A stretch of 64,000 nt of DNA from Pseudooceanicola sp. (GTDB taxonomy: Bacteria > Pseudomonadota > Alphaproteobacteria > Rhodobacterales > Rhodobacteraceae), in contig NZ_JARGNH010000005.1 of the NCBI RefSeq assembly GCF_029213205.1, positions 1 to 64,000 of the forward strand. The letters run 5' to 3'. The position numbers were made by a program, and so were the translations under genes. The notes beneath the pieces are model-generated. The model worked only from the letters and a program-made list of their open reading frames with translations. It made no database searches and was not told the DNA's origin. Position 1 is the stretch's first letter. Each line of letters starts with the position of its first letter. Shown here one piece after another: positions 1 through 64,000 of this stretch.

Positions 1-622
1 TGTTGCCAAATGGGATTCGCATCGCCGCGCAGGCATGATTCAAGCTGGTATCTGCGATGGAGACCAACCTGGCACGAGACCTTGTGCCGGACGAGGCATG
101 GACGCCCTGAACCAGAGTGGGGCGGTGCCGGATGCCCTTCAAATGAGCTCCGTTATACGCGCGCACCATCAGGCAGGGGGGCCGCCGCGACAGGGTTTTG
201 GCCGCTCAAGAGGTGGCTTCTCGACCAAGAGCCATCTCCGCGGCAACGCAGCAGCCCTGGCCATGAGGACCGAGATCACACCGGGCCGGACATCCGATGA
301 CCTGGGCTTCGATCTGGTCATGGCCGACAGCCTGCCCGCGCCAAGCGCCCTGTTGGCAGACAGAGGCTATGATGCTGACAGCATTCGCAAAAAGATGGAG
401 GCGGGAAACCTGCTCACCCAAATACCAATGCGCAAGTCACGCAAGATGCGCGTCGGTGTCGGTCATTCGCCGTATTCCTTGCGCAACTTGGTCGAGCGGT
501 GCTTCAACACGCTCAAGAACGCACGCCGCGTCGCAACCCGCTACGACAAAACTGTCGAAAGTTTCCTGGGCTTCATAGGCAGCACCTCAATCCGCCTCTG
601 GCTGCGCCTTTTGTCAACATGA
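1..622 (+). mobile_element. IS5-family transposase remnant, internally deleted
   Basis: The plus strand carries the C-terminal part of an IS5/IS427-type DDE transposase from about 130 to 622. It includes the RSRGGFSTK-HLR block, the LLADRGYDAD block and the VERCFNTLKNARRVATRYDK block that holds the last catalytic Glu. A short N-terminal-like piece (ATG at 57, LVPDEAW, stop at 108-110) lies just before it, so roughly the first half of the protein is missing and the frame is broken. No terminal inverted repeats or target duplication could be recognised. It is a dead fragment. It abuts a second, oppositely oriented transposase fragment, so this end of the window is an insertion-sequence graveyard. 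Confidence 0.75.
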
Positions 623-625
623 TCT

Positions 626-860
626 AACATTCTGAAAAGAACTCTCGCAAACGCCTGACAGCGTCCAGCGCCGGACTCGGCAATGCACCGTTCGCCAGTT
701 GCCCGGCTCGGGCGGTAAATCTCGCCACGGCGACGCCGTTCGCGCCAGCCACAGGATTGCATCCAGGAAAGCCGGTTGTCCGTCGCCGTGCCTCCACGGT
801 CGCCCTTTTTGCCAGGAACGAGCGGTTCAATCCGTGCCCATTGCACATCCGTCTGCTCAG
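626..860 (-). mobile_element. second IS5-family transposase fragment (N-terminal part)
   Basis: Read on the minus strand from about 855 downwards, the DNA encodes the N-terminal region of an IS5-type transposase. QWARIEPLVPGKKGDRGG and TATDNR are in one frame; FLDAILWLARTASPWRDLPP and EPGNWRTVH follow after a one-base frame change. The last similarity is an RRWTLSGV block near 650. The rest of the transposase is missing because the sequence meets the plus-strand fragment that ends at 622. The two pieces therefore come from different insertions, or from one element that was inverted and deleted. The gene is not functional. Confidence 0.7.
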
Positions 861-907
861 GATCGCCTTCGTTTTCAATCTTGAATCAGAACTCAGGCCG
901 ATTGGGA

Positions 908-941
908 ATCCCCCAAATGAAGACGCCGCCTAGACGGCGTC
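908..941 (-). terminator. possible terminator of the DUF2853 gene
   Basis: A 7-bp inverted repeat (gacgccg at 922-928, cggcgtc at 935-941, 6-base loop) lies 14 bases past the stop of the minus-strand gene. It is followed on that strand by a weak T-containing tract, ttcattt. The stem is good; the weak T-run lowers confidence. Confidence 0.45.
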
Positions 942-954
942 ATCCGAAAAGGAA

Positions 955-1296
955 TCAGCCGTAGATGGCTTCTTTCTTGAAGTGTTTGGTCAGCATGTAA
1001 TAGACCACAGCGCGGTATTTGTTGCGCTCGGACTTGCCATAAACTTCGATCACCGAATGGATCGCTTCCATAAGCTCGGGCCCGTCTTTCAGGCCGAGTT
1101 TCTTAATCAGAAAGTTGTTCTTGACCGTTTCCAGCTCGGACGGTTGCGAACCGGCAACCGTGCTGGCATCCGCGTCATAGATCGACGGACCGCAGCCGAT
1201 GGTCACTTTGGTCAGCAGCGCCATATCCGGCGTCATGCCGCATTTGCTCTTCAGATCACTCGCATATGTCGCGATCAGGTCGTCGCGTTTTCCCAT
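955..1296 (-). CDS. DUF2853 family protein
   Basis: This 113-residue soluble protein looks like the small DUF2853 family found widely in Alphaproteobacteria, whose function is not known. No catalytic motif is evident. It has a KCGM stretch, a GCGPSIYD stretch and a lysine-rich C-terminus (LTKHFKKEAIYG). The start at 1296 is chosen over an upstream in-frame start because GGAGA precedes it at about 8 bases and the residues before MGKRDD look like translated intergenic DNA. It lies downstream of ahcY on the same strand with about 150 bases between them that contain a likely terminator, so it is probably transcribed on its own. Confidence 0.8.
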   Translation of the reverse strand: MGKRDDLIATYASDLKSKCGMTPDMALLTKVTIGCGPSIYDADASTVAGSQPSELETVKNNFLIKKLGLKDGPELMEAIHSVIEVYGKSERNKYRAVVYYMLTKHFKKEAIYG

Positions 1297-1386
1297 TGGT
1301 TTTCTCCACTTAATGGGCCGCATTGCGGTCCATGTCCCCAGTTCCAGTATCCGGCAGGTTAGCCCCGCTACAGGCGCAGACAAAGG

Positions 1387-1416
1387 AAAAAAATGGCCAA
1401 ACCGCCGCTCGGCCAA
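1387..1416 (-). terminator. possible intrinsic terminator of ahcY
   Basis: On the minus strand, 35-64 bases after the ahcY stop, a TGGCC/GGCCA inverted repeat (1411-1415 and 1394-1398) is followed directly by seven T residues (complement of 1387-1393). The stem is short but the T-run is clear. Confidence 0.45.
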
Positions 1417-1450
1417 ATCGCCGTTCCGTCACCCGGCCTGCGACAGGCGA

Positions 1451-2842
1451 TCAATACCGATAATGTTCCGGCTTGAATGGACCTTCGGGAGGAACACCAA
1501 TGTAATCCGCCTGCTCTTTCGCCAGTTTGGTCAGCTTGACGCCGATCCGGTCCAGATGCAGCCGCGCGACCTTTTCATCCAGATGCTTGGGCAGGATATA
1601 GACGCCGGGCTGATACTCCTCACCCTTGGTCCAGAGCTCGATCTGCGCCAGCACCTGATTGGTGAAGCTCGCCGACATCACGAATGATGGATGGCCGGTG
1701 GCATTGCCGAGGTTCAACAAGCGCCCCTGGGACAGCAGGATGATCCGACTGCCGCTGGGCATCTCGATCATATCCACCTGGTCCTTGATATTGGTCCATT
1801 TATGGTTCTTCAGGCTGGCCACCTGAATTTCATTATCAAAATGGCCAATGTTGCCGACGATCGCCATATCCTTCATCGCCCGCAGATGTTCGATGCGGAT
1901 CACGTCCTTGTTGCCGGTGGTGGTGACAAAGATATCGGCGCTGTCGACCGCATCCTCGAGCGTCACCACCTCATAGCCATCCATCGCCGCCTGCAGGGCG
2001 CAGATCGGATCGACCTCGGTCACCTTGACCCGTGCACCGGCGCCGGACAGCGACGCGGCACAGCCCTTGCCGACATCGCCATAGCCGCAGACGACCGCGA
2101 CCTTGCCAGCCATCATCGTGTCGGTGGCGCGGCGGATGCCGTCGACCAGCGATTCCTTGCAACCGTATTTGTTGTCGAACTTCGACTTGGTGACAGAGTC
2201 GTTCACGTTGATTGCCGGGAACGGCAGCTGCCCCTTCTTGTGCAGATCATAGAGACGGTGCACGCCGGTGGTGGTTTCCTCGGACACGCCCTTGATCGCC
2301 TCGCGGGTCCTGGTGAACCAGCCGGGGGTTTCGGCCATGCGTTTCTTGATCTGGGCAAAAATCGCCTCTTCCTCTTCCGAGGTCGGCACCTCGATCAGCC
2401 CGGTCTCGCCCGCCTCGACCCGTGCGCCCAGCAACACATAAAGTGTCGCGTCGCCGCCATCGTCGAGGATCATGTTCGCACCTTCGGGGAACATGAACGA
2501 CCGGTCGAGGTAATCCCAATGTTCGACCAGGGACTGACCCTTGATCGCGAACACCGGGGTGCCGCCTGCGGCAATCGCCGCCGCGGCGTGGTCCTGGGTC
2601 GAAAAGATGTTGCACGAGGCCCAGCGCACGTCGGCGCCCAGCGCCACCAGGGTTTCGATAAGCACCGCGGTCTGGATCGTCATGTGCAATGATCCGACGA
2701 TCCGCGCGCCTTTCAGCGGCTGACTGTCGCCATATTCGGCGCGGCAAGCCATCAGTCCGGGCATCTCGGTTTCCGCGATATCCAGCTCCTTGCGGCCAAA
2801 GGCTGCGAGCGAGATATCTTTGACGATATAGTCTGTGGCCAT
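1451..2842 (-). CDS. ahcY: adenosylhomocysteinase (S-adenosyl-L-homocysteine hydrolase)
   Basis: It hydrolyses S-adenosylhomocysteine, the by-product of SAM-dependent methylation, to adenosine and homocysteine. It is cytosolic and NAD-dependent. With this start the protein has 463 residues, the usual bacterial length. Visible features are the N-terminal substrate domain ([25 protein letters not shown]), the Rossmann NAD site ([13 protein letters not shown]), and the family's C-terminal KPEHYRY end. An ATG at 2854 would add four residues. The start at 2842 is preferred because the decayed copy of this region near 4055 keeps an AGGA Shine-Dalgarno before the equivalent ATG but has lost the upstream ATG. 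It is divergent from an FkbM-type methyltransferase, whose by-product it would recycle. Confidence 0.97.
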
Positions 2843-2974
2843 TTGGCTATCCATCCCGATTAGGTTTGCTCGGCGGCGTAACAGGTCTTGATTAACGCTT
2901 CAACTGTCAGGACAATTCGGACTACCAAGCAGAAAATGACCTGGAAAACCGGGCAGACCGAGGCAGAGCACACC

Positions 2975-3772
2975 ATGACTCCGCAATCCGCCCTACAATC
3001 GGACGATGCCGAAGATGGCATTGGTGGCGTCCGGTTGTTGCAGCCTAACGTCACCGCTGCGCCGCGCGGTGTGCCGTCGTTCGATCACATGATCGCGTCC
3101 AATCAATATGGCTTTTATTGCATTCCGCAAGCCTATGCCAAACGCAAGGTGCCGACGGTCCTGCGTCAGGGACAGGTCTATGAACCCGACACGCTGGCGC
3201 TGATGCGGCGCAAGTCCGGGCTGGGCGACGTGATCGCGGGTGGCGGCTTCATCGGCGACTTTTTTCCTGCACTCAGCGAAGCGCTGGCTGCCACCGCCGT
3301 CCTGCACAGCTTTGAACCCAACCCGCTGAGCCATGAGGCCGCCTGCCACACCATTGGGTTGAACCGGCTGGAAAACGTCTGCCTGCACCCCGTTGCGGTG
3401 GGTGAGTCGCCGGGGACATTGCCGCTGTTGGTGTCACGCGGTGCAAATAACGCGATGGCCGCAAGGGCCAAGATCGTCGCCGACCGTATCGAAGGCGAGA
3501 CCATCGACGTGCCCGTCACGACCCTGGACAACCTGATCGGCAAGGACCGTGCGGTTTCGATCCTGCAGCTGGATATCGAAGGCCACGAACTTCCTGCCGT
3601 ATTGGGAGCGAAGCGGATCATCAGCCGCAACCGGCCGATGATCATACTCGAGGCCGCAAGACGGCATCGTCAGAAGTTTTACGAGCGCGCCCTGAATCAG
3701 CACTTTCCCGACATCGGATACAGGATGGCCGGGGTGATTGAACGCAACTGCATTTTCCTGCCGCAAGGCTAG
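2975..3772 (+). CDS. FkbM family SAM-dependent methyltransferase (copy 1)
   Basis: This 265-residue protein has the FkbM methyltransferase layout. A glycine-rich SAM-site region (GDVIAGGGFIGDFF, near residue 80) comes first, then FEPNP, then a C-terminal LQLDIEGHE block that keeps the acidic residues of the family's D-x-E-G motif. Known relatives O-methylate sugars or other small hydroxyl compounds; the substrate here cannot be told. In-frame starts exist at 2888 (TTG) and 2936 (ATG). The ATG at 2975 is chosen because it has GAGG upstream and aligns with the start of the paralogue at 4183 in the duplicated segment. It is divergent from ahcY. A diverged copy lies 0.4 kb downstream. Confidence 0.82.
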   Translation: MTPQSALQSDDAEDGIGGVRLLQPNVTAAPRGVPSFDHMIASNQYGFYCIPQAYAKRKVPTVLRQGQVYEPDTLALMRRKSGLGDVIAGGGFIGDFFPALSEALAATAVLHSFEPNPLSHEAACHTIGLNRLENVCLHPVAVGESPGTLPLLVSRGANNAMAARAKIVADRIEGETIDVPVTTLDNLIGKDRAVSILQLDIEGHELPAVLGAKRIISRNRPMIILEAARRHRQKFYERALNQHFPDIGYRMAGVIERNCIFLPQG

Positions 3773-3847
3773 GGCGAGCACGGATTACGCATTCCGATGG
3801 CGCGATTGGGTCTGGCTGCCACGGGTCTCGCAATCCGAGGGGTCTAC

Positions 3848-3913
3848 ATGGCACAATCGCACGCTTGGCCAGGCATGCTGTCTGGGCGACGGCTTGATCT
3901 GATCAACCCGACG
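3848..3913 (+). pseudogene. 5' fragment of the HD-hydrolase gene (duplication remnant)
   Basis: Twenty-two codons beginning with ATG at 3848 match the first 23 codons of the intact HD-hydrolase gene at 4888: MAQSHAW against MAKQPRAW, then LSGRRLDLINPT against LSGRRLDLLDPT. I count about 15 identical residues and one codon lost. Similarity stops at the CCGACG at 3908-3913, where sequence like the ahcY 5' end begins. The fragment sits directly after copy 1 of the FkbM gene, exactly as the intact HD gene follows copy 2. Together with the next feature it fills the 410-base gap between the two FkbM genes. Confidence 0.85.
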
Positions 3914-4055
3914 ATCCGCGCAGCTTTCAGTGGCCGGCTTCGGCCATATTCCTTGCGCAAACCTTCAACCCCGGCATTTCGGTTTCGACGATATCCGGTT
4001 CCTTGCGGCCCTATCCGGCAAGATTGAAGTCTTTGACGGTATAATCTGTGACCAT
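3908..4055 (-). pseudogene. decayed 5' fragment of ahcY (duplication remnant)
   Basis: Read on the minus strand from ATG at 4055, the sequence gives MVTDYTVKDFNLAG, a stop, then GRKEPDIVETEMPGL. The intact AhcY start is [20 protein letters not shown] and [13 protein letters not shown] similarity to 2694-2842 is continuous, with one net base lost, and extends beyond the start into the ahcY upstream region (to about 4104, matching up to about 2890). The piece ends at CCGACG, about 50 codons into ahcY. It is not a functional gene. About 80 bases further, to 4182, separate it from copy 2; a TGAGGG-containing stretch and the AGGAGG ribosome site lie there and nothing else is seen. Confidence 0.88.
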
Positions 4056-4182
4056 TTGGCTATCCTGGGCTCGCTACATTTCGGTGCGGCGTAACATTCC
4101 TTGTGTGACGCGGCCAGTTGGTGCCTATTTCCGTAACGTGAGGGTATAAACCCTGGCCGCAACAGACGGCAGGAGGTCAAGA

Positions 4183-4839
4183 ATGGCCGGTGAGGCAGAA
4201 AAATCCCAAGAATTCGCGCTTGATGCCGATGCGCCGGTTGTTACCGGGCCAGAGGCTGAGGCCGAGGCGGGCGATCCGCGGGTCATCGCCTTTTTGATGC
4301 GCCACGCCGGGCGCGGTGACATCATTCATTCAGGGATCTTCCCCGGCGGCGCGCTGGTGCCGCTGTCTGCGGGCCTGGCGGAAACCGCTACACTCTGGGT
4401 GTTTCAGCCGGATCCCGACACCCATCGTGCCGTGGGTCAGGCGATCACCGACGACCGGTTGTGGAACGTCAGCCTGCGGCGCGCGGTGCCCTCATCCGAG
4501 CCCGGGCGAGTGTTCCTGCCCAGCGCCGGGCTTGATACTGGACCGGGGGCGTTTGTCCCGGCTGATTTCAACGCCCGCGAAACGGTCGAGACCCTGCGGC
4601 TGGATGACGCCATTCCCGGCAATCGCAAGGTCTCGGTCATGCTGCTGGAGGGCAATGGGCATCAGGTCCAGGCGCTGATCGGGGCACGCAGGCTGATTGC
4701 GCGCTGCCGCCCGGTTCTGGTGATTTCGGCCTTCCGCCGCCCGCGCTGGTTCGCCAAGAATTTTGGCGCGCTCGGCTACCGGGTGCGGGGCCGTCTGCGC
4801 GACAAGCTGGTGATTTCCGTCGACCCGGTTGATTTCTGA
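4183..4839 (+). CDS. diverged FkbM-like paralogue (copy 2), probably not a methyltransferase
   Basis: This 218-residue protein aligns along its length with the FkbM protein encoded at 2975-3772. Examples are LMRHAGRGDII against LMRRKSGLGDVI, FQPDP against FEPNP, and GARRLIARCRPVLVI against GAKRIISRNRPMIIL. The glycine-rich SAM motif has become GDIIHSGIFPGGAL and the D-x-E-G motif has become LLEGNGHQ, so residues expected for SAM binding and chemistry are changed. The N-terminus is replaced by an acidic, alanine-rich stretch. The reading frame is intact and has a strong AGGAGG site 7 bases before the ATG, so it is still expressed or only recently freed from use. It arose by the tandem duplication described in the findings. 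Confidence 0.72.
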   Translation: MAGEAEKSQEFALDADAPVVTGPEAEAEAGDPRVIAFLMRHAGRGDIIHSGIFPGGALVPLSAGLAETATLWVFQPDPDTHRAVGQAITDDRLWNVSLRRAVPSSEPGRVFLPSAGLDTGPGAFVPADFNARETVETLRLDDAIPGNRKVSVMLLEGNGHQVQALIGARRLIARCRPVLVISAFRRPRWFAKNFGALGYRVRGRLRDKLVISVDPVDF

Positions 4840-4887
4840 CGCCGCTTCGCGACATTGAGCGCGAACACGTCGCGACCGGGGAACACA

Positions 4888-5484
4888 ATGGCCAAACAGC
4901 CACGCGCATGGCAACGGATGCTTTCGGGCCGAAGGCTTGACCTGCTTGACCCGACGCCGATGGATATCGAGATCGAGGACATTGCCCATGGCCTGGCCTT
5001 TGTCGCCCGCTGGAATGGCCAGACGCTGGGCGATTTTGCCTATTCGGTGGCCGAGCATTCGCTGTTGGTCGAAACCATCTATGCCAGGTTAGAGCCGAAA
5101 TCACCGGTGAAATGGCGCCTTGCCGCATTGCTGCACGACGCGCCGGAATATGTGATCGGCGACATGATTTCGCCGGTCAAGGCGGCGGTCGGACCGGGGT
5201 ATTCCGTGCTCGACAACCGGCTGACAGCGGCGATCCATCTGCGCTTTGGCCTGCCTGCCGCGATCCCCAAGGCGGTGAAATCCCGGATCAAGACCGCCGA
5301 CAAGGTCAGCGCCTATATGGAGGCGGTGCAGATCGCCGGATTCTCCGTGACTGAGGCGGCCAAGTTGTTCGGCACCCCGGACCCCGCCCTGATCGAGGGG
5401 TTGAGCATCCGGCTACGACCGCCGGTTCAGGCGCGCGACGATTACACCGCGCGCCATAGGACGCTGTTGGCACAGATGACATGA
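4888..5484 (+). CDS. HD domain phosphohydrolase (YfbR-like)
   Basis: A 198-residue HD-superfamily metal-dependent phosphohydrolase. The metal-binding pattern is visible: H in VAEHSLLVE, the HD pair in AALLHDAPEYVIGD, and a later D in KTADKVSAYMEA. The arrangement resembles the YfbR type of 5'-deoxynucleotidase, but the substrate is not certain. The ATG at 4888 has GGGGAA upstream; a TTG at 4855 in the same frame is less likely. The stop overlaps the next start by four bases (ATGA), so it is co-transcribed with the GNAT gene. Its first 22-23 codons exist in a second, broken copy at 3848. Confidence 0.85.
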   Translation: MAKQPRAWQRMLSGRRLDLLDPTPMDIEIEDIAHGLAFVARWNGQTLGDFAYSVAEHSLLVETIYARLEPKSPVKWRLAALLHDAPEYVIGDMISPVKAAVGPGYSVLDNRLTAAIHLRFGLPAAIPKAVKSRIKTADKVSAYMEAVQIAGFSVTEAAKLFGTPDPALIEGLSIRLRPPVQARDDYTARHRTLLAQMT

Positions 5485-5963
5485 TGCATGTCCGTAAATC
5501 CGGGCCGTTCGACGCCGCGCCGATCGCCCGACTGCTGAACGAGATCATCGCAATTGGTGGCACCACGGCGATGACCCGGCCAGTTGATGGCGAAACCATC
5601 GCCAGATGGATGGCGTCGGATCCGCGCAATCTCTGGCATCTGGCCGAGGATGAGTCCGGCCTGTTGCTGGGGGTTCAATGGGTCGAACCTCATCCGGATC
5701 TGGGCGCCTCGGTCGCCAAGATCGCCACCTTCGCGCGGGTCGGGCGCACCGGGATCGGCATTGGATCGGCCCTGTTCGAGCGGACAAGCCGGGCGGTGAA
5801 AGCCCTGGGATACGACTGGATCAGCGCCGAAATCCGCGCGGATAATGCCGGCGGGCTGACCTATTATCAAAGCCACGGGTTTGAGGATTACGCCCGCAAA
5901 TCCGGGCAAGAACTGCACGACGGCCAGGTCGTCGACAAGGTATTGAAACGCTATAACTTGTGA
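5481..5963 (+). CDS. GNAT family N-acetyltransferase
   Basis: A 160-residue acetyl-CoA-dependent acetyltransferase of the GNAT fold. It shows an N-terminal strand-helix unit (RLLNEIIAIGG), the acetyl-CoA pyrophosphate loop as GRTGIGIGSALFE around residue 95, and a C-terminal ADNAGGLTYYQSHGFED segment typical of GNATs. The layout resembles phosphinothricin/amino-acid acetyltransferases, but the substrate is unknown. It overlaps the HD-hydrolase gene by four bases and is presumably translated by coupling. About 200 bases without a gene follow, containing one hairpin (6119-6144). Confidence 0.85.
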   Translation: MMHVRKSGPFDAAPIARLLNEIIAIGGTTAMTRPVDGETIARWMASDPRNLWHLAEDESGLLLGVQWVEPHPDLGASVAKIATFARVGRTGIGIGSALFERTSRAVKALGYDWISAEIRADNAGGLTYYQSHGFEDYARKSGQELHDGQVVDKVLKRYNL

Positions 5964-6118
5964 TCGGCGCCAGGCCGCGCCCGCTGTGACGGCCCTTGCG
6001 GCAACGCAGGCCGAAGCGTAGCATTCGCGCCACGCGCCGGGACCGCACAAGGCCCGCGCGACTCACCGAAATCATCGCCCTGACAGGTGTCGGGCAACCC
6101 TGATTTTCCTGAGGTTGG

Positions 6119-6144
6119 CCCCTCTGGCATGTCGCCACGAGGGG
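6119..6144 (+). other. hairpin in the leader of the 43-residue protein gene
   Basis: CCCCTC (6119-6124) pairs with GAGGGG (6139-6144), and TGGC (6125-6128) pairs with GCCA (6134-6137), leaving a 5-base loop and one bulged C. No T-run follows, so it looks more like a leader structure, or an end for the upstream operon, than a classical intrinsic terminator. It lies about 22 bases before the start codon. Confidence 0.4.
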
Positions 6145-6165
6145 GGTTCTGGATTGGAGAATGTG

Positions 6166-6297
6166 ATGGGAAAAGGCAACAGCAGCAAGGGCAACAAAGA
6201 AACCAAGAAGCCCAAGCAAGAGAAGCCCAAGGTTCTGGCAACGGCCAATTTCAACGCCAGCAAGCCGATGTCGCTGGGCGCGAAAAAGGCCAAGTGA
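6166..6297 (+). CDS. 43-residue basic small protein, function unknown
   Basis: A short reading frame with a GGAGA ribosome site 5 bases before the ATG at 6166. The product is very rich in lysine, glycine and asparagine in its first half (MGKGNSSKGNKETKKP) and ends in a VLATANFNASKPMSLGAKKAK-like tail. There is no signal peptide or membrane segment. I recall similar very short basic proteins annotated as hypothetical in other Rhodobacterales, but no function is known to me. High charge suggests RNA or ribosome contact; that is only inference. A perfect 12-base palindrome (6321-6332) lies between its end and the convergent regA and may be part of a two-way terminator. Confidence 0.65.
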   Translation: MGKGNSSKGNKETKKPKQEKPKVLATANFNASKPMSLGAKKAK

Positions 6298-6349
6298 ACC
6301 CGGTTTCGGGGGGCGGGGGCGCAGGCGCCTGCCCCAACCGTATCAATGC

Positions 6350-6901
6350 CTATTTCGGCGAGCGTTTGGCGAGGATCCGCTGCAGGGTCCGACGGTGCAT
6401 GTTGAGCCGCCGCGCGGTCTCGCTCACATTGCGATCACAGAGCTCATAGACCCGCTGAATGTGTTCCCAGCGGACGCGATCCGCGCTCATCGGATTTTCC
6501 GGCGGCGGCGGCAGACCGTCACTTCGGGCCAGCAGCGCATTGGTGATATCAGTCGCATCGGCGGGCTTGGACAGGTAATCCGTCGCCCCGATCTTGACCG
6601 CTGCCACCGCGGTGGCAATCGCGCCATAGCCGGTCAGCACCACGATCCGGCTGTCGGGGCGCTTTTCACGAATGGCCTCGACCACATCCAGCCCATTGCC
6701 ATCCTCCAGCCTCAGGTCGCAGACCGCATAGGCGGGGGGCCGGGCGCTGGCAATGGCCTTGCCTGCGGCGACGTTTTCAGCGGTCTCGACCACGAATCCG
6801 CGCTTTTCCATAGCCTTGGCGAGACGACGCAGAAAAGGCTCGTCATCGTCGACCAACAGCAATGTCCGGTCCGGTCCCAGATCCGCCAATTCTTGCACCA
6901 T
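6350..6901 (-). CDS. regA: response regulator RegA/PrrA/ActR (redox global regulator)
   Basis: This 183-residue regulator is the DNA-binding partner of the RegB kinase encoded nearby. In relatives it controls photosynthesis, respiration, carbon and nitrogen fixation genes according to redox state. The receiver domain has the acidic pair DDDEP at residues 18-22, the phospho-acceptor Asp at about 62 (CDLRLEDGNG), and Lys in YLSKPAD. A proline linker (GLPPPPENP) leads to a Fis-type helix-turn-helix (NVSETARRLNMHRRTLQRIL) that is highly conserved in this family. GAGGAG precedes the start. It follows senC on the minus strand with about 100 bases between. Confidence 0.95.
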   Translation of the reverse strand: MVQELADLGPDRTLLLVDDDEPFLRRLAKAMEKRGFVVETAENVAAGKAIASARPPAYAVCDLRLEDGNGLDVVEAIREKRPDSRIVVLTGYGAIATAVAAVKIGATDYLSKPADATDITNALLARSDGLPPPPENPMSADRVRWEHIQRVYELCDRNVSETARRLNMHRRTLQRILAKRSPK

Positions 6902-6999
6902 GTCCTGCTCCTCTGCTCACCAGCGCGGCCCGGCGGCGCGTCTGTTGTGCGTCGGATCGTCTTAGACCTTGCGATTGCCAGCGTCAAATTCGCGCGGAT

Positions 7000-7626
7000 C
7001 TATTGCGCATCCAGAAAACACTGAACCTTTTGCGCCATATCCTCGGGCGTCATATCGCGGCGAAAATATTCGACAAAACCATGGCCCGGCAGGGTCAGGT
7101 AGGTGAAGGTCGAATGATCAACCAGGTAATAGTCCGGGTCGTCGCTCTCCTGCTTGCGGTAATAGGTGCGATAGGCCGTGCTGGCTGTCTTGATCTGTTC
7201 CGGCGTGCCGGTCAGACCGATCATCCGGGGATGCAGGTAATCGGTGAAATCCTTCAGCAGCTCAGGCGTGTCGCGCTCGGGGTCGATCGAGATGAACACC
7301 GGTTTCACGAGGCTGCCCCGCTCTTCCAGCAGAGTCACCGCCTCGGCATTGCGGGCCCCGTCAAGGGGGCAGATATCCGGGCAATAGGTATAGCCGAAAT
7401 AGATCAGCGCGGGCTGATCCAGAACCTCGGCGTCGGTGACGGTCTTGCCATCCTCATCAACCAGGGTGAACGGCCCGCCGATCTGATCGGAGCCTCCGGC
7501 GATGGCGCTGGTGCGACAGGCCGCAAACTGGTCATCGCCACCCCTGCCGATGGTCAGCAGCCAGAGTGACGCGATCAGGGCCACCAAAATACCGGTGGCA
7601 AGAATTGCCATGGTGCGAAGGGTCAT
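7000..7626 (-). CDS. senC: SCO1/SenC/PrrC family copper protein
   Basis: A 208-residue membrane-anchored protein with a thioredoxin fold facing the periplasm. One N-terminal membrane segment (about residues 5-26) is followed by the Sco copper site: Cys82 and Cys86 in YCPDICP and His171 in VDHSTFTYL. Sco proteins deliver copper to the CuA centre of cytochrome c oxidase, and SenC/PrrC is also needed for normal RegB/RegA signalling in Rhodobacter. It is divergent from regB (103 bases apart) and upstream of regA, the arrangement known from Rhodobacter. All metal ligands are present. Confidence 0.93.
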   Translation of the reverse strand: MTLRTMAILATGILVALIASLWLLTIGRGGDDQFAACRTSAIAGGSDQIGGPFTLVDEDGKTVTDAEVLDQPALIYFGYTYCPDICPLDGARNAEAVTLLEERGSLVKPVFISIDPERDTPELLKDFTDYLHPRMIGLTGTPEQIKTASTAYRTYYRKQESDDPDYYLVDHSTFTYLTLPGHGFVEYFRRDMTPEDMAQKVQCFLDAQ

Positions 7627-7729
7627 TGTTCGGCTCCCGATCTTATCGCGCCGGCGGCATTGCCTGCGTCACTGGGCACATCTAACCTTTGATCCGACAG
7701 ATGCAACGGGGCAAGGCGGAGGCCGCAGG

Positions 7730-9127
7730 ATGAGCCACACTGATTTCGGCCTTCTCAAGGGGCAGCAACGCGGCAATTGGATCCGCCTGCGCACCATCAT
7801 CCTGCTGCGCTGGGGCGCGATTGTCGGGCAGCTTTCTGCACTGATCATGTCGGCGCAGATCTATCACCTGCAACAGGAATATGCCCTGTGCTTCCTGGTG
7901 GTCGGGGTGTCGGTGCTGGGCAATCTGATCGCCACCCTGGGGTTTCCCGAAAACAAGCGCCTGACCGAGGCCGAAAACCTGATGATGGTTCTGTTCGACC
8001 TGCTGCAGCTGACGCTGTTGCTTTATCTGACCGGCGGGCTGAACAACCCGTTTTCGATCCTGATTGTCGGGCCGGTGACGATTTCGGCGGCAGCATTGTC
8101 GTTGCGCTCGACCGTCTTTGTCGGCGCGGCGGCGATCATCGCCGTCACGCTGCTGGTGCCGTTTCATCTGCATTTGCTGACAGAGACCGGCGCGGTGCTG
8201 CGGGTGGCCGATCTGTTCCTGTTCGGCAATTGGCTGGCTATCGTCATCGCGGTGATCTTTTTGGGTGTCTATTCCCGCTGGATTGCCGCTGAAATGCACA
8301 ATATGTCCGATGCGCTTCAGGCGACGCAGATGGCGTTGGCGCGGGAACAAAAGCTGACCGACCTGGGCGGCGTTGTCGCGGCGGCGGCGCATGAGCTCGG
8401 CACGCCGCTGGCGACGATCAAGCTGACCGCATCCGAATTGATCGCCGATCTGGCCGAAAATCCCGAACTTCAGGACGACGCGCGGCTGATCGGCGAGCAG
8501 GCCGACCGCTGTCGCGATATCCTGCGTTCGATGGGGCGGGCGGGCAAAGAGGATCTGCACCTGTTGCAAGCGCCGGTCACGGCCGTGGTGCAAGAGGCCG
8601 CCGAGCCGCATCTGACCCGCGGCAAGACCCTCCATTTTGACGAGGGCCCGATGCCGGGCCATGACGGAGCGCAGCCGGTGATCCGGCGTCAGCCCGAGAT
8701 CATCCACGGGCTGCGCAACCTGATTCAGAACGCGGTGGATTTCGCCCGCGCCAATATCTGGATCGAAACCCGCTGGGGCGATGACACCATCACGGTGCGG
8801 ATCATGGATGACGGCCGGGGCTATTCGCCGCAGGTGATCGGCAGGATCGGTGATCCTTTCGTGCGGCGGCGGCGCGGTTCCGGCGATACCGGGCAGCGAC
8901 CGGAATATGAGGGCATGGGCCTCGGCCTGTTCATTGCCAAGACCCTGCTGGAACGCTCGGGCGCCGAACTGAGCTTTGCCAACGGGCCGGACAAGTATTC
9001 GGCGAGTGGCGAATTCGCGGATCGCAGCGGCGCGGTGATCGAGGTGGTCTGGCCGCGCGGGTTGATTGTTCCGCCGGCCAAAAGCGGGGATCAGCGGCTG
9101 GGCCAGAACCGCCGGATCGAGGCTTAG
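7730..9127 (+). CDS. regB: redox sensor histidine kinase RegB/PrrB/ActS
   Basis: A 465-residue inner-membrane kinase that phosphorylates RegA when the quinone pool is reduced. About six membrane segments occupy the first 185 residues and contain the GGLNNPF heptad known in this family as the ubiquinone-sensing motif. The phospho-acceptor is His221 in AAAHELGTPLATIK. Cys261 in EQADRCRDIL lies 40 residues later, the same spacing as the redox-active Cys265 after His225 in R. capsulatus RegB. The ATP domain (NLIQNAVDFA, MDDGRGY, GMGLGLFIAKTLL) is complete. ATG at 7730 is used because it begins the conserved protein; an upstream in-frame extension overlaps divergent senC. Confidence 0.95.
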   Translation: MSHTDFGLLKGQQRGNWIRLRTIILLRWGAIVGQLSALIMSAQIYHLQQEYALCFLVVGVSVLGNLIATLGFPENKRLTEAENLMMVLFDLLQLTLLLYLTGGLNNPFSILIVGPVTISAAALSLRSTVFVGAAAIIAVTLLVPFHLHLLTETGAVLRVADLFLFGNWLAIVIAVIFLGVYSRWIAAEMHNMSDALQATQMALAREQKLTDLGGVVAAAAHELGTPLATIKLTASELIADLAENPELQDDARLIGEQADRCRDILRSMGRAGKEDLHLLQAPVTAVVQEAAEPHLTRGKTLHFDEGPMPGHDGAQPVIRRQPEIIHGLRNLIQNAVDFARANIWIETRWGDDTITVRIMDDGRGYSPQVIGRIGDPFVRRRRGSGDTGQRPEYEGMGLGLFIAKTLLERSGAELSFANGPDKYSASGEFADRSGAVIEVVWPRGLIVPPAKSGDQRLGQNRRIEA

Positions 9128-9154
9128 GACCTCTTCGCGACCCTGCGTCGGCCT

Positions 9155-9174
9155 TTTGTTTACACTTTGTTTAC
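9155..9174 (+). promoter_or_regulatory. paired TTTGTTTAC direct repeat before the PAS gene
   Basis: Two identical 9-mers, TTTGTTTAC, begin at 9155 and 9166, exactly 11 bases apart, in the 99-base gap between regB and the PAS-protein gene. A related inverted piece (aagtaaac) lies near 9210. One-turn spacing and the low-GC look suggest a protein-binding site, but no regulator can be named. Confidence 0.3.
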
Positions 9175-9226
9175 CTCTGCCGACACAAAGTCGCGCCGCT
9201 GCAAGTAACAAGTAAACGGTGGGGGT

Positions 9227-10768
9227 ATGGGCGGTATTAACGCAGCAGAATTGGCGCTTGTCATATTGGTGAGCCTGGCTTCGGTCGCGATCACGCTGGT
9301 GATCGCGATATTTGCGGCGCGCTTTGGTTGGCTGAACACCGCGCCCGGCCCGGAGCCGGGACCGGATGAGGCGGATGAACCAATCGCCTTTCTGTTCCAG
9401 AACGGCGTGCTGAGCGATGCGAGCCCGCCAGGTCGGATATTGCTTGATCAGGGCCGGGCCGGGCTGAACGATTGGGACCGGCTAGCCGAGCTGCTGACGC
9501 CTCGGTTTTGCACGATGCCCGCGACCCTGCCCAACAATTGCAACCTGACCTGCCACAGCCGCGACCCCGGCGATACCGATCTGGTGAAAATCGAAGCCGC
9601 AGATGGCATCCTTCGACTGTCGGTGGTTGAGCCCTCGCCGATGACCGCCGCCGACCGGCACATGCAGCGATTACGGCAGATCGAGGAGAGCCGGTTGCGT
9701 GGCACCTTTGATCAAGCACCGTTTCTGATCTGGATTACCGATGCACTCGGCCAAGTGCAGTGGTCCAACGAGAGCTATCGCCGGTTTGCGCTGCGCGCCG
9801 AGGCCGGCCAGACTGACGCGATCCTCAGCACCGGGTTGGCCCTGCCGCGCAATCAGGATCCGGTGTCGGTGCGTGTGGAAACCTGTGCGCAAGAGACCGG
9901 ACAAACCGATCCGCAATGGTTCGACGTCACCGTGCAGCGTGCCAAGCATCATTGGTTGCACTATGCCACCAATGTCACCCCGATCATCCGCGTCAAAAAG
10001 ACCCAGCGCGGCTTTGTTCAGACCCTAACCAAGACTTTTGCCCTGTTGTCGATCGGGCTGTGCGTGTTTGACTGTGACCGCAGCCTGACCCTGTTCAACC
10101 CGGCGATGATCGATCTGACCGGACTAAAACCGGAATTCCTCAGTTCGAAACCGTCGCTGGCGGCGTTCTTTGATGCGCTGCGCGACCGGCAGGTGATGCC
10201 GGAGCCAAAGAATTATCTGGCCTGGCGCGATGCGATATCCGATCTCGACACCCGCGCCACCGCCGGGAATTTCCAGGAAACCTGGAGCCTGCCCGGCGGC
10301 GCCACCTATCGGGTCACCGGGCGCCCCTATCCGAACGGCGCCATCGCGTTTCTGTTCGAGAATATCAGCGCCGAAATCGGCGCCTCGCGACGGTTTCATG
10401 AATCCGTTCAGTTGGCGCAATCGGTGATGGATTCGGTCGAGGAATCGCTGGCGGTATTTTCGCGTCAGGGCCGTCTGGTGATGTGCAACGCCGCTTATCG
10501 GGCGTTGTGGAATACCGACACCGGCGCCAATGTCGGCGAGGTGACAATCCAGGACGCGACCCGAATCTGGCAGAAGGCGACACAGCCCAATCCGGCCTGG
10601 GGCGATGTCCGGGATTTCGTCGGCGCCTTTGGGCCACGCGCGGAATGGCAGGCCGATGCGCGGTTGGTCGACGGATCGGAATTGCACTGCCGGTTTGTGC
10701 CACTGAAGGACGGCGCGACGCTGGCCGGATTCAGCACGGTGTCGGAATATGCGACACAGCTTGGCTGA
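9227..10768 (+). CDS. membrane-anchored multi-PAS protein without a kinase domain
   Basis: A 513-residue protein with one N-terminal membrane helix (about residues 8-31). It then has PAS-like segments near residues 165-255 (LRGTFDQAPFLIWITD), 270-380 (LLSIGLCVFDCDRSLTLFNP) and 390-510 (VMDSVEESLAVFSRQGRLVMCNAAY). No HisKA, HATPase, GGDEF or EAL domain follows, so it cannot signal by itself. Lying directly after regB, it may act as an extra input or scaffold for that or another kinase; this is inference. An alternative reading is a degenerate sensor kinase that lost its catalytic end, but the stop falls cleanly before tsaE and no leftover kinase sequence is seen. Confidence 0.75.
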   Translation: MGGINAAELALVILVSLASVAITLVIAIFAARFGWLNTAPGPEPGPDEADEPIAFLFQNGVLSDASPPGRILLDQGRAGLNDWDRLAELLTPRFCTMPATLPNNCNLTCHSRDPGDTDLVKIEAADGILRLSVVEPSPMTAADRHMQRLRQIEESRLRGTFDQAPFLIWITDALGQVQWSNESYRRFALRAEAGQTDAILSTGLALPRNQDPVSVRVETCAQETGQTDPQWFDVTVQRAKHHWLHYATNVTPIIRVKKTQRGFVQTLTKTFALLSIGLCVFDCDRSLTLFNPAMIDLTGLKPEFLSSKPSLAAFFDALRDRQVMPEPKNYLAWRDAISDLDTRATAGNFQETWSLPGGATYRVTGRPYPNGAIAFLFENISAEIGASRRFHESVQLAQSVMDSVEESLAVFSRQGRLVMCNAAYRALWNTDTGANVGEVTIQDATRIWQKATQPNPAWGDVRDFVGAFGPRAEWQADARLVDGSELHCRFVPLKDGATLAGFSTVSEYATQLG

Positions 10769-10809
10769 TCAGCGCTTGCGAACCCCGTTCGCCAAACTAA
10801 TCTGGCGCC

Positions 10810-11280
10810 ATGGGGCAAATCCTGTGTGACATTCAACTCGACTCGCCAGAGGCGACCTGCGCTGTGGCCGTGACCCTCGGCCGCGTGCTGCGGCCTGGCG
10901 ACACGTTGTTGCTCGAAGGCGGGATCGGCGCGGGCAAAACCCATTTCGCCCGCTGCCTGATCCAGTCGCGCCAATCCACGATCGAGGACGTGCCATCGCC
11001 GACCTTCACCCTGGTTCAGACCTACGACGCTCCGGGCGGTGAGATCTGGCATGCCGACCTTTATCGGCTGACCCACCCGCGTGAGGTGATCGAGCTTGGC
11101 CTCGACGAAGCCTTTGAAACGGCGATCTGCCTGGTTGAATGGCCGGATCGGCTGGGCCAGTTGGTGCCGTCCGATGCGCTGACGCTGCAGTTCAGCCTGG
11201 CCGGTGAAACCGCGCGCAGGCTGGTGATCTCGGGCGAGGCGGCGCGCTGGCAACCGGCGTTGACGGAGGCTGGGCTTTAA
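10810..11280 (+). CDS. tsaE: tRNA threonylcarbamoyladenosine biosynthesis ATPase TsaE
   Basis: This 156-residue P-loop ATPase drives the TsaB-TsaD-TsaE complex that installs t6A at position 37 of ANN-decoding tRNAs. The Walker A loop is at residues 37-44 (GGIGAGKTHFAR). The switch region SPTFTLVQTY and the WHADLYRL motif are typical of the family. The tail VEWPDRLG is also conserved. Length is normal. Its stop codon overlaps the start of the next gene (TAATG), which places it first in an operon with the sugar kinase AmgK and MurU. The same association of tsaE with amgK/murU is seen in many Alphaproteobacteria. Confidence 0.93.
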   Translation: MGQILCDIQLDSPEATCAVAVTLGRVLRPGDTLLLEGGIGAGKTHFARCLIQSRQSTIEDVPSPTFTLVQTYDAPGGEIWHADLYRLTHPREVIELGLDEAFETAICLVEWPDRLGQLVPSDALTLQFSLAGETARRLVISGEAARWQPALTEAGL

Positions 11281-12299
11281 TGGAACGCAGCGAGCTTTGC
11301 GACCGCTTCCTGGCCGCCTCCGATCTGAGCGGTGCCACTCGGGTGCCGGTGTCCGGCGATGCCTCGAACCGGCGCTATGAACGGATCGTAGCGCCAGGCG
11401 GCCCTGTCATTCTGATGGATGCGCCGCCGGAAAAGGGCGAGGACGTGCGCCCGTTTGTGGAGATCGCAAACCATCTGCGCGGTCTCGGCCTGTCTGCGCC
11501 AAAGGTTCTGGCGGCAGAGACTGAAACCGGGTTTCTGCTGCTGGAAGATCTGGGTGACGACCTCTTTGCGCGGTTGCTGGCACCCGGGGTGGCGGTCGAC
11601 GACACGGATGAAAACAGACTCTACACCGCCGCAACCGACTTGTTGCTGATGCTGCGTGATGCGCCGCTGCCGCCAGGAATCGGCGGCTATGATCCGGCGC
11701 AGATGGCCGAGCTCGCAGCATTGATGTTTGACTGGTACCTGGCCGCCCCCCAGCCCGAGGCACGGCAGACCTTTGTCGCCGCGATGGGCGATGCCCTCAC
11801 CGAACATAGTGGCGACACGTCGGTTTTGGTGCTCAGGGATTATCACGCCGAAAACCTGATCTGGTTGCCGGATCGCACCGCGGAGGCGCGGGTCGGTCTG
11901 CTGGATTTCCAGGATGCATTGGCCGGGCATCCCGCCTATGATCTGGTGTCGCTGGTCCAGGACGCCCGGCGCGACGTGTCACCGGCACTGGAGCCGGAAT
12001 TGATCAGACACTATTGCAGGGCAAGTCACACAGATCAGGCCGAATTCGAGGCCGCCTATTTCCTGCTCGGCGCCCAGCGCAACCTCAGGATCCTCGGCGT
12101 GTTCGCGCGGCTTTGCCTCCGCGACAGCAAGCCGCATTACCTTGACCTGATGCCACGGGTCTGGGCCCATCTTGTCCGCGATCTGGCACATCCGGCGCTG
12201 GCCGACGTCGCGGCACTCCTCACCCCCATCCTGCCCGCGCCGACGCCCGCGCGTCTGGCTCAGTTGAGGTCGCTATGCGGAACCCGCCCGACAGCCTGA
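11280..12299 (+). CDS. amgK: N-acetylmuramate/N-acetylglucosamine kinase AmgK-like
   Basis: A 339-residue aminoglycoside-phosphotransferase-fold kinase. The Brenner-type catalytic motif is seen as LRDYHAENLIW (about residue 183), with the metal-binding LLDFQDALAGHPAYDL some 20 residues later. SGDASNRRYERI is the N-terminal nucleotide loop. In Pseudomonas AmgK phosphorylates the anomeric carbon of MurNAc and GlcNAc released from peptidoglycan, feeding MurU. The assignment rests mainly on the adjacent MurU-type nucleotidyltransferase gene, which overlaps by 25 bases. Other substrates for this kinase family are possible. Confidence 0.82.
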   Translation: MERSELCDRFLAASDLSGATRVPVSGDASNRRYERIVAPGGPVILMDAPPEKGEDVRPFVEIANHLRGLGLSAPKVLAAETETGFLLLEDLGDDLFARLLAPGVAVDDTDENRLYTAATDLLLMLRDAPLPPGIGGYDPAQMAELAALMFDWYLAAPQPEARQTFVAAMGDALTEHSGDTSVLVLRDYHAENLIWLPDRTAEARVGLLDFQDALAGHPAYDLVSLVQDARRDVSPALEPELIRHYCRASHTDQAEFEAAYFLLGAQRNLRILGVFARLCLRDSKPHYLDLMPRVWAHLVRDLAHPALADVAALLTPILPAPTPARLAQLRSLCGTRPTA

Positions 12300-12967
12300 T
12301 GATCTTTGCCGCCGGGTTCGGCACACGGATGGGTGCGCTGACCAGCGCGCGGCCAAAGCCCCTGGTTCGGGTCGCAGGCCGGGCGCTGATCGACCATGCG
12401 CTGGACGTGGCGGCGCCGATTGCGCCAGAGGTGATCGTGGTCAACACCCATTACCGCGCCGATCAGATGCAGGCGCATCTGGCCGGGCGTGGGGTGGTGA
12501 TTTCGCATGAGACGCCGGAGATCCTCGAGTCTGGCGGCGGGCTGCGCCAGGCCCTGCCGCTGCTCGGCGACGGGCCGGTGATGACGCTGAACAGCGATGT
12601 CGTCTGGGATCGAGCCAATCCGCTGACGCTGCTGCGTCAGGCCTGGGATCCTGCGCAGATGGACGCACTTTTGCTCTGTGTAGAGCCTGAAAATGCCATC
12701 GGACGGCGCGGCGGCGGTGACTTTTCCTGCGGGCCTGACGGGCGATTGGCACGCGGCGGGCCGGTGATCTACACCGGGGCGCAGATCATCGCGACCGGGA
12801 GTCTGGCCGGGGTCGATCAGCCGGTGTTCTCGCTCAACCTGATCTGGGATCAGATGATCGCGGCGGGGCGCTTGTTTGGCCTGACCTATCCAGGGCGTTG
12901 GTGCGATGTCGGCACGCCTGAGGGTATCGCGCTGGCCGAGGCGATGATCGCCGCTGCCGATGTTTAA
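12275..12967 (+). CDS. murU: nucleotidyltransferase, MurU-like
   Basis: A 230-residue NTP-transferase. The N-terminal FAAGFGTRMGALTSARPKPL motif is the nucleotide-binding signature with its Lys. TLNSDVVWD carries metal-binding Asp and WCDVGTPEG lies at the end. MurU turns MurNAc-1-phosphate into UDP-MurNAc, by-passing de novo synthesis and the fosfomycin target MurA. The start at 12275 has GAGG 7 bases upstream; a later ATG at 12299 would overlap the amgK stop as TGATG and also begins at the conserved block. Its own stop overlaps addB by eight bases. Confidence 0.83.
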   Translation: MRNPPDSLMIFAAGFGTRMGALTSARPKPLVRVAGRALIDHALDVAAPIAPEVIVVNTHYRADQMQAHLAGRGVVISHETPEILESGGGLRQALPLLGDGPVMTLNSDVVWDRANPLTLLRQAWDPAQMDALLLCVEPENAIGRRGGGDFSCGPDGRLARGGPVIYTGAQIIATGSLAGVDQPVFSLNLIWDQMIAAGRLFGLTYPGRWCDVGTPEGIALAEAMIAAADV

Positions 12968-15893
12968 GCCGCTGCCGTATCCGCGCCTGTTCGGCATGCC
13001 GCCGGGCGCGGATTTCCCCGCCGCGCTGGTGGCGCATCTGCAGGCGCAATACGCCGGACGCCCGCCGCAGGCGCTGGCCCGGGTGCGGCTGATCGTCAAC
13101 ACCCGTCGGATGGCACGGCGGATTCGCGACCTGTTCGATCGTGGCCCGGCGCTGCTGCTGCCCCGGATCGAATTGATCACTGACCTCGGCGCCACGTTAC
13201 ATGACGTCGACCTCGGACCGGCAGTGTCACCGCTGCGGCGTCGACTGGAACTGGCACAGCTGATCAGCGCCCTGCTTGAGGCCGAGCCTGACCTCGCCCC
13301 GCGTTCTGCGCTTTATGATCTGGCCGATAGCCTGGCGGCGGTGCTGAGCGAAATGCAGGGCGAAGGGGTGCCGCCCGAGGCGCTGGAACGGCTGGATGTC
13401 AGCGACCTCTCTGGCCATTGGGCGCGGGCGCTGAAGTTTCTGACCATTGCCCGCGGTTTTGAAGACGATGCCGGGCGCGGGCTGGACGGTGAGGCGCGAC
13501 AACGGCAGGTGATCGAACGGCTGACCGCCGAATGGGCCGAGGCCCCGCCCGCCGACCCGGTGATCCTGGCCGGGTCCACCGGGTCACGCGGCACCACCTT
13601 TCTGTTCATGCAGGCGGTGGCGCGGCTGCCACGCGGTGCGGTGGTGCTGCCTGGCTTTGATGCGACCATGCCCGCGCCGGCCTGGGACACGCTGAACGAC
13701 CCGCTGACCGGTGAGGATCACCCGCAATTCCGCTTTGCGAGGGTCTTGCAGGCGCTGGATATGAGCGCCGATCAGGTCTTGCCCTGGCCCGGTGCCACGG
13801 CGCCGGTGCCGTCGCGAAACCGGGTGATCTCTCTGGCGCTGCGGCCGGCCCCGGTGACCCATCAATGGCTGCGCGAAGGGCCGAAGCTGACCGATATCGA
13901 CGCGGCAATGCAGGCGGTGACTTTGATCGAGGCGCCCTCGGCCCGCGCCGAGGCGTTAAGCATCGCGCTGCGCCTGCGGCAGGCGGTCGAAGATGGCCAG
14001 ACCGCCGCGCTGATCACCCCGGACCGGATGCTGACCCGACAGGTCGCCGCGACGCTTGACGCCTGGGACATCGTGCCGGATGATTCCGCCGGGCAGCCGC
14101 CTCAATTGTCGCCACCCGGCCGATTGCTGCGCCACGTCGCCAGCCTGTTTGCCCGCCGCCTGACCACCGAGGCGCTGCTGACCCTGCTGAAACACCCGCT
14201 GACCCATTCCGGCGGGGATCGTGGGCCGCATATGCTGATGACCCGGGCGCTTGAGCTCGAACTGCGCCGCAACGGGCCACCGCATCCGACCGCCCACGAT
14301 ATTCAGCGCTTTGCCGAGGGCCGGAAAGAGCCGATCGCCGGGCCCTGGGCCGATTGGGTTTGCGAGACGGTCCTGGGCCAATTCGACCCCGAGGCCGCGC
14401 CGCTGCCGGATCGCGTTACGGCCCATGTCGATCTGGCCAACCGGATCGCCGCCGGACATGCCAGCACGGATGCCAAAGAGCTGTGGGCTGACGCCGCCGG
14501 ACGGTGCGCCGCCGACGTTATGGCGGCCCTGGCCCGCGAGGCGCCCTATGGTGGATCGCTCTCGGCGCTGGATTATGAGACCCTATTCAACGGGGTTCTG
14601 GCCGATGGCGAGCTGCGCGAACCGGATCGCGGCCATCCCGGCGTGTTGATCTGGGGCACTTTGGAAGCGCGGGTTCAGGGCGCTGATCTGGTGATCCTTG
14701 GCGGGCTGAATGACGGGTCCTGGCCGGAATTGCCGCCGCCCGATCCCTGGCTGAACCGGGATATGCGGCACCGCGCCGGGCTGCTGCTGCCCGAGCGTCG
14801 CATTGGATTGTCGGCGCATGATTTCCAACAGGCGATTGCGGCCTCCGAGGTTTGGCTGACCCGCTCGGTGCGCTCCAAAGACGCGGAAACCGTGCCATCG
14901 CGCTGGATCAGCCGGTTGACCAACCTGCTGGCCGGGTTGGAGGCCGGGCAAGCGCCGCTGGCGGGAATGCGTCAGCGCGGCGCCAGTTGGCTGCGCCTGG
15001 CCAGGGCCTATGAGGCCGCGCCACGCATCGACCCGGCGCCGCGCCCGGCCCCCTGCCCGCCCGACGCGGCGCGTCCACGGCAATTGTCGGTGACCGAGAT
15101 TCAGCGCCTGGTCCGCGACCCTTACGCGATCTACGCCCGCCGTATCCTGCGGCTGCAACCGCTGGACCCGCTGATGGCCGAACCCGACGCAAGGTTGCGC
15201 GGCACCGTGTTGCACCGGGTTCTGGAGAATTTTGTCGCCAACACCCTCGATGATCCCGCCGCGCAGACCCGCGACCGCTTGCTGGCGATTTGCGCCGAGG
15301 TTCTGAGCGAGGACGTGCCCTGGCCCGAGGCGCGGCTGATGTGGCAGGCGCGGCTGGCGCGGGTTACCGACGGATTTCTTGCCGACGAGGCACGGCGCCA
15401 GGATCTGGCCCGCCCGACAGGATTTGAACGCAAGGGCCGGGCCGAGATAGCCGGGCTGGATTTCACCCTCACCGCCAAGGCCGACCGGATCGACCTCGAC
15501 GCTGCCGGGAACGCCCGGATTTACGATTACAAGACCGGCAAACCGCCCAGCGCCAAAGAGCAGGAACTCTTTGATCGGCAGCTGCTGCTGTCCGCCGCCA
15601 TTGCCGAGCGTGGCGGCTTTGACGGCTTTGGACCGCTGCCGGTCGCGGCGGCGGTCTATATCGGGCTGGGCGCCGCGGCGGCGGGTGAGACGCCCGCGCT
15701 GCTGGATCAGATCTCCGCCGGGCAGGCCTGGGAGGATTTTGTGACCCTGATCCAGGCCTATCGCCGTGAAACCCAAGGGTTCACCTCGCGCCGGATGATG
15801 TTCAAGAAGGATCAGGTCGGGGATTACGACCAGCTCGCCCGCTTTGGCGAATGGGATGCCACCACCACGCCAGACCGGAGGCCGGTGCGATGA
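12960..15893 (+). CDS. addB: double-strand break repair protein AddB
   Basis: A 977-residue subunit of the AddAB helicase-nuclease, the alphaproteobacterial counterpart of RecBCD. It contains a degenerate helicase half (VNTRRMARRIRDLFD, the VLPGFD region) and a C-terminal RecB-type nuclease: GTVLHRVLENF, KADRIDLD, then YDYKTGKPPSAKEQ with the catalytic Asp and Lys. No cysteine set for the Fe-S cluster of firmicute AddB was recognised, as is usual for the alphaproteobacterial form. The gene begins inside the end of murU and its stop overlaps the addA start (ATGA), so AddB and AddA are made together. Confidence 0.93.
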   Translation: MFKPLPYPRLFGMPPGADFPAALVAHLQAQYAGRPPQALARVRLIVNTRRMARRIRDLFDRGPALLLPRIELITDLGATLHDVDLGPAVSPLRRRLELAQLISALLEAEPDLAPRSALYDLADSLAAVLSEMQGEGVPPEALERLDVSDLSGHWARALKFLTIARGFEDDAGRGLDGEARQRQVIERLTAEWAEAPPADPVILAGSTGSRGTTFLFMQAVARLPRGAVVLPGFDATMPAPAWDTLNDPLTGEDHPQFRFARVLQALDMSADQVLPWPGATAPVPSRNRVISLALRPAPVTHQWLREGPKLTDIDAAMQAVTLIEAPSARAEALSIALRLRQAVEDGQTAALITPDRMLTRQVAATLDAWDIVPDDSAGQPPQLSPPGRLLRHVASLFARRLTTEALLTLLKHPLTHSGGDRGPHMLMTRALELELRRNGPPHPTAHDIQRFAEGRKEPIAGPWADWVCETVLGQFDPEAAPLPDRVTAHVDLANRIAAGHASTDAKELWADAAGRCAADVMAALAREAPYGGSLSALDYETLFNGVLADGELREPDRGHPGVLIWGTLEARVQGADLVILGGLNDGSWPELPPPDPWLNRDMRHRAGLLLPERRIGLSAHDFQQAIAASEVWLTRSVRSKDAETVPSRWISRLTNLLAGLEAGQAPLAGMRQRGASWLRLARAYEAAPRIDPAPRPAPCPPDAARPRQLSVTEIQRLVRDPYAIYARRILRLQPLDPLMAEPDARLRGTVLHRVLENFVANTLDDPAAQTRDRLLAICAEVLSEDVPWPEARLMWQARLARVTDGFLADEARRQDLARPTGFERKGRAEIAGLDFTLTAKADRIDLDAAGNARIYDYKTGKPPSAKEQELFDRQLLLSAAIAERGGFDGFGPLPVAAAVYIGLGAAAAGETPALLDQISAGQAWEDFVTLIQAYRRETQGFTSRRMMFKKDQVGDYDQLARFGEWDATTTPDRRPVR

Positions 15894-18800
15894 GCCCGCG
15901 CGACGAGGCAACCCAACGCCAGGTCGAGGCCTCGACCCCTGAACGGTCAACCTGGCTGTCGGCCAATGCCGGGTCCGGCAAGACCCGCGTCTTGACCGAC
16001 CGGGTGGCGCGGCTGCTGCTGTCGGGGGTCGAGCCTCAGCATATCCTGTGCCTGACCTACACCAAGGCGGCGGCGAGCGAGATGCAGAACCGGCTGTTCC
16101 TGCGTCTCGGTGGCTGGGCAATGCTGGGCGACGGCGCGCTGCGCGACGAGCTGGACCAGCTGGGCGCCGCCGGCCCCTATGATCTGGACCGGGCGCGGAC
16201 CCTGTTTGCCAGCGCCATCGAAACCCCGGGCGGGTTGAAGATCCAGACCATCCATTCGTTTTGCGCCGCACTGCTGCGACGGTTTCCGCTGGAGGCCGGG
16301 GTCAGCCCGCAATTCGCCGAAGCCGAGGAGCGCGCCACCGCATTGATGCGGGCCGAGATTGTCGAGGCGCTGGCCGATGGGCCGGAATCGAACCTTGTGG
16401 CGGCAATTGCGCGCCATCTGACCGATCAGAATTTCGACAAGCTGACCGGCGACATCACCCGCAATGCCGATGCCTTTCGTCAGCCGCTGTCGGATGCCGA
16501 ACTGCACGCGCTGTTTGACCTGCCCGCCGGGCTGGACCGTGACGGGCTGCTGGCACTGGCGATCCCGCCGGGGGCCAATGACCTGTTGCAGCGGCTGATC
16601 TCAGGGCTGGCCCAGGGATCGAGCACCGATGCAAAGGCGGCGGACAAGCTGCGCCAAATTGGCGACCTGGGGGCGGGGTGCCTGCCGGTGCTTGAGGATG
16701 TGTTCCTGTTCAAATCCGGGGACAAGGCGCTTACCGCCAAGATCGGGTCTTTTCCGACCAAGGCAACGCGGTCCTCCCTTGCCGAATTGATGCCACAGCT
16801 AGAAGACTGGATGCGGCAGATCGAGCGGGCTCGTGACCTGCGCGCCGGGCTCGATGTGGCTGAACGCACCCGCGCGCTCTATGATTTTGCCGACGCGTTC
16901 CTGCGCGACTATGAGGCGACCAAGCAACTGCGCGGCTGGCTCGATTTCGACGATCTGATCCATCGGGCGCGCGATCTGCTCTCCGATCCCGGGGTCGCGG
17001 CCTGGGTGCTCTATCGGCTGGACGGCGGCATTGATCACATTCTGGTCGACGAGGCGCAGGACACCAGCCCGGTGCAATGGCAGGTGATCGAACGGCTGGC
17101 GCGGGAATTCACCAGCGGCGCCGGGGCGGTTGACGGGCAGGCGCGCACGATCTTTGTGGTCGGCGATAAGAAGCAGTCGATCTATTCGTTCCAGGGTGCC
17201 GATCCGCGCGAATTCGACCGGATGCGGGCTGATTTTTCAGAACGGCTGGCAAGCGGGCCAAGCCCCTTGCAAGTGCTGGAGCTGGCCTATTCGTTCCGTT
17301 CGGCTTCGGCGATCCTGGCGCTGGTTGACACCACTTTCGAGGGGCAGGAGGCCGCCGGGTTCGGCGGCAACGAACCGCACCACGCCTATAAGGCGTCGAT
17401 GCCCGGCCGCGTCGACCTCTGGCCGGTGGTGGAAAAGACCGAAGCGCCGGAGGCGCGCGCCTGGACCGATCCTGTCGATCAGCTGGGACAGAATGATCAC
17501 CGGGTGCAGCTGGCCGCTGCGGTGGCCAAGAACATCAAGGCGATGATCGACAGATCAGAGCCTATTCCGGAGGAAATCGACCGGTCTGGCGCCTACAGGA
17601 TGCGCCCAGTCACGGCCGGGGATTTCCTGATCCTGGTGCAGCGCCGGTCCGAGCTGTTTCACGAAATCATCGCCGCCTGCAAGGCGGCTGACCTGCCGGT
17701 CGCCGGGGCGGACCGCCTGAAGGTCGGGGCGGAACTGGCGGTGCGCGATCTGGCGGCGCTGCTGAAATTCCTGGCGACGCCTGAGGATGACCTGTCGCTG
17801 GCGGTGGCGTTGAAATCGCCGTTGTTCGGCTGGGATGAACAGATGCTGTTCGATCTGGCGCATAAGCGGAGTGACAAATTTCTCTGGCCGGCGCTGCGCG
17901 GACGACGCGATGAATTCCCGGACACGCTCAGCCTGCTTGACGACATGCTGCGGCAGGCGGATTTCCTGCGGCCTTATGATCTGATCGAGCGGATCCTGAC
18001 CCGGCATAAAGGGCGCAAGAAGCTGCTGTCGCGGCTGGGGGACGAGGCCGAGGATGGCATCGACGCCTTGCTCGATCAGGCGCTGGCGTTTGAACGCAAC
18101 GCGGTGCCCAGCCTGACCGGGTTCCTGGTCTGGATGGAAACCGACGAGCTTGAGATCAAGCGCCAGCTCGACAGTGCGGGGGATCGGATCCGGGTGATGA
18201 CGGTGCATGGCGCCAAGGGGCTGGAATCGCCGATTGTGATCCTGCCTGACACCGCCACCCGGCGGGAACCGGCAGGCGACCGGATCGCGCCGATCGGGGA
18301 TCGGGTGGCCTGGTCGGTGTCCGCCGATGCCGCCCCGTCGCGCCTGCGCGCCGCGATCAGCGATCAGCGCGAGGCGCGGGCGCGCGAGCGCGAGCGTCTG
18401 CTCTATGTGGCGCTGACCCGGGCGGAGAAATGGTTGATCGTCGCCGCGGCGGGCGATTTGGGCAAGAACGGCGCGGCCTGGCACGACCGGGTGCGCGGCG
18501 CCATGGAAACACTGGGCGCAACCCCGGCGGAGCTGCCCACCGGGTCGGGCTTGCGGCTGCAATCCGGTGATTGGGATATGGCCATCGCTGAGACGCCCCA
18601 GGCGGAAATCGGACCAGTCAGCGCCCCGGTGCCTGACTATTTCAACCACCCCGTCGTCGCTGCCCCGGCGCGAATTTCGACCCTAACCCCGTCGGATCTG
18701 GGCGGTGCCAAGGCGCTTGCCAGCGAGGCCGGACTGAATGAGGCGCAGGCGATGCGGCGCGGGCGCCAGATCCATCTGCTGCTTGAACTGCTGCCAGAGG

Positions 18801-19264
18801 TCGATCCGGCGCACTGGGCCGAGACCGCCACGCGGCTGCTGTCGCGCGGGCCGGACGCCGCAGAGGAAGCTGAGATCGCGGTATTGTTCGCCGAGGCGCA
18901 GCGCGTGTTGGAAAACGACGCCCTGCGGCCCCTGTTCTCGGGCGAGGCGTTGGCCGAAGTGCCGGTATCGGCAGCATTGGAGGAGTTGGGCAACGCGCGA
19001 ATCCATGGGGTGATCGACCGGCTGATCATCGAGGAAGGCCGGATCCTGGCAGTGGATTTCAAGACCAACGCCGCGGTGCCGACCGACCCGAAGGAGGTGC
19101 CCGAGGGGCTGTTGCGGCAGATGGGCGCCTATGCCAGCGCGCTGCGGCAGATCTTTCCCGAACACCGGATCGAGGTCGCGATCCTCTGGACCCAGACTGC
19201 CGAACTGATGATCCTGCCTCACGATATTGTGGTTGCGGCGCTAAAGGCCACCACCGCTCCTTGA
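15890..19264 (+). CDS. addA: double-strand break repair helicase-nuclease AddA
   Basis: A 1124-residue UvrD/RecB-type helicase and nuclease that works with AddB in recombinational repair. Helicase motifs in order: Walker A ANAGSGKTRVLTDR (about residue 27), LCLTYTKAAASEM, IQTIHSFCAALLRRFP, the Walker B box LVDEAQDTSP, VGDKKQSIYSFQGAD, VMTVHGAKGLE and YVALTRAEKW. The C-terminal nuclease has HLLLELLP, HGVIDRLI and AVDFKTNAAVP with the catalytic Asp and Lys. ATG at 15890 is chosen because it overlaps the addB stop; an upstream in-frame start lies wholly inside addB. Confidence 0.96.
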   Translation: MSPRDEATQRQVEASTPERSTWLSANAGSGKTRVLTDRVARLLLSGVEPQHILCLTYTKAAASEMQNRLFLRLGGWAMLGDGALRDELDQLGAAGPYDLDRARTLFASAIETPGGLKIQTIHSFCAALLRRFPLEAGVSPQFAEAEERATALMRAEIVEALADGPESNLVAAIARHLTDQNFDKLTGDITRNADAFRQPLSDAELHALFDLPAGLDRDGLLALAIPPGANDLLQRLISGLAQGSSTDAKAADKLRQIGDLGAGCLPVLEDVFLFKSGDKALTAKIGSFPTKATRSSLAELMPQLEDWMRQIERARDLRAGLDVAERTRALYDFADAFLRDYEATKQLRGWLDFDDLIHRARDLLSDPGVAAWVLYRLDGGIDHILVDEAQDTSPVQWQVIERLAREFTSGAGAVDGQARTIFVVGDKKQSIYSFQGADPREFDRMRADFSERLASGPSPLQVLELAYSFRSASAILALVDTTFEGQEAAGFGGNEPHHAYKASMPGRVDLWPVVEKTEAPEARAWTDPVDQLGQNDHRVQLAAAVAKNIKAMIDRSEPIPEEIDRSGAYRMRPVTAGDFLILVQRRSELFHEIIAACKAADLPVAGADRLKVGAELAVRDLAALLKFLATPEDDLSLAVALKSPLFGWDEQMLFDLAHKRSDKFLWPALRGRRDEFPDTLSLLDDMLRQADFLRPYDLIERILTRHKGRKKLLSRLGDEAEDGIDALLDQALAFERNAVPSLTGFLVWMETDELEIKRQLDSAGDRIRVMTVHGAKGLESPIVILPDTATRREPAGDRIAPIGDRVAWSVSADAAPSRLRAAISDQREARARERERLLYVALTRAEKWLIVAAAGDLGKNGAAWHDRVRGAMETLGATPAELPTGSGLRLQSGDWDMAIAETPQAEIGPVSAPVPDYFNHPVVAAPARISTLTPSDLGGAKALASEAGLNEAQAMRRGRQIHLLLELLPEVDPAHWAETATRLLSRGPDAAEEAEIAVLFAEAQRVLENDALRPLFSGEALAEVPVSAALEELGNARIHGVIDRLIIEEGRILAVDFKTNAAVPTDPKEVPEGLLRQMGAYASALRQIFPEHRIEVAILWTQTAELMILPHDIVVAALKATTAP

Positions 19265-19321
19265 CCACAGGCCAGGGCGGGCCTACCTTGAATTTCGAAA
19301 TTTCAGCCTGGGAGCATGGCA

Positions 19322-19642
19322 ATGGCGACCGTAGCCGCAACCGACGACACCTTCGAAACCGAAGTGATCAATTCCGACCTGCCCGTGGTGGTGGATGTCT
19401 GGGCCGAATGGTGCGGGCCCTGCAAACAGATCGGCCCGTCGCTGGAAGAATTGTCCGAAGAGCTGGCTGGCAAGGTCAAGATCGTCAAGGTCGACGCCGA
19501 TACCAACCCGAATTCGATGATGTCGATGGGGGTGCGCGGCATCCCGGCGCTGTTCATCTTCAAGAACGGCGAGATCGTTTCGAACCGCACCGGCGCGGCA
19601 CCGAAAGCGGCGCTGCAAAGCTGGATCACCGACTCGATCTGA
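19322..19642 (+). CDS. trxA: thioredoxin 1
   Basis: A 106-residue cytosolic disulphide reductase. The active site [10 protein letters not shown] has cysteines at residues 31 and 34, and the conserved cis-proline is in [12 protein letters not shown]. The ATG at 19322 is preferred to the one at 19316 because GGGAG ends 7 bases before it, whereas it is only one base from the earlier ATG. It lies 57 bases after addA on the same strand and is followed by a strong terminator, so it ends this transcription unit. Thioredoxin after addA is common in the Rhodobacterales. Confidence 0.95.
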
Positions 19643-19668
19643 TCGGATCACACAATCTGAATCGGATG

Positions 19669-19694
19669 CGGGCGCCATTTGGTGCCCGTTTTCC
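19669..19694 (+). terminator. intrinsic terminator after trxA
   Basis: An 8-bp stem (CGGGCGCC at 19669-19676 with GGTGCCCG at 19681-19688, one G-T pair, 4-base loop) is followed by TTTTCCTTT. It separates trxA from the convergent gene whose stop is at 19700. Confidence 0.75.
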
Positions 19695-19699
19695 TTTGC

Positions 19700-20605
19700 C
19701 TAGACCGGCCAGCCACCGCGGCGCAGGGCGGCGGCAATCTGCGCCTCAGCCTCGGGTCGCCCGGCGTTGATCGCCATCACCTGCCAGAACCAATGCAGAT
19801 AGCCCGCGTAATCAGGGCGCATCCGGGTGACTTCTGCAAAGGCAGCGGGTTCACCCAGATCGGCGACATTGGCGGCGATGTGATGAAAATCGATCCGCGC
19901 GAACAACACGCAGGGCTTGGCGAAGAAATAACCGTTGAAGGCGGCAGAAGAATTCTGGGTGACCACATAATCGCAGGCGGCGAGATGCTGCGCCATGTCG
20001 CCCTTTGCGATGCTCAGGCGCGGGTGTTGTCGGGCCAGATCCTCCAGTGCCTGGATGTCAGCGGCATCATAGATCTCGTTGGGATGCAGGGTGGCAATAA
20101 CCGGACGGACAGGATCATGCCTGAGCGTCGCGGCGATCATGTCGATCGGGGCACAGGTCTGAAACGAGCGGTGTTCGCGGATCCGCCCCTGAAGCGGGAT
20201 ATAGACATAGCCGTCGTGACCTGTGGATCGGTTGCCGAACAGCCGCTTGCGCCAGAACCGGGCAAAGCGCGTCGCCGCGTCCGGATCGCCGGTGGCTGGA
20301 AAATCCTGCCCGGCGACATGCCAATTCCAACGCTGCGCGGATCGCTCGATTGCCCAGAACGGGTAGTGATAGACCCTTCTGACGGTCAGCGCCCGGTCAT
20401 GGGTCGGCGCATCCATGTGGAACAGGTCATAGCCTGGTAATGTGGCGACGGCGATACGTCCCTGGGGGCTGTTTTCCAGCAATTCGACCGTCAGCCCGGC
20501 CTCTTGCACCACCTCAGTCACCTTGGCGAAAAAGTTGTGCTGCCCAGCGCGGACGCTGGTCAGCAAATCGGGATCGAGATGGAACCGCACCGGGGTCTTT
20601 TGCAT
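19700..20605 (-). CDS. conserved protein resembling capsule polysaccharide/Kdo-transferase-like proteins
   Basis: A 301-residue protein without signal peptide or membrane segment. Family membership is uncertain. The C-terminal half has the logic of capsule-export glycosyltransferase-like (KpsC/KpsS-type) domains: [12 protein letters not shown], then [26 protein letters not shown], comparable to the 'order of serines before a GKP' segment of those families. Start at 20605 is used since the in-frame extension overlaps hslV on the opposite strand; no clear ribosome site is visible. It is convergent with trxA and divergent from hslV (100 bases). It is not linked to other surface-sugar genes here, so a role in sugar transfer is only a possibility. 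Confidence 0.6.
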
Positions 20606-20705
20606 GGGCGCGACGCTAGTGGTCAGGGTCCGCTCAGGCAAGACCTGCCCTTGCCGCGCGGCGGTCCAGCCCGCATATAGACGGAACCATTGCAGGAGGT
20701 TTCGT

Positions 20706-21263
20706 ATGGCTGAGACTAGTTTTCCGGGTTGGCACGGCACCACGATCATCGGGGTTCGCAAGGGCGGCCAGGTGGTGATTGCCGGTGACGGCCAGGTATC
20801 GATCGGCCAGACGGTGATGAAAGGCACGGCGCGCAAGGTGCGCCGCCTCAGCCCCGGCGGACATGATGTGGTGGCGGGCTTTGCCGGATCCACCGCCGAT
20901 GCCTTTGCCCTGCTCGAACGGCTGGAGGCCAAGCTTGAGGCGACGCCGGGTCAATTGGCCCGGGCAAGCGTCGAACTGGCCAAGGATTGGCGCACCGACA
21001 AATACCTGCAAAAGCTTGAGGCGATGCTGATCGTCAGCGATGGCACGGACATCTTTGTGATCACCGGCGCCGGTGACGTGCTGGAACCCGAACATGATGT
21101 GACTGCCATCGGGTCGGGCGGCAACTACGCGCTGGCCGCCGCGCGGGCGCTGATGGACAGCGACCAGAGCGCCGAACAGATCGCCCGCAAAGCGATGGCG
21201 ATTGCCGCCGATATCTGTGTCTATACCAACGGAAATCTCACGGTTGAAACGATTGGCGCCTAG
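20706..21263 (+). CDS. hslV: ATP-dependent protease proteolytic subunit HslV
   Basis: A 185-residue threonine peptidase, the core of the HslVU (ClpYQ) protease. AGGAGG lies 7 bases before the ATG. Unlike E. coli HslV, which has only the initiator Met to remove, this one has an 11-residue leader ([11 protein letters not shown]) before the catalytic Thr12 of TTIIGV, a feature of alphaproteobacterial forms that needs self-cleavage. [13 protein letters not shown] and [19 protein letters not shown] are family blocks. It is followed by hslU after 54 bases. Confidence 0.96.
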
Positions 21264-21317
21264 CACGGATTTTCCGAAAAATCGACTGCTGAGCCGCCGC
21301 CAACCGAAAGGACCAAA

Positions 21318-22628
21318 ATGACCGATCTGACCCCCCGCGAAATCGTCTCGGAGCTCGACCGCTATATCATCGGCCAGAATGACGCCAAGCGCGCCGTCGC
21401 CGTCGCCATGCGCAACCGTTGGCGCCGGCAACACCTGCCCGACGATCTGCGCGACGAGGTCTATCCAAAGAACATCCTGATGATCGGCCCCACCGGCGTC
21501 GGCAAGACCGAGATTTCGCGTCGCCTGGCGAAACTGGCGCGGGCGCCGTTCATCAAGGTTGAGGCAACGAAATTCACCGAGGTCGGCTATGTCGGCCGCG
21601 ATGTCGAACAGATCGTGCGCGATCTGGTCGATGCGGCGATGGCCACGACGCGCGACTACATGCGCGAAGACGTGAAGGCCGCCGCGCATCGGGCCGCCGA
21701 GGATCGGGTGATCGAAGCGATTGCCGGGGTCGATGCCCGCGAAGGCACCCGCGAGATCTTTCGCAAGAAGCTGAAGGACGGCTTGCTCGATGACGAGGAA
21801 ATCGAGATTGAGCTTGCCGACACCGCCTCGCCCATGGGGATGATGGACATTCCCGGCCAGCCCGGCGGCGGTCAGATGGGGATGATGAATCTTGGCGATC
21901 TGTTCGGCAAGGCCTTCGGCGGGCGCACCACGACCAAGCGCCTCAGGGTGCGCGACAGCTATGACGTTCTGATCAGCGAAGAGGCCGACAAGCTGCTCGA
22001 TGACGAACAGGTCAAGATCGCGGCGCTGAAGGCGGTCGAGGAAAACGGCATCGTGTTTCTGGACGAGATCGACAAGGTCTGTGCCCGCGCCGATGTGCGT
22101 GGCGGCGACGTCAGCCGCGAGGGCGTGCAGCGCGATCTGCTGCCGCTGATCGAGGGCACCACCGTCAGCACCAAGCACGGGCCGGTGAAAACCGACCATA
22201 TCCTGTTCATCGCCTCCGGTGCATTCCATATCGCCAAACCGTCGGACCTGCTGCCGGAATTGCAGGGACGGCTGCCGATCCGGGTCGAGCTGCGACCACT
22301 GACCGAGGCGGATTTTGTCCGTATCCTGACCGAAACCGACAATGCGCTGACCCTGCAATATGCCGCGCTGATGGGGACCGAAGAGGTCAAGGTCAGCTTT
22401 ACCGAGGATGGCATTGCCGCGATTGCGCGGATCGCGGCAGACGTGAATGCCAATGTCGAAAATATCGGCGCCCGGCGGCTCTATACGGTGATCGAACGGG
22501 TGTTCGAGGAATTGTCGTTCACCGCCCCGGATCGCGGCGGTGACGAGGTGGTGATCGACGCAGAGTTCGTGCAGAAAAACGTCGGCAAGCTGGCCGAGAA
22601 CATCGATATCAGCCGGTTTGTGCTATGA
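21318..22628 (+). CDS. hslU: ATP-dependent protease ATPase subunit HslU
   Basis: A 436-residue AAA+ unfoldase that feeds substrates to HslV. Walker A is [14 protein letters not shown] (about residues 56-69), Walker B is [11 protein letters not shown], and the C-terminal [19 protein letters not shown] leads to the conserved extreme C-terminus [10 protein letters not shown] that docks into HslV. An insertion domain rich in Met and Gly ([18 protein letters not shown]) is visible. AAAGGA precedes the start. The last bases overlap the GST gene start by four. Confidence 0.97.
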
Positions 22629-23266
22629 GCCTGGCACATCATCAACTGTTCATCTCGATTGGGCCGAACCCGCGGCTGGTGCGGATGTGTGCGGAGGAAA
22701 AGGGTCTGGAGATCCCGGAAACCCTGGTCGATCTGCGCGGTGGCGAGAACCGGCGCGACGCCTATCTCAAGCTCAATCCCGGCGGTCAGATGCCGGCGCT
22801 GCGGCTGCCCGATGGTCAGGTCATCGCCGAGACCCTGGCGATCTGCGAATACCTGGAAGAGCTGCACCCGGAACCGGCGCTGATCGGCTCTAACCCGGCG
22901 GAACGCGGGGAAACCCGGATGTGGTTGCGCCGGGTGGAAAACCTCTATGTGCGGCCGATGATCGACGCCTATCGCTACGGTCCGGGCCTGCCCCTGTTCG
23001 CCAACCGGATGCGCTGCCTGCCTGAGGCCGCGCCAGATCTGCTGCTGCTGGCGCATGATGGCGAGGCCTGGCTGAACGCGCAGATCGGCAAGGGGCCCTA
23101 CCTTGCCGGGGCGCGGATGACGCTGGCCGATGTGATGCTGTTTGCCTTTGTCGATTTCGCGGCGATGCGCAATGTGATGACACTGGATCCGGCACATGCG
23201 GCGCTGCAACCCTGGTTCGCACGAATGGCGGCACGGCCTTCGGCGGCGGCGACCTTGACGGTTTGA
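22625..23266 (+). CDS. glutathione S-transferase family protein
   Basis: A 213-residue cytosolic GST. The N-terminal thioredoxin-like domain shows [19 protein letters not shown], the cis-proline loop [12 protein letters not shown] and the glutathione-binding [13 protein letters not shown]. The helical C-terminal domain has [13 protein letters not shown]. The usual active-site residue position holds Ser/Gly rather than a clear Tyr or Cys, so the substrate class is open. Start overlaps the hslU stop (ATGA), so it is probably co-expressed with the HslVU protease. It ends 10 bases before the convergent smr gene. Confidence 0.85.
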
Positions 23267-23276
23267 GCCCGTCCGC

Positions 23277-23861
23277 TCAACGACTTCGCCGCAAGTAGAT
23301 GTAATAGGCGCCGTCGCCGCCATGGCGCAGATGTGCCGGGGTGATCTGCAACACCAGCGCCGCCAGCGGTGGCGTGCTCAGCCAATGCGGCACCTGATGG
23401 CGCAGCACCCCGCGCCGCACCGGGATCGGATCGCCATCGTCGCGGTCGCGGCCCTTGCCGGTGATCACCAGAACCAGGCGTTTGCCCTCGCCGCTGGCGC
23501 GCAGGATAAACCCGGTCAGCACCCCATGTGCGCGGTCGAGGGTCATGCCATGCAGATCGACCCGTGCCTCTGGCGCCAGCTTGCCACGGGTCATCTTGGC
23601 ATGTGCCTTGCGATCCATCTGGATTGGCGCCTTGGCCAGGCGGTCACGGATCGGATGCAGGATGTCATGCGACGGCCCCCGATCATAGGCCGATTGCCCG
23701 ATATGGAAGTCAGGATGTGGATCGGGCTGTATCAGGGTCTGTTTCGGCTTGGGTTTGGCGGCCTCCGGCGTCGGTCTGCGGCGGTCTTGATGCAGTCTCT
23801 GGGTGCTTTCCGCCACCTTCCGCCAAAGCTCGGCCTCATCCGGTTTTAGCCGCCTGCTCAT
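23277..23861 (-). CDS. Smr domain protein
   Basis: A 194-residue protein with a C-terminal Smr (small MutS-related) domain. The DLHGMTLDRAH motif at about residue 97 and the VITGKGRD motif are the hallmarks; in other organisms this domain is a DNA or RNA endonuclease. The first 80 residues are charged and low-complexity (PKPKQTLIQ), probably disordered. It is last in the minus-strand operon tim44-mltA-smr, overlapping mltA by four bases. Its exact substrate is unknown. Confidence 0.87.
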   Translation of the reverse strand: MSRRLKPDEAELWRKVAESTQRLHQDRRRPTPEAAKPKPKQTLIQPDPHPDFHIGQSAYDRGPSHDILHPIRDRLAKAPIQMDRKAHAKMTRGKLAPEARVDLHGMTLDRAHGVLTGFILRASGEGKRLVLVITGKGRDRDDGDPIPVRRGVLRHQVPHWLSTPPLAALVLQITPAHLRHGGDGAYYIYLRRSR

Positions 23862-24904
23862 CCCGGATCCTCAGTCAGCATCGCATAGGCGCGCTGGATC
23901 GGCATCAACACCACCATGCGCCCGCCATCGCGCAACCGCCCGGCCGTGCGGCCCGCCACATCACCGGTACCAAAAAAGATATCCGCCCGTTGTGCGCCCT
24001 TGATGGCCGATCCAGTGTCCTGGGCAACCATCAGCCGATGCATCGGGCCCTGCCCTTCCTTCTCGATCCAGACCGGCGCGCCGAGCGGCGTGTAGCGCGG
24101 ATCGACGGCGATCGAGCGCAGCGGGGTGATCGAGCGGTTCATCGCCCCAAGCGGCCCTTTGGACGCCGGTACATGCGACACGGTGCGAAAGAACACATAA
24201 GAGGGGTTGTGGCGCAGCAATTCCATCCCGTCGACGGGATTGCGATTGACCCAGCTGCGGATCACCTGGGCTGAGACCTGATGCGCCTTGTACACACCGC
24301 GACGTACCAATTCCTGCCCGATGGAGCGATAGGGGTGGCCATTGGCACCGGCATAGCCGACCCGGATGGCGCCGCCATTATCCAGCCGGATCCGTCCGGA
24401 CCCCTGGATCTGCAAAAAGAACAGTTCGACCGGATCATCGACCCAGGCGATTTCCAACCCGCGCCCGCGCATCCGGTCGCTTTCCTCGATCGCCCGGCGG
24501 CTGAGCCAGGTGCCGCCCCGTGCTTCGGGCGGCATCCGGTAGACCGGATAGCGATAGCGGGCGTTCGGGGTGAGAGAGCCGTCGAGTTCGGGTTCGAAAT
24601 AACCGGTGAACAGGCCAGGCTCGCCGTCTTCGATCAGGACCGGGCGAAAGAACAGCTCAAAGAAAACCTTGGCGCTTTTCTGGTTCTGGGCCGCGGCGCA
24701 CAGGATGCGCCAGTCCGGTTCGTCCATATCGGTACAGGTTTCGACGAAAACCGCCAGCGCGGCGGCATGATCGTCCTTGTCCCAGTCATTCAGCTGATCG
24801 AATGACAGGATCGTGTGGCTGACCTCAGGCCCGGCGGCGCCGCCGGTGGATGCGCCCGCCATCATCAAGCCTGCCGCCAGAGCCGCAAGCCAGCGCCTGA
24901 TCAT
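23858..24904 (-). CDS. mltA: membrane-bound lytic murein transglycosylase A
   Basis: A 348-residue peptidoglycan-cleaving enzyme that makes 1,6-anhydromuropeptides in the periplasm. An N-terminal signal peptide ends near GAAG (about residue 25); no lipobox cysteine is seen. The MltA domain has FTGYFEPELDGS, RYPVYRMP and FFLQIQGSGRIRLDNG. The C-terminal 3D domain with catalytic Asp is seen in SIAVDPRYTPLGAPVWIE and LMVAQDTGSAIKGAQRADIFFGTG. It overlaps the genes on both sides by four bases. Products could feed the AmgK-MurU salvage pair in this window. Confidence 0.94.
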   Translation of the reverse strand: MIRRWLAALAAGLMMAGASTGGAAGPEVSHTILSFDQLNDWDKDDHAAALAVFVETCTDMDEPDWRILCAAAQNQKSAKVFFELFFRPVLIEDGEPGLFTGYFEPELDGSLTPNARYRYPVYRMPPEARGGTWLSRRAIEESDRMRGRGLEIAWVDDPVELFFLQIQGSGRIRLDNGGAIRVGYAGANGHPYRSIGQELVRRGVYKAHQVSAQVIRSWVNRNPVDGMELLRHNPSYVFFRTVSHVPASKGPLGAMNRSITPLRSIAVDPRYTPLGAPVWIEKEGQGPMHRLMVAQDTGSAIKGAQRADIFFGTGDVAGRTAGRLRDGGRMVVLMPIQRAYAMLTEDPG

Positions 24905-25560
24905 TCGCCAGTGGCGACAAGCAGCCAGTTGGGATCATCAGATCCCATCTGGCGGGCAAAGGTCCAGGTGTCGCGCTGGGTCTTGGCCTCACCAGGCTTG
25001 CCTTCAACAATATCGCCGCCCCTGTCGCGCACCACCGAGGTCAGTTGACCGATAAAGCGCACGCTCAACTCGGCCTCATGGGTAACGGCGTCATAGGTCG
25101 CATCGACCAGGGTCAGTTCCTTGAGCCCAACAAAATCAGCTTCGATCTGAAGCCCCTGTTGTTCGCGCATCGAGACCACTTCGGAAAAGCTGTCATAGAC
25201 CTCGGTCGCCAGGAATGGCTTGATCGCGGCCAGTTCGCCGCGTTCGAAATTCATCAGAATCATTTCATAGGCACCGCGCGCGCCGGTCAGGAATCCGCTG
25301 ACGTTGAACGAGGGCTCGGCCCGCTTCATCGCCTCAAGCGCTTTGGCGGCCGGGCTGCCCTCGGGCACATGATCGATGATATCGCGATCCGCGCCACCCT
25401 CGATCACATCAAAGCTGCGCTTGCGAACCGGTTCGGCGCCGGGCTGTGGCAGCGGCGGTTTTTCAAACCCCTCGCGGGTGCCAAGGACGCTGCGCAGGCG
25501 CAGGATCAGAAAGACGGCGATTCCGGCCAACACGAGCAGCTGTAGGATGGGCGAGTTCAT
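24901..25560 (-). CDS. Tim44 domain-containing inner-membrane protein
   Basis: A 219-residue protein with one N-terminal membrane segment (SPILQLLVLAGIAVFLILRL) and a C-terminal Tim44/MRPL45-type domain (FLTGARGAYEMILMNFERGE and the YDSFSEVV region). Alphaproteobacterial Tim44-domain proteins are relatives of the mitochondrial import factor and of TimA of Caulobacter. Start at 25560 has GAGG 7-10 bases upstream; a longer in-frame start has no support. It is first in the operon with mltA and smr and is divergent from fxsA, which lies beside secB, so envelope and protein-export genes group together here. Confidence 0.88.
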   Translation of the reverse strand: MNSPILQLLVLAGIAVFLILRLRSVLGTREGFEKPPLPQPGAEPVRKRSFDVIEGGADRDIIDHVPEGSPAAKALEAMKRAEPSFNVSGFLTGARGAYEMILMNFERGELAAIKPFLATEVYDSFSEVVSMREQQGLQIEADFVGLKELTLVDATYDAVTHEAELSVRFIGQLTSVVRDRGGDIVEGKPGEAKTQRDTWTFARQMGSDDPNWLLVATGE

Positions 25561-25661
25561 TAAGATCCTCATTGGCGGGCATGGCAAGCCACGACTTGCA
25601 TCCCTATGTAGGTGAGCGGTGTGGGCAAGTCCACCATGCCGCCTTGTTAGGAGCATATGTT

Positions 25662-26150
25662 ATGTGGTTGTTCGTCGCCTTTATCGCAATCCCGATGATC
25701 GAGATTGCCTTGTTCATCCAGGTTGGCGGAGCCATCGGCCTGGGCTGGACCCTGGCCATTGTGTTGTTGACGGCGATCCTGGGCACCTGGCTGGTGCGCA
25801 GCCAGGGCGCCCTGGTGTTGAACCGGATCAGGCAAAGCTTTTCCGAATTGTCCAATCCGGCAGAGCCATTGGCCGAGGGCGCGATGGTGCTGTTTGCCGG
25901 GGCCCTGTTGCTGACACCTGGTTTCTTTACCGACACCCTCGGGTTTCTGCTGTTGATTCCGGCAGTGCGCCGGGCCGCATTTACCTGGGGGCGGCGCCAT
26001 GTCCATGTTCAGGAATTCACCACAGGGCCGCAGCAGCGCCCGCGTCCGCGCCCGGAAACCGCAATCCCCGAGGTGATCGAGGGCGAATTCACCGAGGTCG
26101 ATCCGGCCAAGCGACCGACCCATCAGCCCTCGCATTGGACGAAGCATTGA
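25662..26150 (+). CDS. fxsA: FxsA family membrane protein
   Basis: A 162-residue inner-membrane protein with three hydrophobic segments (residues 2-20, 25-45 and 75-100) and a soluble C-terminus. Family features are the PMIEIALFIQVGGAIGLG start and LFAGALLLTPGFFTDTLGFLL. In E. coli FxsA (suppressor of F exclusion of phage T7) has no proven biochemical role. The ATG at 25662 has AGGAG 8 bases upstream. It is divergent from the tim44 gene and 59 bases before secB. Confidence 0.9.
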   Translation: MWLFVAFIAIPMIEIALFIQVGGAIGLGWTLAIVLLTAILGTWLVRSQGALVLNRIRQSFSELSNPAEPLAEGAMVLFAGALLLTPGFFTDTLGFLLLIPAVRRAAFTWGRRHVHVQEFTTGPQQRPRPRPETAIPEVIEGEFTEVDPAKRPTHQPSHWTKH

Positions 26151-26209
26151 GACGCATCAAAACTGCTGATAGGAAGCGGCCAAATATGCCAATCTTGGGA
26201 GCATTCTAG

Positions 26210-26692
26210 ATGACGGACGCAAACGGGGCCGCCCCGGCAGCAGCCCAGCCTGAAATCCGATTCACCGTTCTGAATCAGTATATTCGCGACATGTCGTTCG
26301 AAAACATTCTGTGCCGCAAACCGGCCAAGGGCGAATATGTGCCCAATGTCGAGGTGCAGGTCGGATTGCAGACCGCCAAGCGTGAGGTCGATCATCAATA
26401 CGAGGTGGCGATCAAGCTGAACGTGAATTCATCGGTCAAGGACACCGACACGACACTGTTTCTGCTCGAAGTCGATTATGTCGGGCTGTTCCACATCGAA
26501 GGCGTGCCGGATGACCAGTTGCAGCCGTTTCTGCTGATCGAATGCCCGCGTCAGATCTTTCCGTTCCTGCGCCGCATCGTCAGCGATGTGACCCGCGATG
26601 GCGGCTTCCCGCCGCTGAACCTGGAAAACATCGATTTCCTGCAATTGTTCCGTCAGGAAATGGCGCGTCGTTCGCAGGTTGCGCAGGCCTGA
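26210..26692 (+). CDS. secB: protein-export chaperone SecB
   Basis: A 160-residue cytosolic tetrameric chaperone that keeps secretory precursors unfolded and hands them to SecA. Family blocks: RFTVLNQYIRDMSFEN at the N-terminus, VEVQVGLQTAKREVDHQYEV, and the conserved FPFLRRIVSDVTRDGGFPPL and LEPINF-like LENIDFLQLF. GGGAG precedes the start. It is convergent with dnaQ, seven bases apart. Confidence 0.96.
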   Translation: MTDANGAAPAAAQPEIRFTVLNQYIRDMSFENILCRKPAKGEYVPNVEVQVGLQTAKREVDHQYEVAIKLNVNSSVKDTDTTLFLLEVDYVGLFHIEGVPDDQLQPFLLIECPRQIFPFLRRIVSDVTRDGGFPPLNLENIDFLQLFRQEMARRSQVAQA

Positions 26693-26699
26693 TCGCAGG

Positions 26700-27392
26700 T
26701 CAGCTGACCCGATTCCAGACCGGATTGCCGCCAAGGGCCGCCACGAATTCCTCGTGCGCGGCCTTTTCCATTTCGCTCAACCGCGGCGGCAGCGGTCTGG
26801 GGCGCGGCTGCGGCCGCCAATCAGGCTCGGCCGCGACATCGGCGGCGGATCGTGGTCCGGAGGCGAGCGCGAAATCCGGCTGACGACCGCCGATCAACTC
26901 AAGATAGACCTCGGCCAGGATTTCACTGTCGAGCAGCGCGCCGTGCAGGGTGCGCGCCGAATTGTCGATCCCGAATCGGCGGCAAAGCGCGTCAAGCGAG
27001 GCTGGAGAGCCGGGAAATTTTCGCCGGGCTATGGCCAGCGTATCAAGCGCCTGTTCATCGGGCAGGCGGGGCCGCTTCAGCCAGCTCAGTTCGGCATTCA
27101 GAAACTTCATGTCGAAACTGGCATTGTGGATCACCAGCCTGGCGTCGCCGATGAAATCCAGAAAATCCTGAGCGATATCGGCGAAAACCGGTTTGTCTGC
27201 CAGAAACTCCTCGGACAGGCCGTGCACCTCAAAAGCACCCGACGGCATGTCGCGCTGCGGATTGATATAAACGTGATATGTCTCGCCGGTGGGAACGTGA
27301 TTGAACAATTCCACCGCACCGATCTCGACGATCCGGTCGCCCTGATCCGGCTCAAAGCCGGTGGTTTCAGTATCCAGAACGATTTCACGCAT
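26700..27392 (-). CDS. dnaQ: DNA polymerase III epsilon subunit (3'-5' exonuclease)
   Basis: A 230-residue proofreading exonuclease of the replicative polymerase. The DEDDh motifs are seen as [20 protein letters not shown] (Exo I), [14 protein letters not shown] (Exo II) and [14 protein letters not shown] with the His and Asp (Exo III). The C-terminal tail is proline and arginine rich, where the polymerase-binding peptide lies. The start at 27392 begins the conserved domain and overlaps coaE by eight bases; an upstream start has no support. It ends the minus-strand chain maf-aroE-coaE-dnaQ that runs away from the presumed origin. Confidence 0.96.
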
Positions 27393-27978
27393 CGCGCTGC
27401 TTGCCCCTGATATCCGCCACAATCGCCTGCACCTGCTCGCGGGCATGATCCAGCGTGTCGGTGTTGACGATGTAATCCGCCAGCGCCCGTTTTTCAGAAT
27501 CCGGCATCTGCTTGGCCTTGATCGCCTCGAACTGGGCCTCGCTCATCGTGCCGCGGGCCAGAACCCGGTCGCGTTGCACCTCTTCGGGGGCCGAGGCGAC
27601 GACCACAGCGTTCATCCGGCCCTGATTGCCGCCCTCAAACAGCAGCGGAATGTCGAGCACCACAATATCGGCGGTCGCGGCGGCGATAAACGCCTGGCGG
27701 TCCTCGCCGACCAGCGGATGAACAATGGTCTCGATCCGGCGCAGCGCGTCCGGTTCGGTAGAGAGGACCTGGCGCAGCACATCGCGCGATACGGCGCCAT
27801 CGACAATCGCTTCGGGAAACGCCTCGGCCATCGGCGCGACGGCCTTGCCCCCTGCGGAATAGAGTCTGTGCACCGCGGCATCCGCGTCCCAAACCGCGCA
27901 GCCGGCTTCAGCGAACATTGCGGCGGTGGTGCTTTTGCCCATACCAATTGAGCCTGTCAGGCCAAGTAGAAACGTCAT
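27385..27978 (-). CDS. coaE: dephospho-CoA kinase
   Basis: A 197-residue enzyme for the last step of coenzyme A synthesis, phosphorylating the 3'-OH of dephospho-CoA. The P-loop is [17 protein letters not shown] near the N-terminus, followed by [11 protein letters not shown], the [11 protein letters not shown] segment and a lid-type RVLARG. Length is normal. The aroE stop overlaps its start by four bases, so it is in one operon with maf, aroE and dnaQ. Confidence 0.95.
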
Positions 27979-28808
27979 GCCAGAACATGCCTCCGGGTTT
28001 GATCATCAACTTCGGGCCGACGGCCGAACCAGCGTTCGAACCCCGGCACCGCCTGATACAGCAACATGCCAAGCCCATCCACCGTGGTGCACCCCGCGGC
28101 CTCGGCGGCCATCAACATCGGGGTACGCAGCGGCGAATAGACCAGATCGGTGACCACCTGACCGCGATGGAATCCGTCAAAGGGCACCCGCAGATCGGGC
28201 TTGCCGGTCATCCCCAGCGAAGTGGTGTTGATAACCAATGCCGCGTCTTCGATGGCATTGCCGGCCTGCACCCAATCAACCACCTTGATCCGGGGGCCAA
28301 ATTCGCTGACCAGACGTTCAGCGCGCGCCCGGGTGCGGTTGGCGATCTGTATCTCGCGCATCCCGGCATCCAGCAGTGATGATATCACCGCCCGCGCCGC
28401 GCCACCTGCGCCCAACATAAGCCCCGGACCATCGGCAGGACGCCAGCCCGGCGCGCCTTGCCGCAGGTTTTCGATGAATCCGAAGCCATCCGTATTGTCA
28501 GCGCGAATCTTGCCGTTTTCGCCAAACACCAGGGTATTTGCCGCGCCGATCAGGATCGCCCGATCGGTGATCAGGTCGGCAATTTTCATCACCGTCTCCT
28601 TGTGTGGCACGGTGATGTTGACGCCGACGAACCCGGCCTTGGGCAGGGTACGCAGGATGGTTTCCAGATCGGCAGGCGCCACATCCATCGGAATATAATG
28701 TCCAGGCAGGCCGAACCGGCGCAGCCAATAGCCGTGCAAACGCGGCGACAGTGAATGTGCAACCGGATGGCCGATGACGCCAGCCAGCGGAATCTTTGCG
28801 TTGCTCAT
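27975..28808 (-). CDS. aroE: shikimate dehydrogenase (NADP+)
   Basis: A 277-residue enzyme that reduces 3-dehydroshikimate in aromatic amino-acid synthesis. The substrate domain shows GHPVAHSLSPRLHGYW, and GVNITVPHKETVMK with the catalytic Lys and the later Asp in ADNTDGFGF. The NADP site is LGAGGAARAVISSLLDAG followed by NRTRARAERL, the basic residues favouring NADP. It overlaps both maf and coaE by four bases. Confidence 0.95.
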   Translation of the reverse strand: MSNAKIPLAGVIGHPVAHSLSPRLHGYWLRRFGLPGHYIPMDVAPADLETILRTLPKAGFVGVNITVPHKETVMKIADLITDRAILIGAANTLVFGENGKIRADNTDGFGFIENLRQGAPGWRPADGPGLMLGAGGAARAVISSLLDAGMREIQIANRTRARAERLVSEFGPRIKVVDWVQAGNAIEDAALVINTTSLGMTGKPDLRVPFDGFHRGQVVTDLVYSPLRTPMLMAAEAAGCTTVDGLGMLLYQAVPGFERWFGRRPEVDDQTRRHVLA

Positions 28809-29404
28809 CCGTCGATCACCCCTTTCGTGGTCAGAAATGCCAGCAGCGGCAGCAGCGGCATTCCCAGAATTGCAAAATAGTCGCCACTGATGGTGGAGAA
28901 CAAGCGAATGCCTTCGGCTTCGATATGATAGCCACCGACGGATCCGGCGACCTCAGGCCAGTTCCGGTCGAGATAGGCGTCAAGATAGGCGTCGGAAATC
29001 GCCCGCATCTGCAGCTTGACCTCGCTCACATGCCGCCAGATCGGTTGCCCGGCCTCATAGATGACGGCGGCGGAAAACAGCGAATGCCGCTGGCCGCGCA
29101 GCTGGGTCAAGGTATCGCGCGCCGCCTCGCGGGTGTCGGATTTGCCAAAGACCTGGGCGCCAAGAGCAAGGATCTGATCCGAGCCGATGACCAGGGCGTC
29201 GGGGTGTTTCATACTGACCCGCTGCGCCTTCATTTCTGCCAGAGCATCGGATTGATCGCGCGGGCTGATCCCTTCAGCCGCCAGCGATTGACGCAGGGCC
29301 ACTTCGTCGATCGGGGCCGGGCGGATCTGAAAATCGATACCTGCCTGGCGCAACAACGCGGCGCGGGTAGCCGAGCCCGAGGCCAGAACGACAGTCTGTG
29401 CCAT
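28805..29404 (-). CDS. maf: Maf family nucleoside-triphosphate pyrophosphatase
   Basis: A 199-residue house-cleaning pyrophosphatase. Family motifs: LASGSATRAALLRQAGI at the start, GSDQILALGAQVFGK, and the AEGIRLFSTISGDYFAILGMPL end. The Maf family hydrolyses m7GTP, dTTP/UTP or modified pyrimidine triphosphates depending on subgroup. The start at 29404 is used because it begins the conserved MAQTVVLASGS; a longer frame runs into the presumed origin. It is the first gene to the left of that origin and is transcribed away from it. Confidence 0.93.
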   Translation of the reverse strand: MAQTVVLASGSATRAALLRQAGIDFQIRPAPIDEVALRQSLAAEGISPRDQSDALAEMKAQRVSMKHPDALVIGSDQILALGAQVFGKSDTREAARDTLTQLRGQRHSLFSAAVIYEAGQPIWRHVSEVKLQMRAISDAYLDAYLDRNWPEVAGSVGGYHIEAEGIRLFSTISGDYFAILGMPLLPLLAFLTTKGVIDG

Positions 29405-29821
29405 GTTGATAACCCCTGTGAAACCTTGGCCAAGTGGCAGGAGCGTATTGGGGAAAACCCGGTCGGATTTCAAGCCGGGGAAAATCCCGCCTCAGCTCAG
29501 CCGGTCTGTTTCATCTCATCCCTCTAGGGAAAAGAACAAGTGGCTGATCCCCAGCCCCTATGTTTCGCGACAGATGCCAAGGATTCTATCAACGACCATT
29601 TTAACGCATGATTTGTATATAATTAGTTGTTTATAAACGTATTTTTCTGAATTATCCCTGTCCAGAAGATTTTTTATCACAGCTTTACCCACACCCGGAC
29701 CTGACTGGGGGCAAACCGCCATAAACCCAAGGATCCACAGAAAAACCGGTGCCTACTACAACATCATCTTTCTATATATATTCTTTATTATTAAGAGGGG
29801 GACGGGCAACGAGGCGTGGAA
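29405..29821. other. probable chromosomal replication origin (oriC)
   Basis: A 417-base gene-free region flanked by divergent operons. By my count 29601-29680 has 21 G/C of 80, and 29751-29800 has 15 of 50, in an otherwise GC-rich window. Near-matches to the DnaA box TTATCCACA occur: TTACCCACA at 29685-29693 (one mismatch), and with two mismatches GGATCCACA at 29731-29739 (plus), and TTATATACA and TTATAAACA on the minus strand at 29614-29622 and 29628-29636. A pure A/T stretch (TCTATATATATTC) lies at 29771-29783. Gene context (maf-aroE-coaE-dnaQ on the left, rho-mnmE-mnmG-rsmG-parAB on the right) matches the origin region known in Alphaproteobacteria. No perfect DnaA box was found. Confidence 0.65.
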
Positions 29822-30271
29822 ATGAGTCAGATATTCAGTGATCTCTACCCCTGGGCCAAGGCGCTTCACATCATCTCGGTGATCTCTTGGATGGCGGGGA
29901 TTTTCTACTTGCCTCGACTGTTTGTCTATCACAGCGAACAGGTGACGCCAGGAACTGAGACCGACACGCTGTTCCGGGAGATGGAGCGCAAACTGTTTCG
30001 TCTGATCATGAGTCCAGCGATGATCGCGACCTGGCTGTTTGGCCTGGTACTGGTTTTTACCCCTGGGATCGTGGATTGGTCGATGATCTGGCCCTGGACC
30101 AAGGCCGCCTCTGTTCTGGTGATGACCTGGTTCCATTATTGGCTGGGCATGCGGTGCAAGGATTTTGCAGTTGGTCAGAACACTCTGCCTGGTCGGCGCT
30201 ATCGGGTGATGAACGAAGTGCCGACGCTGCTGATGATCCTGATCGTGATCTCGGTCGTGGTGCGGTTCTGA
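29822..30271 (+). CDS. hemJ: protoporphyrinogen oxidase HemJ
   Basis: A 149-residue inner-membrane protein with about four membrane segments. It converts protoporphyrinogen IX to protoporphyrin IX, the step before ferrochelatase, in bacteria without HemG or HemY. The conserved WAKALHIISVISWMAGIFYL segment carries the essential His, and LPRLFVYH, RLIMSPAM and WFHYWLGMRC follow. GAGG lies 7 bases before the ATG at 29822. A GTG at 29816 is less likely. It is the first gene to the right of the presumed origin. hemH (61148-62200) and hemW (37503-38678) are also in this window. Confidence 0.92.
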   Translation: MSQIFSDLYPWAKALHIISVISWMAGIFYLPRLFVYHSEQVTPGTETDTLFREMERKLFRLIMSPAMIATWLFGLVLVFTPGIVDWSMIWPWTKAASVLVMTWFHYWLGMRCKDFAVGQNTLPGRRYRVMNEVPTLLMILIVISVVVRF

Positions 30272-30391
30272 GCCCGGATTGACTCCGACAGGCCCCGGGC
30301 CTATATCGCTGCTCAACCTGCCCGTCCGGGCGGTGTGTTACCCTTACAAATGATAAAACCGATGCCCCTGCGGCTGGTTTGGGATATTTCC

Positions 30392-31663
30392 ATGAGCGTT
30401 GAACGTTTGAACCTTGCCGATCTCAAGGCAAAAAGCCCCAAAGACCTGTTGTCGATGGCGGAAGAGCTGGAGATCGAGAACGCCAGCGTCATGCGCAAGG
30501 GCGAAATGATGTTCCAGATTCTCCGCGAAATGGCGGATGAGGGCTGGGAAATCGGTGGCGACGGGGTGCTCGAGGTGCTTCAGGACGGGTTCGGATTCCT
30601 GCGCTCGACCGAAGCCAACTATCTGCCGGGCCCGGATGATATCTATGTCTCTCCCGAGATGATCCGCCAGCATTCATTGCGCACGGGCGACACCATCGAA
30701 GGGCTGATGAAAGCCCCCGAGGAGAATGAGCGCTATTTTGCGCTGACCACCATCGGGGCAATCAATTTTGAATCGCCGGAAAAAGCCCGTCACAAGATCG
30801 CCTTTGACAACCTCACGCCGCTTTATCCTGATGAACGGCTGACGATGGAGGTTCAGGACCCGACGATCAAGGATCGCTCGGCGCGGATCATCGATCTGGT
30901 GGCGCCAATCGGCAAGGGCCAGCGGAGCCTGATCGTCGCGCCGCCGCGCACCGGTAAGACGGTGCTGCTGCAGAACATCGCCAATTCGATCGAGAAGAAC
31001 CACCCGGAATGCTACCTGATCGTGTTGCTGATCGACGAGCGGCCGGAAGAAGTGACCGACATGCAGCGTTCGGTGAAGGGTGAGGTCGTGTCTTCGACCT
31101 TTGACGAACCGGCGACCCGGCACGTTGCGGTTAGCGAAATGGTCATCGAAAAGGCCAAGCGCCTGGTTGAGCATAAACGCGATGTTGTGATCCTGCTCGA
31201 TTCAATCACAAGACTTGGTAGAGCATTCAACACAGTGGTGCCGTCTTCGGGCAAGGTTTTGACCGGTGGTGTGGATGCGAATGCGCTGCAACGACCGAAG
31301 CGGTTCTTTGGCGCGGCGCGGAACATCGAAGAGGGCGGCAGCCTGACCATCATCGCAACCGCATTGATCGACACCGGCAGCCGGATGGACGAGGTGATCT
31401 TTGAGGAATTCAAAGGCACCGGCAACTCGGAAATTGTTCTGGATCGCAAGGTTGCGGACAAGCGGGTGTTCCCGGCGATGGACATCCTCAAGTCTGGCAC
31501 CAGGAAAGAGGAATTGTTGGTCGACAAGGTTGATCTGCAGAAAACCTTTGTTCTGCGGCGAATCCTGAACCCGATGGGAACGACGGATGCGATCGAGTTC
31601 CTGATCGGCAAGCTGCGGCAAACCAAATCGAATGCCGATTTCTTTGATTCAATGAACACTTGA
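30392..31663 (+). CDS. rho: transcription termination factor Rho
   Basis: A 423-residue hexameric RNA helicase that ends transcription at unstructured C-rich RNA. The N-terminal domain begins [19 protein letters not shown]. The RNA-binding cold-shock-like domain contains GFGFLRS. The P-loop is [12 protein letters not shown] (about residue 190), with [13 protein letters not shown] and [15 protein letters not shown] afterwards. The start at 30392 begins the conserved protein; an earlier in-frame start at 30335 adds 19 unsupported residues. The ribosome site is weak. A long leader of about 120 bases follows hemJ, in keeping with the autoregulation of rho known elsewhere. Confidence 0.97.
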
Positions 31664-31665
31664 TT

Positions 31666-31686
31666 TTGCTGGCAACGGGCCAGCAA
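31666..31686 (+). other. hairpin between rho and mnmE
   Basis: TTGCTGGC (31666-31673) and GCCAGCAA (31679-31686) form a perfect 8-bp stem with a 5-base loop, starting 3 bases after the rho stop and ending 13 bases before the mnmE ATG. No T-run follows, so it is not a classical terminator. It may protect an mRNA end or limit mnmE translation. Confidence 0.5.
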
Positions 31687-31699
31687 TCCGGAGTTTACC

Positions 31700-32974
31700 A
31701 TGGACACGATTTTCGCCTTGGCGACGGCACCCGGCGCAGCCGGTGTGGCGGTGGTGCGGGTCTCCGGTGATCTGGCCTGGGAGGCCGGGCAGGCCCTCGC
31801 CGGTGAGATGCCGGCCCCGCGTCGGGCCGGATTGCGCACACTTCGGGCACCGGACGGATCGACGTTGGATCAGTCTCTGATCCTGGGGTTTCGCGGCGGT
31901 AATTCCTTTACCGGCGAAGACGTGGTTGAATTCCACTTGCATGGCAGCACCGCGGTGGTTGGCGCGGTCCTGGCGGTTTTGGGCGGGATCGACGGGCTGC
32001 GGCCGGCCGAGGCCGGGGAGTTCACCCGGCGGGCGATGGAGAATGGCAAGCTCGATCTGGCACAGGTCGAGGGCCTTGCCGATCTGATCGACGCGGAGAC
32101 AGAGGCGCAGCGACGTCAGGCGATGCGGGTGCTGGAAGGCCGGTTGGGCGACCTTGCTGCCACCTGGCGCGGCAATTTGATCCGCGCTGCGGCATTGGTT
32201 GAAACCGGGATTGATTTTGTCGATGAGGATGTCCCGATCGATGTGATGCCGGAAGTGGCTGTTCTGTTGAGCGAGGTTTTGGATGATGTCAGAGGCGAAT
32301 GCGCTGGGGTCGGGATGGCCGAACGGGTGCGCAATGGCTTTGAGGTGGCGATCCTCGGGGCACCGAATGTTGGGAAATCGACGCTGTTGAACGCGCTTGC
32401 GGGGCGAGACGCTGCGATCACTTCAGAAGTTGCCGGGACGACCCGAGATGTGATCGAGGTCCGGATGGACCTCGGCGGGTTGGCGGTGACGATTCTGGAC
32501 ACGGCGGGTCTGCGGGAAACAGTGGATGTGGTCGAATCCATTGGAATCGAACGGGCCAGGCGCCGCGCTGCCCAGGCTGATCTGCGGATTGTTCTGACGA
32601 TGGACGGCGAAGCGCCTGAGGTTGATTTTTTACCCGATGACATTTTGGTCGGCGCAAAGGCGGATGTTTTTGGGGAAGGGGTGTCCGGGCTGACCGGGCA
32701 GGGTGTTGGCGATCTTGTTCAGAGGATTCGTGAGATTCTCGAACAACGCGCGGCTGGGGCCGGTACCGCAACCCGCGAGCGGCATCGGCAGGCGCTGTCC
32801 CGGGCAGAGCAACATCTGGGAACCAGCCTGGCGATGGTCGATGACGGTGGCGAGATTGATTTGGTGGCTGAAGAGATCCGTTCGGCTATTCGAGCGCTGG
32901 ATTCTCTGGTAGGACGGGTCGATGTCGAGAATCTGCTCGACGAGATTTTTTCTTCTTTCTGTATCGGAAAATAG
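31700..32974 (+). CDS. mnmE: tRNA uridine-5-carboxymethylaminomethyl modification GTPase MnmE
   Basis: A 424-residue GTPase that with MnmG makes cmnm5U at the wobble position of certain tRNAs. The N-terminal domain starts [11 protein letters not shown] and has [16 protein letters not shown]. The central G domain has the P-loop [16 protein letters not shown], the [14 protein letters not shown] switch and DTAGLRE. The C-terminal zinc-like CIGK ends the protein with the conserved Cys. The G4 element reads VGAKADV where NKxD is usual, so base recognition may be relaxed. It is 36 bases after rho and just before mnmG. Confidence 0.96.
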
Positions 32975-32977
32975 GAA

Positions 32978-34849
32978 TTGTTTCACGTGGAACATTCTTT
33001 CGACGTCATTGTCATCGGTGGAGGCCACGCAGGCTGTGAGGCCGCGCATGCCGCGGCACGTCGTGGCGCGCGCACGGCTTTGGTTACGCTCAAGCTCGAT
33101 GGCATCGGGGTGATGTCGTGTAACCCGGCAATCGGCGGCCTTGGTAAAGGCCATTTGGTGCGCGAGGTCGACGCGCTTGACGGGGTGATGGGCCGGGTTG
33201 CAGACGCGGCAGGTATTCAATTTCGGTTGTTGAACCGACGCAAGGGCCCTGCGGTGCAGGGACCAAGAGCTCAGGCGGATCGCAGTCTTTATCGCGCAGC
33301 CATGCTGCGCGAGATGCAGTCACAGCCGAATCTTGTGATAGTGGTGGGCGAGGCGGTCGACCTTATTCTCCAGGGTGACGCGGTTGTCGGGGTGTCTCTG
33401 GCGGATGGAACCGACCTGACTGCGCCCGCTGTCGTGCTCACAACCGGGACATTCCTGCGAGGGGTGATCCATATTGGCGATGACTCCCGGCCCGGAGGCC
33501 GGATGGGCGATGCACCTTCGGTCAGGCTGGCTGAGCGGATTGATGGCTTTGGCCTGCCGCTCGGACGGTTGAAAACCGGCACACCTCCTCGGCTGGACGG
33601 GCGCACCATCAACTGGGATGTGCTGGGCTCGCAGGCCGGCGACGAGGACCCGGTGTTGTTCTCTTTTCTGTCAGACAAGCCGGTAGCGCGACAGATTTCT
33701 TGTGGGATCACGCATACAAACGAGCGGACCCATGAGATCATTCAGAAAAACATCACCCGGTCAGCCATGTATGGCGGATTTATCGACGGCATCGGCCCCC
33801 GCTATTGTCCTTCGATAGAGGATAAAGTGGTGCGCTTCGCGGACAAGACCTCGCATCAAGTGTTTCTTGAACCCGAGGGGTTGAATGACACCACGATCTA
33901 TCCAAACGGAATTTCGACCTCACTGCCTGCCGATGTTCAGGAAGCTTATGTTCACTCCATTCTCGGGCTTGAGAGCGCGACCATCGTACAACCGGGCTAC
34001 GCCATCGAATATGATTATGTCGATCCGCGTGCGCTGGACCTGTCTTTGGGCGTCAAGGTGGTGCCGGGGTTGTATCTTGCCGGTCAAATCAACGGCACCA
34101 CGGGATATGAAGAGGCCGCGGCGCAGGGTATGGTTGCCGGGCTGAACGCCGCTGCACGGGCATTGGACGCTGAACCTGCCGCGTTCAGTCGAACGAATTC
34201 CTATATCGGGGTGATGATCGACGATCTGACGTCACGTGGCGTGACGGAGCCGTATCGAATGTTCACGTCCCGTGCCGAATTCCGTCTGTCACTGCGCGCC
34301 GACAACGCCGATCAGCGATTGACGGAGCAGGGCATTACGCTTGGCTGTGTCGGTGGGGCGCGCAAAACCAGCTTTCTGACAAAGATGGCGGCGCTTACCG
34401 CAGGGCGGGCGCTGTTGGAGTCGAAGGAATATACGCCAAAACAGCTTGCTGCCTGCGGTCTGAAATTTAGTGCGGATGGATCAAAGCGAACCCTGTTGCA
34501 GGTTCTTGCGCTACCTGATGCAGGAGTGAGTGATTTGCTCACTCTGGATCCGGCGCTTGGCGAGATTTCCGAGGAAACGGCGGTTCAGCTCAAGCGGGAC
34601 GCCACCTATGCCAACTATATTGCCCGGCAGGACAAGGATATCGCTGCGATAAAACGGGATGAGATGCTGGTGATCCCGGCGGACTTTGATTTTCATTCGG
34701 TCACCGGGTTGTCCAATGAGCTGCGGACCAAGTTTGCGGCGCTAAGGCCGGCCAACATGGCGCAGGCTGCGGCAATTGAAGGGGTAACCCCAGCGGCGTT
34801 GACTTTGTTGCTGGCGTGGCTGCGACGTCTAGGCCGGAAATCCGCGTGA
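32978..34849 (+). CDS. mnmG: tRNA uridine-5-carboxymethylaminomethyl modification enzyme MnmG (GidA)
   Basis: A 623-residue FAD enzyme, partner of MnmE. The dinucleotide-binding loop is [44 protein letters not shown] is a family hallmark, and [11 protein letters not shown] with the later GYEEAAAQG confirm it. The start is probably the TTG at 32978, giving MFHVEH; a GTG at 32987 with AGGAA 9 bases upstream is the alternative. The start codons lie inside a near-perfect parS site, so the first residues FHVEH are dictated by that DNA site. It follows mnmE by three bases and its stop overlaps rsmG (TGATG). Confidence 0.96.
32979..32994. promoter_or_regulatory. parS centromere-like site (15 of 16)
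   Basis: TGTTTCACGTGGAACA differs from the universal ParB-binding parS palindrome TGTTTCACGTGAAACA at one base. It lies on the start codon of mnmG, 2.4 kb before parA and about 3.3 kb from the presumed origin. Confidence 0.88.
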
Positions 34850-35457
34850 TGCAGGGCGCTTTGGCAGATTTGAATGTTTCACGTGAAACAATCGAGCGTC
34901 TGGAGGCCTATGTCCAGATTCTTACCAAATGGAACAGCTCGATCAATCTGGTATCGCCTGCGACGCTCAACGAAGTCTGGAGTCGTCATATTGTTGATTC
35001 CGCACAGATCTTCTCTCTCGCGCCCTGGGCAAGCAAGTGGGCTGATCTTGGCAGCGGCGGCGGCTTTCCCGGTCTCGTCATCGCGATCCTGCTCGGTGAG
35101 AGCAACGACGGCTCCATGATCCTGGTTGAATCAGACCAAAGAAAATCGGCCTTTCTGCGCACCGCCCTTCGCGAAACCAACACCAAGGCTCAGGTTGTCG
35201 CTGAGCGGATCGAAGAAACCGCGCCGCTACAGGCGGATATTCTAACTGCCCGCGCTTTGGCACCATTGACCCGGCTTCTGACCTTCACCGAACGTCATCA
35301 GCGCCCCGGTGGTGTTTCGATTTTTCCCAAAGGTCAGAGCTGGCGCGCCGAAATTGAAGCGGCGCAAGCACACTGGCGCTTTCACTATGATGCTGTCCCG
35401 AGTAAAACAAACCCGGATTCTGTGGTCCTAAAGGTCGGAGATGTCGCCCGTGTCTAA
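34849..35457 (+). CDS. rsmG: 16S rRNA (guanine527-N7)-methyltransferase RsmG (GidB)
   Basis: A 202-residue SAM-dependent enzyme that methylates G527 of 16S rRNA; loss gives low-level streptomycin resistance in other bacteria. The SAM site is WADLGSGGGFPGLVIAI, and VESDQRKSAFLRTALRE and LTARALAPLTRLL follow. The start at 34849 overlaps the mnmG stop. An earlier GTG at 34816 lies inside mnmG. A perfect parS site is embedded in codons 9-14 (NVSRET). It overlaps parA by 17 bases. Confidence 0.95.
   Translation: MQGALADLNVSRETIERLEAYVQILTKWNSSINLVSPATLNEVWSRHIVDSAQIFSLAPWASKWADLGSGGGFPGLVIAILLGESNDGSMILVESDQRKSAFLRTALRETNTKAQVVAERIEETAPLQADILTARALAPLTRLLTFTERHQRPGGVSIFPKGQSWRAEIEAAQAHWRFHYDAVPSKTNPDSVVLKVGDVARV
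34875..34890. promoter_or_regulatory. parS site (perfect)
   Basis: TGTTTCACGTGAAACA, the exact 16-base ParB-binding palindrome conserved across bacteria, lies inside the 5' part of rsmG, about 570 bases before parA and about 5.2 kb from the presumed origin. Confidence 0.96.
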
Positions 35458-36259
35458 CGTATTTCGTGCTCGCCACCCTAAGGTCATTGCCGTGGCCAAT
35501 CAAAAGGGTGGTGTTGGCAAGACCACGACAACCATTAATCTGGGCGCTGGCCTGGTTGAGCTGGGTAATCGGGTGCTGGTGGTCGATCTCGATCCGCAAG
35601 GCAATGCCTCAACCGGCCTCGGCATCGACGCCGGGGATCGCGATCTGACCACCTATGATTTGCTGCTAGGCGAAACCGATTTGGCGGAAATCATTCTGAC
35701 CACCGATATCGAAAATCTGCATATCATTCCCGCCACGGTCGACTTGAGCTCAGCCGACCTTGAGATGATGGCCAGCGAAAAACGCAGCTTTCTGTTGCAT
35801 GATGCCCTGCGCCAACCGGTGATCGAAGACCTGGGCTACGATTTCATCCTGATCGATTGCCCGCCTTCGTTGAACGTGCTGACCGTCAATGCGATGGTTG
35901 CCGCGAATTCGGTTCTGGTTCCGTTGCAGAGTGAGTTTTTCGCGCTCGAGGGGCTGACACAGCTGATCACCACAATTCGTGAGGTGCGGCAGACCGCCAA
36001 TCCGGAACTGCGGATCGAGGGCGTGGTGTTGACCATGTATGATGCGCGCAACAACCTGTCCCGGCAGGTTGAAATGGATGCTAGGGAAAACCTGAGTGAT
36101 ATGGTGTTCCAGACGGTGATCCCGCGGAACGTTCGGGTCAGCGAGGCGCCGTCGTTTGCGATGCCGGTGCTGGAATATGATGCGGAATCAAAAGGGGCCG
36201 CCGCCTATCGCGCGCTGGCCCAAGAGCTTCTCGACCGTCAGCGAGCGGCAGCGGCCTGA
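35441..36259 (+). CDS. parA: chromosome partitioning ATPase ParA
   Basis: A 272-residue Walker-type ATPase that moves ParB-parS complexes, and so newly copied origins, apart. The deviant Walker A is ANQKGGVGKTTTTINLG (about residues 19-35) with the signature Lys, Walker B-like VVDLDPQGNASTGLG and LIDCPPSLN follow. It is the chromosomal type, not a plasmid ParA, as shown by the gidAB neighbours and the absence of an N-terminal DNA-binding domain. Start at 35441 lies in the end of rsmG; a GTG at 35453 is possible. parB follows after 13 bases. Confidence 0.96.
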   Translation: MSPVSNVFRARHPKVIAVANQKGGVGKTTTTINLGAGLVELGNRVLVVDLDPQGNASTGLGIDAGDRDLTTYDLLLGETDLAEIILTTDIENLHIIPATVDLSSADLEMMASEKRSFLLHDALRQPVIEDLGYDFILIDCPPSLNVLTVNAMVAANSVLVPLQSEFFALEGLTQLITTIREVRQTANPELRIEGVVLTMYDARNNLSRQVEMDARENLSDMVFQTVIPRNVRVSEAPSFAMPVLEYDAESKGAAAYRALAQELLDRQRAAAA

Positions 36260-36272
36260 GGGAGGGCATGAC

Positions 36273-37163
36273 ATGAGCGATAAACCGAAAACCCGCGGGT
36301 TGGGGCGTGGATTATCCGCGTTGATGGCGGATGTCGGAACCGACAATGGCGCCACCGCGCCACGCCGCGCGGATTCCCATGTGCCGATCGAAGATATTGC
36401 ACCGAATCCAGACCAGCCGCGCCGCAGCTTTACCCAAGACCAGTTGGAGGAACTCGCCGCCTCGATCCGCGAGCGCGGAATCATTCAACCGTTGATCGTG
36501 CGCGCCAAGCAGAATGGCGCGGCGAAATACGAGATCGTTGCCGGCGAACGGCGGTGGCGTGCGGCGCAGATGGCCAAGCTGCACGAAGTGCCGGTGGTGA
36601 TCCGCGACTTTGACGACACCGAAGTGTTGGAGGTGGCGATCATCGAAAACATCCAGCGCGCCGACCTCAACCCGATCGAAGAGGCGGCGGGGTATCGCGC
36701 GTTGATGGACCGGTTTGGCCATACCCAGGAGCGGGTGTCCGAGGCGCTTGGAAAAAGTCGCAGCCATATCGCCAACCTCCTCAGGTTGCTGCATCTGCCC
36801 GAAGAGGTTCAGACCTTTCTCCGCGAGGGACGCTTGTCGATGGGCCATGCCCGCGCCCTGATCACGTCCGCCGATCCGGTTGCGCTGGCCAATCGGGTGA
36901 TCAAACAGGGGCTGTCGGTCCGTGAAACCGAACGGCTTGCCAAGGCCGGGGACGCTGAGTCAGACACCAAACCGGCCAAAAAAGCGGCTCCTTCTGGGAA
37001 GGATGCCGATACCAAGGCGCTTGAAAATGATCTGAGCGCTGCAACCGGCATGAAGGTGAGTGTCGATCACAAGCCGGGCGGCGAATCCGGGCAGGTGACC
37101 ATTCGTTATGCGGATTTTGAGGGGCTCGACGCGATCTGCCGGTTGCTCAACGGGGGCCGCTAG
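36273..37163 (+). CDS. parB: chromosome partitioning protein ParB
   Basis: A 296-residue CTPase-type DNA-clamp that binds parS and spreads. The N-terminus has the ParA-contact motif GLGRGLSALM. The CTP-binding ParB domain shows IAPNPDQPRRSFTQDQLEEL, then IVAGERRWRAAQMA with the GERR motif and IENIQRADLNPIEEA. A helix-turn-helix follows at SEALGKSRSHIANLLRLLHL. A charged linker (KPAKKAAPSGKDADTK) leads to the dimer domain. GGAGG is 8 bases before the ATG. Its last 17 bases overlap the convergent DUF454 gene. Confidence 0.97.
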   Translation: MSDKPKTRGLGRGLSALMADVGTDNGATAPRRADSHVPIEDIAPNPDQPRRSFTQDQLEELAASIRERGIIQPLIVRAKQNGAAKYEIVAGERRWRAAQMAKLHEVPVVIRDFDDTEVLEVAIIENIQRADLNPIEEAAGYRALMDRFGHTQERVSEALGKSRSHIANLLRLLHLPEEVQTFLREGRLSMGHARALITSADPVALANRVIKQGLSVRETERLAKAGDAESDTKPAKKAAPSGKDADTKALENDLSAATGMKVSVDHKPGGESGQVTIRYADFEGLDAICRLLNGGR

Positions 37164-37506
37164 GGCGGCTCCAGATAAAGATCAGAACACAGCACAGGGT
37201 GGCGCCCTGAATCAACAAAATCTTCGGGCGCAGACCGGTGGCCAGCGAAATGCCAAAGACCAGCAGGATCGACAGGGTGGCATAGCGCTTTGCGTTGCGA
37301 GAGATTGCACCGTTTCGCCGCCAGCCCTCGATTGGTGGTCCAAGTTTTTTGTGATTAATCAACCAGTTATGCAGAGTTTCAGAGCCTTTGGCAAAGCAGA
37401 ACGCAGCCAGCAAAAGGAATGGCACGGTTGGCAGCAGGGGCAGGACAATGCCGATTGCCCCCAGAGACAGGCAGATCAGACCGAACAGCGTCCACAGCCA
37501 GCTCAT
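37147..37506 (-). CDS. DUF454 (YbaN-like) inner-membrane protein
   Basis: A 119-residue protein with three hydrophobic segments (residues 3-22, 25-42 and 78-112) and the PLLPTVPFLLLAAFCFAKGS block that marks the DUF454/YbaN family. No biochemical function is established. It overlaps hemW by four bases upstream and parB by 17 bases at its 3' end on the other strand, so the two convergent mRNAs share complementary ends. Confidence 0.85.
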   Translation of the reverse strand: MSWLWTLFGLICLSLGAIGIVLPLLPTVPFLLLAAFCFAKGSETLHNWLINHKKLGPPIEGWRRNGAISRNAKRYATLSILLVFGISLATGLRPKILLIQGATLCCVLIFIWSRPSGPR

Positions 37507-38678
37507 CGCAGATCTCGCACCAACTCCGCCAGCACTGCGTTCAGCACCAGACGCCCTTCTGCGGTGGCGCTGATCCGGTCCGGGCCCTGGGCCAACATGC
37601 CGATCCGCACCAATTCCTCGACGCGTTGCAGAGACAGCGGTTGTCCAGACAGCGCGGCAAAGCGGCTGGGTGCAATCCCCTCGCTCAGGCGCAGGCCCAT
37701 CAGCAGAAATTCCTCGGCCTGATCGCGGGATGTCAACAGCGCGACCTCGCGCTCCGGTCTGCCGGATTTGACGCCGTTCAGCCAGTCACCGGGCATCCGC
37801 AACGCCTCGGTTGCGTGGCGTTGGCCGTCGAGTGACAGCCGCCCATGGGCGCCGGGGCCAATGCCGATATAGTCTCCATATCGCCAGTAAACGCTGTTGT
37901 GCCGCGATTGGGCGCCGGGCCGGGCGAGGTTTGACACCTCATAGCTGGTAAACCCGGCGGCACCGGCCATGCTCTGCGTCAGCTCATAAAGGTCGGCGGC
38001 CAGATCTTCGGACGGCAGGCCGCGCAAGCCGCCGTGCCGGGCGCGGTCGGCAAAGGCGGTGCCGGGCTCGATGGTTAGTTGGTAGAGCGACAGGTGATCC
38101 ACGGCCAGATCAAGCGCGCGACCCAGTTCGGCCTGCCATTCGGCCGCGGTTTGATCCTGGCGGGCATAGATCAGATCGAAACTTACCCGGTCGAAATGGG
38201 CACGGGCGATGTCGAAAGCGGCCAGCGCTTCGGAGGCAGAATGGATTCGACCCAAACGTTGTAGATCGCGGTCGTTCAGTGCCTGCACCCCCAGAGAAAG
38301 CCGGTTTATCCCAGCGGCGGCATAGGCGCGGAACCGGTCAGCTTCGACCGAGCCGGGATTGGCCTCTAGGGTGATTTCGATGTCATTGGCAAAAGGCCAG
38401 TGCGCGCGGATGCGCGACAGGATCGCCTCGATCAGGCTGGGCGGCATCAGCGACGGGGTGCCGCCGCCGATAAAGATCGAATTCAACAGCCGACCAGGCG
38501 TCAACGCGGCATGGCGATCAATCTCGGACAGATAGGTCAGGCGCCAAGATTCAGTGTCTATTTCACGGGAAACATGCGAGTTGAAATCGCAATAGGGGCA
38601 TTTCGCGGCACAGAATGGCCAGTGCAGATAGAGTCCAAATCCACCGTTGCGCCAGTCTTCTGTGATCGGGTCAGTCAA
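37503..38678 (-). CDS. hemW: radical SAM heme chaperone HemW
   Basis: A protein of about 391 residues of the HemN-like radical-SAM family. The cluster motif is [13 protein letters not shown] (Cys-x3-Cys-x2-Cys), followed by [20 protein letters not shown] and [14 protein letters not shown]. HemW lacks coproporphyrinogen oxidase activity in other bacteria and instead carries heme to target proteins. No ATG is present at the 5' end. A TTG at 38678 overlapping the rdgB stop region, or a TTG at 38702, must be used; 38678 is chosen as the shorter overlap. A parS-like site lies inside codons for SHVSRE. Confidence 0.92.
38559..38574. promoter_or_regulatory. parS-like site (14 of 16)
   Basis: TATTTCACGGGAAACA matches the parS consensus at 14 of 16 positions and keeps most of the TTTCACG-GAAAC core. 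It lies inside hemW, 8.9 kb from the presumed origin on the same side as the two better sites. It may be a weak ParB site or chance. Confidence 0.45.
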
Positions 38679-39279
38679 AACAGGCGGCCACCAGCTGTTC
38701 AAAGGCCCGGGTTCGGTGGGTCAGTGGCAGCTTGCGCTCGGGCGTCATTTCGCCAAAGGTTTCGGACTCGCCATCCGGCTGAAACACCGGGTCAAAGCCA
38801 AAGCCGCGTGTGCCCCGCATAGGCCAGACATATTGGCCCTCAACGACGCCTTCGAAAATTTCGTCATGGCCATCCGGCCAGGCCAGACAGAGGGTGCAGT
38901 GAAACGCGGCCCGGCGCGGCAGCGGCGCCGCCTTGGCCTCAAGCAGATCCCAGACCCTGGTCATCGCCATGGTGAAATCGCGGCCCTTTGGGGTCTCGGC
39001 CCAATCGGCGGTATAGACTCCGGGGGCTCCGTCCAGCGCGGCAACGGTGATGCCGCTGTCATCCGAGAGGGCGGGGAGCCCGGTGGCCTTGGCGGCGAAA
39101 TGGGCCTTGATCCGGGCGTTTGCCGCAAAGGTGTCTTCGGTTTCTTCCGGTTCTTCCAGCCCATGTTCGGCGGCAGAGCTGACCGTGACTCCGTAGGGCG
39201 CCAGCAAAGCCGCGATTTCGCGCAGCTTGCCGGAATTGTGCGACGCGATGATCAGCCGGTCGCCGGAGAATCTACGCAC
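38671..39279 (-). CDS. rdgB: XTP/dITP pyrophosphatase RdgB (Ham1)
   Basis: A 202-residue enzyme that removes ITP, dITP and XTP from the nucleotide pool. Motifs: [18 protein letters not shown] at the start, [25 protein letters not shown] with the acidic active-site residues, and [14 protein letters not shown] followed by [11 protein letters not shown]. The start is taken as the GTG at 39279 (VRRFSGDRL), which overlaps the rph stop by eight bases. A start at 39300 would give a longer overlap. Confidence 0.94.
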
Positions 39280-39988
39280 CGACTGCGGCCTTTTGCGCAA
39301 TCACCAGCTCATCGACGCCTTTTTGCGCCAGATCGAGAAGCTCGGTCATCTGTTCACGGCTAAAGGTCGCGCCCTCGGCGGACATCTGCACTTCGATCAA
39401 CCGCCCGGCGCCGGTCATGATGAAATTGCCATCGACCCCGGCCTCGCTGTCCTCAGGATAATCGAGGTCGAGCACCGGCTGTCCGGCATAAAGGCCGCAA
39501 GAGACCGCGGCGACTGGATCGACCAGCGGATTGGATTTCACATCGCCGACCTTCATCAGCTTGTTCACCGCCAGCCGCAGCGCCACCCAGCCGCCGGTGA
39601 TCGAGGCGCAGCGGGTGCCGCCGTCGGCCTGAATGACATCGCAATCAATGGTGATCTGGCGTTCGCCCAGGGCGACCCGATCGACCCCGGCGCGCAGCGA
39701 GCGGCCGATCAGCCGCTGGATTTCCACCGTGCGCCCGCCCTGTTTGCCCGCCGCCGCCTCACGCCGCATCCGGCTGGTGGTCGAGCGGGGCAGCATACCG
39801 TATTCGGCGGTGACCCAGCCGAGGCCGGATCCCTTGATGAACGGCGGCACCCGATCCTCGATCGTCGCGGTGCAGAGCACATGGGTATCGCCCATGCGGA
39901 TCATACAGGATCCTTCGGCATGTTTGGTTACGCCGGTCTCGATGGAGACGCTGCGCATTTGATTCAATTCACGTCCTGATGGCCGCAT
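39272..39988 (-). CDS. rph: ribonuclease PH
   Basis: A 238-residue phosphate-dependent 3'-5' exoribonuclease that trims tRNA 3' ends. Family blocks: [35 protein letters not shown], the [13 protein letters not shown]-binding segment and [19 protein letters not shown] with phosphate-binding residues. AGGAGG lies 7 bases before the ATG at 39988; the in-frame extension upstream lies in the divergent promoter region. It is divergent from hrcA, with a 124-base gap, a pairing conserved in the group. Confidence 0.96.
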
Positions 39989-40065
39989 CGGGGAACCTCC
40001 TGTTTGGGCGTCGGGATGACACTCCCGAGATGTGATGGCAAGTCTGATTGATTTTTCGGCCCAGC

Positions 40066-40093
40066 GGTCTTTAATGGCAGGCCATGAAAGACC
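40066..40093. promoter_or_regulatory. strong imperfect palindrome upstream of hrcA
   Basis: GGTCTTT (40066-40072) and AAAGACC (40087-40093) are exact inverted repeats, as are ATGGC (40074-40078) and GCCAT (40081-40085). One A-G mismatch sits between the two parts and the centre is AG. This gives 12 paired positions in 28 bases, ending 19 bases before the hrcA ATG. It does not match the CIRCE consensus. It could be an operator in DNA or a stem in the hrcA leader RNA. Confidence 0.5.
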
Positions 40094-40112
40094 AACAGCC
40101 TGGACAAACCCC

Positions 40113-41174
40113 ATGACGGAACAGCGATCGCTTCTCAGTGATCTGAATGATCGATCGCGCGAAGTGTTTCGCCGGGTGGTCGAGGGCTATCTGGAAAGCG
40201 GTGGGCCAGTGGGGTCACGCACGCTCACCCGGCTGATGAATGAAAAGGTCAGCGCCGCGACGATCCGCAATGTGATGCAGGATCTGGAATTGCTGGGGCT
40301 GCTTGGCTCGCCGCATATTTCGGCGGGGCGGGTGCCGACCCAGCAAGGGCTGAGGATGTTTGTCGATGGCCTGCTTGAGGTGCGCGACCTCGAAACCAGT
40401 GACCGGGCGTTGATTGATGCAACGGTGGGTGACAATGGTACCGATGTCGGGGCGATACTGGACCGGGTTGGCGCCGCTCTCTCCGGTGCCACCAGGGGGG
40501 CCTCGCTGGTGCTGGCGCCGAAAAGCGAAACCGCGATCAAGCATATCGAATTCGTTGCGCTGGGACAGGACCGGGCGCTGGTGGTGCTGGTTTTTGCCGA
40601 TGGCCATGTCGAGAACCGGATTTTCAACCCGCCGCCGGGCCAGACCCACAGTTCGATGCGCGAGGCGGCGAATTTCCTGAATGCGCTGATCGAGGGACGC
40701 ACCCTGAGCGATGTGCGTGGGGTGATTCAACGCGAAATCACCCATCGGCGGCAGGAGATCGATTCGCTGGCCCGGTCGTTGGTCGAAAGCGGCATGGCGG
40801 TCTGGCAGGATGGTGGGGACCGCCACGAACGGCTGATCGTGCGCGGCCGGGCAAATCTGATCGAGGGCGCCGAGGACATCGACCTCGACCGGATCCGCGA
40901 ACTGTTCGACGACCTTGAGCGCAAGCGCGATATCGCCGAGTTCCTGGAACTGGCCGAAGAGGGCGAGGGGGTTCGCATATTTATCGGCTCAGAGAACAAA
41001 CTTTTCTCACTTACGGGTTCCTCTCTGGTGGTTTCTCCATATATGAACGCTGACCGTAAGATCGTCGGCGCGGTCGGGGTCATTGGGCCCACGCGGCTCA
41101 ACTATGGGCGAATCGTGCCGATCGTGGACTATACAGCGCAGCTGGTCGGGCGGGTGATTTCTGACCGGAGCTAG
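40113..41174 (+). CDS. hrcA: heat-inducible transcription repressor HrcA
   Basis: A 353-residue repressor that binds CIRCE operators, classically of groESL and dnaK, with help from GroEL. The winged helix is at the N-terminus ([26 protein letters not shown]). The central GAF-like part and the late [17 protein letters not shown] segment are conserved. The start at 40113 begins [16 protein letters not shown]; ATGs at 40032 and 40074 in the same frame are less likely, although no clear ribosome site precedes 40113. grpE follows after nine bases, forming the hrcA-grpE heat-shock unit. Confidence 0.93.
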
Positions 41175-41183
41175 AGGTGAAGA

Positions 41184-41741
41184 ATGGCTGAGCCGAAAGA
41201 CGACGATTTTCTTGATGATATTGAGGCCGCAGAGGCCGACGCCTATGCCGAAGAGATGGCAGAGCTGGACGACGAGGCTGTCGAGATCGACGCGTTGCGC
41301 GCCGAGCGTGACGAGTTTCGCGACCGGTTCATGCGGGCGTTGGCAGATGCCGAAAACTCGCGCAAGCGCGCGGATAAGGATCGGCGCGAGGCCGAGAATT
41401 ATGGCGGCTCGAAGCTGGCCCGCGACATGCTGCCGGTGCATGACAACCTGAAGCGCGCAGTCGAGGCGGCGCAGGATCTGGGTGCCGAAAACGCGGCGCT
41501 GATCGAAGGGGTCGAGCTGACCCTGCGGGAATTGATGAACGTGTTCCGCAAACACGGGATCGAGCCGATTGCGCCGGAAGTTGGCGACCGGTTTGACCCG
41601 AAGGTGCATCAGGCGATGTTCGAGGCACCGGTGCCGGGCACCCGGGCCGGTGACATCATCCAGGTCGCGGCAGAAGGATTCCTGCTGCATGACCGGCTGT
41701 TGCGCCCGGCCCAGGTCGGGGTGTCATCGACACCCGGCTAG
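41184..41741 (+). CDS. grpE: nucleotide exchange factor GrpE
   Basis: A 185-residue dimeric co-chaperone that releases ADP from DnaK. An acidic N-terminal arm (DDDFLDDIEAAEADAYAEEM) leads into a long coiled coil (RAERDEFRDRFMRALADAEN) and RKRADKDRREAENYG. The C-terminal beta domain has the conserved GVELTLRELMNVFRKHGIE, VGDRFDPKVHQAM and LRPAQVGVS. It ends the hrcA operon; dnaK itself is not in the window. It is convergent with mutS. Confidence 0.95.
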   Translation: MAEPKDDDFLDDIEAAEADAYAEEMAELDDEAVEIDALRAERDEFRDRFMRALADAENSRKRADKDRREAENYGGSKLARDMLPVHDNLKRAVEAAQDLGAENAALIEGVELTLRELMNVFRKHGIEPIAPEVGDRFDPKVHQAMFEAPVPGTRAGDIIQVAAEGFLLHDRLLRPAQVGVSSTPG

Positions 41742-41780
41742 GCGCCCCAGCCCGGCGGGATCGCGCGGATGGCTGATCTG

Positions 41781-41814
41781 CGCCTCCGGCGGGAATATTT
41801 ATGGCAAGATGAAG
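41781..41814. repeat. Rhodobacterales-type intergenic repeat between convergent genes
   Basis: The 34-base element begins CGCCTCCGGCGGGAATATTT and ends GGCAAGATGAAG. From memory, very similar CGCCTCCGGCGGGAGTATTT...AGATGAA elements are scattered in intergenic regions of many Rhodobacterales genomes. Here it lies between the 3' ends of grpE and mutS. CGCCTCCGGCG can fold as a small hairpin followed by an A/T-rich run, so it may act as a terminator. Only one copy was seen in this window. Confidence 0.5.
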
Positions 41815-41828
41815 GGCGGCGTGTCGCG

Positions 41829-44474
41829 TTATTCGCGGGACGCCGCTTTCAGTTGGTAGAGCGCCTCGAGGGCTTCGCGCGGGCTGAGATTGTCGGGATC
41901 CATGGAGTCGATCAGGGCGGTGAGTGCGGAAGGTTTTGCGGGGAGCTCGGGGGCGGGCCGGGCAGGGGCGGCGGCAAAAAGCGGCAGGTCGTCGATCAGG
42001 GTTTTTGATTTGCCACCTTCGCGGTCGCCTTTTTCCAGCCCATCGAGAATGGCGCGGGCGCGGGCGACAACGCTGTCGGGCAAACCGGCCAGCCGCGCGA
42101 CCTGCACGCCATAGCTGCGGTCAGCAGCGCCCTTGCGCACCTCATGGAGAAAAATCACATCGCCATCATGTTCGCGCACCTCAACAGTGGCGTTGTCGAC
42201 GCCGGCAAGCTTGCCTGCCAGGGCGGTCATTTCGTGGTAATGGGTGGCAAAGAGGGCGCGGCAGCCATTGACCTCATGCAGGTGTTCCAGCGTTGCCCAG
42301 GCGATGGACAGCCCGTCATAGGTGGCGGTGCCGCGGCCGATCTCATCAAGAATCACCAGCGCGCTTTCGTCGGCCTGATTGAGGATCGCGGCAGTTTCGA
42401 CCATTTCGACCATAAAGGTCGAACGGCCTCGGGCCAGATCGTCAGAGGCGCCGACCCGGCTGAACAATTGGCTGACCACGCCGATTTCGGCCCGGGTCGC
42501 GGGCACATGGCTACCGATCTGAGCGAGCAGGGCAATCAGCGCGGTCTGGCGCAGGAAGGTCGACTTACCGGCCATGTTTGGTCCGGTCAGCAGCCAGATC
42601 CGGGCCGGATCGCCGGAGAGGTCGCAATCATTGGCGATGAAGGGCGCGCCCTGACGGGTGAGCGCTGCCTCGACCACCGGATGGCGGCCGCCTTCGATGC
42701 GCAGGGCCCGGCCATTGGTGATCTTCGGGCGGGTCCAGCTTTCACTGCGCGACAGATCGGCCAGGGCGGTGGTGAGGTCGAATTCTGCCAGGGCCCGAGC
42801 GCAGCTGGCGATCATGGGGGCGGAGTCGAGAATAGCGACTTTCAGCCTGTCATAGAGACGCTTTTCGATCTCCAGCGCGGCCCCGGCAGCGTTGTGAATC
42901 CGGGTCTCGATCTCGCTCAGTTCCGGGGTGGTGAAGCGCAGTTGGTTGGCCGTGGTCTGCCGGTGGCGAAAGCTGTCGGAGAGCGGTTCCTTCAGCATCT
43001 TGTCGGCATGGGTCGCGGTGACCTCGATGAAATAACCGAGCACATTGTTGTGCTTGATCTTCAGCGTGGCGATGCCGGTGGTTTCGGCATATTGGCCCTG
43101 CATCCGGGCGATCACCCCCCGGCCCTCGTCGCGCAATTCGCGGGCGGCATCGAGATCAGGATCATAGCCCGGTGCGATAAAGCCACCGTCGCGGGTCAGC
43201 AGTGGCGGCTCTGCGATCAAGGCGGCACCGAGCTGCGCCAGAAGGGTGTCATGGCCGATCAGATCGGCGCTGACGGTGGCCAGAAGCGGTGGCAACGTCT
43301 GGTCGGCAAGCCTTGCATGCAGGGCTTCGGCCTGCTCCAGCCCAGTGCGGATGGCGGCGAGGTCGCGCGGGCCGCCGCGATCCAGAGACAGCCGTGACAG
43401 GGCGCGATCAAGGTCCGGCACGCGGCGCAGAAAGTCGCGCAGATCAGACGAAATGCGGCTCTGTTCCACGCAAAAATCGATGGCATCGAGGCGCGCGCCG
43501 ATCACCTCCGGGTCGCGCGAGGGGCTCGACAGCCGCCGCTCCAGCAGTCGGGCGCCGCCCGCCGTGACGGTTCGGTCGATGGTGGCGAGCAGGGATCCGG
43601 CGCGACCACCAGTCAGCGCATGGGTCAGTTCCAGATTGCGGCGGGTGGCGGCGTCGATCTGCATCACCCGGTCTGCGGTCTCGCGGACCGGCGGGCGCAG
43701 CAGCGGCAGCTTGCCGCGTTGGGTCAGGTCGAGGTAATCGACAATCGCCCCCATCGCCGCCAGCTCGGCCCGGGAAAAGGTGCCAAAGGCATCGAGCGTC
43801 GCGAGATTGAACAGTGCAAGCAGCCGCGCCTCGCCATTGGCACTGTCAAAGGCAGCGCGGGCGAGCGGGGTCAGCGCGGCCCCATTTTCAGAGACTATTT
43901 CGGCGAAATCAGGCTCATTCAGGTTTGAAATCAACACTTCAGACGGGGCCAGCCGCGCCAGCTCAGGGCCAAGCCGCACAGGCGGCAGCGGGGTGACATG
44001 GAATGACCCGGTGGAGATATCGACCCAGGCCAGCGCCCCCTGATCGCGGACCAGCGCATAGGCGGCGAGGTAATTGTGCCGCCTGGCGTCGAGCAGCGTG
44101 TCCTCGGTCAGGGTGCCGGGGGTGACCAGCCGCACCACATCGCGGTTCACCACCGATTTGGAGCCGCGCTTCTTGGCCTCTTCCGGGCTTTCCATCTGTT
44201 CGCCGACGGCAACGCGAAAGCCTTTGCGGATCAGGGTCAGAAGATAGTTTTCGGCGGCATGGACCGGGACGCCGCACATCGGGATATCCTCGCCCAGATG
44301 CTTGCCGCGTTTGGTCAGCGAGATATCCAACGCCTCGGCGGCAGCGACGGCATCGTCAAAAAACATCTCATAGAAATCGCCCATCCGATAAAACAGCAGG
44401 GCGCCGGGATATTGCGCCTTGATCTCAAGGTATTGCGCCATCATCGGCGTAACGGCTGTGTTCTGCTGGTTCAC
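41829..44474 (-). CDS. mutS: DNA mismatch repair protein MutS
   Basis: An 881-residue mismatch-recognition ATPase. The mismatch-binding domain has the [11 protein letters not shown] motif with the Phe-x-Glu pair. The C-terminal ATPase has Walker [19 protein letters not shown], Walker [18 protein letters not shown] and [10 protein letters not shown]. The start is taken as the GTG at 44474, with a G-rich ribosome site; the reading frame stays open for another 2.4 kb upstream, antisense to maeB, but that extension is not protein-like. It is divergent from maeB and convergent with grpE. Confidence 0.95.
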
Positions 44475-44603
44475 GGACGACCCCCCAATCGCAGAAAAGG
44501 ATACAAACCTCGGCCCTGCGACGAAAGGCGAAAGCGCTTTTTGTTGAGCCGTGGCCCATGCCCGTGTAAGACGCCCAAGCCTTGGGATAGGGAGAACAAA
44601 GGC

Positions 44604-46865
44604 ATGACACGCCCCCGCAACCGGATCACGCCGGAAGATGCGCTGCAATTCCACCTTGAACCGTCGCCGGGCAAGCTGGAGATCGCGGCCACCGTGCCGA
44701 TGAACACTCAGCGGGATCTGAGTCTGGCTTACTCGCCTGGCGTCGCCGTACCCTGCGAGGCGATTTTCGAGAATCCGGAGACCGCCTATGACTACACCAC
44801 CAAGGGCAACCTGGTGGCGGTGATCACCAATGGCACCGCGGTACTGGGGCTCGGCAACCTCGGGGCGCTGGCCTCCAAGCCGGTGATGGAAGGCAAGGCG
44901 GTGCTGTTCAAGCGCTTTGCCGATGTGAACTCCATCGACATCGAGCTCGACACCGAAGACGTCGACGCCATTGTGAATGCGGTAAAGCTGATGGAGCCGA
45001 CCTTCGGCGGTATCAACCTCGAGGATATCAAGGCGCCGGAATGCTTTATGATCGAGCAGCGGCTGAAGGAGCTGATGGACATTCCGGTGTTCCATGACGA
45101 CCAGCACGGCACGGCAGTGATCTGTGCGGCGGGGCTGATCAACGCCCTGCATATCAGCGGCAAAAAGATCGAGGATTGCCGGATCGTGATGAACGGTGCC
45201 GGCGCTGCCGGCATTGCCTGTGTCGAGCTGCTGAAACGGATGGGCGCGAAGCATGAGAATTGCATCGCCTGTGACACCAAGGGGGTGATCTATCAGGGTC
45301 GCACCGAGGGTATGAACCAGTGGAAATCGGCGCATGCGATCACCACAGATCTGCGCAGCCTCGAAGAGGCGATGGTCGGGGCGGACGTGTTTATCGGAGT
45401 CAGCGCCAAGGGCGCGGTGACGGCCCAGATGATCGCCAGCATGGCGCCAGATCCGGTGATTTTTGCGATGGCCAATCCCGATCCCGAGATCACCCCGGAA
45501 GAGGCGCATGAGGTGCGCTCTGACGCCATCGTGGCCACCGGCCGCTCGGATTATCCGAACCAGGTGAACAACGTTTTGGGCTTTCCCTACCTGTTTCGCG
45601 GCGCGCTCGACATCCATGCCAGGGCGATCAACGACGAGATGAAGATCGCCTGCGCCGAGGCGCTGGCGGCGCTGGCGCGTGAAGATGTGCCGGACGAGGT
45701 CGCCATGGCCTATGGACGGACGCTGAAATTCGGGCGTGATTACATCATCCCGACGCCCTTCGACCCTCGGCTGATCCACAGGATTCCGCCCGCCGTTGCC
45801 AAGGCCGGGATGGAGACCGGGGTGGCGCGACGGCCGATTATCGACATCGATAGCTATAAACAGAGCCTGAAAAGCCGGATGGACCCGACCGCGAACATCC
45901 TGCGGTCGATCAACCTGCGGGCCCGCAATGCGCAGGCGCGAATGATCTTTGCCGAGGGCGATGATCCACGGGTGCTGCGTGCGGCGGTCAATTACCAGCG
46001 CTCCGGCTTTGGCGAGGCTCTGGTGGTCGGGCGCGAAGCAGAGGTCAAGGCCAAGCTGGAAGAGGCCGGGTTGGCCGATGCGGTCGACGAGCTGCTGATC
46101 GTGAATGCGGCGAATACCGAGCATCTGGAGACCTACAAGGACTTCCTCTATCAGCGGTTGCAACGCAAAGGCTTTGATCGGATCGATATTCACCGGCTGG
46201 CGGCGCGTGACCGGCATGTGTTCAGCGCGTTGATGCTGGCGCATGGTCATGGCGATGCGATGATCACCGGCGCGACCCGGAAATCGGCACATGTGCTGGA
46301 CCTGATCAACCACGTTTTTGACGCCGATGCGGCGCATGGCGCGGCCGGGGTCACCGCGCTGCTGCACAAGGGCCGGATCGTGCTGATCGCCGACACGTTG
46401 GTGCATGAATGGCCGAACGAAGAGGACCTGGCGGATATCGCCGAACGCGCCGCCTCGGTGGCACGGGATCTGGGGCTTGAGCCGCGGGTGGCCTTTGTCA
46501 GCTTTTCCACCTTTGGCTATCCGATGTCGGAGCGGGCCGAGAAAATGCATATCGCCCCCAAGGTGCTGGAACAGCGCGGAGTCGATTTCGAATTCGAGGG
46601 CGAAATGACCGTCGATGTGGCGCTGAACATGACGGCAGCGAAATATTACCCGTTCTCGCGCCTCACTGGCCCGGCCAACATCCTGGTGGTCCCGGCACGG
46701 CATTCGGCGAGTATCAGCGTGAAGCTGATGCAGGAAATGGCCGGGGCGACGGTGATTGGCCCGATCCTGGCGGGTGTGGAGAGCCCGATTCAGATTTGTT
46801 CCACCGGTTCGACGGTGAACGACATTCTGAACATGGCGCTGCTGGCCGCTTGCAAGGTCGGCTGA
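44604..46865 (+). CDS. maeB: NADP-dependent malic enzyme (MaeB type, with phosphotransacetylase-like domain)
   Basis: A 753-residue enzyme that oxidatively decarboxylates malate to pyruvate. The N-terminal malic enzyme domain (about 1-430) shows [26 protein letters not shown] with catalytic-site neighbours, [11 protein letters not shown] for metal binding and [15 protein letters not shown] for the cofactor. The C-terminal domain (about 440-753) resembles phosphate acetyltransferase and is regulatory in MaeB proteins ([13 protein letters not shown]). GGGAGA and AAAGG precede the ATG. A 13-base palindrome (CCCAAGCCTTGGG, 44574-44586) lies just upstream and could be an operator. The kinase gene follows after one base. 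Confidence 0.95.
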
Positions 46866-46866
46866 G

Positions 46867-47739
46867 GTGACGATCTGGTGCCTTGGGTCGGTCAATGCCG
46901 ATCATTTCTACAAGGTGCCTCATCTGCCCGGGCCGGGCGAAACCATCGCCGCGCGGGACTATGCGCGCGGCCTCGGCGGCAAGGGCGCCAATATGGCGGT
47001 CGCCGCGGCCCGTGCCGAGGCGCGGGTCGAACTGATCGGGGCCATCGGGCCAGATGGCGGCTGGATGCGTGACAGGCTGGCTGGATATGGCGTGTCATTG
47101 ACGCACCTGGCCGGCTCTGAAACCGCCTCGGGTCATGCGCTCATCGCGGTGGATGAGGCGGGTGAGAACCAGATCACCCTTTTTCCCGGTGCCAATCGCG
47201 GCCTTGAGGTTTCGCAGGTCACGGCGGCGCTGGGCCAGGCGGTGCCGGGTGATCTGTTCCTCTGTCAGAACGAAACCAACCTGCAGGCCGAGGCGGCGGA
47301 GCTGGCCCGGGCCAAGGGGTTGCGGGTGGTCTATGCCGCCGCTCCGTTCGAGGTCACGGCGGTGCAGGCGATGCTTGGGCTAACCGATCTGTTGGTGCTG
47401 AACGCGGTCGAGGCGGCGCAGCTTGAGGCGGTCCTCGATCAGCCGCTCACCGCGTTGCCGGTGCAGGATATCGTGGTGACTCTGGGGGCCGAGGGCATGC
47501 GCTGGATCGATACTGATTCAGGCAAAATCAAAGATTTTCCGCCGATCCCGGTGCGGGTGACGGACACCACCGGCGCGGGCGATACCTTTACCGGTTATCT
47601 GGTTGCGGGTCTGGATGCAGGCGCGGAAATGGCAATGGCGATCACCCGCGCCGGCAAGGCCGCTGCGCTGAAAGTTACTCGTTCAGGCACCGCCGATGTG
47701 ATCCCGACTCTGGCCGAGGTCGAGGGCTGGACGCCCTAA
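46867..47739 (+). CDS. PfkB family carbohydrate kinase, ribokinase-like
   Basis: A 290-residue sugar kinase of the PfkB/ribokinase family. The first signature is [20 protein letters not shown] with [15 protein letters not shown], and the second is [19 protein letters not shown] with the catalytic Asp and anion hole. The form is closest to ribokinase (RbsK), but the substrate cannot be proven. The start is GTG at 46867, one base after the maeB stop, so the two are co-transcribed. It ends nine bases before the convergent msrA. Confidence 0.85.
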
Positions 47740-47748
47740 CCATCGCGC

Positions 47749-48393
47749 CTAATGCCCGACAAATGGCGCATCGTTCCCCCACAGCGCCTTGATCCGGCCA
47801 TCGCGGCCGCAGGCGTCGCGGTAACTCTTGTAGGCGCGGGATTGTTTCTGCGGGCCGAACCGGGTCAGCACCATTTTGGTGCCTTTGTAATAATCCTGAT
47901 GATAGGCCTCGGCCTTGGTAAAGGGCCCGGCGTTCAGGATCGGGGTCACGATCTTGCGGCCCAGTTGCGCCTGCGCTTCGGCCTTGGCCTTTTCTGCGGC
48001 GGCCCGTTGCCCTGGGTTAGAGACAAAAACTGCGGTACGATAGCTGTCGCCGCGATCACAGAACTGGCCACCGGCATCGGTCGGATCGACCGAGCGAAAG
48101 AAATGGTGCAGCAGGGTGTCGAGGCTGACCTTGGACGGGTTGTAGGTGATTCTCACCGCCTCGTAATGGCCGGTGCCGCCCTTGGTGACCTGTTTGTAAG
48201 TCGGATTGGCGGTCTTGCCGCCGGTGTAGCCTGACACCACCTCGCGCACCCCGGGGACGGATTCAAAATCGGATTCGACGCACCAGAAACAGCCGCCTGC
48301 GACGGTCAGGGTGGCGGATTGCGCGGCGGCTTGGCTGGCAAAGGCGAGGGCCAGCAGCAGCGAGGCCGCCAGAGACGAGATCAATCGGGTCAT
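47749..48393 (-). CDS. msrA: exported peptide-methionine (S)-S-oxide reductase MsrA
   Basis: A 214-residue methionine sulphoxide reductase with a signal peptide. The first 25 residues ([20 protein letters not shown], then QAAAQ) end in a typical signal-peptidase site, so the enzyme acts in the periplasm. The catalytic motif is AGGCFWCVE with cysteines at about 35 and 38. [15 protein letters not shown] and AYHQDYY with the substrate-pocket Tyr and Asp follow. GGAGG is 7-8 bases before the start at 48393; a longer in-frame start lacks support. The reductant for a periplasmic MsrA is not evident here. Confidence 0.92.
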
Positions 48394-48514
48394 GGAAAAT
48401 CCTCCGGGTTGCAGGCATTCTGGCGCCAGCACGCGGGCGAACCAAACCGGAATACGCCAGGTCACGCGGGTTTGAGCGGGCGTGATCAGATGGCCGGGCC
48501 AAAAGGGGGCGGGG

Positions 48515-49372
48515 ATGGATTTGTTGGGCGACATCGGCGGCAGCCACAGCCGCTTTGCCCTTGCGCAGAATGGGACGATCGTTGCCGACAGCCTGCGCCG
48601 GTTGAACAATGACGATTTCCCTCGGTTTGACGCAGCGCTGGCGGCCTATCTGGCCGAGGTGTCGGCACCGCCGCTGTCACGGATAGCGCTGGCCGTCGCC
48701 GGGCCGATGACCGGGCGGCGGATCACCATGACCAACCGTGACTGGTCGGTTGATGGCACGGCCCTGGCGGCGGATGGCGCGCGGGTGGTGTTGATGAACG
48801 ACCTGACGGCGCTGGGTCTGGCCGTGCCGGTATTGGGGCAGGGCAGCCTTGAGACGATCAGCGCAGGCATCGCCGAGGGGCCAGGTCAGGCGCTGGTGCT
48901 GAACCTTGGCACCGGGGTGAATATCGCCGCGATAAGGCTGACGGAGACGGGCGCGATCCGGTTCGAGTCTGAATATGGACATGCCGCGCTGTCCGCCCCG
49001 ATTGCCGAAGAGGCGCGGCGGGTATTCGGAGAAAAGCCGCGCTTTCCCACGGTAGAGAGTCTGTTTGGTGGGGTCGCGCTCAATTCTCTGGGGGTGGTGC
49101 TGGACCGACCCGAAGCCGCCGAGATCGGTGCGATGCTGGGGTTGCTGGTGCGCGACCTGGCGGTGACGTTGCTGCCGCGTGCTGGGCTTTATCTGTCAGG
49201 CGGAGTGGCGCGGGCGCTGATGGCGGGGCCAGGCCGAGACGGATTCACCGGGGTCTTGGGCCGCCCCTTTGAGGCTGCCACCGGTATCCAGCATCTGCCG
49301 GTCTGGCTGATTACCGATGACCTTGCGGCGTTGCGCGGTTGTCTGGCGGCGCTGGGCAGCGCCGCCGTTTAG
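48515..49372 (+). CDS. glk: glucokinase
   Basis: A 285-residue ATP-glucose phosphotransferase of the bacterial Glk type. The phosphate-binding loop is [12 protein letters not shown] at the N-terminus. [12 protein letters not shown] carries the Asn-Asp catalytic region and [12 protein letters not shown] is the adenosine loop. [10 protein letters not shown] contains the sugar-binding Glu and His. GGCGGGG precedes the start. It is divergent from msrA and convergent with argG, four bases apart. Confidence 0.85.
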
Positions 49373-49376
49373 GGCG

Positions 49377-50594
49377 TTATTTCAGGCGGCGGCTGCGTGC
49401 CGCCAGAAGCTTCAGGCGCAGCGCGTTGAGTTGGATGAACCCGGCCGCGTCCTTCTGGTCATAGGCGCCGGCGTCGTCCTCGAAGGTCACATGCGCCTCG
49501 GAATACAGCGAGTGATCCGACCAGCGGCCGACGCAGGTGGCAGAGCCTTTGTAAAGCTTCAGCCGCACCGTGCCGGTGACATGCTCCTGGCTCTTGTCGA
49601 TGGCGGCCTGCAGCATCTCGCGCTCGGGGCTGAACCAGAAGCCGTTGTAGATCAGCTCGGCATAGCGGGGCATCAACGAATCCTTCAGGTGCCCCGCGCC
49701 GCTGTCCAGCGTGATCTGCTCGATGCCGCGATGCGCCTCCAACAGGACGGTGCCGCCCGGCGTTTCGTAGATGCCGCGCGATTTCATGCCGACGAAGCGG
49801 TTTTCCACGAAGTCGAGCCGCCCGATGCCGTGCTTGCCGCCCAGTTCGTTCAGCCGGGTCAGGATCGTGGCGGGCGACAGCGCCTCGCCGTTGATCGACA
49901 TGGCGTCGCCCTTTTCAAAGCCGACCTCGATATATTCGGGCTCGTTCGGGGCGTCCTCGGGGTTCGCCGTGCGCTGGTAGACGTATTCGGGCGCGGCCTC
50001 GGCCGGGTCTTCCAGCACCTTGCCCTCGGAGGAGGTGTGCAGAAGGTTGGCATCGACCGAGAACGGCGCCTCGCCGCGCTTGTCCTTGGCGATCGGGATC
50101 TGGTTCTTCTCGGCGAAGTCCAGCAGCCGGGTGCGGCTGGTCAGGTCCCATTCGCGCCAGGGTGCGATCACCTTGATGTCGGGGTTCAGCGCATAGGCCG
50201 CCAGTTCGAACCGCACCTGGTCATTGCCTTTGCCGGTGGCGCCATGCGCCACTGCGTCGGCGCCGGTCTGTTCGGCGATTTCGACCAGCCGCTTGGAAAT
50301 CAGCGGCCGGGCGATTGAGGTGCCCAGCAAATACAGCCCCTCATAGAGCGCATTGGCGCGGAACATCGGGAACACGAAGTCGCGCACGAATTCCTCGCGC
50401 AGATCTTCAATAAAGATTTCCGAAGCGCCCATCATCTCGGCCTTGGCGCGGGCTGGCTCCAGCTCTTCGCCTTGGCCGAGGTCGGCGGTGAAGGTCACGA
50501 CCTCACAGCCGTATTCGGTCTGAAGCCATTTCAGAATGATCGAGGTGTCGAGGCCGCCGGAATAGGCGAGCACGACTTTCTTGGGCGCGGACAT
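49377..50594 (-). CDS. argG: argininosuccinate synthase
   Basis: A 405-residue enzyme joining citrulline and aspartate in arginine synthesis. The N-type ATP pyrophosphatase loop is [17 protein letters not shown], and [28 protein letters not shown] and [14 protein letters not shown] are family blocks. Of two adjacent ATGs, 50594 is used because GGGGAA is then five bases away. Its phenylalanine codons are nearly all TTC, unlike its neighbours (see findings). Confidence 0.96.
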
Positions 50595-50635
50595 CATGTT
50601 CCCCTTTGCGATATCGCGGCTGGCGATACCGGTTT

Positions 50636-51043
50636 TCATCGGGCGGGGCAAGGCGGCAGGATTGGCGAATGTGGCGCATCGTGGCGGCAATCCGGCGGGC
50701 AGGCACGCAGCGGGGTCAGAGTGATGCGCAGACGGCGCGGCAATTCCTCCAGGTAAATCTGCCGGGATTTCCAGTACGTGCGGGCGATTTCGCCCAGGTC
50801 GATCTCGTCCAACCGCTGGCCGTCGATCGTCGCCTCGCCCTGCTGGCACAGGGCTGCCACGGCGGTGAACCCCATCGTCACGGCGCTGCCCCGCAGGTAA
50901 TGCAATTGCCGGGCCAGGGCTTCATCCGGCAACAGCGCGTCGACCACGTCATCGGCGTCAGACAGGAACAGCTTCGCTACTTCGATAAAATCGTCAGGCC
51001 CGATTTCCGCGATCAATTCATGGGCTTTTGACCAGTCGATCAT
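50636..51043 (-). CDS. Hpt (histidine phosphotransfer) domain protein
   Basis: A 135-residue protein, mostly one four-helix Hpt domain. The phospho-accepting His is at residue 48 in [20 protein letters not shown], a variant of the usual AHxLKGSA motif. A proline-rich tail ([19 protein letters not shown]) follows. GGAAAG precedes the ATG at 51043. It is divergent from the receiver-phosphatase gene at 51214 and so probably passes phosphate to or from that receiver; no kinase gene lies nearby. It is 41 bases upstream of argG on the same strand. Confidence 0.8.
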
Positions 51044-51213
51044 GGCAATTTCTTTCCTGCTGCGACGCGGGTCTAGGGCGCAGCATTTAATAAATCCTTC
51101 AAATCGCACCGGTTCTGACCGGGCAGCGATTCATGCCCCGTTAAATCTTGCGGGTTAGGGAGGGCCCGCCCTGTCTCGGGCAGGATCGGGGTGCAAGCGT
51201 GCGAAGGGGCCAG

Positions 51214-52476
51214 GTGCAATCAGATCGGGCGCAGACGGATCCCTCAGCCGCGTCGCGTTTGCCGGTGCGTCGGGTTCTGGTGGTCGATGACAACCCGTTT
51301 CAACGTCGGATCGTCAGCGCGATGCTCAGCCGCTGGGGTTATGATGTGGTCGAGGCCGGATCGGGGGTCGAGGCGCTGAGCGAATGCGCCGCCACAGCGC
51401 CGGATATGGTGATCAGCGACTGGATGATGCCGGGCATGGACGGGGTGGAATTCTGCCGTGCCTTTCGCCAGCTGGCGCGTGAGGATTACGGATATTTTAT
51501 TCTGCTCACCTCAAAGGGCGAAAAGGATCATGTTGCCGAGGGGCTGAACAGCGGCGCCGACGATTTTCTGACCAAGCCGTTAAATCCGGTTGAATTGCGC
51601 GCCCGGCTCAGGGCTGGGGAGCGGATCCTGTCGATGCAGGCCCAATTGCAGGACAAGAACCGGCAGTTGGCGGTGGCGTTGAGCGACTTGCAGGCGATCC
51701 AGCTTCTGATCGATTCCGATCTGGTCGAGGCGCGCAAATTGCAGCAATCGCTGGTGCGCGAACGGTTCCGCGACTTTGGACCGGCGCAGGTGTCACTGGC
51801 CCTCAGCCCGGCGGGGCATGTCGGCGGTGATCTGGTGGGATTCATCCCGGTTGGCGAGGATTGTGTCGTGCTTTACGCCATCGATGTGGCCGGGCATGGG
51901 ATTTCGTCGGCTTTGATGACCGCACGGCTGGCCGGCTACCTGTCAGCCTCAGCCCCGGAGCAGAATCTGGCGCTCACCCGTGGCGCGGAAGGCGCGCCGC
52001 TGGCGCGGCCGCCTGCCGAGGTTGCGGCGCGGTTGAATGCCGTGGTGCTGAATGACATGCGGGTGGATCACTTTTTCACCTTGGCGCTGGCGATTTGCGA
52101 TTTGACCAGCGGCGAGGTCAGCCTGGTGCAGGCCGGGCATCCGCACCCGCTGATCCAGCACCGCGACGGTCGCCTGACCGAGGTTGGCGCGGGCGGGTTG
52201 CCGATCGGGCTGCTGCATGACGCCAGCTATGACGAGGTGCGGTTCCAACTGGCGCCTGGCGACCGGCTGTTGATCCTGTCCGACGGGGTCACCGAATGCC
52301 CCGGGGCGCATGGCGGGCTGCTGGGTGAAGACGGGCTCAAGGTGGTGTTGTCGGGTCTGTCCGAGGTGCGCGGTCCGGCGCTGCTCGATTCGCTGATCTG
52401 GACGCTGGCAGAGATCAATCCGCAGCCGGATTTCCCTGACGACATTTCCGGTATCATGCTGGAGATTGGCGATTAG
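51214..52476 (+). CDS. response regulator with C-terminal PP2C (SpoIIE/RsbU-type) phosphatase
   Basis: A 420-residue protein of two domains. The receiver (about 18-135) has VVDDNPFQRR, phospho-acceptor Asp69 in ISDWMMPGMDG, and the Lys of FLTKPLNP. A short coiled-coil linker (MQAQLQDKNRQLAVALSDLQ) leads to a PP2C phosphatase (about 200-420) with GGDLVGF, DVAGHGISSALMTARLAGYL, SDGVTEC and DDISGIML carrying the metal ligands. Such proteins dephosphorylate anti-anti-sigma or similar partners. GTG at 51214 with AAGGGG is chosen; TTG at 51148 and GTG at 51199 are alternatives. No STAS or RsbW gene lies nearby. Confidence 0.85.
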   Translation: MQSDRAQTDPSAASRLPVRRVLVVDDNPFQRRIVSAMLSRWGYDVVEAGSGVEALSECAATAPDMVISDWMMPGMDGVEFCRAFRQLAREDYGYFILLTSKGEKDHVAEGLNSGADDFLTKPLNPVELRARLRAGERILSMQAQLQDKNRQLAVALSDLQAIQLLIDSDLVEARKLQQSLVRERFRDFGPAQVSLALSPAGHVGGDLVGFIPVGEDCVVLYAIDVAGHGISSALMTARLAGYLSASAPEQNLALTRGAEGAPLARPPAEVAARLNAVVLNDMRVDHFFTLALAICDLTSGEVSLVQAGHPHPLIQHRDGRLTEVGAGGLPIGLLHDASYDEVRFQLAPGDRLLILSDGVTECPGAHGGLLGEDGLKVVLSGLSEVRGPALLDSLIWTLAEINPQPDFPDDISGIMLEIGD

Positions 52477-52910
52477 CCGCGCAGCAACGCCCGCAACAAC
52501 GCCCGCTCGCCCTCATTCGCCAAGAGGTCGAGTGCGGTGTTCGTCCGTGTCCAGATCGCACTGTGCCCCGGCTCACTCGGCGGGCCGAGTGGGCGCACCG
52601 GTCGGGCGATGTAGATGGTGCAGATCTTTTCCGCCCAGAGGTCGTATTCCGGCATGAACACGAAACGGCGAAAGGCCGCGATCCGGCGCGGCCCGGCAAT
52701 CGACCAGCCGGTTTCCTCAAGAACCTCGCGATGCAGGGCGCGCAACGGTGATTCGCCCGGATCAATGCCGCCGCCGGGCAGCTGGAATTCCGGCTTGGGC
52801 TCCGCCTGAAAGGTCAGCAGCAGGCTGTCGGCCTGCGGCAGAAAAACGTAGACGCCGGGGCGGGGCGTATAGGTGATATCGGGCCGGACAGCTTCGCCAT
52901 AACGCCGCAT
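52473..52910 (-). CDS. Nudix hydrolase
   Basis: A 145-residue Nudix pyrophosphohydrolase. The Nudix box is seen as GGIDPGESPLRALHREVLEETGW (the Gx5Ex7REUxEExGU pattern) at about residues 48-70. LPGGG precedes it. Substrate is unknown. AAGGAG is about nine bases before the ATG at 52910. Its 3' end overlaps the convergent phosphatase gene by four bases and its start is divergent from hslO. Confidence 0.85.
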   Translation of the reverse strand: MRRYGEAVRPDITYTPRPGVYVFLPQADSLLLTFQAEPKPEFQLPGGGIDPGESPLRALHREVLEETGWSIAGPRRIAAFRRFVFMPEYDLWAEKICTIYIARPVRPLGPPSEPGHSAIWTRTNTALDLLANEGERALLRALLRG

Positions 52911-52992
52911 TGTGATCGCTCCTTTTCCGGGGCCATCCTTGTCGGGGCCGACCTTGCACGGTATGGCAGGGACAGGCGCAAAGGACACCCCG

Positions 52993-53973
52993 ATGAACAT
53001 AGGCTCCAAATTGGCATGGGACGATACGGTTCTGCCGTTCCAGCTCGACAATTCGGACATCAGAGGCCGGGTTGCACGACTTGACGGCGTGCTCGACGGC
53101 ATTCTGAAGCAACACGATTACCCCCCGGTTGTCGAGGCGCTGGTGGCGGAAATGGCGCTGCTGACCGCGTTGATCGGGCAGACGATCAAACTGCGCTGGA
53201 AATTGCAGCTTCAGCTGCAAACCGACGGTCCGGTGCGGATGATTGCCACCGATTATTATGGCCCTGATGCCGAAGGTGCCCCTGCACGGATTCGCGCCTA
53301 TGCCAGCTATGACCGCGATCGGCTGCAGGGCGATGTTCCGATGGATCAGGTCGGCAAGGGCTATTTTGCCATCGTGATCGACCAGGGCGCCGGGATGACG
53401 CCCTATCAGGGGATCACCCCGGTCGCGGGCGACAGCATTGCCCGCAGCGCCGAGGCCTATTTCGCCCAGTCCGAGCAGCTTCCGACCCGCTTTGCGCTCA
53501 GCTTTGGCCGCTCGATCGAACCGGGCGGTGACGAACATTGGCGCGGCGGCGGGGTGATGATTCAGGCCATGCCCAAGGCCTCGCCGCTGTCGGGCGGCGG
53601 ATCGGGCGACGCCGGGTTGATCCTCGCCACCGACCTGGTCGATGGCGATCAGGAGGAAGATTGGACCCGGGTCAATCTGCATCTCGATACCGTTGAAGAG
53701 CTGGAGCTGACCGGCCCCAATGTCGCGCCCACCGATCTGTTGGTGCGGCTGTTTCACGAGGAAAATCCGAGGGTGTTTGACGCCCAGCCGGTGCGCTTTG
53801 GCTGCTCGTGTTCCGAGGACAAGGTGCGTCAGAGCCTGTCGATCTATTCGGCCAAGGACATCGCCAAGATGACCACCGAAGACGGCAAGGTCACCGCTGA
53901 TTGCCAGTTCTGCGGCGCCCATTACGAGATGGACCCGGCCAGCGTTGGCTTCGAGGCGACCAAAGATGCGTGA
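52993..53973 (+). CDS. hslO: redox-regulated holdase chaperone Hsp33
   Basis: A 326-residue chaperone switched on by oxidation. The C-terminal zinc centre has FGCSCSEDKV and CQFCGAHY, the CxC...CxxC set of four cysteines. The N-terminal domain has LTALIGQTIKLRWKLQLQLQ and the DQVGKGYFAIVIDQG segment. AAGGA precedes the ATG at 52993; a longer frame upstream overlaps the divergent Nudix gene's promoter. Its stop overlaps the next Nudix gene by eight bases. Confidence 0.94.
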   Translation: MNIGSKLAWDDTVLPFQLDNSDIRGRVARLDGVLDGILKQHDYPPVVEALVAEMALLTALIGQTIKLRWKLQLQLQTDGPVRMIATDYYGPDAEGAPARIRAYASYDRDRLQGDVPMDQVGKGYFAIVIDQGAGMTPYQGITPVAGDSIARSAEAYFAQSEQLPTRFALSFGRSIEPGGDEHWRGGGVMIQAMPKASPLSGGGSGDAGLILATDLVDGDQEEDWTRVNLHLDTVEELELTGPNVAPTDLLVRLFHEENPRVFDAQPVRFGCSCSEDKVRQSLSIYSAKDIAKMTTEDGKVTADCQFCGAHYEMDPASVGFEATKDA

Positions 53974-54568
53974 TTGGGCGGAGCGGATCCGCGCGGCCTT
54001 GGTCGAGGACGGCGGCGCCACATCCGATTATGAGCTGAATCCAGGCGTGTTTGTCCCGGATAAGCCGACCCGCCCGGCAGGGGTGCTGATCCCGATCGAG
54101 GAGCGTGATGGCCGGCTCTGGGTGATCCTGACCAAACGCTCTTCGGCGTTGAAGCATCATCCCGGGCAGATCGCCTTTCCCGGCGGCAAGGTCGATCCCG
54201 GCGATGCCGATGCGACCGCCGCCGCACTGCGCGAATCCGAAGAAGAGATCGGATTGCCGCGCGACAATGTCGAGGTTCTGGGCTGCCTGCCTGAACATGA
54301 CACGGTGACCAATTTCCGCATTCGGCCGGTGGTTGGCCGGGTGCTGGCGCCGTTTGATTTTCGCCCCGAACCGGGTGAGGTCGAAGAGGCATTCCGGGTT
54401 CCGCTGGCGCATCTCTGCACCCCGTCGAAATATTCCACCGCCGGGCGGCGCTGGCAGGGGCGGACCCGCAGCTATCACATCGTACCCTATGGTCCCTATT
54501 ACATCTGGGGCGCAACGGCGCGAATGTGTCGGGTGCTGGCTGACCGGCTGGGACCCGACGGGATATGA
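53966..54568 (+). CDS. CoA pyrophosphatase-type Nudix hydrolase
   Basis: A 200-residue Nudix enzyme of the NudL/CoA-pyrophosphatase type. The marker HHPGQIAFPGGKVDPGDADA precedes the Nudix box (AALRESEEEIGLP). PLAHLCTP-like and SYHIVPYGPYYIWGATARM segments close the fold. CoA pyrophosphatases split CoA or its oxidised forms into phosphopantetheine and ADP. The ATG at 53966 lies in the end of hslO. Its stop overlaps the cca gene by four bases. Confidence 0.87.
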   Translation: MRDWAERIRAALVEDGGATSDYELNPGVFVPDKPTRPAGVLIPIEERDGRLWVILTKRSSALKHHPGQIAFPGGKVDPGDADATAAALRESEEEIGLPRDNVEVLGCLPEHDTVTNFRIRPVVGRVLAPFDFRPEPGEVEEAFRVPLAHLCTPSKYSTAGRRWQGRTRSYHIVPYGPYYIWGATARMCRVLADRLGPDGI

Positions 54569-55725
54569 CGCGGATCGCGGGTGACTGGCTGGACCGGCCC
54601 GCGACGCGGGCGGTCTGCGCGATGCTCGAAGGTGCCGGTCATCAGGTGTTCTTTGTCGGTGGCTGTGTGCGCGACACCCTGCTGGGGCGTGCGGTCGGGG
54701 ATATCGATCTGGCCACCGATGCGCGCCCGGATCAGGTGTTTGCCTGTGCCAAGGCGGCGGGGCTGAATCCGGTGCCGACCGGGGTCGAACATGGCACGGT
54801 CACGGTGGTGTCCGAGGGCATTCCGCATGAGGTGACGACCTTTCGCCAGGATGTCGAGACCGATGGCCGCCGTGCGGTTGTCGCCTATGCCGACGATATC
54901 GAGACCGATGCGCAGCGGCGTGATTTCACCATGAACGCGCTCTATGCAGATTCGCGTGGTGCTGTGCTGGATCCGACCGGTCAGGGGCTGGCCGATCTGG
55001 CGGTCCGGCAGGTGCGATTCATCGAGGATCCGGAGGCGCGGATCCGCGAGGATTACCTGCGGATCCTGCGGTTCTTTCGGTTTCACGCCTGGTATGGCGA
55101 TCCCGCTGCGGGGATGGACCCGGCGGCGCTGGCCGCGATTGCTGCGAACTCAGCCGGGATAGAGACGCTTTCCGCCGAACGGATCGGCCATGAGATGCTG
55201 CGCCTGCTGGCCGCGCCGGATCCGGCGCCTGCGGTTGCGGCGATGCGCCAGACCGGGGTGCTGATGCTGATTCTGCCGGGCGCGGATGACATGGCGCTGG
55301 CGCCGCTGGTGCATCTCGAGGCGGCGGGCGGGCATGCGCCCGAGGGGTTGCGCCGTCTCGCCGCGCTGGGCGGCAGCGATGTGGCGACCCGGCTGCGGCT
55401 GTCGCGGGCGCAGGCCCGGCGGCTGGCGGATATCGCCCGAGCGCTGGATGAGGCAGGTGATGCCGCCGCGCTGGGCTATCGCCATGGCGCCGCGCTGGCA
55501 TTGGATGCGTTGCTGATCCAGGCCGCATCGCTGGGCCAGCCGGTTGATCCGGCAGCGATAGACTCTGTGCAACAGGCCGCCGCCCGGGTGTTTCCGGTGA
55601 GCGCTCGCGATCTGATGCCGGACTATCAGGGCCCGGCGCTGGGCAAGCGTCTCAGCGTGCTCGAGGAACGCTGGCTCGCTTCGGCCTTTGCGCTAACGCG
55701 GCAGGATTTGCTGGATGACGAGTGA
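54565..55725 (+). CDS. cca: CCA tRNA nucleotidyltransferase
   Basis: A 386-residue class II polymerase-beta-type enzyme that adds or repairs the CCA end of tRNA. The active site is FVGGCVRDTLLGRAVGDIDLATDAR with the DxD metal pair. HGTVTVV, RRDFTMNALYAD and RIREDYLRILRFFRFHA are conserved in the family. It could be a poly(A) polymerase by homology alone; the length and the single-copy context favour CCA. The start overlaps the preceding Nudix gene (ATGA). Confidence 0.93.
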   Translation: MTRIAGDWLDRPATRAVCAMLEGAGHQVFFVGGCVRDTLLGRAVGDIDLATDARPDQVFACAKAAGLNPVPTGVEHGTVTVVSEGIPHEVTTFRQDVETDGRRAVVAYADDIETDAQRRDFTMNALYADSRGAVLDPTGQGLADLAVRQVRFIEDPEARIREDYLRILRFFRFHAWYGDPAAGMDPAALAAIAANSAGIETLSAERIGHEMLRLLAAPDPAPAVAAMRQTGVLMLILPGADDMALAPLVHLEAAGGHAPEGLRRLAALGGSDVATRLRLSRAQARRLADIARALDEAGDAAALGYRHGAALALDALLIQAASLGQPVDPAAIDSVQQAAARVFPVSARDLMPDYQGPALGKRLSVLEERWLASAFALTRQDLLDDE

Positions 55726-55779
55726 GCGCGCCTCGACCCGGTCCGCATCGGTGCCATCCCGCGCCGCAAGGGCGGCGTG

Positions 55780-57591
55780 ATGCGGCCCGAACATCTGATT
55801 GACGCGTTTCGGCCCGCTGACAGCCCGCCACCGCAGAGCCTGCTGCGCTTTATCGGCTGGGCCTTGCGCGGGGCGTTCCCGGCGTTGTTTCTGGCGGTGG
55901 TACTGTCGTCGCTGGCCGGCGGGATGGAGGCGGGCACCGCTCTGATCCTGGGTCGGGTCATCGATCGCGCCGGGATGTCCGGGCCCGAAGGGTTCTTTCT
56001 GGCGGAAAACGCGGGTCTGTTGCTGCTCGCCTTCGGGTTCTTCCTGATCGCGCGGCCGCTGTTCTTTGGCCTGTCCTCGGCGTCGAACTCGATCATCATC
56101 GCGCCGAATGTCGACAGCATGGTGCTGGCCCGGCTCAACCGCTGGACGCTGGGTCAATCGGTGGTGTTCTTTGACAATGATTTTGCCGGGCGGATCGCGC
56201 AGAAGCAGCTTCAGACCGCCCGCGCCCTGACCGATGTGACGGTCGAGGTGATCAACACCATCGCCTTTGCACTTGCCTCGCTGGTGGGCGCGGTGCTGCT
56301 GATCGGCAGTATCGACGCCCGGCTGGCGCTGGGATTTGCGATCTGGCTCAGTCTCTATTTTGCCCTGATCCGCTATTTTCTGCCGCGAATCCGGGCCAGA
56401 GCCAAGGACCGGGCGGCGGCGCGGGCGCTGGTGACCGGGCAGATCGTCGACACGATCACCAATATCAAGACGGTCAAGCTGTTCGCCCATGATGCCCATG
56501 AGGACCGCGCGGCGCTGGGCGCGATCCGGGGCTTTCGCGACCGGGTGCTGGCGTTTGGCTATCTCTCGGCGAGCTTCCGGGTGACCCTGAACGCGCTGGC
56601 CGGGACCTTGCCGCTGTTTCTGTGGTCGCGTGGCGAGGCGACGATCGGTGACGCTGTGGCGGCGGGCACCGTGGCGATGCGGGTGGCGCAGATGACCGGC
56701 TGGGTCAGTTTCGGGCTGATGACCACCTATGCCAATCTTGGCGAGGTCGAGGATGGCATGCGCACCCTGACCCGGTCGGTGCGGCTTGAGGATGCGCCGG
56801 ATGCGCAACCGCTCACAGTGAGCGGTGGCCGGGTGACATTCGAGGATGTCGGCTTTGCCTATGGCCGCGAAAAGGGCGGGGTGCAGGGCATCACGCTTGA
56901 GATTGCGCCGGGTGAAAAGCTGGGCATTGTCGGCGCCTCGGGGGCCGGGAAATCGACCCTGGTGGCGTTGCTGATGCGGCTGTATGACCCGGAACAGGGT
57001 CGCATTCTGATCGACGGGCAAGACATTCGCGGCGTCACCCAGGACAGCCTGCGCCAGCAGATCGGCATGGTCACTCAGGAGACCGCGATGTTCAATCGCT
57101 CGGCCCGAGAGAACATTCTTTATGGGCGCCCTGATGCCGGTGAGGACGCCTTGATCGACGCCGCCGAAAAGGCCGAGGCGGATGATTTCATTGCCGATCT
57201 GGCGGATCATACCGGGCGCGAAGGCTATGACGCGCGGCTGGGCGAACGCGGGGTCAAGCTGTCGGGCGGCCAACGGCAGCGGATCGCACTGGCCCGCGCC
57301 ATCCTCAAGGACGCGCCGATCCTGGTGCTGGACGAGGCGACCTCGGCCCTGGACAGTGAGGTCGAAGCGGCAATTCAGAGCGCGCTGGAACGGGTGATGC
57401 AAGGCAAGACGGTGCTGGCAGTGGCACATCGGCTGTCGACGATCAGCCGGATGGACCGGATCGCGGTGCTGGATCAGGGTCAGGTGGTGGAAACCGGAAG
57501 CCATGACGAACTGCTGGCGCAGGGCGGGCTGTATGCGCGCTATTGGGCGCGGCAATCGGGCGGGTTCCTGGGTGCAGATGAGGCGGAATAG
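55780..57591 (+). CDS. ABC transporter, fused permease-ATPase (exporter type)
   Basis: A 603-residue half-transporter. The N-terminal membrane domain has about six helices (residues 25-310). The ATPase has Walker A GASGAGKSTLVALLMRLYD (about 385), the signature KLSGGQRQRIALARAIL (about 493), Walker B ILVLDEATSALDSE and the H-loop VAHRLSTI. It belongs to the exporter class with MsbA-like lipid or drug exporters; the cargo is not evident. A GTG at 55777 lies directly before the ATG at 55780. It is seven bases before the next gene. Confidence 0.93.
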   Translation: MRPEHLIDAFRPADSPPPQSLLRFIGWALRGAFPALFLAVVLSSLAGGMEAGTALILGRVIDRAGMSGPEGFFLAENAGLLLLAFGFFLIARPLFFGLSSASNSIIIAPNVDSMVLARLNRWTLGQSVVFFDNDFAGRIAQKQLQTARALTDVTVEVINTIAFALASLVGAVLLIGSIDARLALGFAIWLSLYFALIRYFLPRIRARAKDRAAARALVTGQIVDTITNIKTVKLFAHDAHEDRAALGAIRGFRDRVLAFGYLSASFRVTLNALAGTLPLFLWSRGEATIGDAVAAGTVAMRVAQMTGWVSFGLMTTYANLGEVEDGMRTLTRSVRLEDAPDAQPLTVSGGRVTFEDVGFAYGREKGGVQGITLEIAPGEKLGIVGASGAGKSTLVALLMRLYDPEQGRILIDGQDIRGVTQDSLRQQIGMVTQETAMFNRSARENILYGRPDAGEDALIDAAEKAEADDFIADLADHTGREGYDARLGERGVKLSGGQRQRIALARAILKDAPILVLDEATSALDSEVEAAIQSALERVMQGKTVLAVAHRLSTISRMDRIAVLDQGQVVETGSHDELLAQGGLYARYWARQSGGFLGADEAE

Positions 57592-57597
57592 GACGGT

Positions 57598-58821
57598 ATG
57601 GGCGACTATCTGATCGAACGGCTGGGCCATCAGGGCGACGGCATTGCACGCGGCCCGATTTACGTGCCGCTGACCCTGCCGGGTGAAACCGTGAGCGGTG
57701 AGCGTGACGGCGAGCGACTGAAAGAGATGCGCATCATCACCCCGTCGCAGGACCGGGTGCAGGCGCCCTGTCGTCATTTCCGCAGCTGTGGCGGCTGCGC
57801 GCTGCAACATGCCTCGGACGGTTTTGTCAGCCAGTGGAAGGCTGACATCGTGCGGGCGGCGCTGGCGGCACATGGTATTTCCGCAGAAATAGACAAGGTT
57901 TTGACCTCGCCCGCGCGGTCGCGGCGACGCGCCACCCTGTCAGCACGGCGTACCAAGAAGGGCGCGCTGGCCGGGTTTCACGCCCGCGCCTCGGATGTGA
58001 TCATCGAGATACCGGACTGCCAGTTGCTGCATCCCGATCTGATGGCCGCGCCCGACCTGGCGGCAGCGCTGACCCGGGTTGGTGGCAGCCGCAAGGGCGA
58101 GATGTCGGTGCAGGTGACACGCTCTGAGTCCGGTCTGGACGTGGTGGCACGCGGCGGCAAGCCGCTGGATGCCGAATTGCAGATCGCGCTGGGCGAATTC
58201 GCCGGGTCGCATGGCCTGGCGCGACTGACCTGGGAGGATGAGGTGATCGCCATGGTGCGCCCACCGCAGCAGCGCTTTGGCCGGGCGTTGGTGGTGCTGC
58301 CGCCGGGCGCGTTTCTGCAGGCCACCGCCGAGGGCGAGGCGGCGCTGGTCGCGGCGGTATCGGCCCTGATGCAGGGCAAGGCGCGGATCGTCGATCTGTT
58401 CGCGGGCTGCGGCACCTTCACCCTGCCGCTGGCCGAACAGGCTGAGGTGCATGCGGTTGAGGGCGACGCGGCAATGCTGGCGGCGCTGGATCGCGGTTGG
58501 CGGCAGGCGCGGGAACTGCGCCGGGTGAGCCATGAGGCGCGCGATCTGTTTCGTCGCCCGCTGCTGGAGGATGAGCTGGCCCACCATGACGGCGCGGTGA
58601 TCGACCCGCCGCGGGCCGGGGCCACGGCGCAAATCGCCGAACTGGCGCGGGCACGGGTCGGGACAATCGCCCATGTCTCCTGCAACCCGGTCACCTTTGC
58701 CCGCGACGCCGCGACTCTGATCGGCGCAGGCTATGTGCTGGGTCCGGTGACGCTGATCGATCAATTCCGCTGGTCGCCGCATGTCGAAATCGTCGCGGGC
58801 TTTTTTCTCACAACAACGTGA
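57598..58821 (+). CDS. 23S rRNA/tRNA m5U methyltransferase of the RlmD/TrmA family
   Basis: A 407-residue SAM-dependent RNA methyltransferase. Fe-S cluster cysteines are at 58, 64 and 67 (CRHFRSCGGC) with a fourth in EIPDCQLLHP. The SAM site is VDLFAGCGTFTLPLAEQ, followed by AVEGDAAML. The catalytic Cys is in HVSCNPVTFARD. Only a partial TRAM-like segment is present at the N-terminus. Which uridine is modified cannot be told; RlmC/RlmD-type action on 23S rRNA is usual in this group. It follows the ABC gene by six bases. Confidence 0.9.
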   Translation: MGDYLIERLGHQGDGIARGPIYVPLTLPGETVSGERDGERLKEMRIITPSQDRVQAPCRHFRSCGGCALQHASDGFVSQWKADIVRAALAAHGISAEIDKVLTSPARSRRRATLSARRTKKGALAGFHARASDVIIEIPDCQLLHPDLMAAPDLAAALTRVGGSRKGEMSVQVTRSESGLDVVARGGKPLDAELQIALGEFAGSHGLARLTWEDEVIAMVRPPQQRFGRALVVLPPGAFLQATAEGEAALVAAVSALMQGKARIVDLFAGCGTFTLPLAEQAEVHAVEGDAAMLAALDRGWRQARELRRVSHEARDLFRRPLLEDELAHHDGAVIDPPRAGATAQIAELARARVGTIAHVSCNPVTFARDAATLIGAGYVLGPVTLIDQFRWSPHVEIVAGFFLTTT

Positions 58822-58905
58822 TGGCATAATCGCCACTTCGCAAAGTGATTGGGCAGATGTATCCTGACTCTCAGGCGACACAGATCAGCCGAGGGCAGCG
58901 ACGGC

Positions 58906-59397
58906 ATGACATTCTTGCGAATCCTAATCATTCTGGGGCTGACGCTGGGTGCGGCGGCCTGTTCCAAGTTTCGGGCCTATAACGGGCCTGAGGTCACTCG
59001 CGTCGTGGTCTATAAATCTGACCGTCAGATGCATCTGCTGCATCATGACAAGGTGCTGAAAAGCTACGATTTTGGGCTGGGATTCGCGCCGTCCGGGCAT
59101 AAGCAATTCCGCAATGACGGCAAGACGCCCGAGGGCGAATATGTGATCGACCGGCGCAATCCGAACTCAGAATTTCACCTGTCGGTCGGGATTTCCTATC
59201 CCAACCCGGCTGATCGCGAATTCGCCTCATCCCAGGGCAAAAACGCGGGCGGCGATATCTTTATCCACGGGCGACCGTTCAAATATCGCAAGGGCGGGCG
59301 CGATTGGACGGCGGGCTGCATCGCCGTCAGCAACCGCGAGATCGAAGAGATCTACGCGATGCTGCGCGAGGGCACCCCGATTTCGATCTACCCCTGA
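58906..59397 (+). CDS. L,D-transpeptidase lipoprotein
   Basis: A 163-residue YkuD-fold cell-wall enzyme. The N-terminus is a lipoprotein signal (LTLGAAAC, Cys19), so it is tethered to a membrane. The catalytic region has IFIHGRPFKY, then TAGCIAVSNREIEEIY with the nucleophilic Cys and the preceding His. It makes L,D cross-links or attaches proteins to peptidoglycan. GAGGG precedes the ATG at 58906. It is convergent with a CAP-domain lipoprotein gene. A second, different L,D-transpeptidase lies 0.7 kb downstream. Confidence 0.88.
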   Translation: MTFLRILIILGLTLGAAACSKFRAYNGPEVTRVVVYKSDRQMHLLHHDKVLKSYDFGLGFAPSGHKQFRNDGKTPEGEYVIDRRNPNSEFHLSVGISYPNPADREFASSQGKNAGGDIFIHGRPFKYRKGGRDWTAGCIAVSNREIEEIYAMLREGTPISIYP

Positions 59398-59405
59398 GGG
59401 GTAGA

Positions 59406-59945
59406 TCAGCTGTCCGGTGCCGCAGCTGAGCCGTTGCCGCCCATGATCAAAGTCCACCAGATCTTGCCGCTGTTTTCTTGGTGCCAGGCGAATCCCAGAT
59501 GCTGGCCACGGCGGTCGAGAATCACGTCACGGGTGTCGGGCTGCTCCATCCAGGCGGACAGGGTCTCGAGCTCGCTCTCATAGGTTTCCGAGATATTTTC
59601 GCCCAACATTTCACCAGTATAGCCAACCCGGCGGACGCGATCCATCGGCGAGGACCCGTCGGAACCGAAATGCCAGGGCCGGTTCTGATTGGCCATGTCG
59701 CGCGAATGGGTGGCGGCGGCGGCGTTCAGTCGCGGATCGAGGGTGACTGGCACGGCGCCGGCGGCCTGGCGCAGCGCGTTTACCCCATCCAGGATCTCGT
59801 ATTGGATACGCGCCTCGTCGCCAGCGCGGATGCGATAGAGTTTGGGCAGCGGCCTGCCATCGGACGCCAACTGGGTTTCGGTTGTTGGTTCGGTGCAGGC
59901 GGCCAACAGCAGCAGCGCCGGAGCAAGCAAAAGGGACAGTCGCAT
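59406..59945 (-). CDS. CAP (SCP/Tpx-1) domain lipoprotein
   Basis: A 179-residue secreted lipoprotein. The signal ends with LLLLAAC (Cys17). The CAP domain has LDPRLNAAAATHSRDMANQNR, then HFGSDGSSPMDRVRRVGY, GENISETYE and the closing HLGFAWHQENSGKIWWTLIMG. It resembles bacterial YkwD-type CAP proteins, whose activity is unknown; sterol, lipid or peptidoglycan binding has been proposed for relatives. It sits between two L,D-transpeptidases, suggesting a cell-envelope role. Confidence 0.87.
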   Translation of the reverse strand: MRLSLLLAPALLLLAACTEPTTETQLASDGRPLPKLYRIRAGDEARIQYEILDGVNALRQAAGAVPVTLDPRLNAAAATHSRDMANQNRPWHFGSDGSSPMDRVRRVGYTGEMLGENISETYESELETLSAWMEQPDTRDVILDRRGQHLGFAWHQENSGKIWWTLIMGGNGSAAAPDS

Positions 59946-60109
59946 GAAATACCCGCGTCAAGATCAGTTGACCTCAGACTTAGCGCGCCCAGCGTTGCTT
60001 GACAAACCCACTTCGCGGCGCGAGGTCCCGGTGACAAGAGTTTGAATTGCGACTGCGGCGCCAGGGCCATATCTTGGGCGGCATTCACCGCGGCTCGAAG
60101 GAGAAACAG

Positions 60110-60724
60110 ATGTTCAATTCGCAGAAACCGAAAGGACGCAGGGCGTTTCTGGCTGGCAGCGCGGCATTTCTTGCCGCACCGGCGCTGGCTCAGACGACCT
60201 CGGCCTACACCTCGCCTTTCGAGAATTCGACCATCGTCGAGCGTGACCCGGACGAAGTGGTGCGGCGCAATATTTCGTCGTTCCGCTCGCTGGATTGGCG
60301 ACCCTATTTCAGCAGTACGGCAGGTGGCGCGGTTCTGGTCGATACCACCAGCCGGGCGCTACATTTCTGGTCGGCGGATCAATCGATCTACAAGCTTTAC
60401 CCGACCTCGGTGCCGTTGACCGAAGAGCTGACCCGGCGCGGCCGCACCTCGATCGTGCGCAAGGTCGTCGGCCCGGAATGGCGGCCAACCCCGTCGATGA
60501 TAAAGCGCAATCCAGAATGGCCGCCTTATGTCGGCCCGGGTCCGGATAACCCGCTGGGCACCCATGCGCTGTATCTGAGCTGGACCTATTACCGGATTCA
60601 CGGCACCCACGACACGCGGAAAATCGGCCGCCGGTCGTCGAGTGGTTGCATCGGTCTCTACAACGAACATATCGCCGAACTTTTCGAGCTGACCAATGTG
60701 GGCACGCAGGTGTTGCTTATTTGA
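60110..60724 (+). CDS. L,D-transpeptidase with Tat-like signal peptide
   Basis: A 204-residue YkuD-fold enzyme. The N-terminus KGRRAFLAGSAAFLAAPALA has a twin-arginine pair before a hydrophobic stretch, so export is probably by Tat. The catalytic motif is IHGTHDTRKIGRRSSSGCIG with His and Cys. NPEWPPYVGPGPDNPLG is a common substrate-loop segment in this family. AAGGAG is five bases before the ATG at 60110. It differs clearly from the lipoprotein transpeptidase at 58906, so the two are not a recent duplication. Confidence 0.9.
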   Translation: MFNSQKPKGRRAFLAGSAAFLAAPALAQTTSAYTSPFENSTIVERDPDEVVRRNISSFRSLDWRPYFSSTAGGAVLVDTTSRALHFWSADQSIYKLYPTSVPLTEELTRRGRTSIVRKVVGPEWRPTPSMIKRNPEWPPYVGPGPDNPLGTHALYLSWTYYRIHGTHDTRKIGRRSSSGCIGLYNEHIAELFELTNVGTQVLLI

Positions 60725-60872
60725 CGACAAACTGGCGGTGCCGCGGCGGCAACCGTTTGACGGCAATTGCAATCCATCGGTTTTGCTGGTTAGAACGAGT
60801 CACGAGGTAAGTCTTGGGCGTTCCTTGTCCTTTCACCTGTTGAGGGTATCGGACGCATATCTGGAGGATATT

Positions 60873-61055
60873 ATGAAGAAACTCGTTATCGCTGCCGCTA
60901 TGGTTGCTGCTGCTTCGACCGCATACGCCGGCTCCATGGCCGAGCCGATTATCGAAGCTCCCGTGATCGTTGAAGAGACCACCAGCTCGTCGTCGGGTCT
61001 CCTGATTCCGCTGCTGCTGCTTGTTGCGATCGGTGCCGCAATCGCACTCGGCTGA
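60873..61055 (+). CDS. 60-residue exported/membrane small protein
   Basis: A short gene with a strong GGAGG site and ATG at 60873. The product has an N-terminal signal peptide (KKLVIAAAMVAAASTAYAGS), a short acidic middle (EPIIEAPVIVEETTSSSS) and a second hydrophobic helix (LLIPLLLLVAIGAAIALG). It fits a small inner-membrane peptide. Similar small proteins upstream of hemH are, from memory, common in this order, with no known function. A possible -35 (TTGACG, 60757) lies upstream, and an excellent terminator follows, so it is a separate, probably strongly expressed unit. Confidence 0.72.
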   Translation: MKKLVIAAAMVAAASTAYAGSMAEPIIEAPVIVEETTSSSSGLLIPLLLLVAIGAAIALG

Positions 61056-61072
61056 GTCGACCAAGTAAAAGG

Positions 61073-61103
61073 AAAAAGGCGGTGGTTTTCCACCGCCTTT
61101 TTT
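61073..61103 (+). terminator. intrinsic terminator after the 60-residue gene
   Basis: A 13-bp stem (aaaaaggcggtgg at 61073-61085 with ccaccgccttttt from 61090) and a TTTT loop end in a run of six T. The A-run on the other strand makes it usable in both directions, so it can also end the convergent hemH transcript. Confidence 0.92.
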
Positions 61104-61147
61104 CATGTCTGATGATCAGGTTTCCGTGCTAATCAGCGATTTCGCGG

Positions 61148-62200
61148 TCACTCAAGCCAGCCGCGCAGATTCGCGGCAATCCGGCCGGTGAGCGCTGCGA
61201 TATGTGCGGAATCATCGTTCAGGCAGGGGATATAGGTGAAGCGTTCACCGCCCGCATGCTCAAAACTTTCGCGAATCTCTTCGTTGATCTCTTCCAGCGT
61301 CTCGATGCAATCGGCGGAAAAGGCCGGGGCAATGACCGCCACCCTTTTCTTTCCGGAGTCGGCCAGCCGGGCAACCTCTTCGACGGTGTAGGGCTGCAGC
61401 CAGTCCTCGGGGCCGAATTTCGACTGGAATGTCGTGATGATTCGATCATCCGCCCAGCCCAGCCGTTCCTTGAGCAGCCGCGTGGTTTTCTGGCATTGGC
61501 AGTGATAGGGATCGCCTTCGGTCAGATAACGTTGCGGCAAGCCGTGGTAGGAACAGACCAGGATGTCCGGCTCTGACTCGGCCGCCGCATAGCCACGCTC
61601 GACCGATTGCGCCAGCGCGTCGATATAGGCGGGATCGTCGAAATAGGGTGGCAGGGTCCGGGTGGCGGGCTGCCATGTCTCATCCCTCAGGGCGCGAAAG
61701 AATTCATCATTGGCGGTGGCCACGGTCGCCCCGGCGTATTGCGGGTAAAGTGGGCAAAACAGGATCTTTGTGCAGCCCGCCGCCACCATCGCCCGAACCT
61801 TTGAGCGGGTCGACGGGTTGCCATAGCGCATACAGAAATCGACCATGACCGTGTCGCCATACCGATCACGCAGAGATTCAGACAGCTTTGCCGCCTGCAG
61901 TTTGGTGATCGTCATCAGCGGGCTTTCGTCCGCTTCGGTGTTCCAGATTGTCCGATAGGCGGCGCCGGATTTGAACGGGCGAATGGTCAGCACGATGGCC
62001 TGGAGAATGGGCTGCCATTTCCAGCGCGGATAGTCGATTACCCGGCGGTCAGACAGGAATTCATTCAGATAGCGCCGCATTGACCAGTAATCGGTGGCGT
62101 CCGGGGTGCCGAGATTGGCAATCAGAACGCCGACCTTTTCGCGCGGCAGCGCGGGGTGATTCGCGGGCGCATGGGGTGGGCGGCTGGCGTCGGCTGGCAT
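61148..62200 (-). CDS. hemH: ferrochelatase
   Basis: A 350-residue enzyme that inserts iron into protoporphyrin IX. Conserved parts: VGVLIANLGTPDA at the start, RYLNEFLSDRRVID, VDFCMRYGNPST and LVCSYHGLPQRYL with the metal-binding His, then YHCQCQKTTRLL and FQSKFGPEDWLQPYT. AGGAG is nine bases before the ATG at 62200; a longer in-frame start has no support. HemJ, encoded 31 kb away beside the origin, makes its substrate. Confidence 0.96.
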   Translation of the reverse strand: MPADASRPPHAPANHPALPREKVGVLIANLGTPDATDYWSMRRYLNEFLSDRRVIDYPRWKWQPILQAIVLTIRPFKSGAAYRTIWNTEADESPLMTITKLQAAKLSESLRDRYGDTVMVDFCMRYGNPSTRSKVRAMVAAGCTKILFCPLYPQYAGATVATANDEFFRALRDETWQPATRTLPPYFDDPAYIDALAQSVERGYAAAESEPDILVCSYHGLPQRYLTEGDPYHCQCQKTTRLLKERLGWADDRIITTFQSKFGPEDWLQPYTVEEVARLADSGKKRVAVIAPAFSADCIETLEEINEEIRESFEHAGGERFTYIPCLNDDSAHIAALTGRIAANLRGWLE

Positions 62201-62250
62201 CTTGGTTCTCCTGATCGTCCTGGCCGCAGATAGAGTCTTTTGCCGCCCGG

Positions 62251-63072
62251 TCAATCCTTGAGCGGCGTTTCCGTTGCCCCGAGCGCTGAGGCGAGGCGAT
62301 GGGTCGCGCTGCCGGGACGCAGCGGCTGTGGCTGGCTGTCGTCGGGGGCCCAGCCGGACAGGTGGATGATTTCGAAGGTGGCGCCAATGCGCCCGTCGGC
62401 ATTGGCGTGCGCCTCGGCATAGATCTCGGCGGCGCGGGTCAGCACCGCGCGCCGGGTCGGGCGCCGCAGCCGGTGCTGCAGCGCATTCGCCTCGCCCATC
62501 GCCCGCAGGTCGCGCATCAGGTGAAAGGCGCTGTCATAGGTGACGCTCAACCGGTCGCAATCGGCCACCGGCAGGGCCAGGCCGGCGCGCTGCATCAGCC
62601 CACCCAGGTCGCGGATTTCGGCCATTGGCGCCACTCGGGGCGACAGGCCGCCGGTGATCTGACTCTCAGCTTCGGCCAGCGTGGCGCGCAGTTCATGCAG
62701 GGTCTGCCCGCCAAACAGGCAAGCCAGCAGCAAACCATCCGGGCGCAGGGCGCGGCGGGCCTGGATCAGCTGTCCGACGGGGTCAGAGGACCAGTGCAGC
62801 CCAAGCGCGTGAATCGCCAGATCATGGGCGCCGGGCGTGATGGCCAGCGTGTCGGTATCGGCAATGGCCCGCGGGTTCGGCAGGCCCAGCCCGGCGGCCC
62901 AATAGGAGGCGAAAGGGCCAATGATCAGCGGCGTCGTAAACGTCCTGTTAACCATGGCGAGGCGAGCCTGAATATCGTCCATCGCCCGGTCATGCAGAAA
63001 CAGGGCCTCGGGCCGCGCGCGGGCGCGGTTGCGGGTCAGGGCGGTGGGGTCGGACAGGCGCGGTGTGGTCAT
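62251..63072 (-). CDS. methyltransferase-fold protein resembling NDUFAF5/BioC, SAM site degenerate
   Basis: A 273-residue protein with the overall pattern of the class I methyltransferases near BioC and the mitochondrial complex I factor NDUFAF5: HALGLHWSSDPVGQLIQARRALRPDGLLLACLFGG, then LMQRAGLALPVADCD and the helix LMRDLRAMGEANAL. The usual glycine-rich SAM loop near residue 50 is replaced by LIIGPFASYWAAGL. Human NDUFAF5 hydroxylates an arginine of complex I subunit NDUFS7, so this protein may be an assembly factor rather than a methyltransferase; that is inference. It is divergent from comF, 24 bases apart. Confidence 0.72.
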   Translation of the reverse strand: MTTPRLSDPTALTRNRARARPEALFLHDRAMDDIQARLAMVNRTFTTPLIIGPFASYWAAGLGLPNPRAIADTDTLAITPGAHDLAIHALGLHWSSDPVGQLIQARRALRPDGLLLACLFGGQTLHELRATLAEAESQITGGLSPRVAPMAEIRDLGGLMQRAGLALPVADCDRLSVTYDSAFHLMRDLRAMGEANALQHRLRRPTRRAVLTRAAEIYAEAHANADGRIGATFEIIHLSGWAPDDSQPQPLRPGSATHRLASALGATETPLKD

Positions 63073-63096
63073 GGCGGCCAGAATAGAAGGGCGGGG

Positions 63097-63819
63097 ATGA
63101 ATATTCAAACGGCTCTCAGGGTTCTGTATCCGCCACGCTGCCTGACCTGTGGCGAAATCGTCGACAGCGATCAGGGCCTCTGCGGGCCCTGCTGGCGCGA
63201 GACACCGTTTATCACTGGATTCACCTGTGATCTCTGCGGGCTGCCGTTGCCCGGTGGCGGGCCGGGTGAAATTGCCCATTGTGATGAATGTCTTTCGCGC
63301 GCCCGGCCCTGGGTGCAGGGGCGGGCGGCGATGCTCTATGACGGCAATGGGCGGCGGCTGGTGCTGGCGCTGAAACATGGCGACCGGCAGGATATGGTGG
63401 CGCCCTGCGGTCATTGGCTGGCGCAGGGGCTGCGCGGGCTCGACCTGAGCGGGGTGCTGATCGCGCCGGTGCCGCTGCACCGTTGGCGGCTGATCCGGCG
63501 GCGCTACAACCAATCGGCGCTTCTGGCCCGGGCCTTGGCAGCCGAAATCGGCGCGGAATGTTGCCCGGATCTGTTGTGGCGCCCGCGTGCGACCCGGGCT
63601 CTGGAAGGGTTGGGGGCCGAGGCGCGGTTCGCGATGCTGGATAGCGCGATTGTGCTGGCCGAGCGAAACCGGGCGCGGATCAGCGGCCGTAAGGTGCTGC
63701 TGGTGGATGATGTGATGACCACCGGCGCGACTCTGGCCGCCGCCAGCCGCGCCTGTCTTGAGGCGGGCGCAGGCCCGGTATCGGTGGTGACTCTGGCGCG
63801 GGCGGCAAAAGCGGCTTAA
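63097..63819 (+). CDS. comF: ComF family phosphoribosyltransferase-like protein
   Basis: A 240-residue protein with two cysteine zinc-finger-like clusters at the N-terminus (CLTCGEIVD, CGPC, then CDLCGLPL and CDEC) and a C-terminal phosphoribosyltransferase domain (VLLVDDVMTTGATLAAA). VPLHRWRLIRRRYNQSALLA is typical of ComF. In naturally competent bacteria ComF helps DNA uptake; in others its role is unclear. G-rich ribosome site precedes the ATG. It is 32 bases before the glutaredoxin gene. Confidence 0.92.
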   Translation: MNIQTALRVLYPPRCLTCGEIVDSDQGLCGPCWRETPFITGFTCDLCGLPLPGGGPGEIAHCDECLSRARPWVQGRAAMLYDGNGRRLVLALKHGDRQDMVAPCGHWLAQGLRGLDLSGVLIAPVPLHRWRLIRRRYNQSALLARALAAEIGAECCPDLLWRPRATRALEGLGAEARFAMLDSAIVLAERNRARISGRKVLLVDDVMTTGATLAAASRACLEAGAGPVSVVTLARAAKAA

Positions 63820-63851
63820 GTTCCGGCAACTACCTTGCTGTCGGAGGCCAT

Positions 63852-64000
63852 ATGAAACCCGTCGAAATCTACACCACGCCGTATTGTGGGTTCTGTCATG
63901 CAGCCAAACGGCTGCTGAAATCAAAAGGTGTGAGCTTTAGCGAAGTCGATGTGGCGCGCGAGCCGAACCGACGGGCCGAGATGATGCAGCGGGCCAATGG
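63852..64000 (+). CDS. grxC: glutaredoxin 3 (partial, runs off the window)
   Basis: The first 49 codons are in the window. Active site: IYTTPYCGFCHAAKRLL with cysteines at residues 11 and 14, a CGFC variant of the classical CPYC. EVDVAREPNRRAEM continues the fold. GGAGG lies before the ATG at 63852. The end lies beyond 64000. Family: dithiol glutaredoxin using glutathione; the CGFC pair is common in Rhodobacterales GrxC from memory. Confidence 0.9.
   Translation, partial: MKPVEIYTTPYCGFCHAAKRLLKSKGVSFSEVDVAREPNRRAEMMQRAN

Follow-up and report, generated by a model that had tools for sequence, protein, structure and literature searches.

A joined HD-hydrolase and ahcY fragment pair between two FkbM genes of different type in Pseudooceanicola, with a possible origin by stacking of two site alleles

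The window analysed here is a stretch of 64,000 nucleotides from Pseudooceanicola sp., a marine bacterium (contig NZ_JARGNH010000005.1). Near its left end, two FkbM genes are located between an intact ahcY gene and an intact gene for an HD-domain hydrolase (the HD gene), and decayed partial copies of the two outer genes, HD' and ahcY', are found between the FkbM genes. The order is ahcY, FkbM1 (type A), HD' joined to ahcY', FkbM2 (type B) and HD. The features are as follows.

1451..2854, minus strand: ahcY, intact outer copy (S-adenosylhomocysteine hydrolase; PF05221 482 bits, PF00670 263.8 bits)
2975..3772, plus strand: FkbM1, type-A FkbM methyltransferase (PF05050 58.9 bits; TIGR01444 75.8 bits; type-A profile 342 bits)
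3848..3913, plus strand: HD', degraded copy of the first 23 HD codons (76.9% identity with 4905-4956 over 52 bp)
3908..3913, no strand: junction hexamer CCGACG, common to both parents (2694-2699, 4951-4956)
3908..4111, minus strand: ahcY', degraded copy of ahcY codons 1 to ~50 and 57 nt of leader (77.4% over 159 bp)
4183..4839, plus strand: FkbM2, degenerate type-B FkbM protein (type-B profile 142 bits, type-A profile 85 bits)
4888..5484, plus strand: HD, intact outer copy, coding for a YfbR-like HD-domain hydrolase (PF12917 34.8 bits, PF01966 24.4 bits)

The start codon of ahcY is probably the internal ATG at 2842 (MATDY).

The scar consists of the decayed starts of an HD gene and of an ahcY gene, joined at CCGACG. 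In blastn comparison, positions 3908-4065 align to 2694-2852 with 77.4% identity over 159 bp (E 5e-31), and positions 3862-3913 align to 4905-4956 with 76.9% identity over 52 bp (E 1e-6). The hexamer is present three times, at the junction and at the matching point of each parent. An earlier reading of this DNA, made from the sequence only, had proposed such a microhomology, and an overlap of at least 6 bp is reached in 0.0023 of draws of random breakpoints. Its placement of the breakpoints also agrees with our coordinates: position 2694 lies near codon 50 of ahcY, counting from MATD, and position 4956 is the last base of HD codon 23. In bacterial tandem duplication the outer genes are intact and the inner copies partial, and this is the condition described by the sequence-only reading and found here. 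Both this pattern and an illegitimate join at the hexamer are well supported. The HD' fragment has lost one codon and its reading frame is still open, while ahcY' contains small indels and, read unedited from its ATG at 4055-4053, a TAG at codon 15. At codon positions 1 and 2 the scar has decayed by 20% (28 of 142 positions differ). The similarity of the ahcY' leader extends to about 4111, 57 nt past the start codon of the fragment (z 5.0 for the whole spacer); beyond these 57 nt, no recognisable kinship was found between the ahcY'-FkbM2 spacer and the ahcY-FkbM1 spacer (z 0.8 for the distal 70 nt).

Partial gene copies of this kind are rare at the locus. The scan covered 123 distinct ahcY-HD intervals, one of which (L016) belongs to the window itself as a fragment of it, and the window was the only one of the remaining 122 to contain them; the remaining matches in the other intervals were all 26 bp or shorter. 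No structured RNA was found in the scar in an Rfam search of 2500-5500 (E up to 1). The lone match in that region, BcKCsr2, is sub-threshold (20.8 against 40 bits) and lies inside FkbM2.

Among the 122 real intervals, 93 have no FkbM gene, 17 have type A (three of them scoring only about 34 bits), 10 have type B and two have both. This census is enriched for FkbM-bearing intervals, as a large share of the loci was obtained with FkbM queries. Across these intervals, the gap between ahcY and HD in Roseobacteraceae is thus a site with a type-A, a type-B or no FkbM gene, apart from the two intervals with both types, which belong to the window and to a genome of the same genus, G018. In G018 the FkbM1-FkbM2 pair is separated by 26 bp and has no scar, and its ahcY differs from that of the window at 42% of four-fold sites. 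The sequence-only reading had suggested comparison with relatives that carry a single FkbM gene between ahcY and HD. Such relatives exist, but the arrangement ahcY-FkbM2-HD alone was found in none of 40 relatives, 295 family genomes or 99 relatives of G018.

The same reading had proposed that the repeated segment included the FkbM gene, so that the duplication created FkbM2 from FkbM1 in situ. The partial copies of ahcY and HD were confirmed; the inclusion of an FkbM gene in the repeated unit was not. The FkbM1 and FkbM2 proteins are homologous, with 33% identity and a local score of 237 against a maximum of 56 in 200 shuffles. At the DNA level, however, blastn gives a single match of 25 bp (E 0.009), which is off register, and the shorter ones have E above 1. 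A search for remnants of an FkbM N-terminus between the two genes gave a best E of 0.04 among many tries, which was counted as chance.

The two genes also differ in type. FkbM2 scores 142 bits with the type-B profile and 85 bits with type A, its G018 counterpart 110 and 60 bits, and both have the six-residue gap typical of type B. Two of 37 proteins were left out of a first tree (L047, short; L176, weak match), and four further long-branch rows (L043, L055, L178, L179) out of the tree used for testing. In the latter, type A forms one side of a 100/100 branch and FkbM2 is placed outside it. FkbM2 is itself a long branch. AU tests reject a clade of both FkbM1 and both FkbM2 proteins of the window and G018 (p 0.004) and the pairing of FkbM1 with FkbM2 of the window (p 1.5e-8). 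In addition, the two genes differ at 210 of 422 codon positions 1 and 2 (50%, compared with 20% for the scar). This is more than expected for two fully neutral branches of the age of the scar (P 4e-11 for the point estimate, P 0.018 with the age at its upper 95% limit), and the ages of the FkbM genes and of the scar therefore do not match. The layout, the hexamer, the decayed inner copies and the homology of the proteins are as an in situ duplication of ahcY-FkbM1-HD would produce. However, the type of FkbM2, the rejected pairing, the scarless pair in G018 and the excessive divergence make the birth of FkbM2 from FkbM1 in this event very improbable.

FkbM1 is a clear member of the FkbM family (PF05050, TIGR01444), scoring 75.8 bits against the TIGR01444 cut-off of 37.7. 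FkbM2, in contrast, lies under both curated cut-offs (TIGR01444 23.2 against 37.7 bits; PF05050 15.3 against 22.7 bits) and is without the LD(I/V)EG(H/F)E segment found in the aligned type-A and type-B rows. The best PDB match of its predicted model (pLDDT 76.9) is the FkbM structure 2py6 (E 3.6e-7, TM 0.54 by query), and FkbM2 is thus predicted to have an FkbM-like fold.

We tentatively prefer, with confidence a little short of even, the reading that a type-A and a type-B version of the site were linked in series and that this was not a simple duplication. In an ancestor, the ahcY-HD site would have gained a second version beside the resident one. Codon 23 of one HD gene would have been fused to codon 50 of a different ahcY, at CCGACG, and homologous exchange in a flanking gene would have left an undamaged ahcY at the left end and an undamaged HD gene at the right end. 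A plausible route is that a linear ahcY-FkbM-HD fragment was end-joined into a circle and then entered by one crossover; homology-facilitated illegitimate recombination (HFIR) may be an alternative. The layout is as expected from such a join of two alleles, and the differing FkbM types, the 6-bp microhomology, the lack of recognisable spacer kinship past 57 nt and the third positions of ahcY', presented below, are in favor of it. On the other hand, G018 indicates that an FkbM1-FkbM2 pair can exist without the junction; if the pair arose once, via the scar, G018 must have lost the scar cleanly. The absence of ahcY-FkbM2-HD alone from the genomes searched and the long branch of FkbM2 also count against stacking.

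The ancestry of the fragments bears directly on this reading. A first set of 74 other ahcY rows was hand-picked and included eight loci fetched for matching the scar and about a dozen ranked near it. The third-position test was therefore run again on rows selected without regard to their similarity to the scar, of which 97 of 101 were usable and 93 distinct. The third positions of ahcY' differ from those of the window ahcY by 0.383; 17 of the 97 other rows lie closer, and a further 11 are equally distant. In simulations, self-copies attain the observed rank in at most 0.9% of runs for q up to 0.30 (at most 1.0% when the codons around the gap in ahcY' are omitted) and in 2-3% of runs at q 0.35. 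By this comparison, the coding part of ahcY' appears not to behave like a self-copy of the ahcY in the window. Likelihood placement among the hand-picked rows gives ahcY' no clear position, with the window branch 3.4 log units below the best (AU p 0.03, KH p 0.25).

The other pieces lie nearer to their parents in the window, which argues against stacking. For the ahcY' leader the best match is the leader of the window ahcY (anchored score 17, against 11 for the best of 118 others). When leader columns are included, the window ahcY ranks first for the whole fragment (70% against 65%), while for the coding part alone it does not. In a codon alignment, HD' has an identity of 0.742 to the window HD gene, with three of 121 rows closer and two tied, and its placement is likewise not clear, with the window branch 2.5 log units below the best (AU p 0.23); this fragment may behave like a self-copy of the HD gene in the window. 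A source of ahcY' among type-B carriers was also considered and is not supported: in the hand-picked set, to which this test was applied, their ahcY genes are no closer to ahcY' (Mann-Whitney p 0.65 and 0.70). For FkbM2 a plasmid source was rejected, as tblastn at E 1e-5 found nothing among 72,556 plasmid records; for the scar the plasmid matches are confined to annotated ahcY genes, on two plasmids. Named relatives of FkbM2 were sought in genome contigs, and none of 67 pattern matches was confirmed.

The proximity of the leader and of HD' to the window would suit the main rival to stacking, a tandem duplication at CCGACG of an existing ahcY-FkbM1-FkbM2-HD block, after which the left copy would have lost FkbM2 and the right copy FkbM1. 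The presumed parent order is present, scarless, in G018, and the decay of the scar is lower than the divergence between the window and G018 suggests, which may make the scar the younger of the two, after the pair. However, three events are needed, the FkbM1-HD' spacer has no detectable trace of FkbM2 (z 0.4) and the sequence after ahcY' none of FkbM1 (z 1.2-1.3), and the third positions of ahcY' do not fit a self-copy. We regard this duplication with complementary losses as unlikely, though a serious candidate.

The match of the leader and the mismatch of the third positions could be reconciled if the 5' part of the intact ahcY were foreign and its leader native, following either an old in situ duplication or the stacking of an incoming copy on the left. 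In 58-codon blocks of the window ahcY, compared with the hand-picked set, rows of the genus are nearer than other rows by only about 0.01 in blocks one to three and by 0.01-0.05 in blocks four to eight. However, the trend (0.012 for codons 5-174 against 0.031 for codons 175-400) is not significant (permutation P 0.14), so that a mosaic breakpoint is not supported and this explanation seems improbable.

The stacking reading may be compared with known systems. According to PMC3240628, most HFIR junctions contain 3-10 bp of microhomology and the products generally carry a deletion, while circularisation followed by a single crossover gives partial duplications. The present locus resembles HFIR in its presumed homology on one side and in a microhomology of a few bp (6 bp) at the illegitimate join, and it resembles the product of a circle and a single crossover in the partial duplication of the homologous segment. 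However, no deletion is apparent here, and the route through a circle and a crossover therefore fits better than HFIR. The novel joint at a short microhomology is also a feature of microhomology-mediated tandem duplication in bacteria (for example PMC11111574), but there the gene within the unit is duplicated, whereas neither FkbM gene here is a copy of the other.

When a junction contains partial gene copies, it is tempting to take them as proof of how the enclosed paralogue was born. The same anatomy here surrounds two genes neither of which is a copy of the other, and anatomy alone therefore cannot separate self-duplication from the stacking of alleles. If stacking is the true explanation, the locus shows how a site normally holding one of two alternative genes gains both. 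A wider proposal, which we consider doubtful, is that the two alternative FkbM occupants of this site can be stacked by illegitimate addition and that both would be kept, in the window and in G018 alike, because the type-B protein, degenerate and with conserved FkbM motifs lost, might assist the active type-A enzyme as a putative partner without catalytic activity.

The arrangement of genes around the scar, in which decayed partial copies of the HD hydrolase gene and of ahcY are joined between two FkbM genes, is as follows.

Features of the ahcY-HD region of the window
1451-2854, minus strand: ahcY, intact
2975-3772, plus strand: FkbM1
3848-3913, between FkbM1 and FkbM2: HD', decayed copy of HD codons 1-23
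3908-4111, between FkbM1 and FkbM2: ahcY', decayed copy of the ahcY start with 57 nt of leader
4183-4839, plus strand: FkbM2
4888-5484, plus strand: HD/YfbR-like hydrolase gene (HD)
After the HD/YfbR-like hydrolase gene, plus strand: acetyltransferase-like gene, sub-threshold matches only

The hexamer CCGACG at 3908-3913 is common to HD' and ahcY' and occurs at the matching points of the parents, at 2694 in ahcY and 4951 in HD. The sequence-only reading was correct in its coordinates, in this hexamer and in the stop at codon 15. Among 200,000 draws of random breakpoints in ahcY and HD, a fraction of 0.0023 overlapped by 6 bp or more. The reading frame of HD' is still open (MAQSHAWPGMLSGRRLDLINPT). 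The contig opens with a DDE transposase ORF (PF01609), at 35-622 of the window.

FkbM genes of the ahcY-HD gap split into two types, A and B. On a type-A profile built without FkbM1 of the window and of G018, a genome of the same genus that carries both FkbM genes, the two FkbM1 proteins scored 342 bits (window) and 333 bits (G018). FkbM2 and its G018 counterpart scored 85 and 60 bits on this profile, compared with 142 and 110 bits on the type-B profile; adding the FkbM1 proteins to the type-A profile changed little (86 and 61 bits). FkbM2 also has the type-B features of a six-residue gap and GDIIHxGxF. In a 31-protein tree, a 100/100 branch sets type A apart, with FkbM2 staying with type B. 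Constraining both FkbM1 and both FkbM2 proteins to group together was 30 log units worse (AU p 0.004), and pairing the window's own FkbM1 and FkbM2 was 70 log units worse (p 1.5e-8). The tree alone is insufficient to settle the type because FkbM2 lies on a long branch; the profile scores and the shared six-residue gap concur with it. The proposal that a tandem duplication created FkbM2 from FkbM1 is thus not borne out: judged from the sequences, FkbM2 is no copy of FkbM1.

Comparison of the sequences also indicates that FkbM2 predates the scar. The order in G018 is ahcY-FkbM1-FkbM2-HD, with 26 bp separating the FkbM genes, and a search between them for scar-like sequence gave no similarity above shuffles. 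Identity to the window is 59% for FkbM1 and 47% for FkbM2. Counted over first and second codon positions, the divergence is 210 of 422 between the window's FkbM1 and FkbM2, and 28 of 142 between the scar pieces and their parents. Had both genes evolved unconstrained since the scar, a divergence of only 34% would be expected, compared with the observed 50% (P 4e-11, rising to 0.018 when scar divergence is set to its upper 95% limit). In an unrooted rpoB tree, G018 and a second genus genome, G006, are separated from the window's genome by a fully supported branch, and no FkbM was shown in the G006 ahcY-HD gap (tblastn, E 1e-4). The history of the FkbM pair therefore includes loss or transfer. 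An assembly break divides the rpoB gene of this genome between contigs C33 and C43, whose parts of the gene overlap by 18 identical codons.

The scan for partial ahcY or HD copies covered 123 distinct ahcY-HD intervals, including L016, itself part of the window. Among the 122 real intervals the scar is found in the window alone, other matches being 26 bp or less; 93 intervals are without FkbM, 17 have type A (three weakly), 10 have type B and 2 have both. The HD gene is present in 22/22 genomes of the genus search, and an FkbM gene in the gap in three (the window, G018 and G008; tblastn, E 1e-4). Adjoining S-adenosylhomocysteine hydrolase, the gap varies recurrently in gene content, with type A, type B or no FkbM gene in different genera. 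In three Roseovarius loci (L089, L103, L147) it is filled by distant FkbM-like ORFs whose type-A profile scores are no more than about 34 bits.

The most likely history is an end-to-end fusion, at CCGACG, of two versions of the site, one being ahcY-FkbM(A)-HD and the other ahcY-FkbM(B)-HD. Homologous exchange would have kept the outer ahcY and HD whole. Gene transfer agents or transformation are possible ways in for a donor fragment.

The chief rival supposes that a block like that of G018 was duplicated in place and that complementary losses then removed one FkbM gene from each copy. A self-copied ahcY' would be expected to lie distinctly nearest to the window's ahcY at third codon positions. 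The difference there is 0.383 (18/47), against a mean of 0.433 for 97 other ahcY rows, picked without regard to scar likeness, of which 17 are closer and 11 tie. That many closer rows arose in no more than 0.9% of simulated self-copy runs with q up to 0.30 and in 2-3% with q 0.35, and the decay of ahcY' at first and second positions (19/98) places q near 0.2; the simulation is simple, with uniform mutation and ancestral states taken from other rows. With seven codons around the fragment's gap omitted, the result was much the same: 14 rows closer, 8 tied, and no more than 1.0% of runs. On the other side, the 75 nt adjoining the ahcY' start codon gave an anchored score of 17 to the window's leader, the best of 118 others being 11, and with HD' correctly aligned only 3 of 121 HD genes are closer than the window's HD, with 2 ties. 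The leader match is suggestive rather than decisive, because a short promoter-like element seems to be common to leaders across genera. Likelihood placement gave no resolved position for ahcY' or HD'.

As to how the end-to-end join could have formed, a study in E. coli describes most junctions of homology-facilitated illegitimate recombination as having 3-10 bp of microhomology, and also a route in which fragments, once trimmed, are closed into circles by ligation and enter through a single crossover, leaving partial duplications (PMC3240628). The circle route fits better, because no deletion is apparent at the scar. A literature search on FkbM in Roseobacter or Pseudooceanicola gene duplication gave no title bearing on the ahcY-HD locus; subscription journals were mostly outside its coverage, so novelty is unproven.

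FkbM2 scores too low for either curated cut-off (TIGR01444, 23.2 vs 37.7; PF05050, 15.3 vs 22.7), and is without the LD(I/V)EG(H/F)E segment found in nine aligned type-A and type-B rows. The best match of its model (pLDDT 76.9, six-row alignment) is the FkbM structure 2py6. Its frame is open in the window and in G018; the coordinates for the two species are 4183-4839 of the window and 3935-4585 of locus L011. Between the window and G018, first and second positions have diverged less than four-fold sites (39% vs 59%). This would fit a protein that has been retained but may lack methyltransferase activity. With its conserved FkbM motifs lost, FkbM2 may be an FkbM paralogue without a catalytic role.
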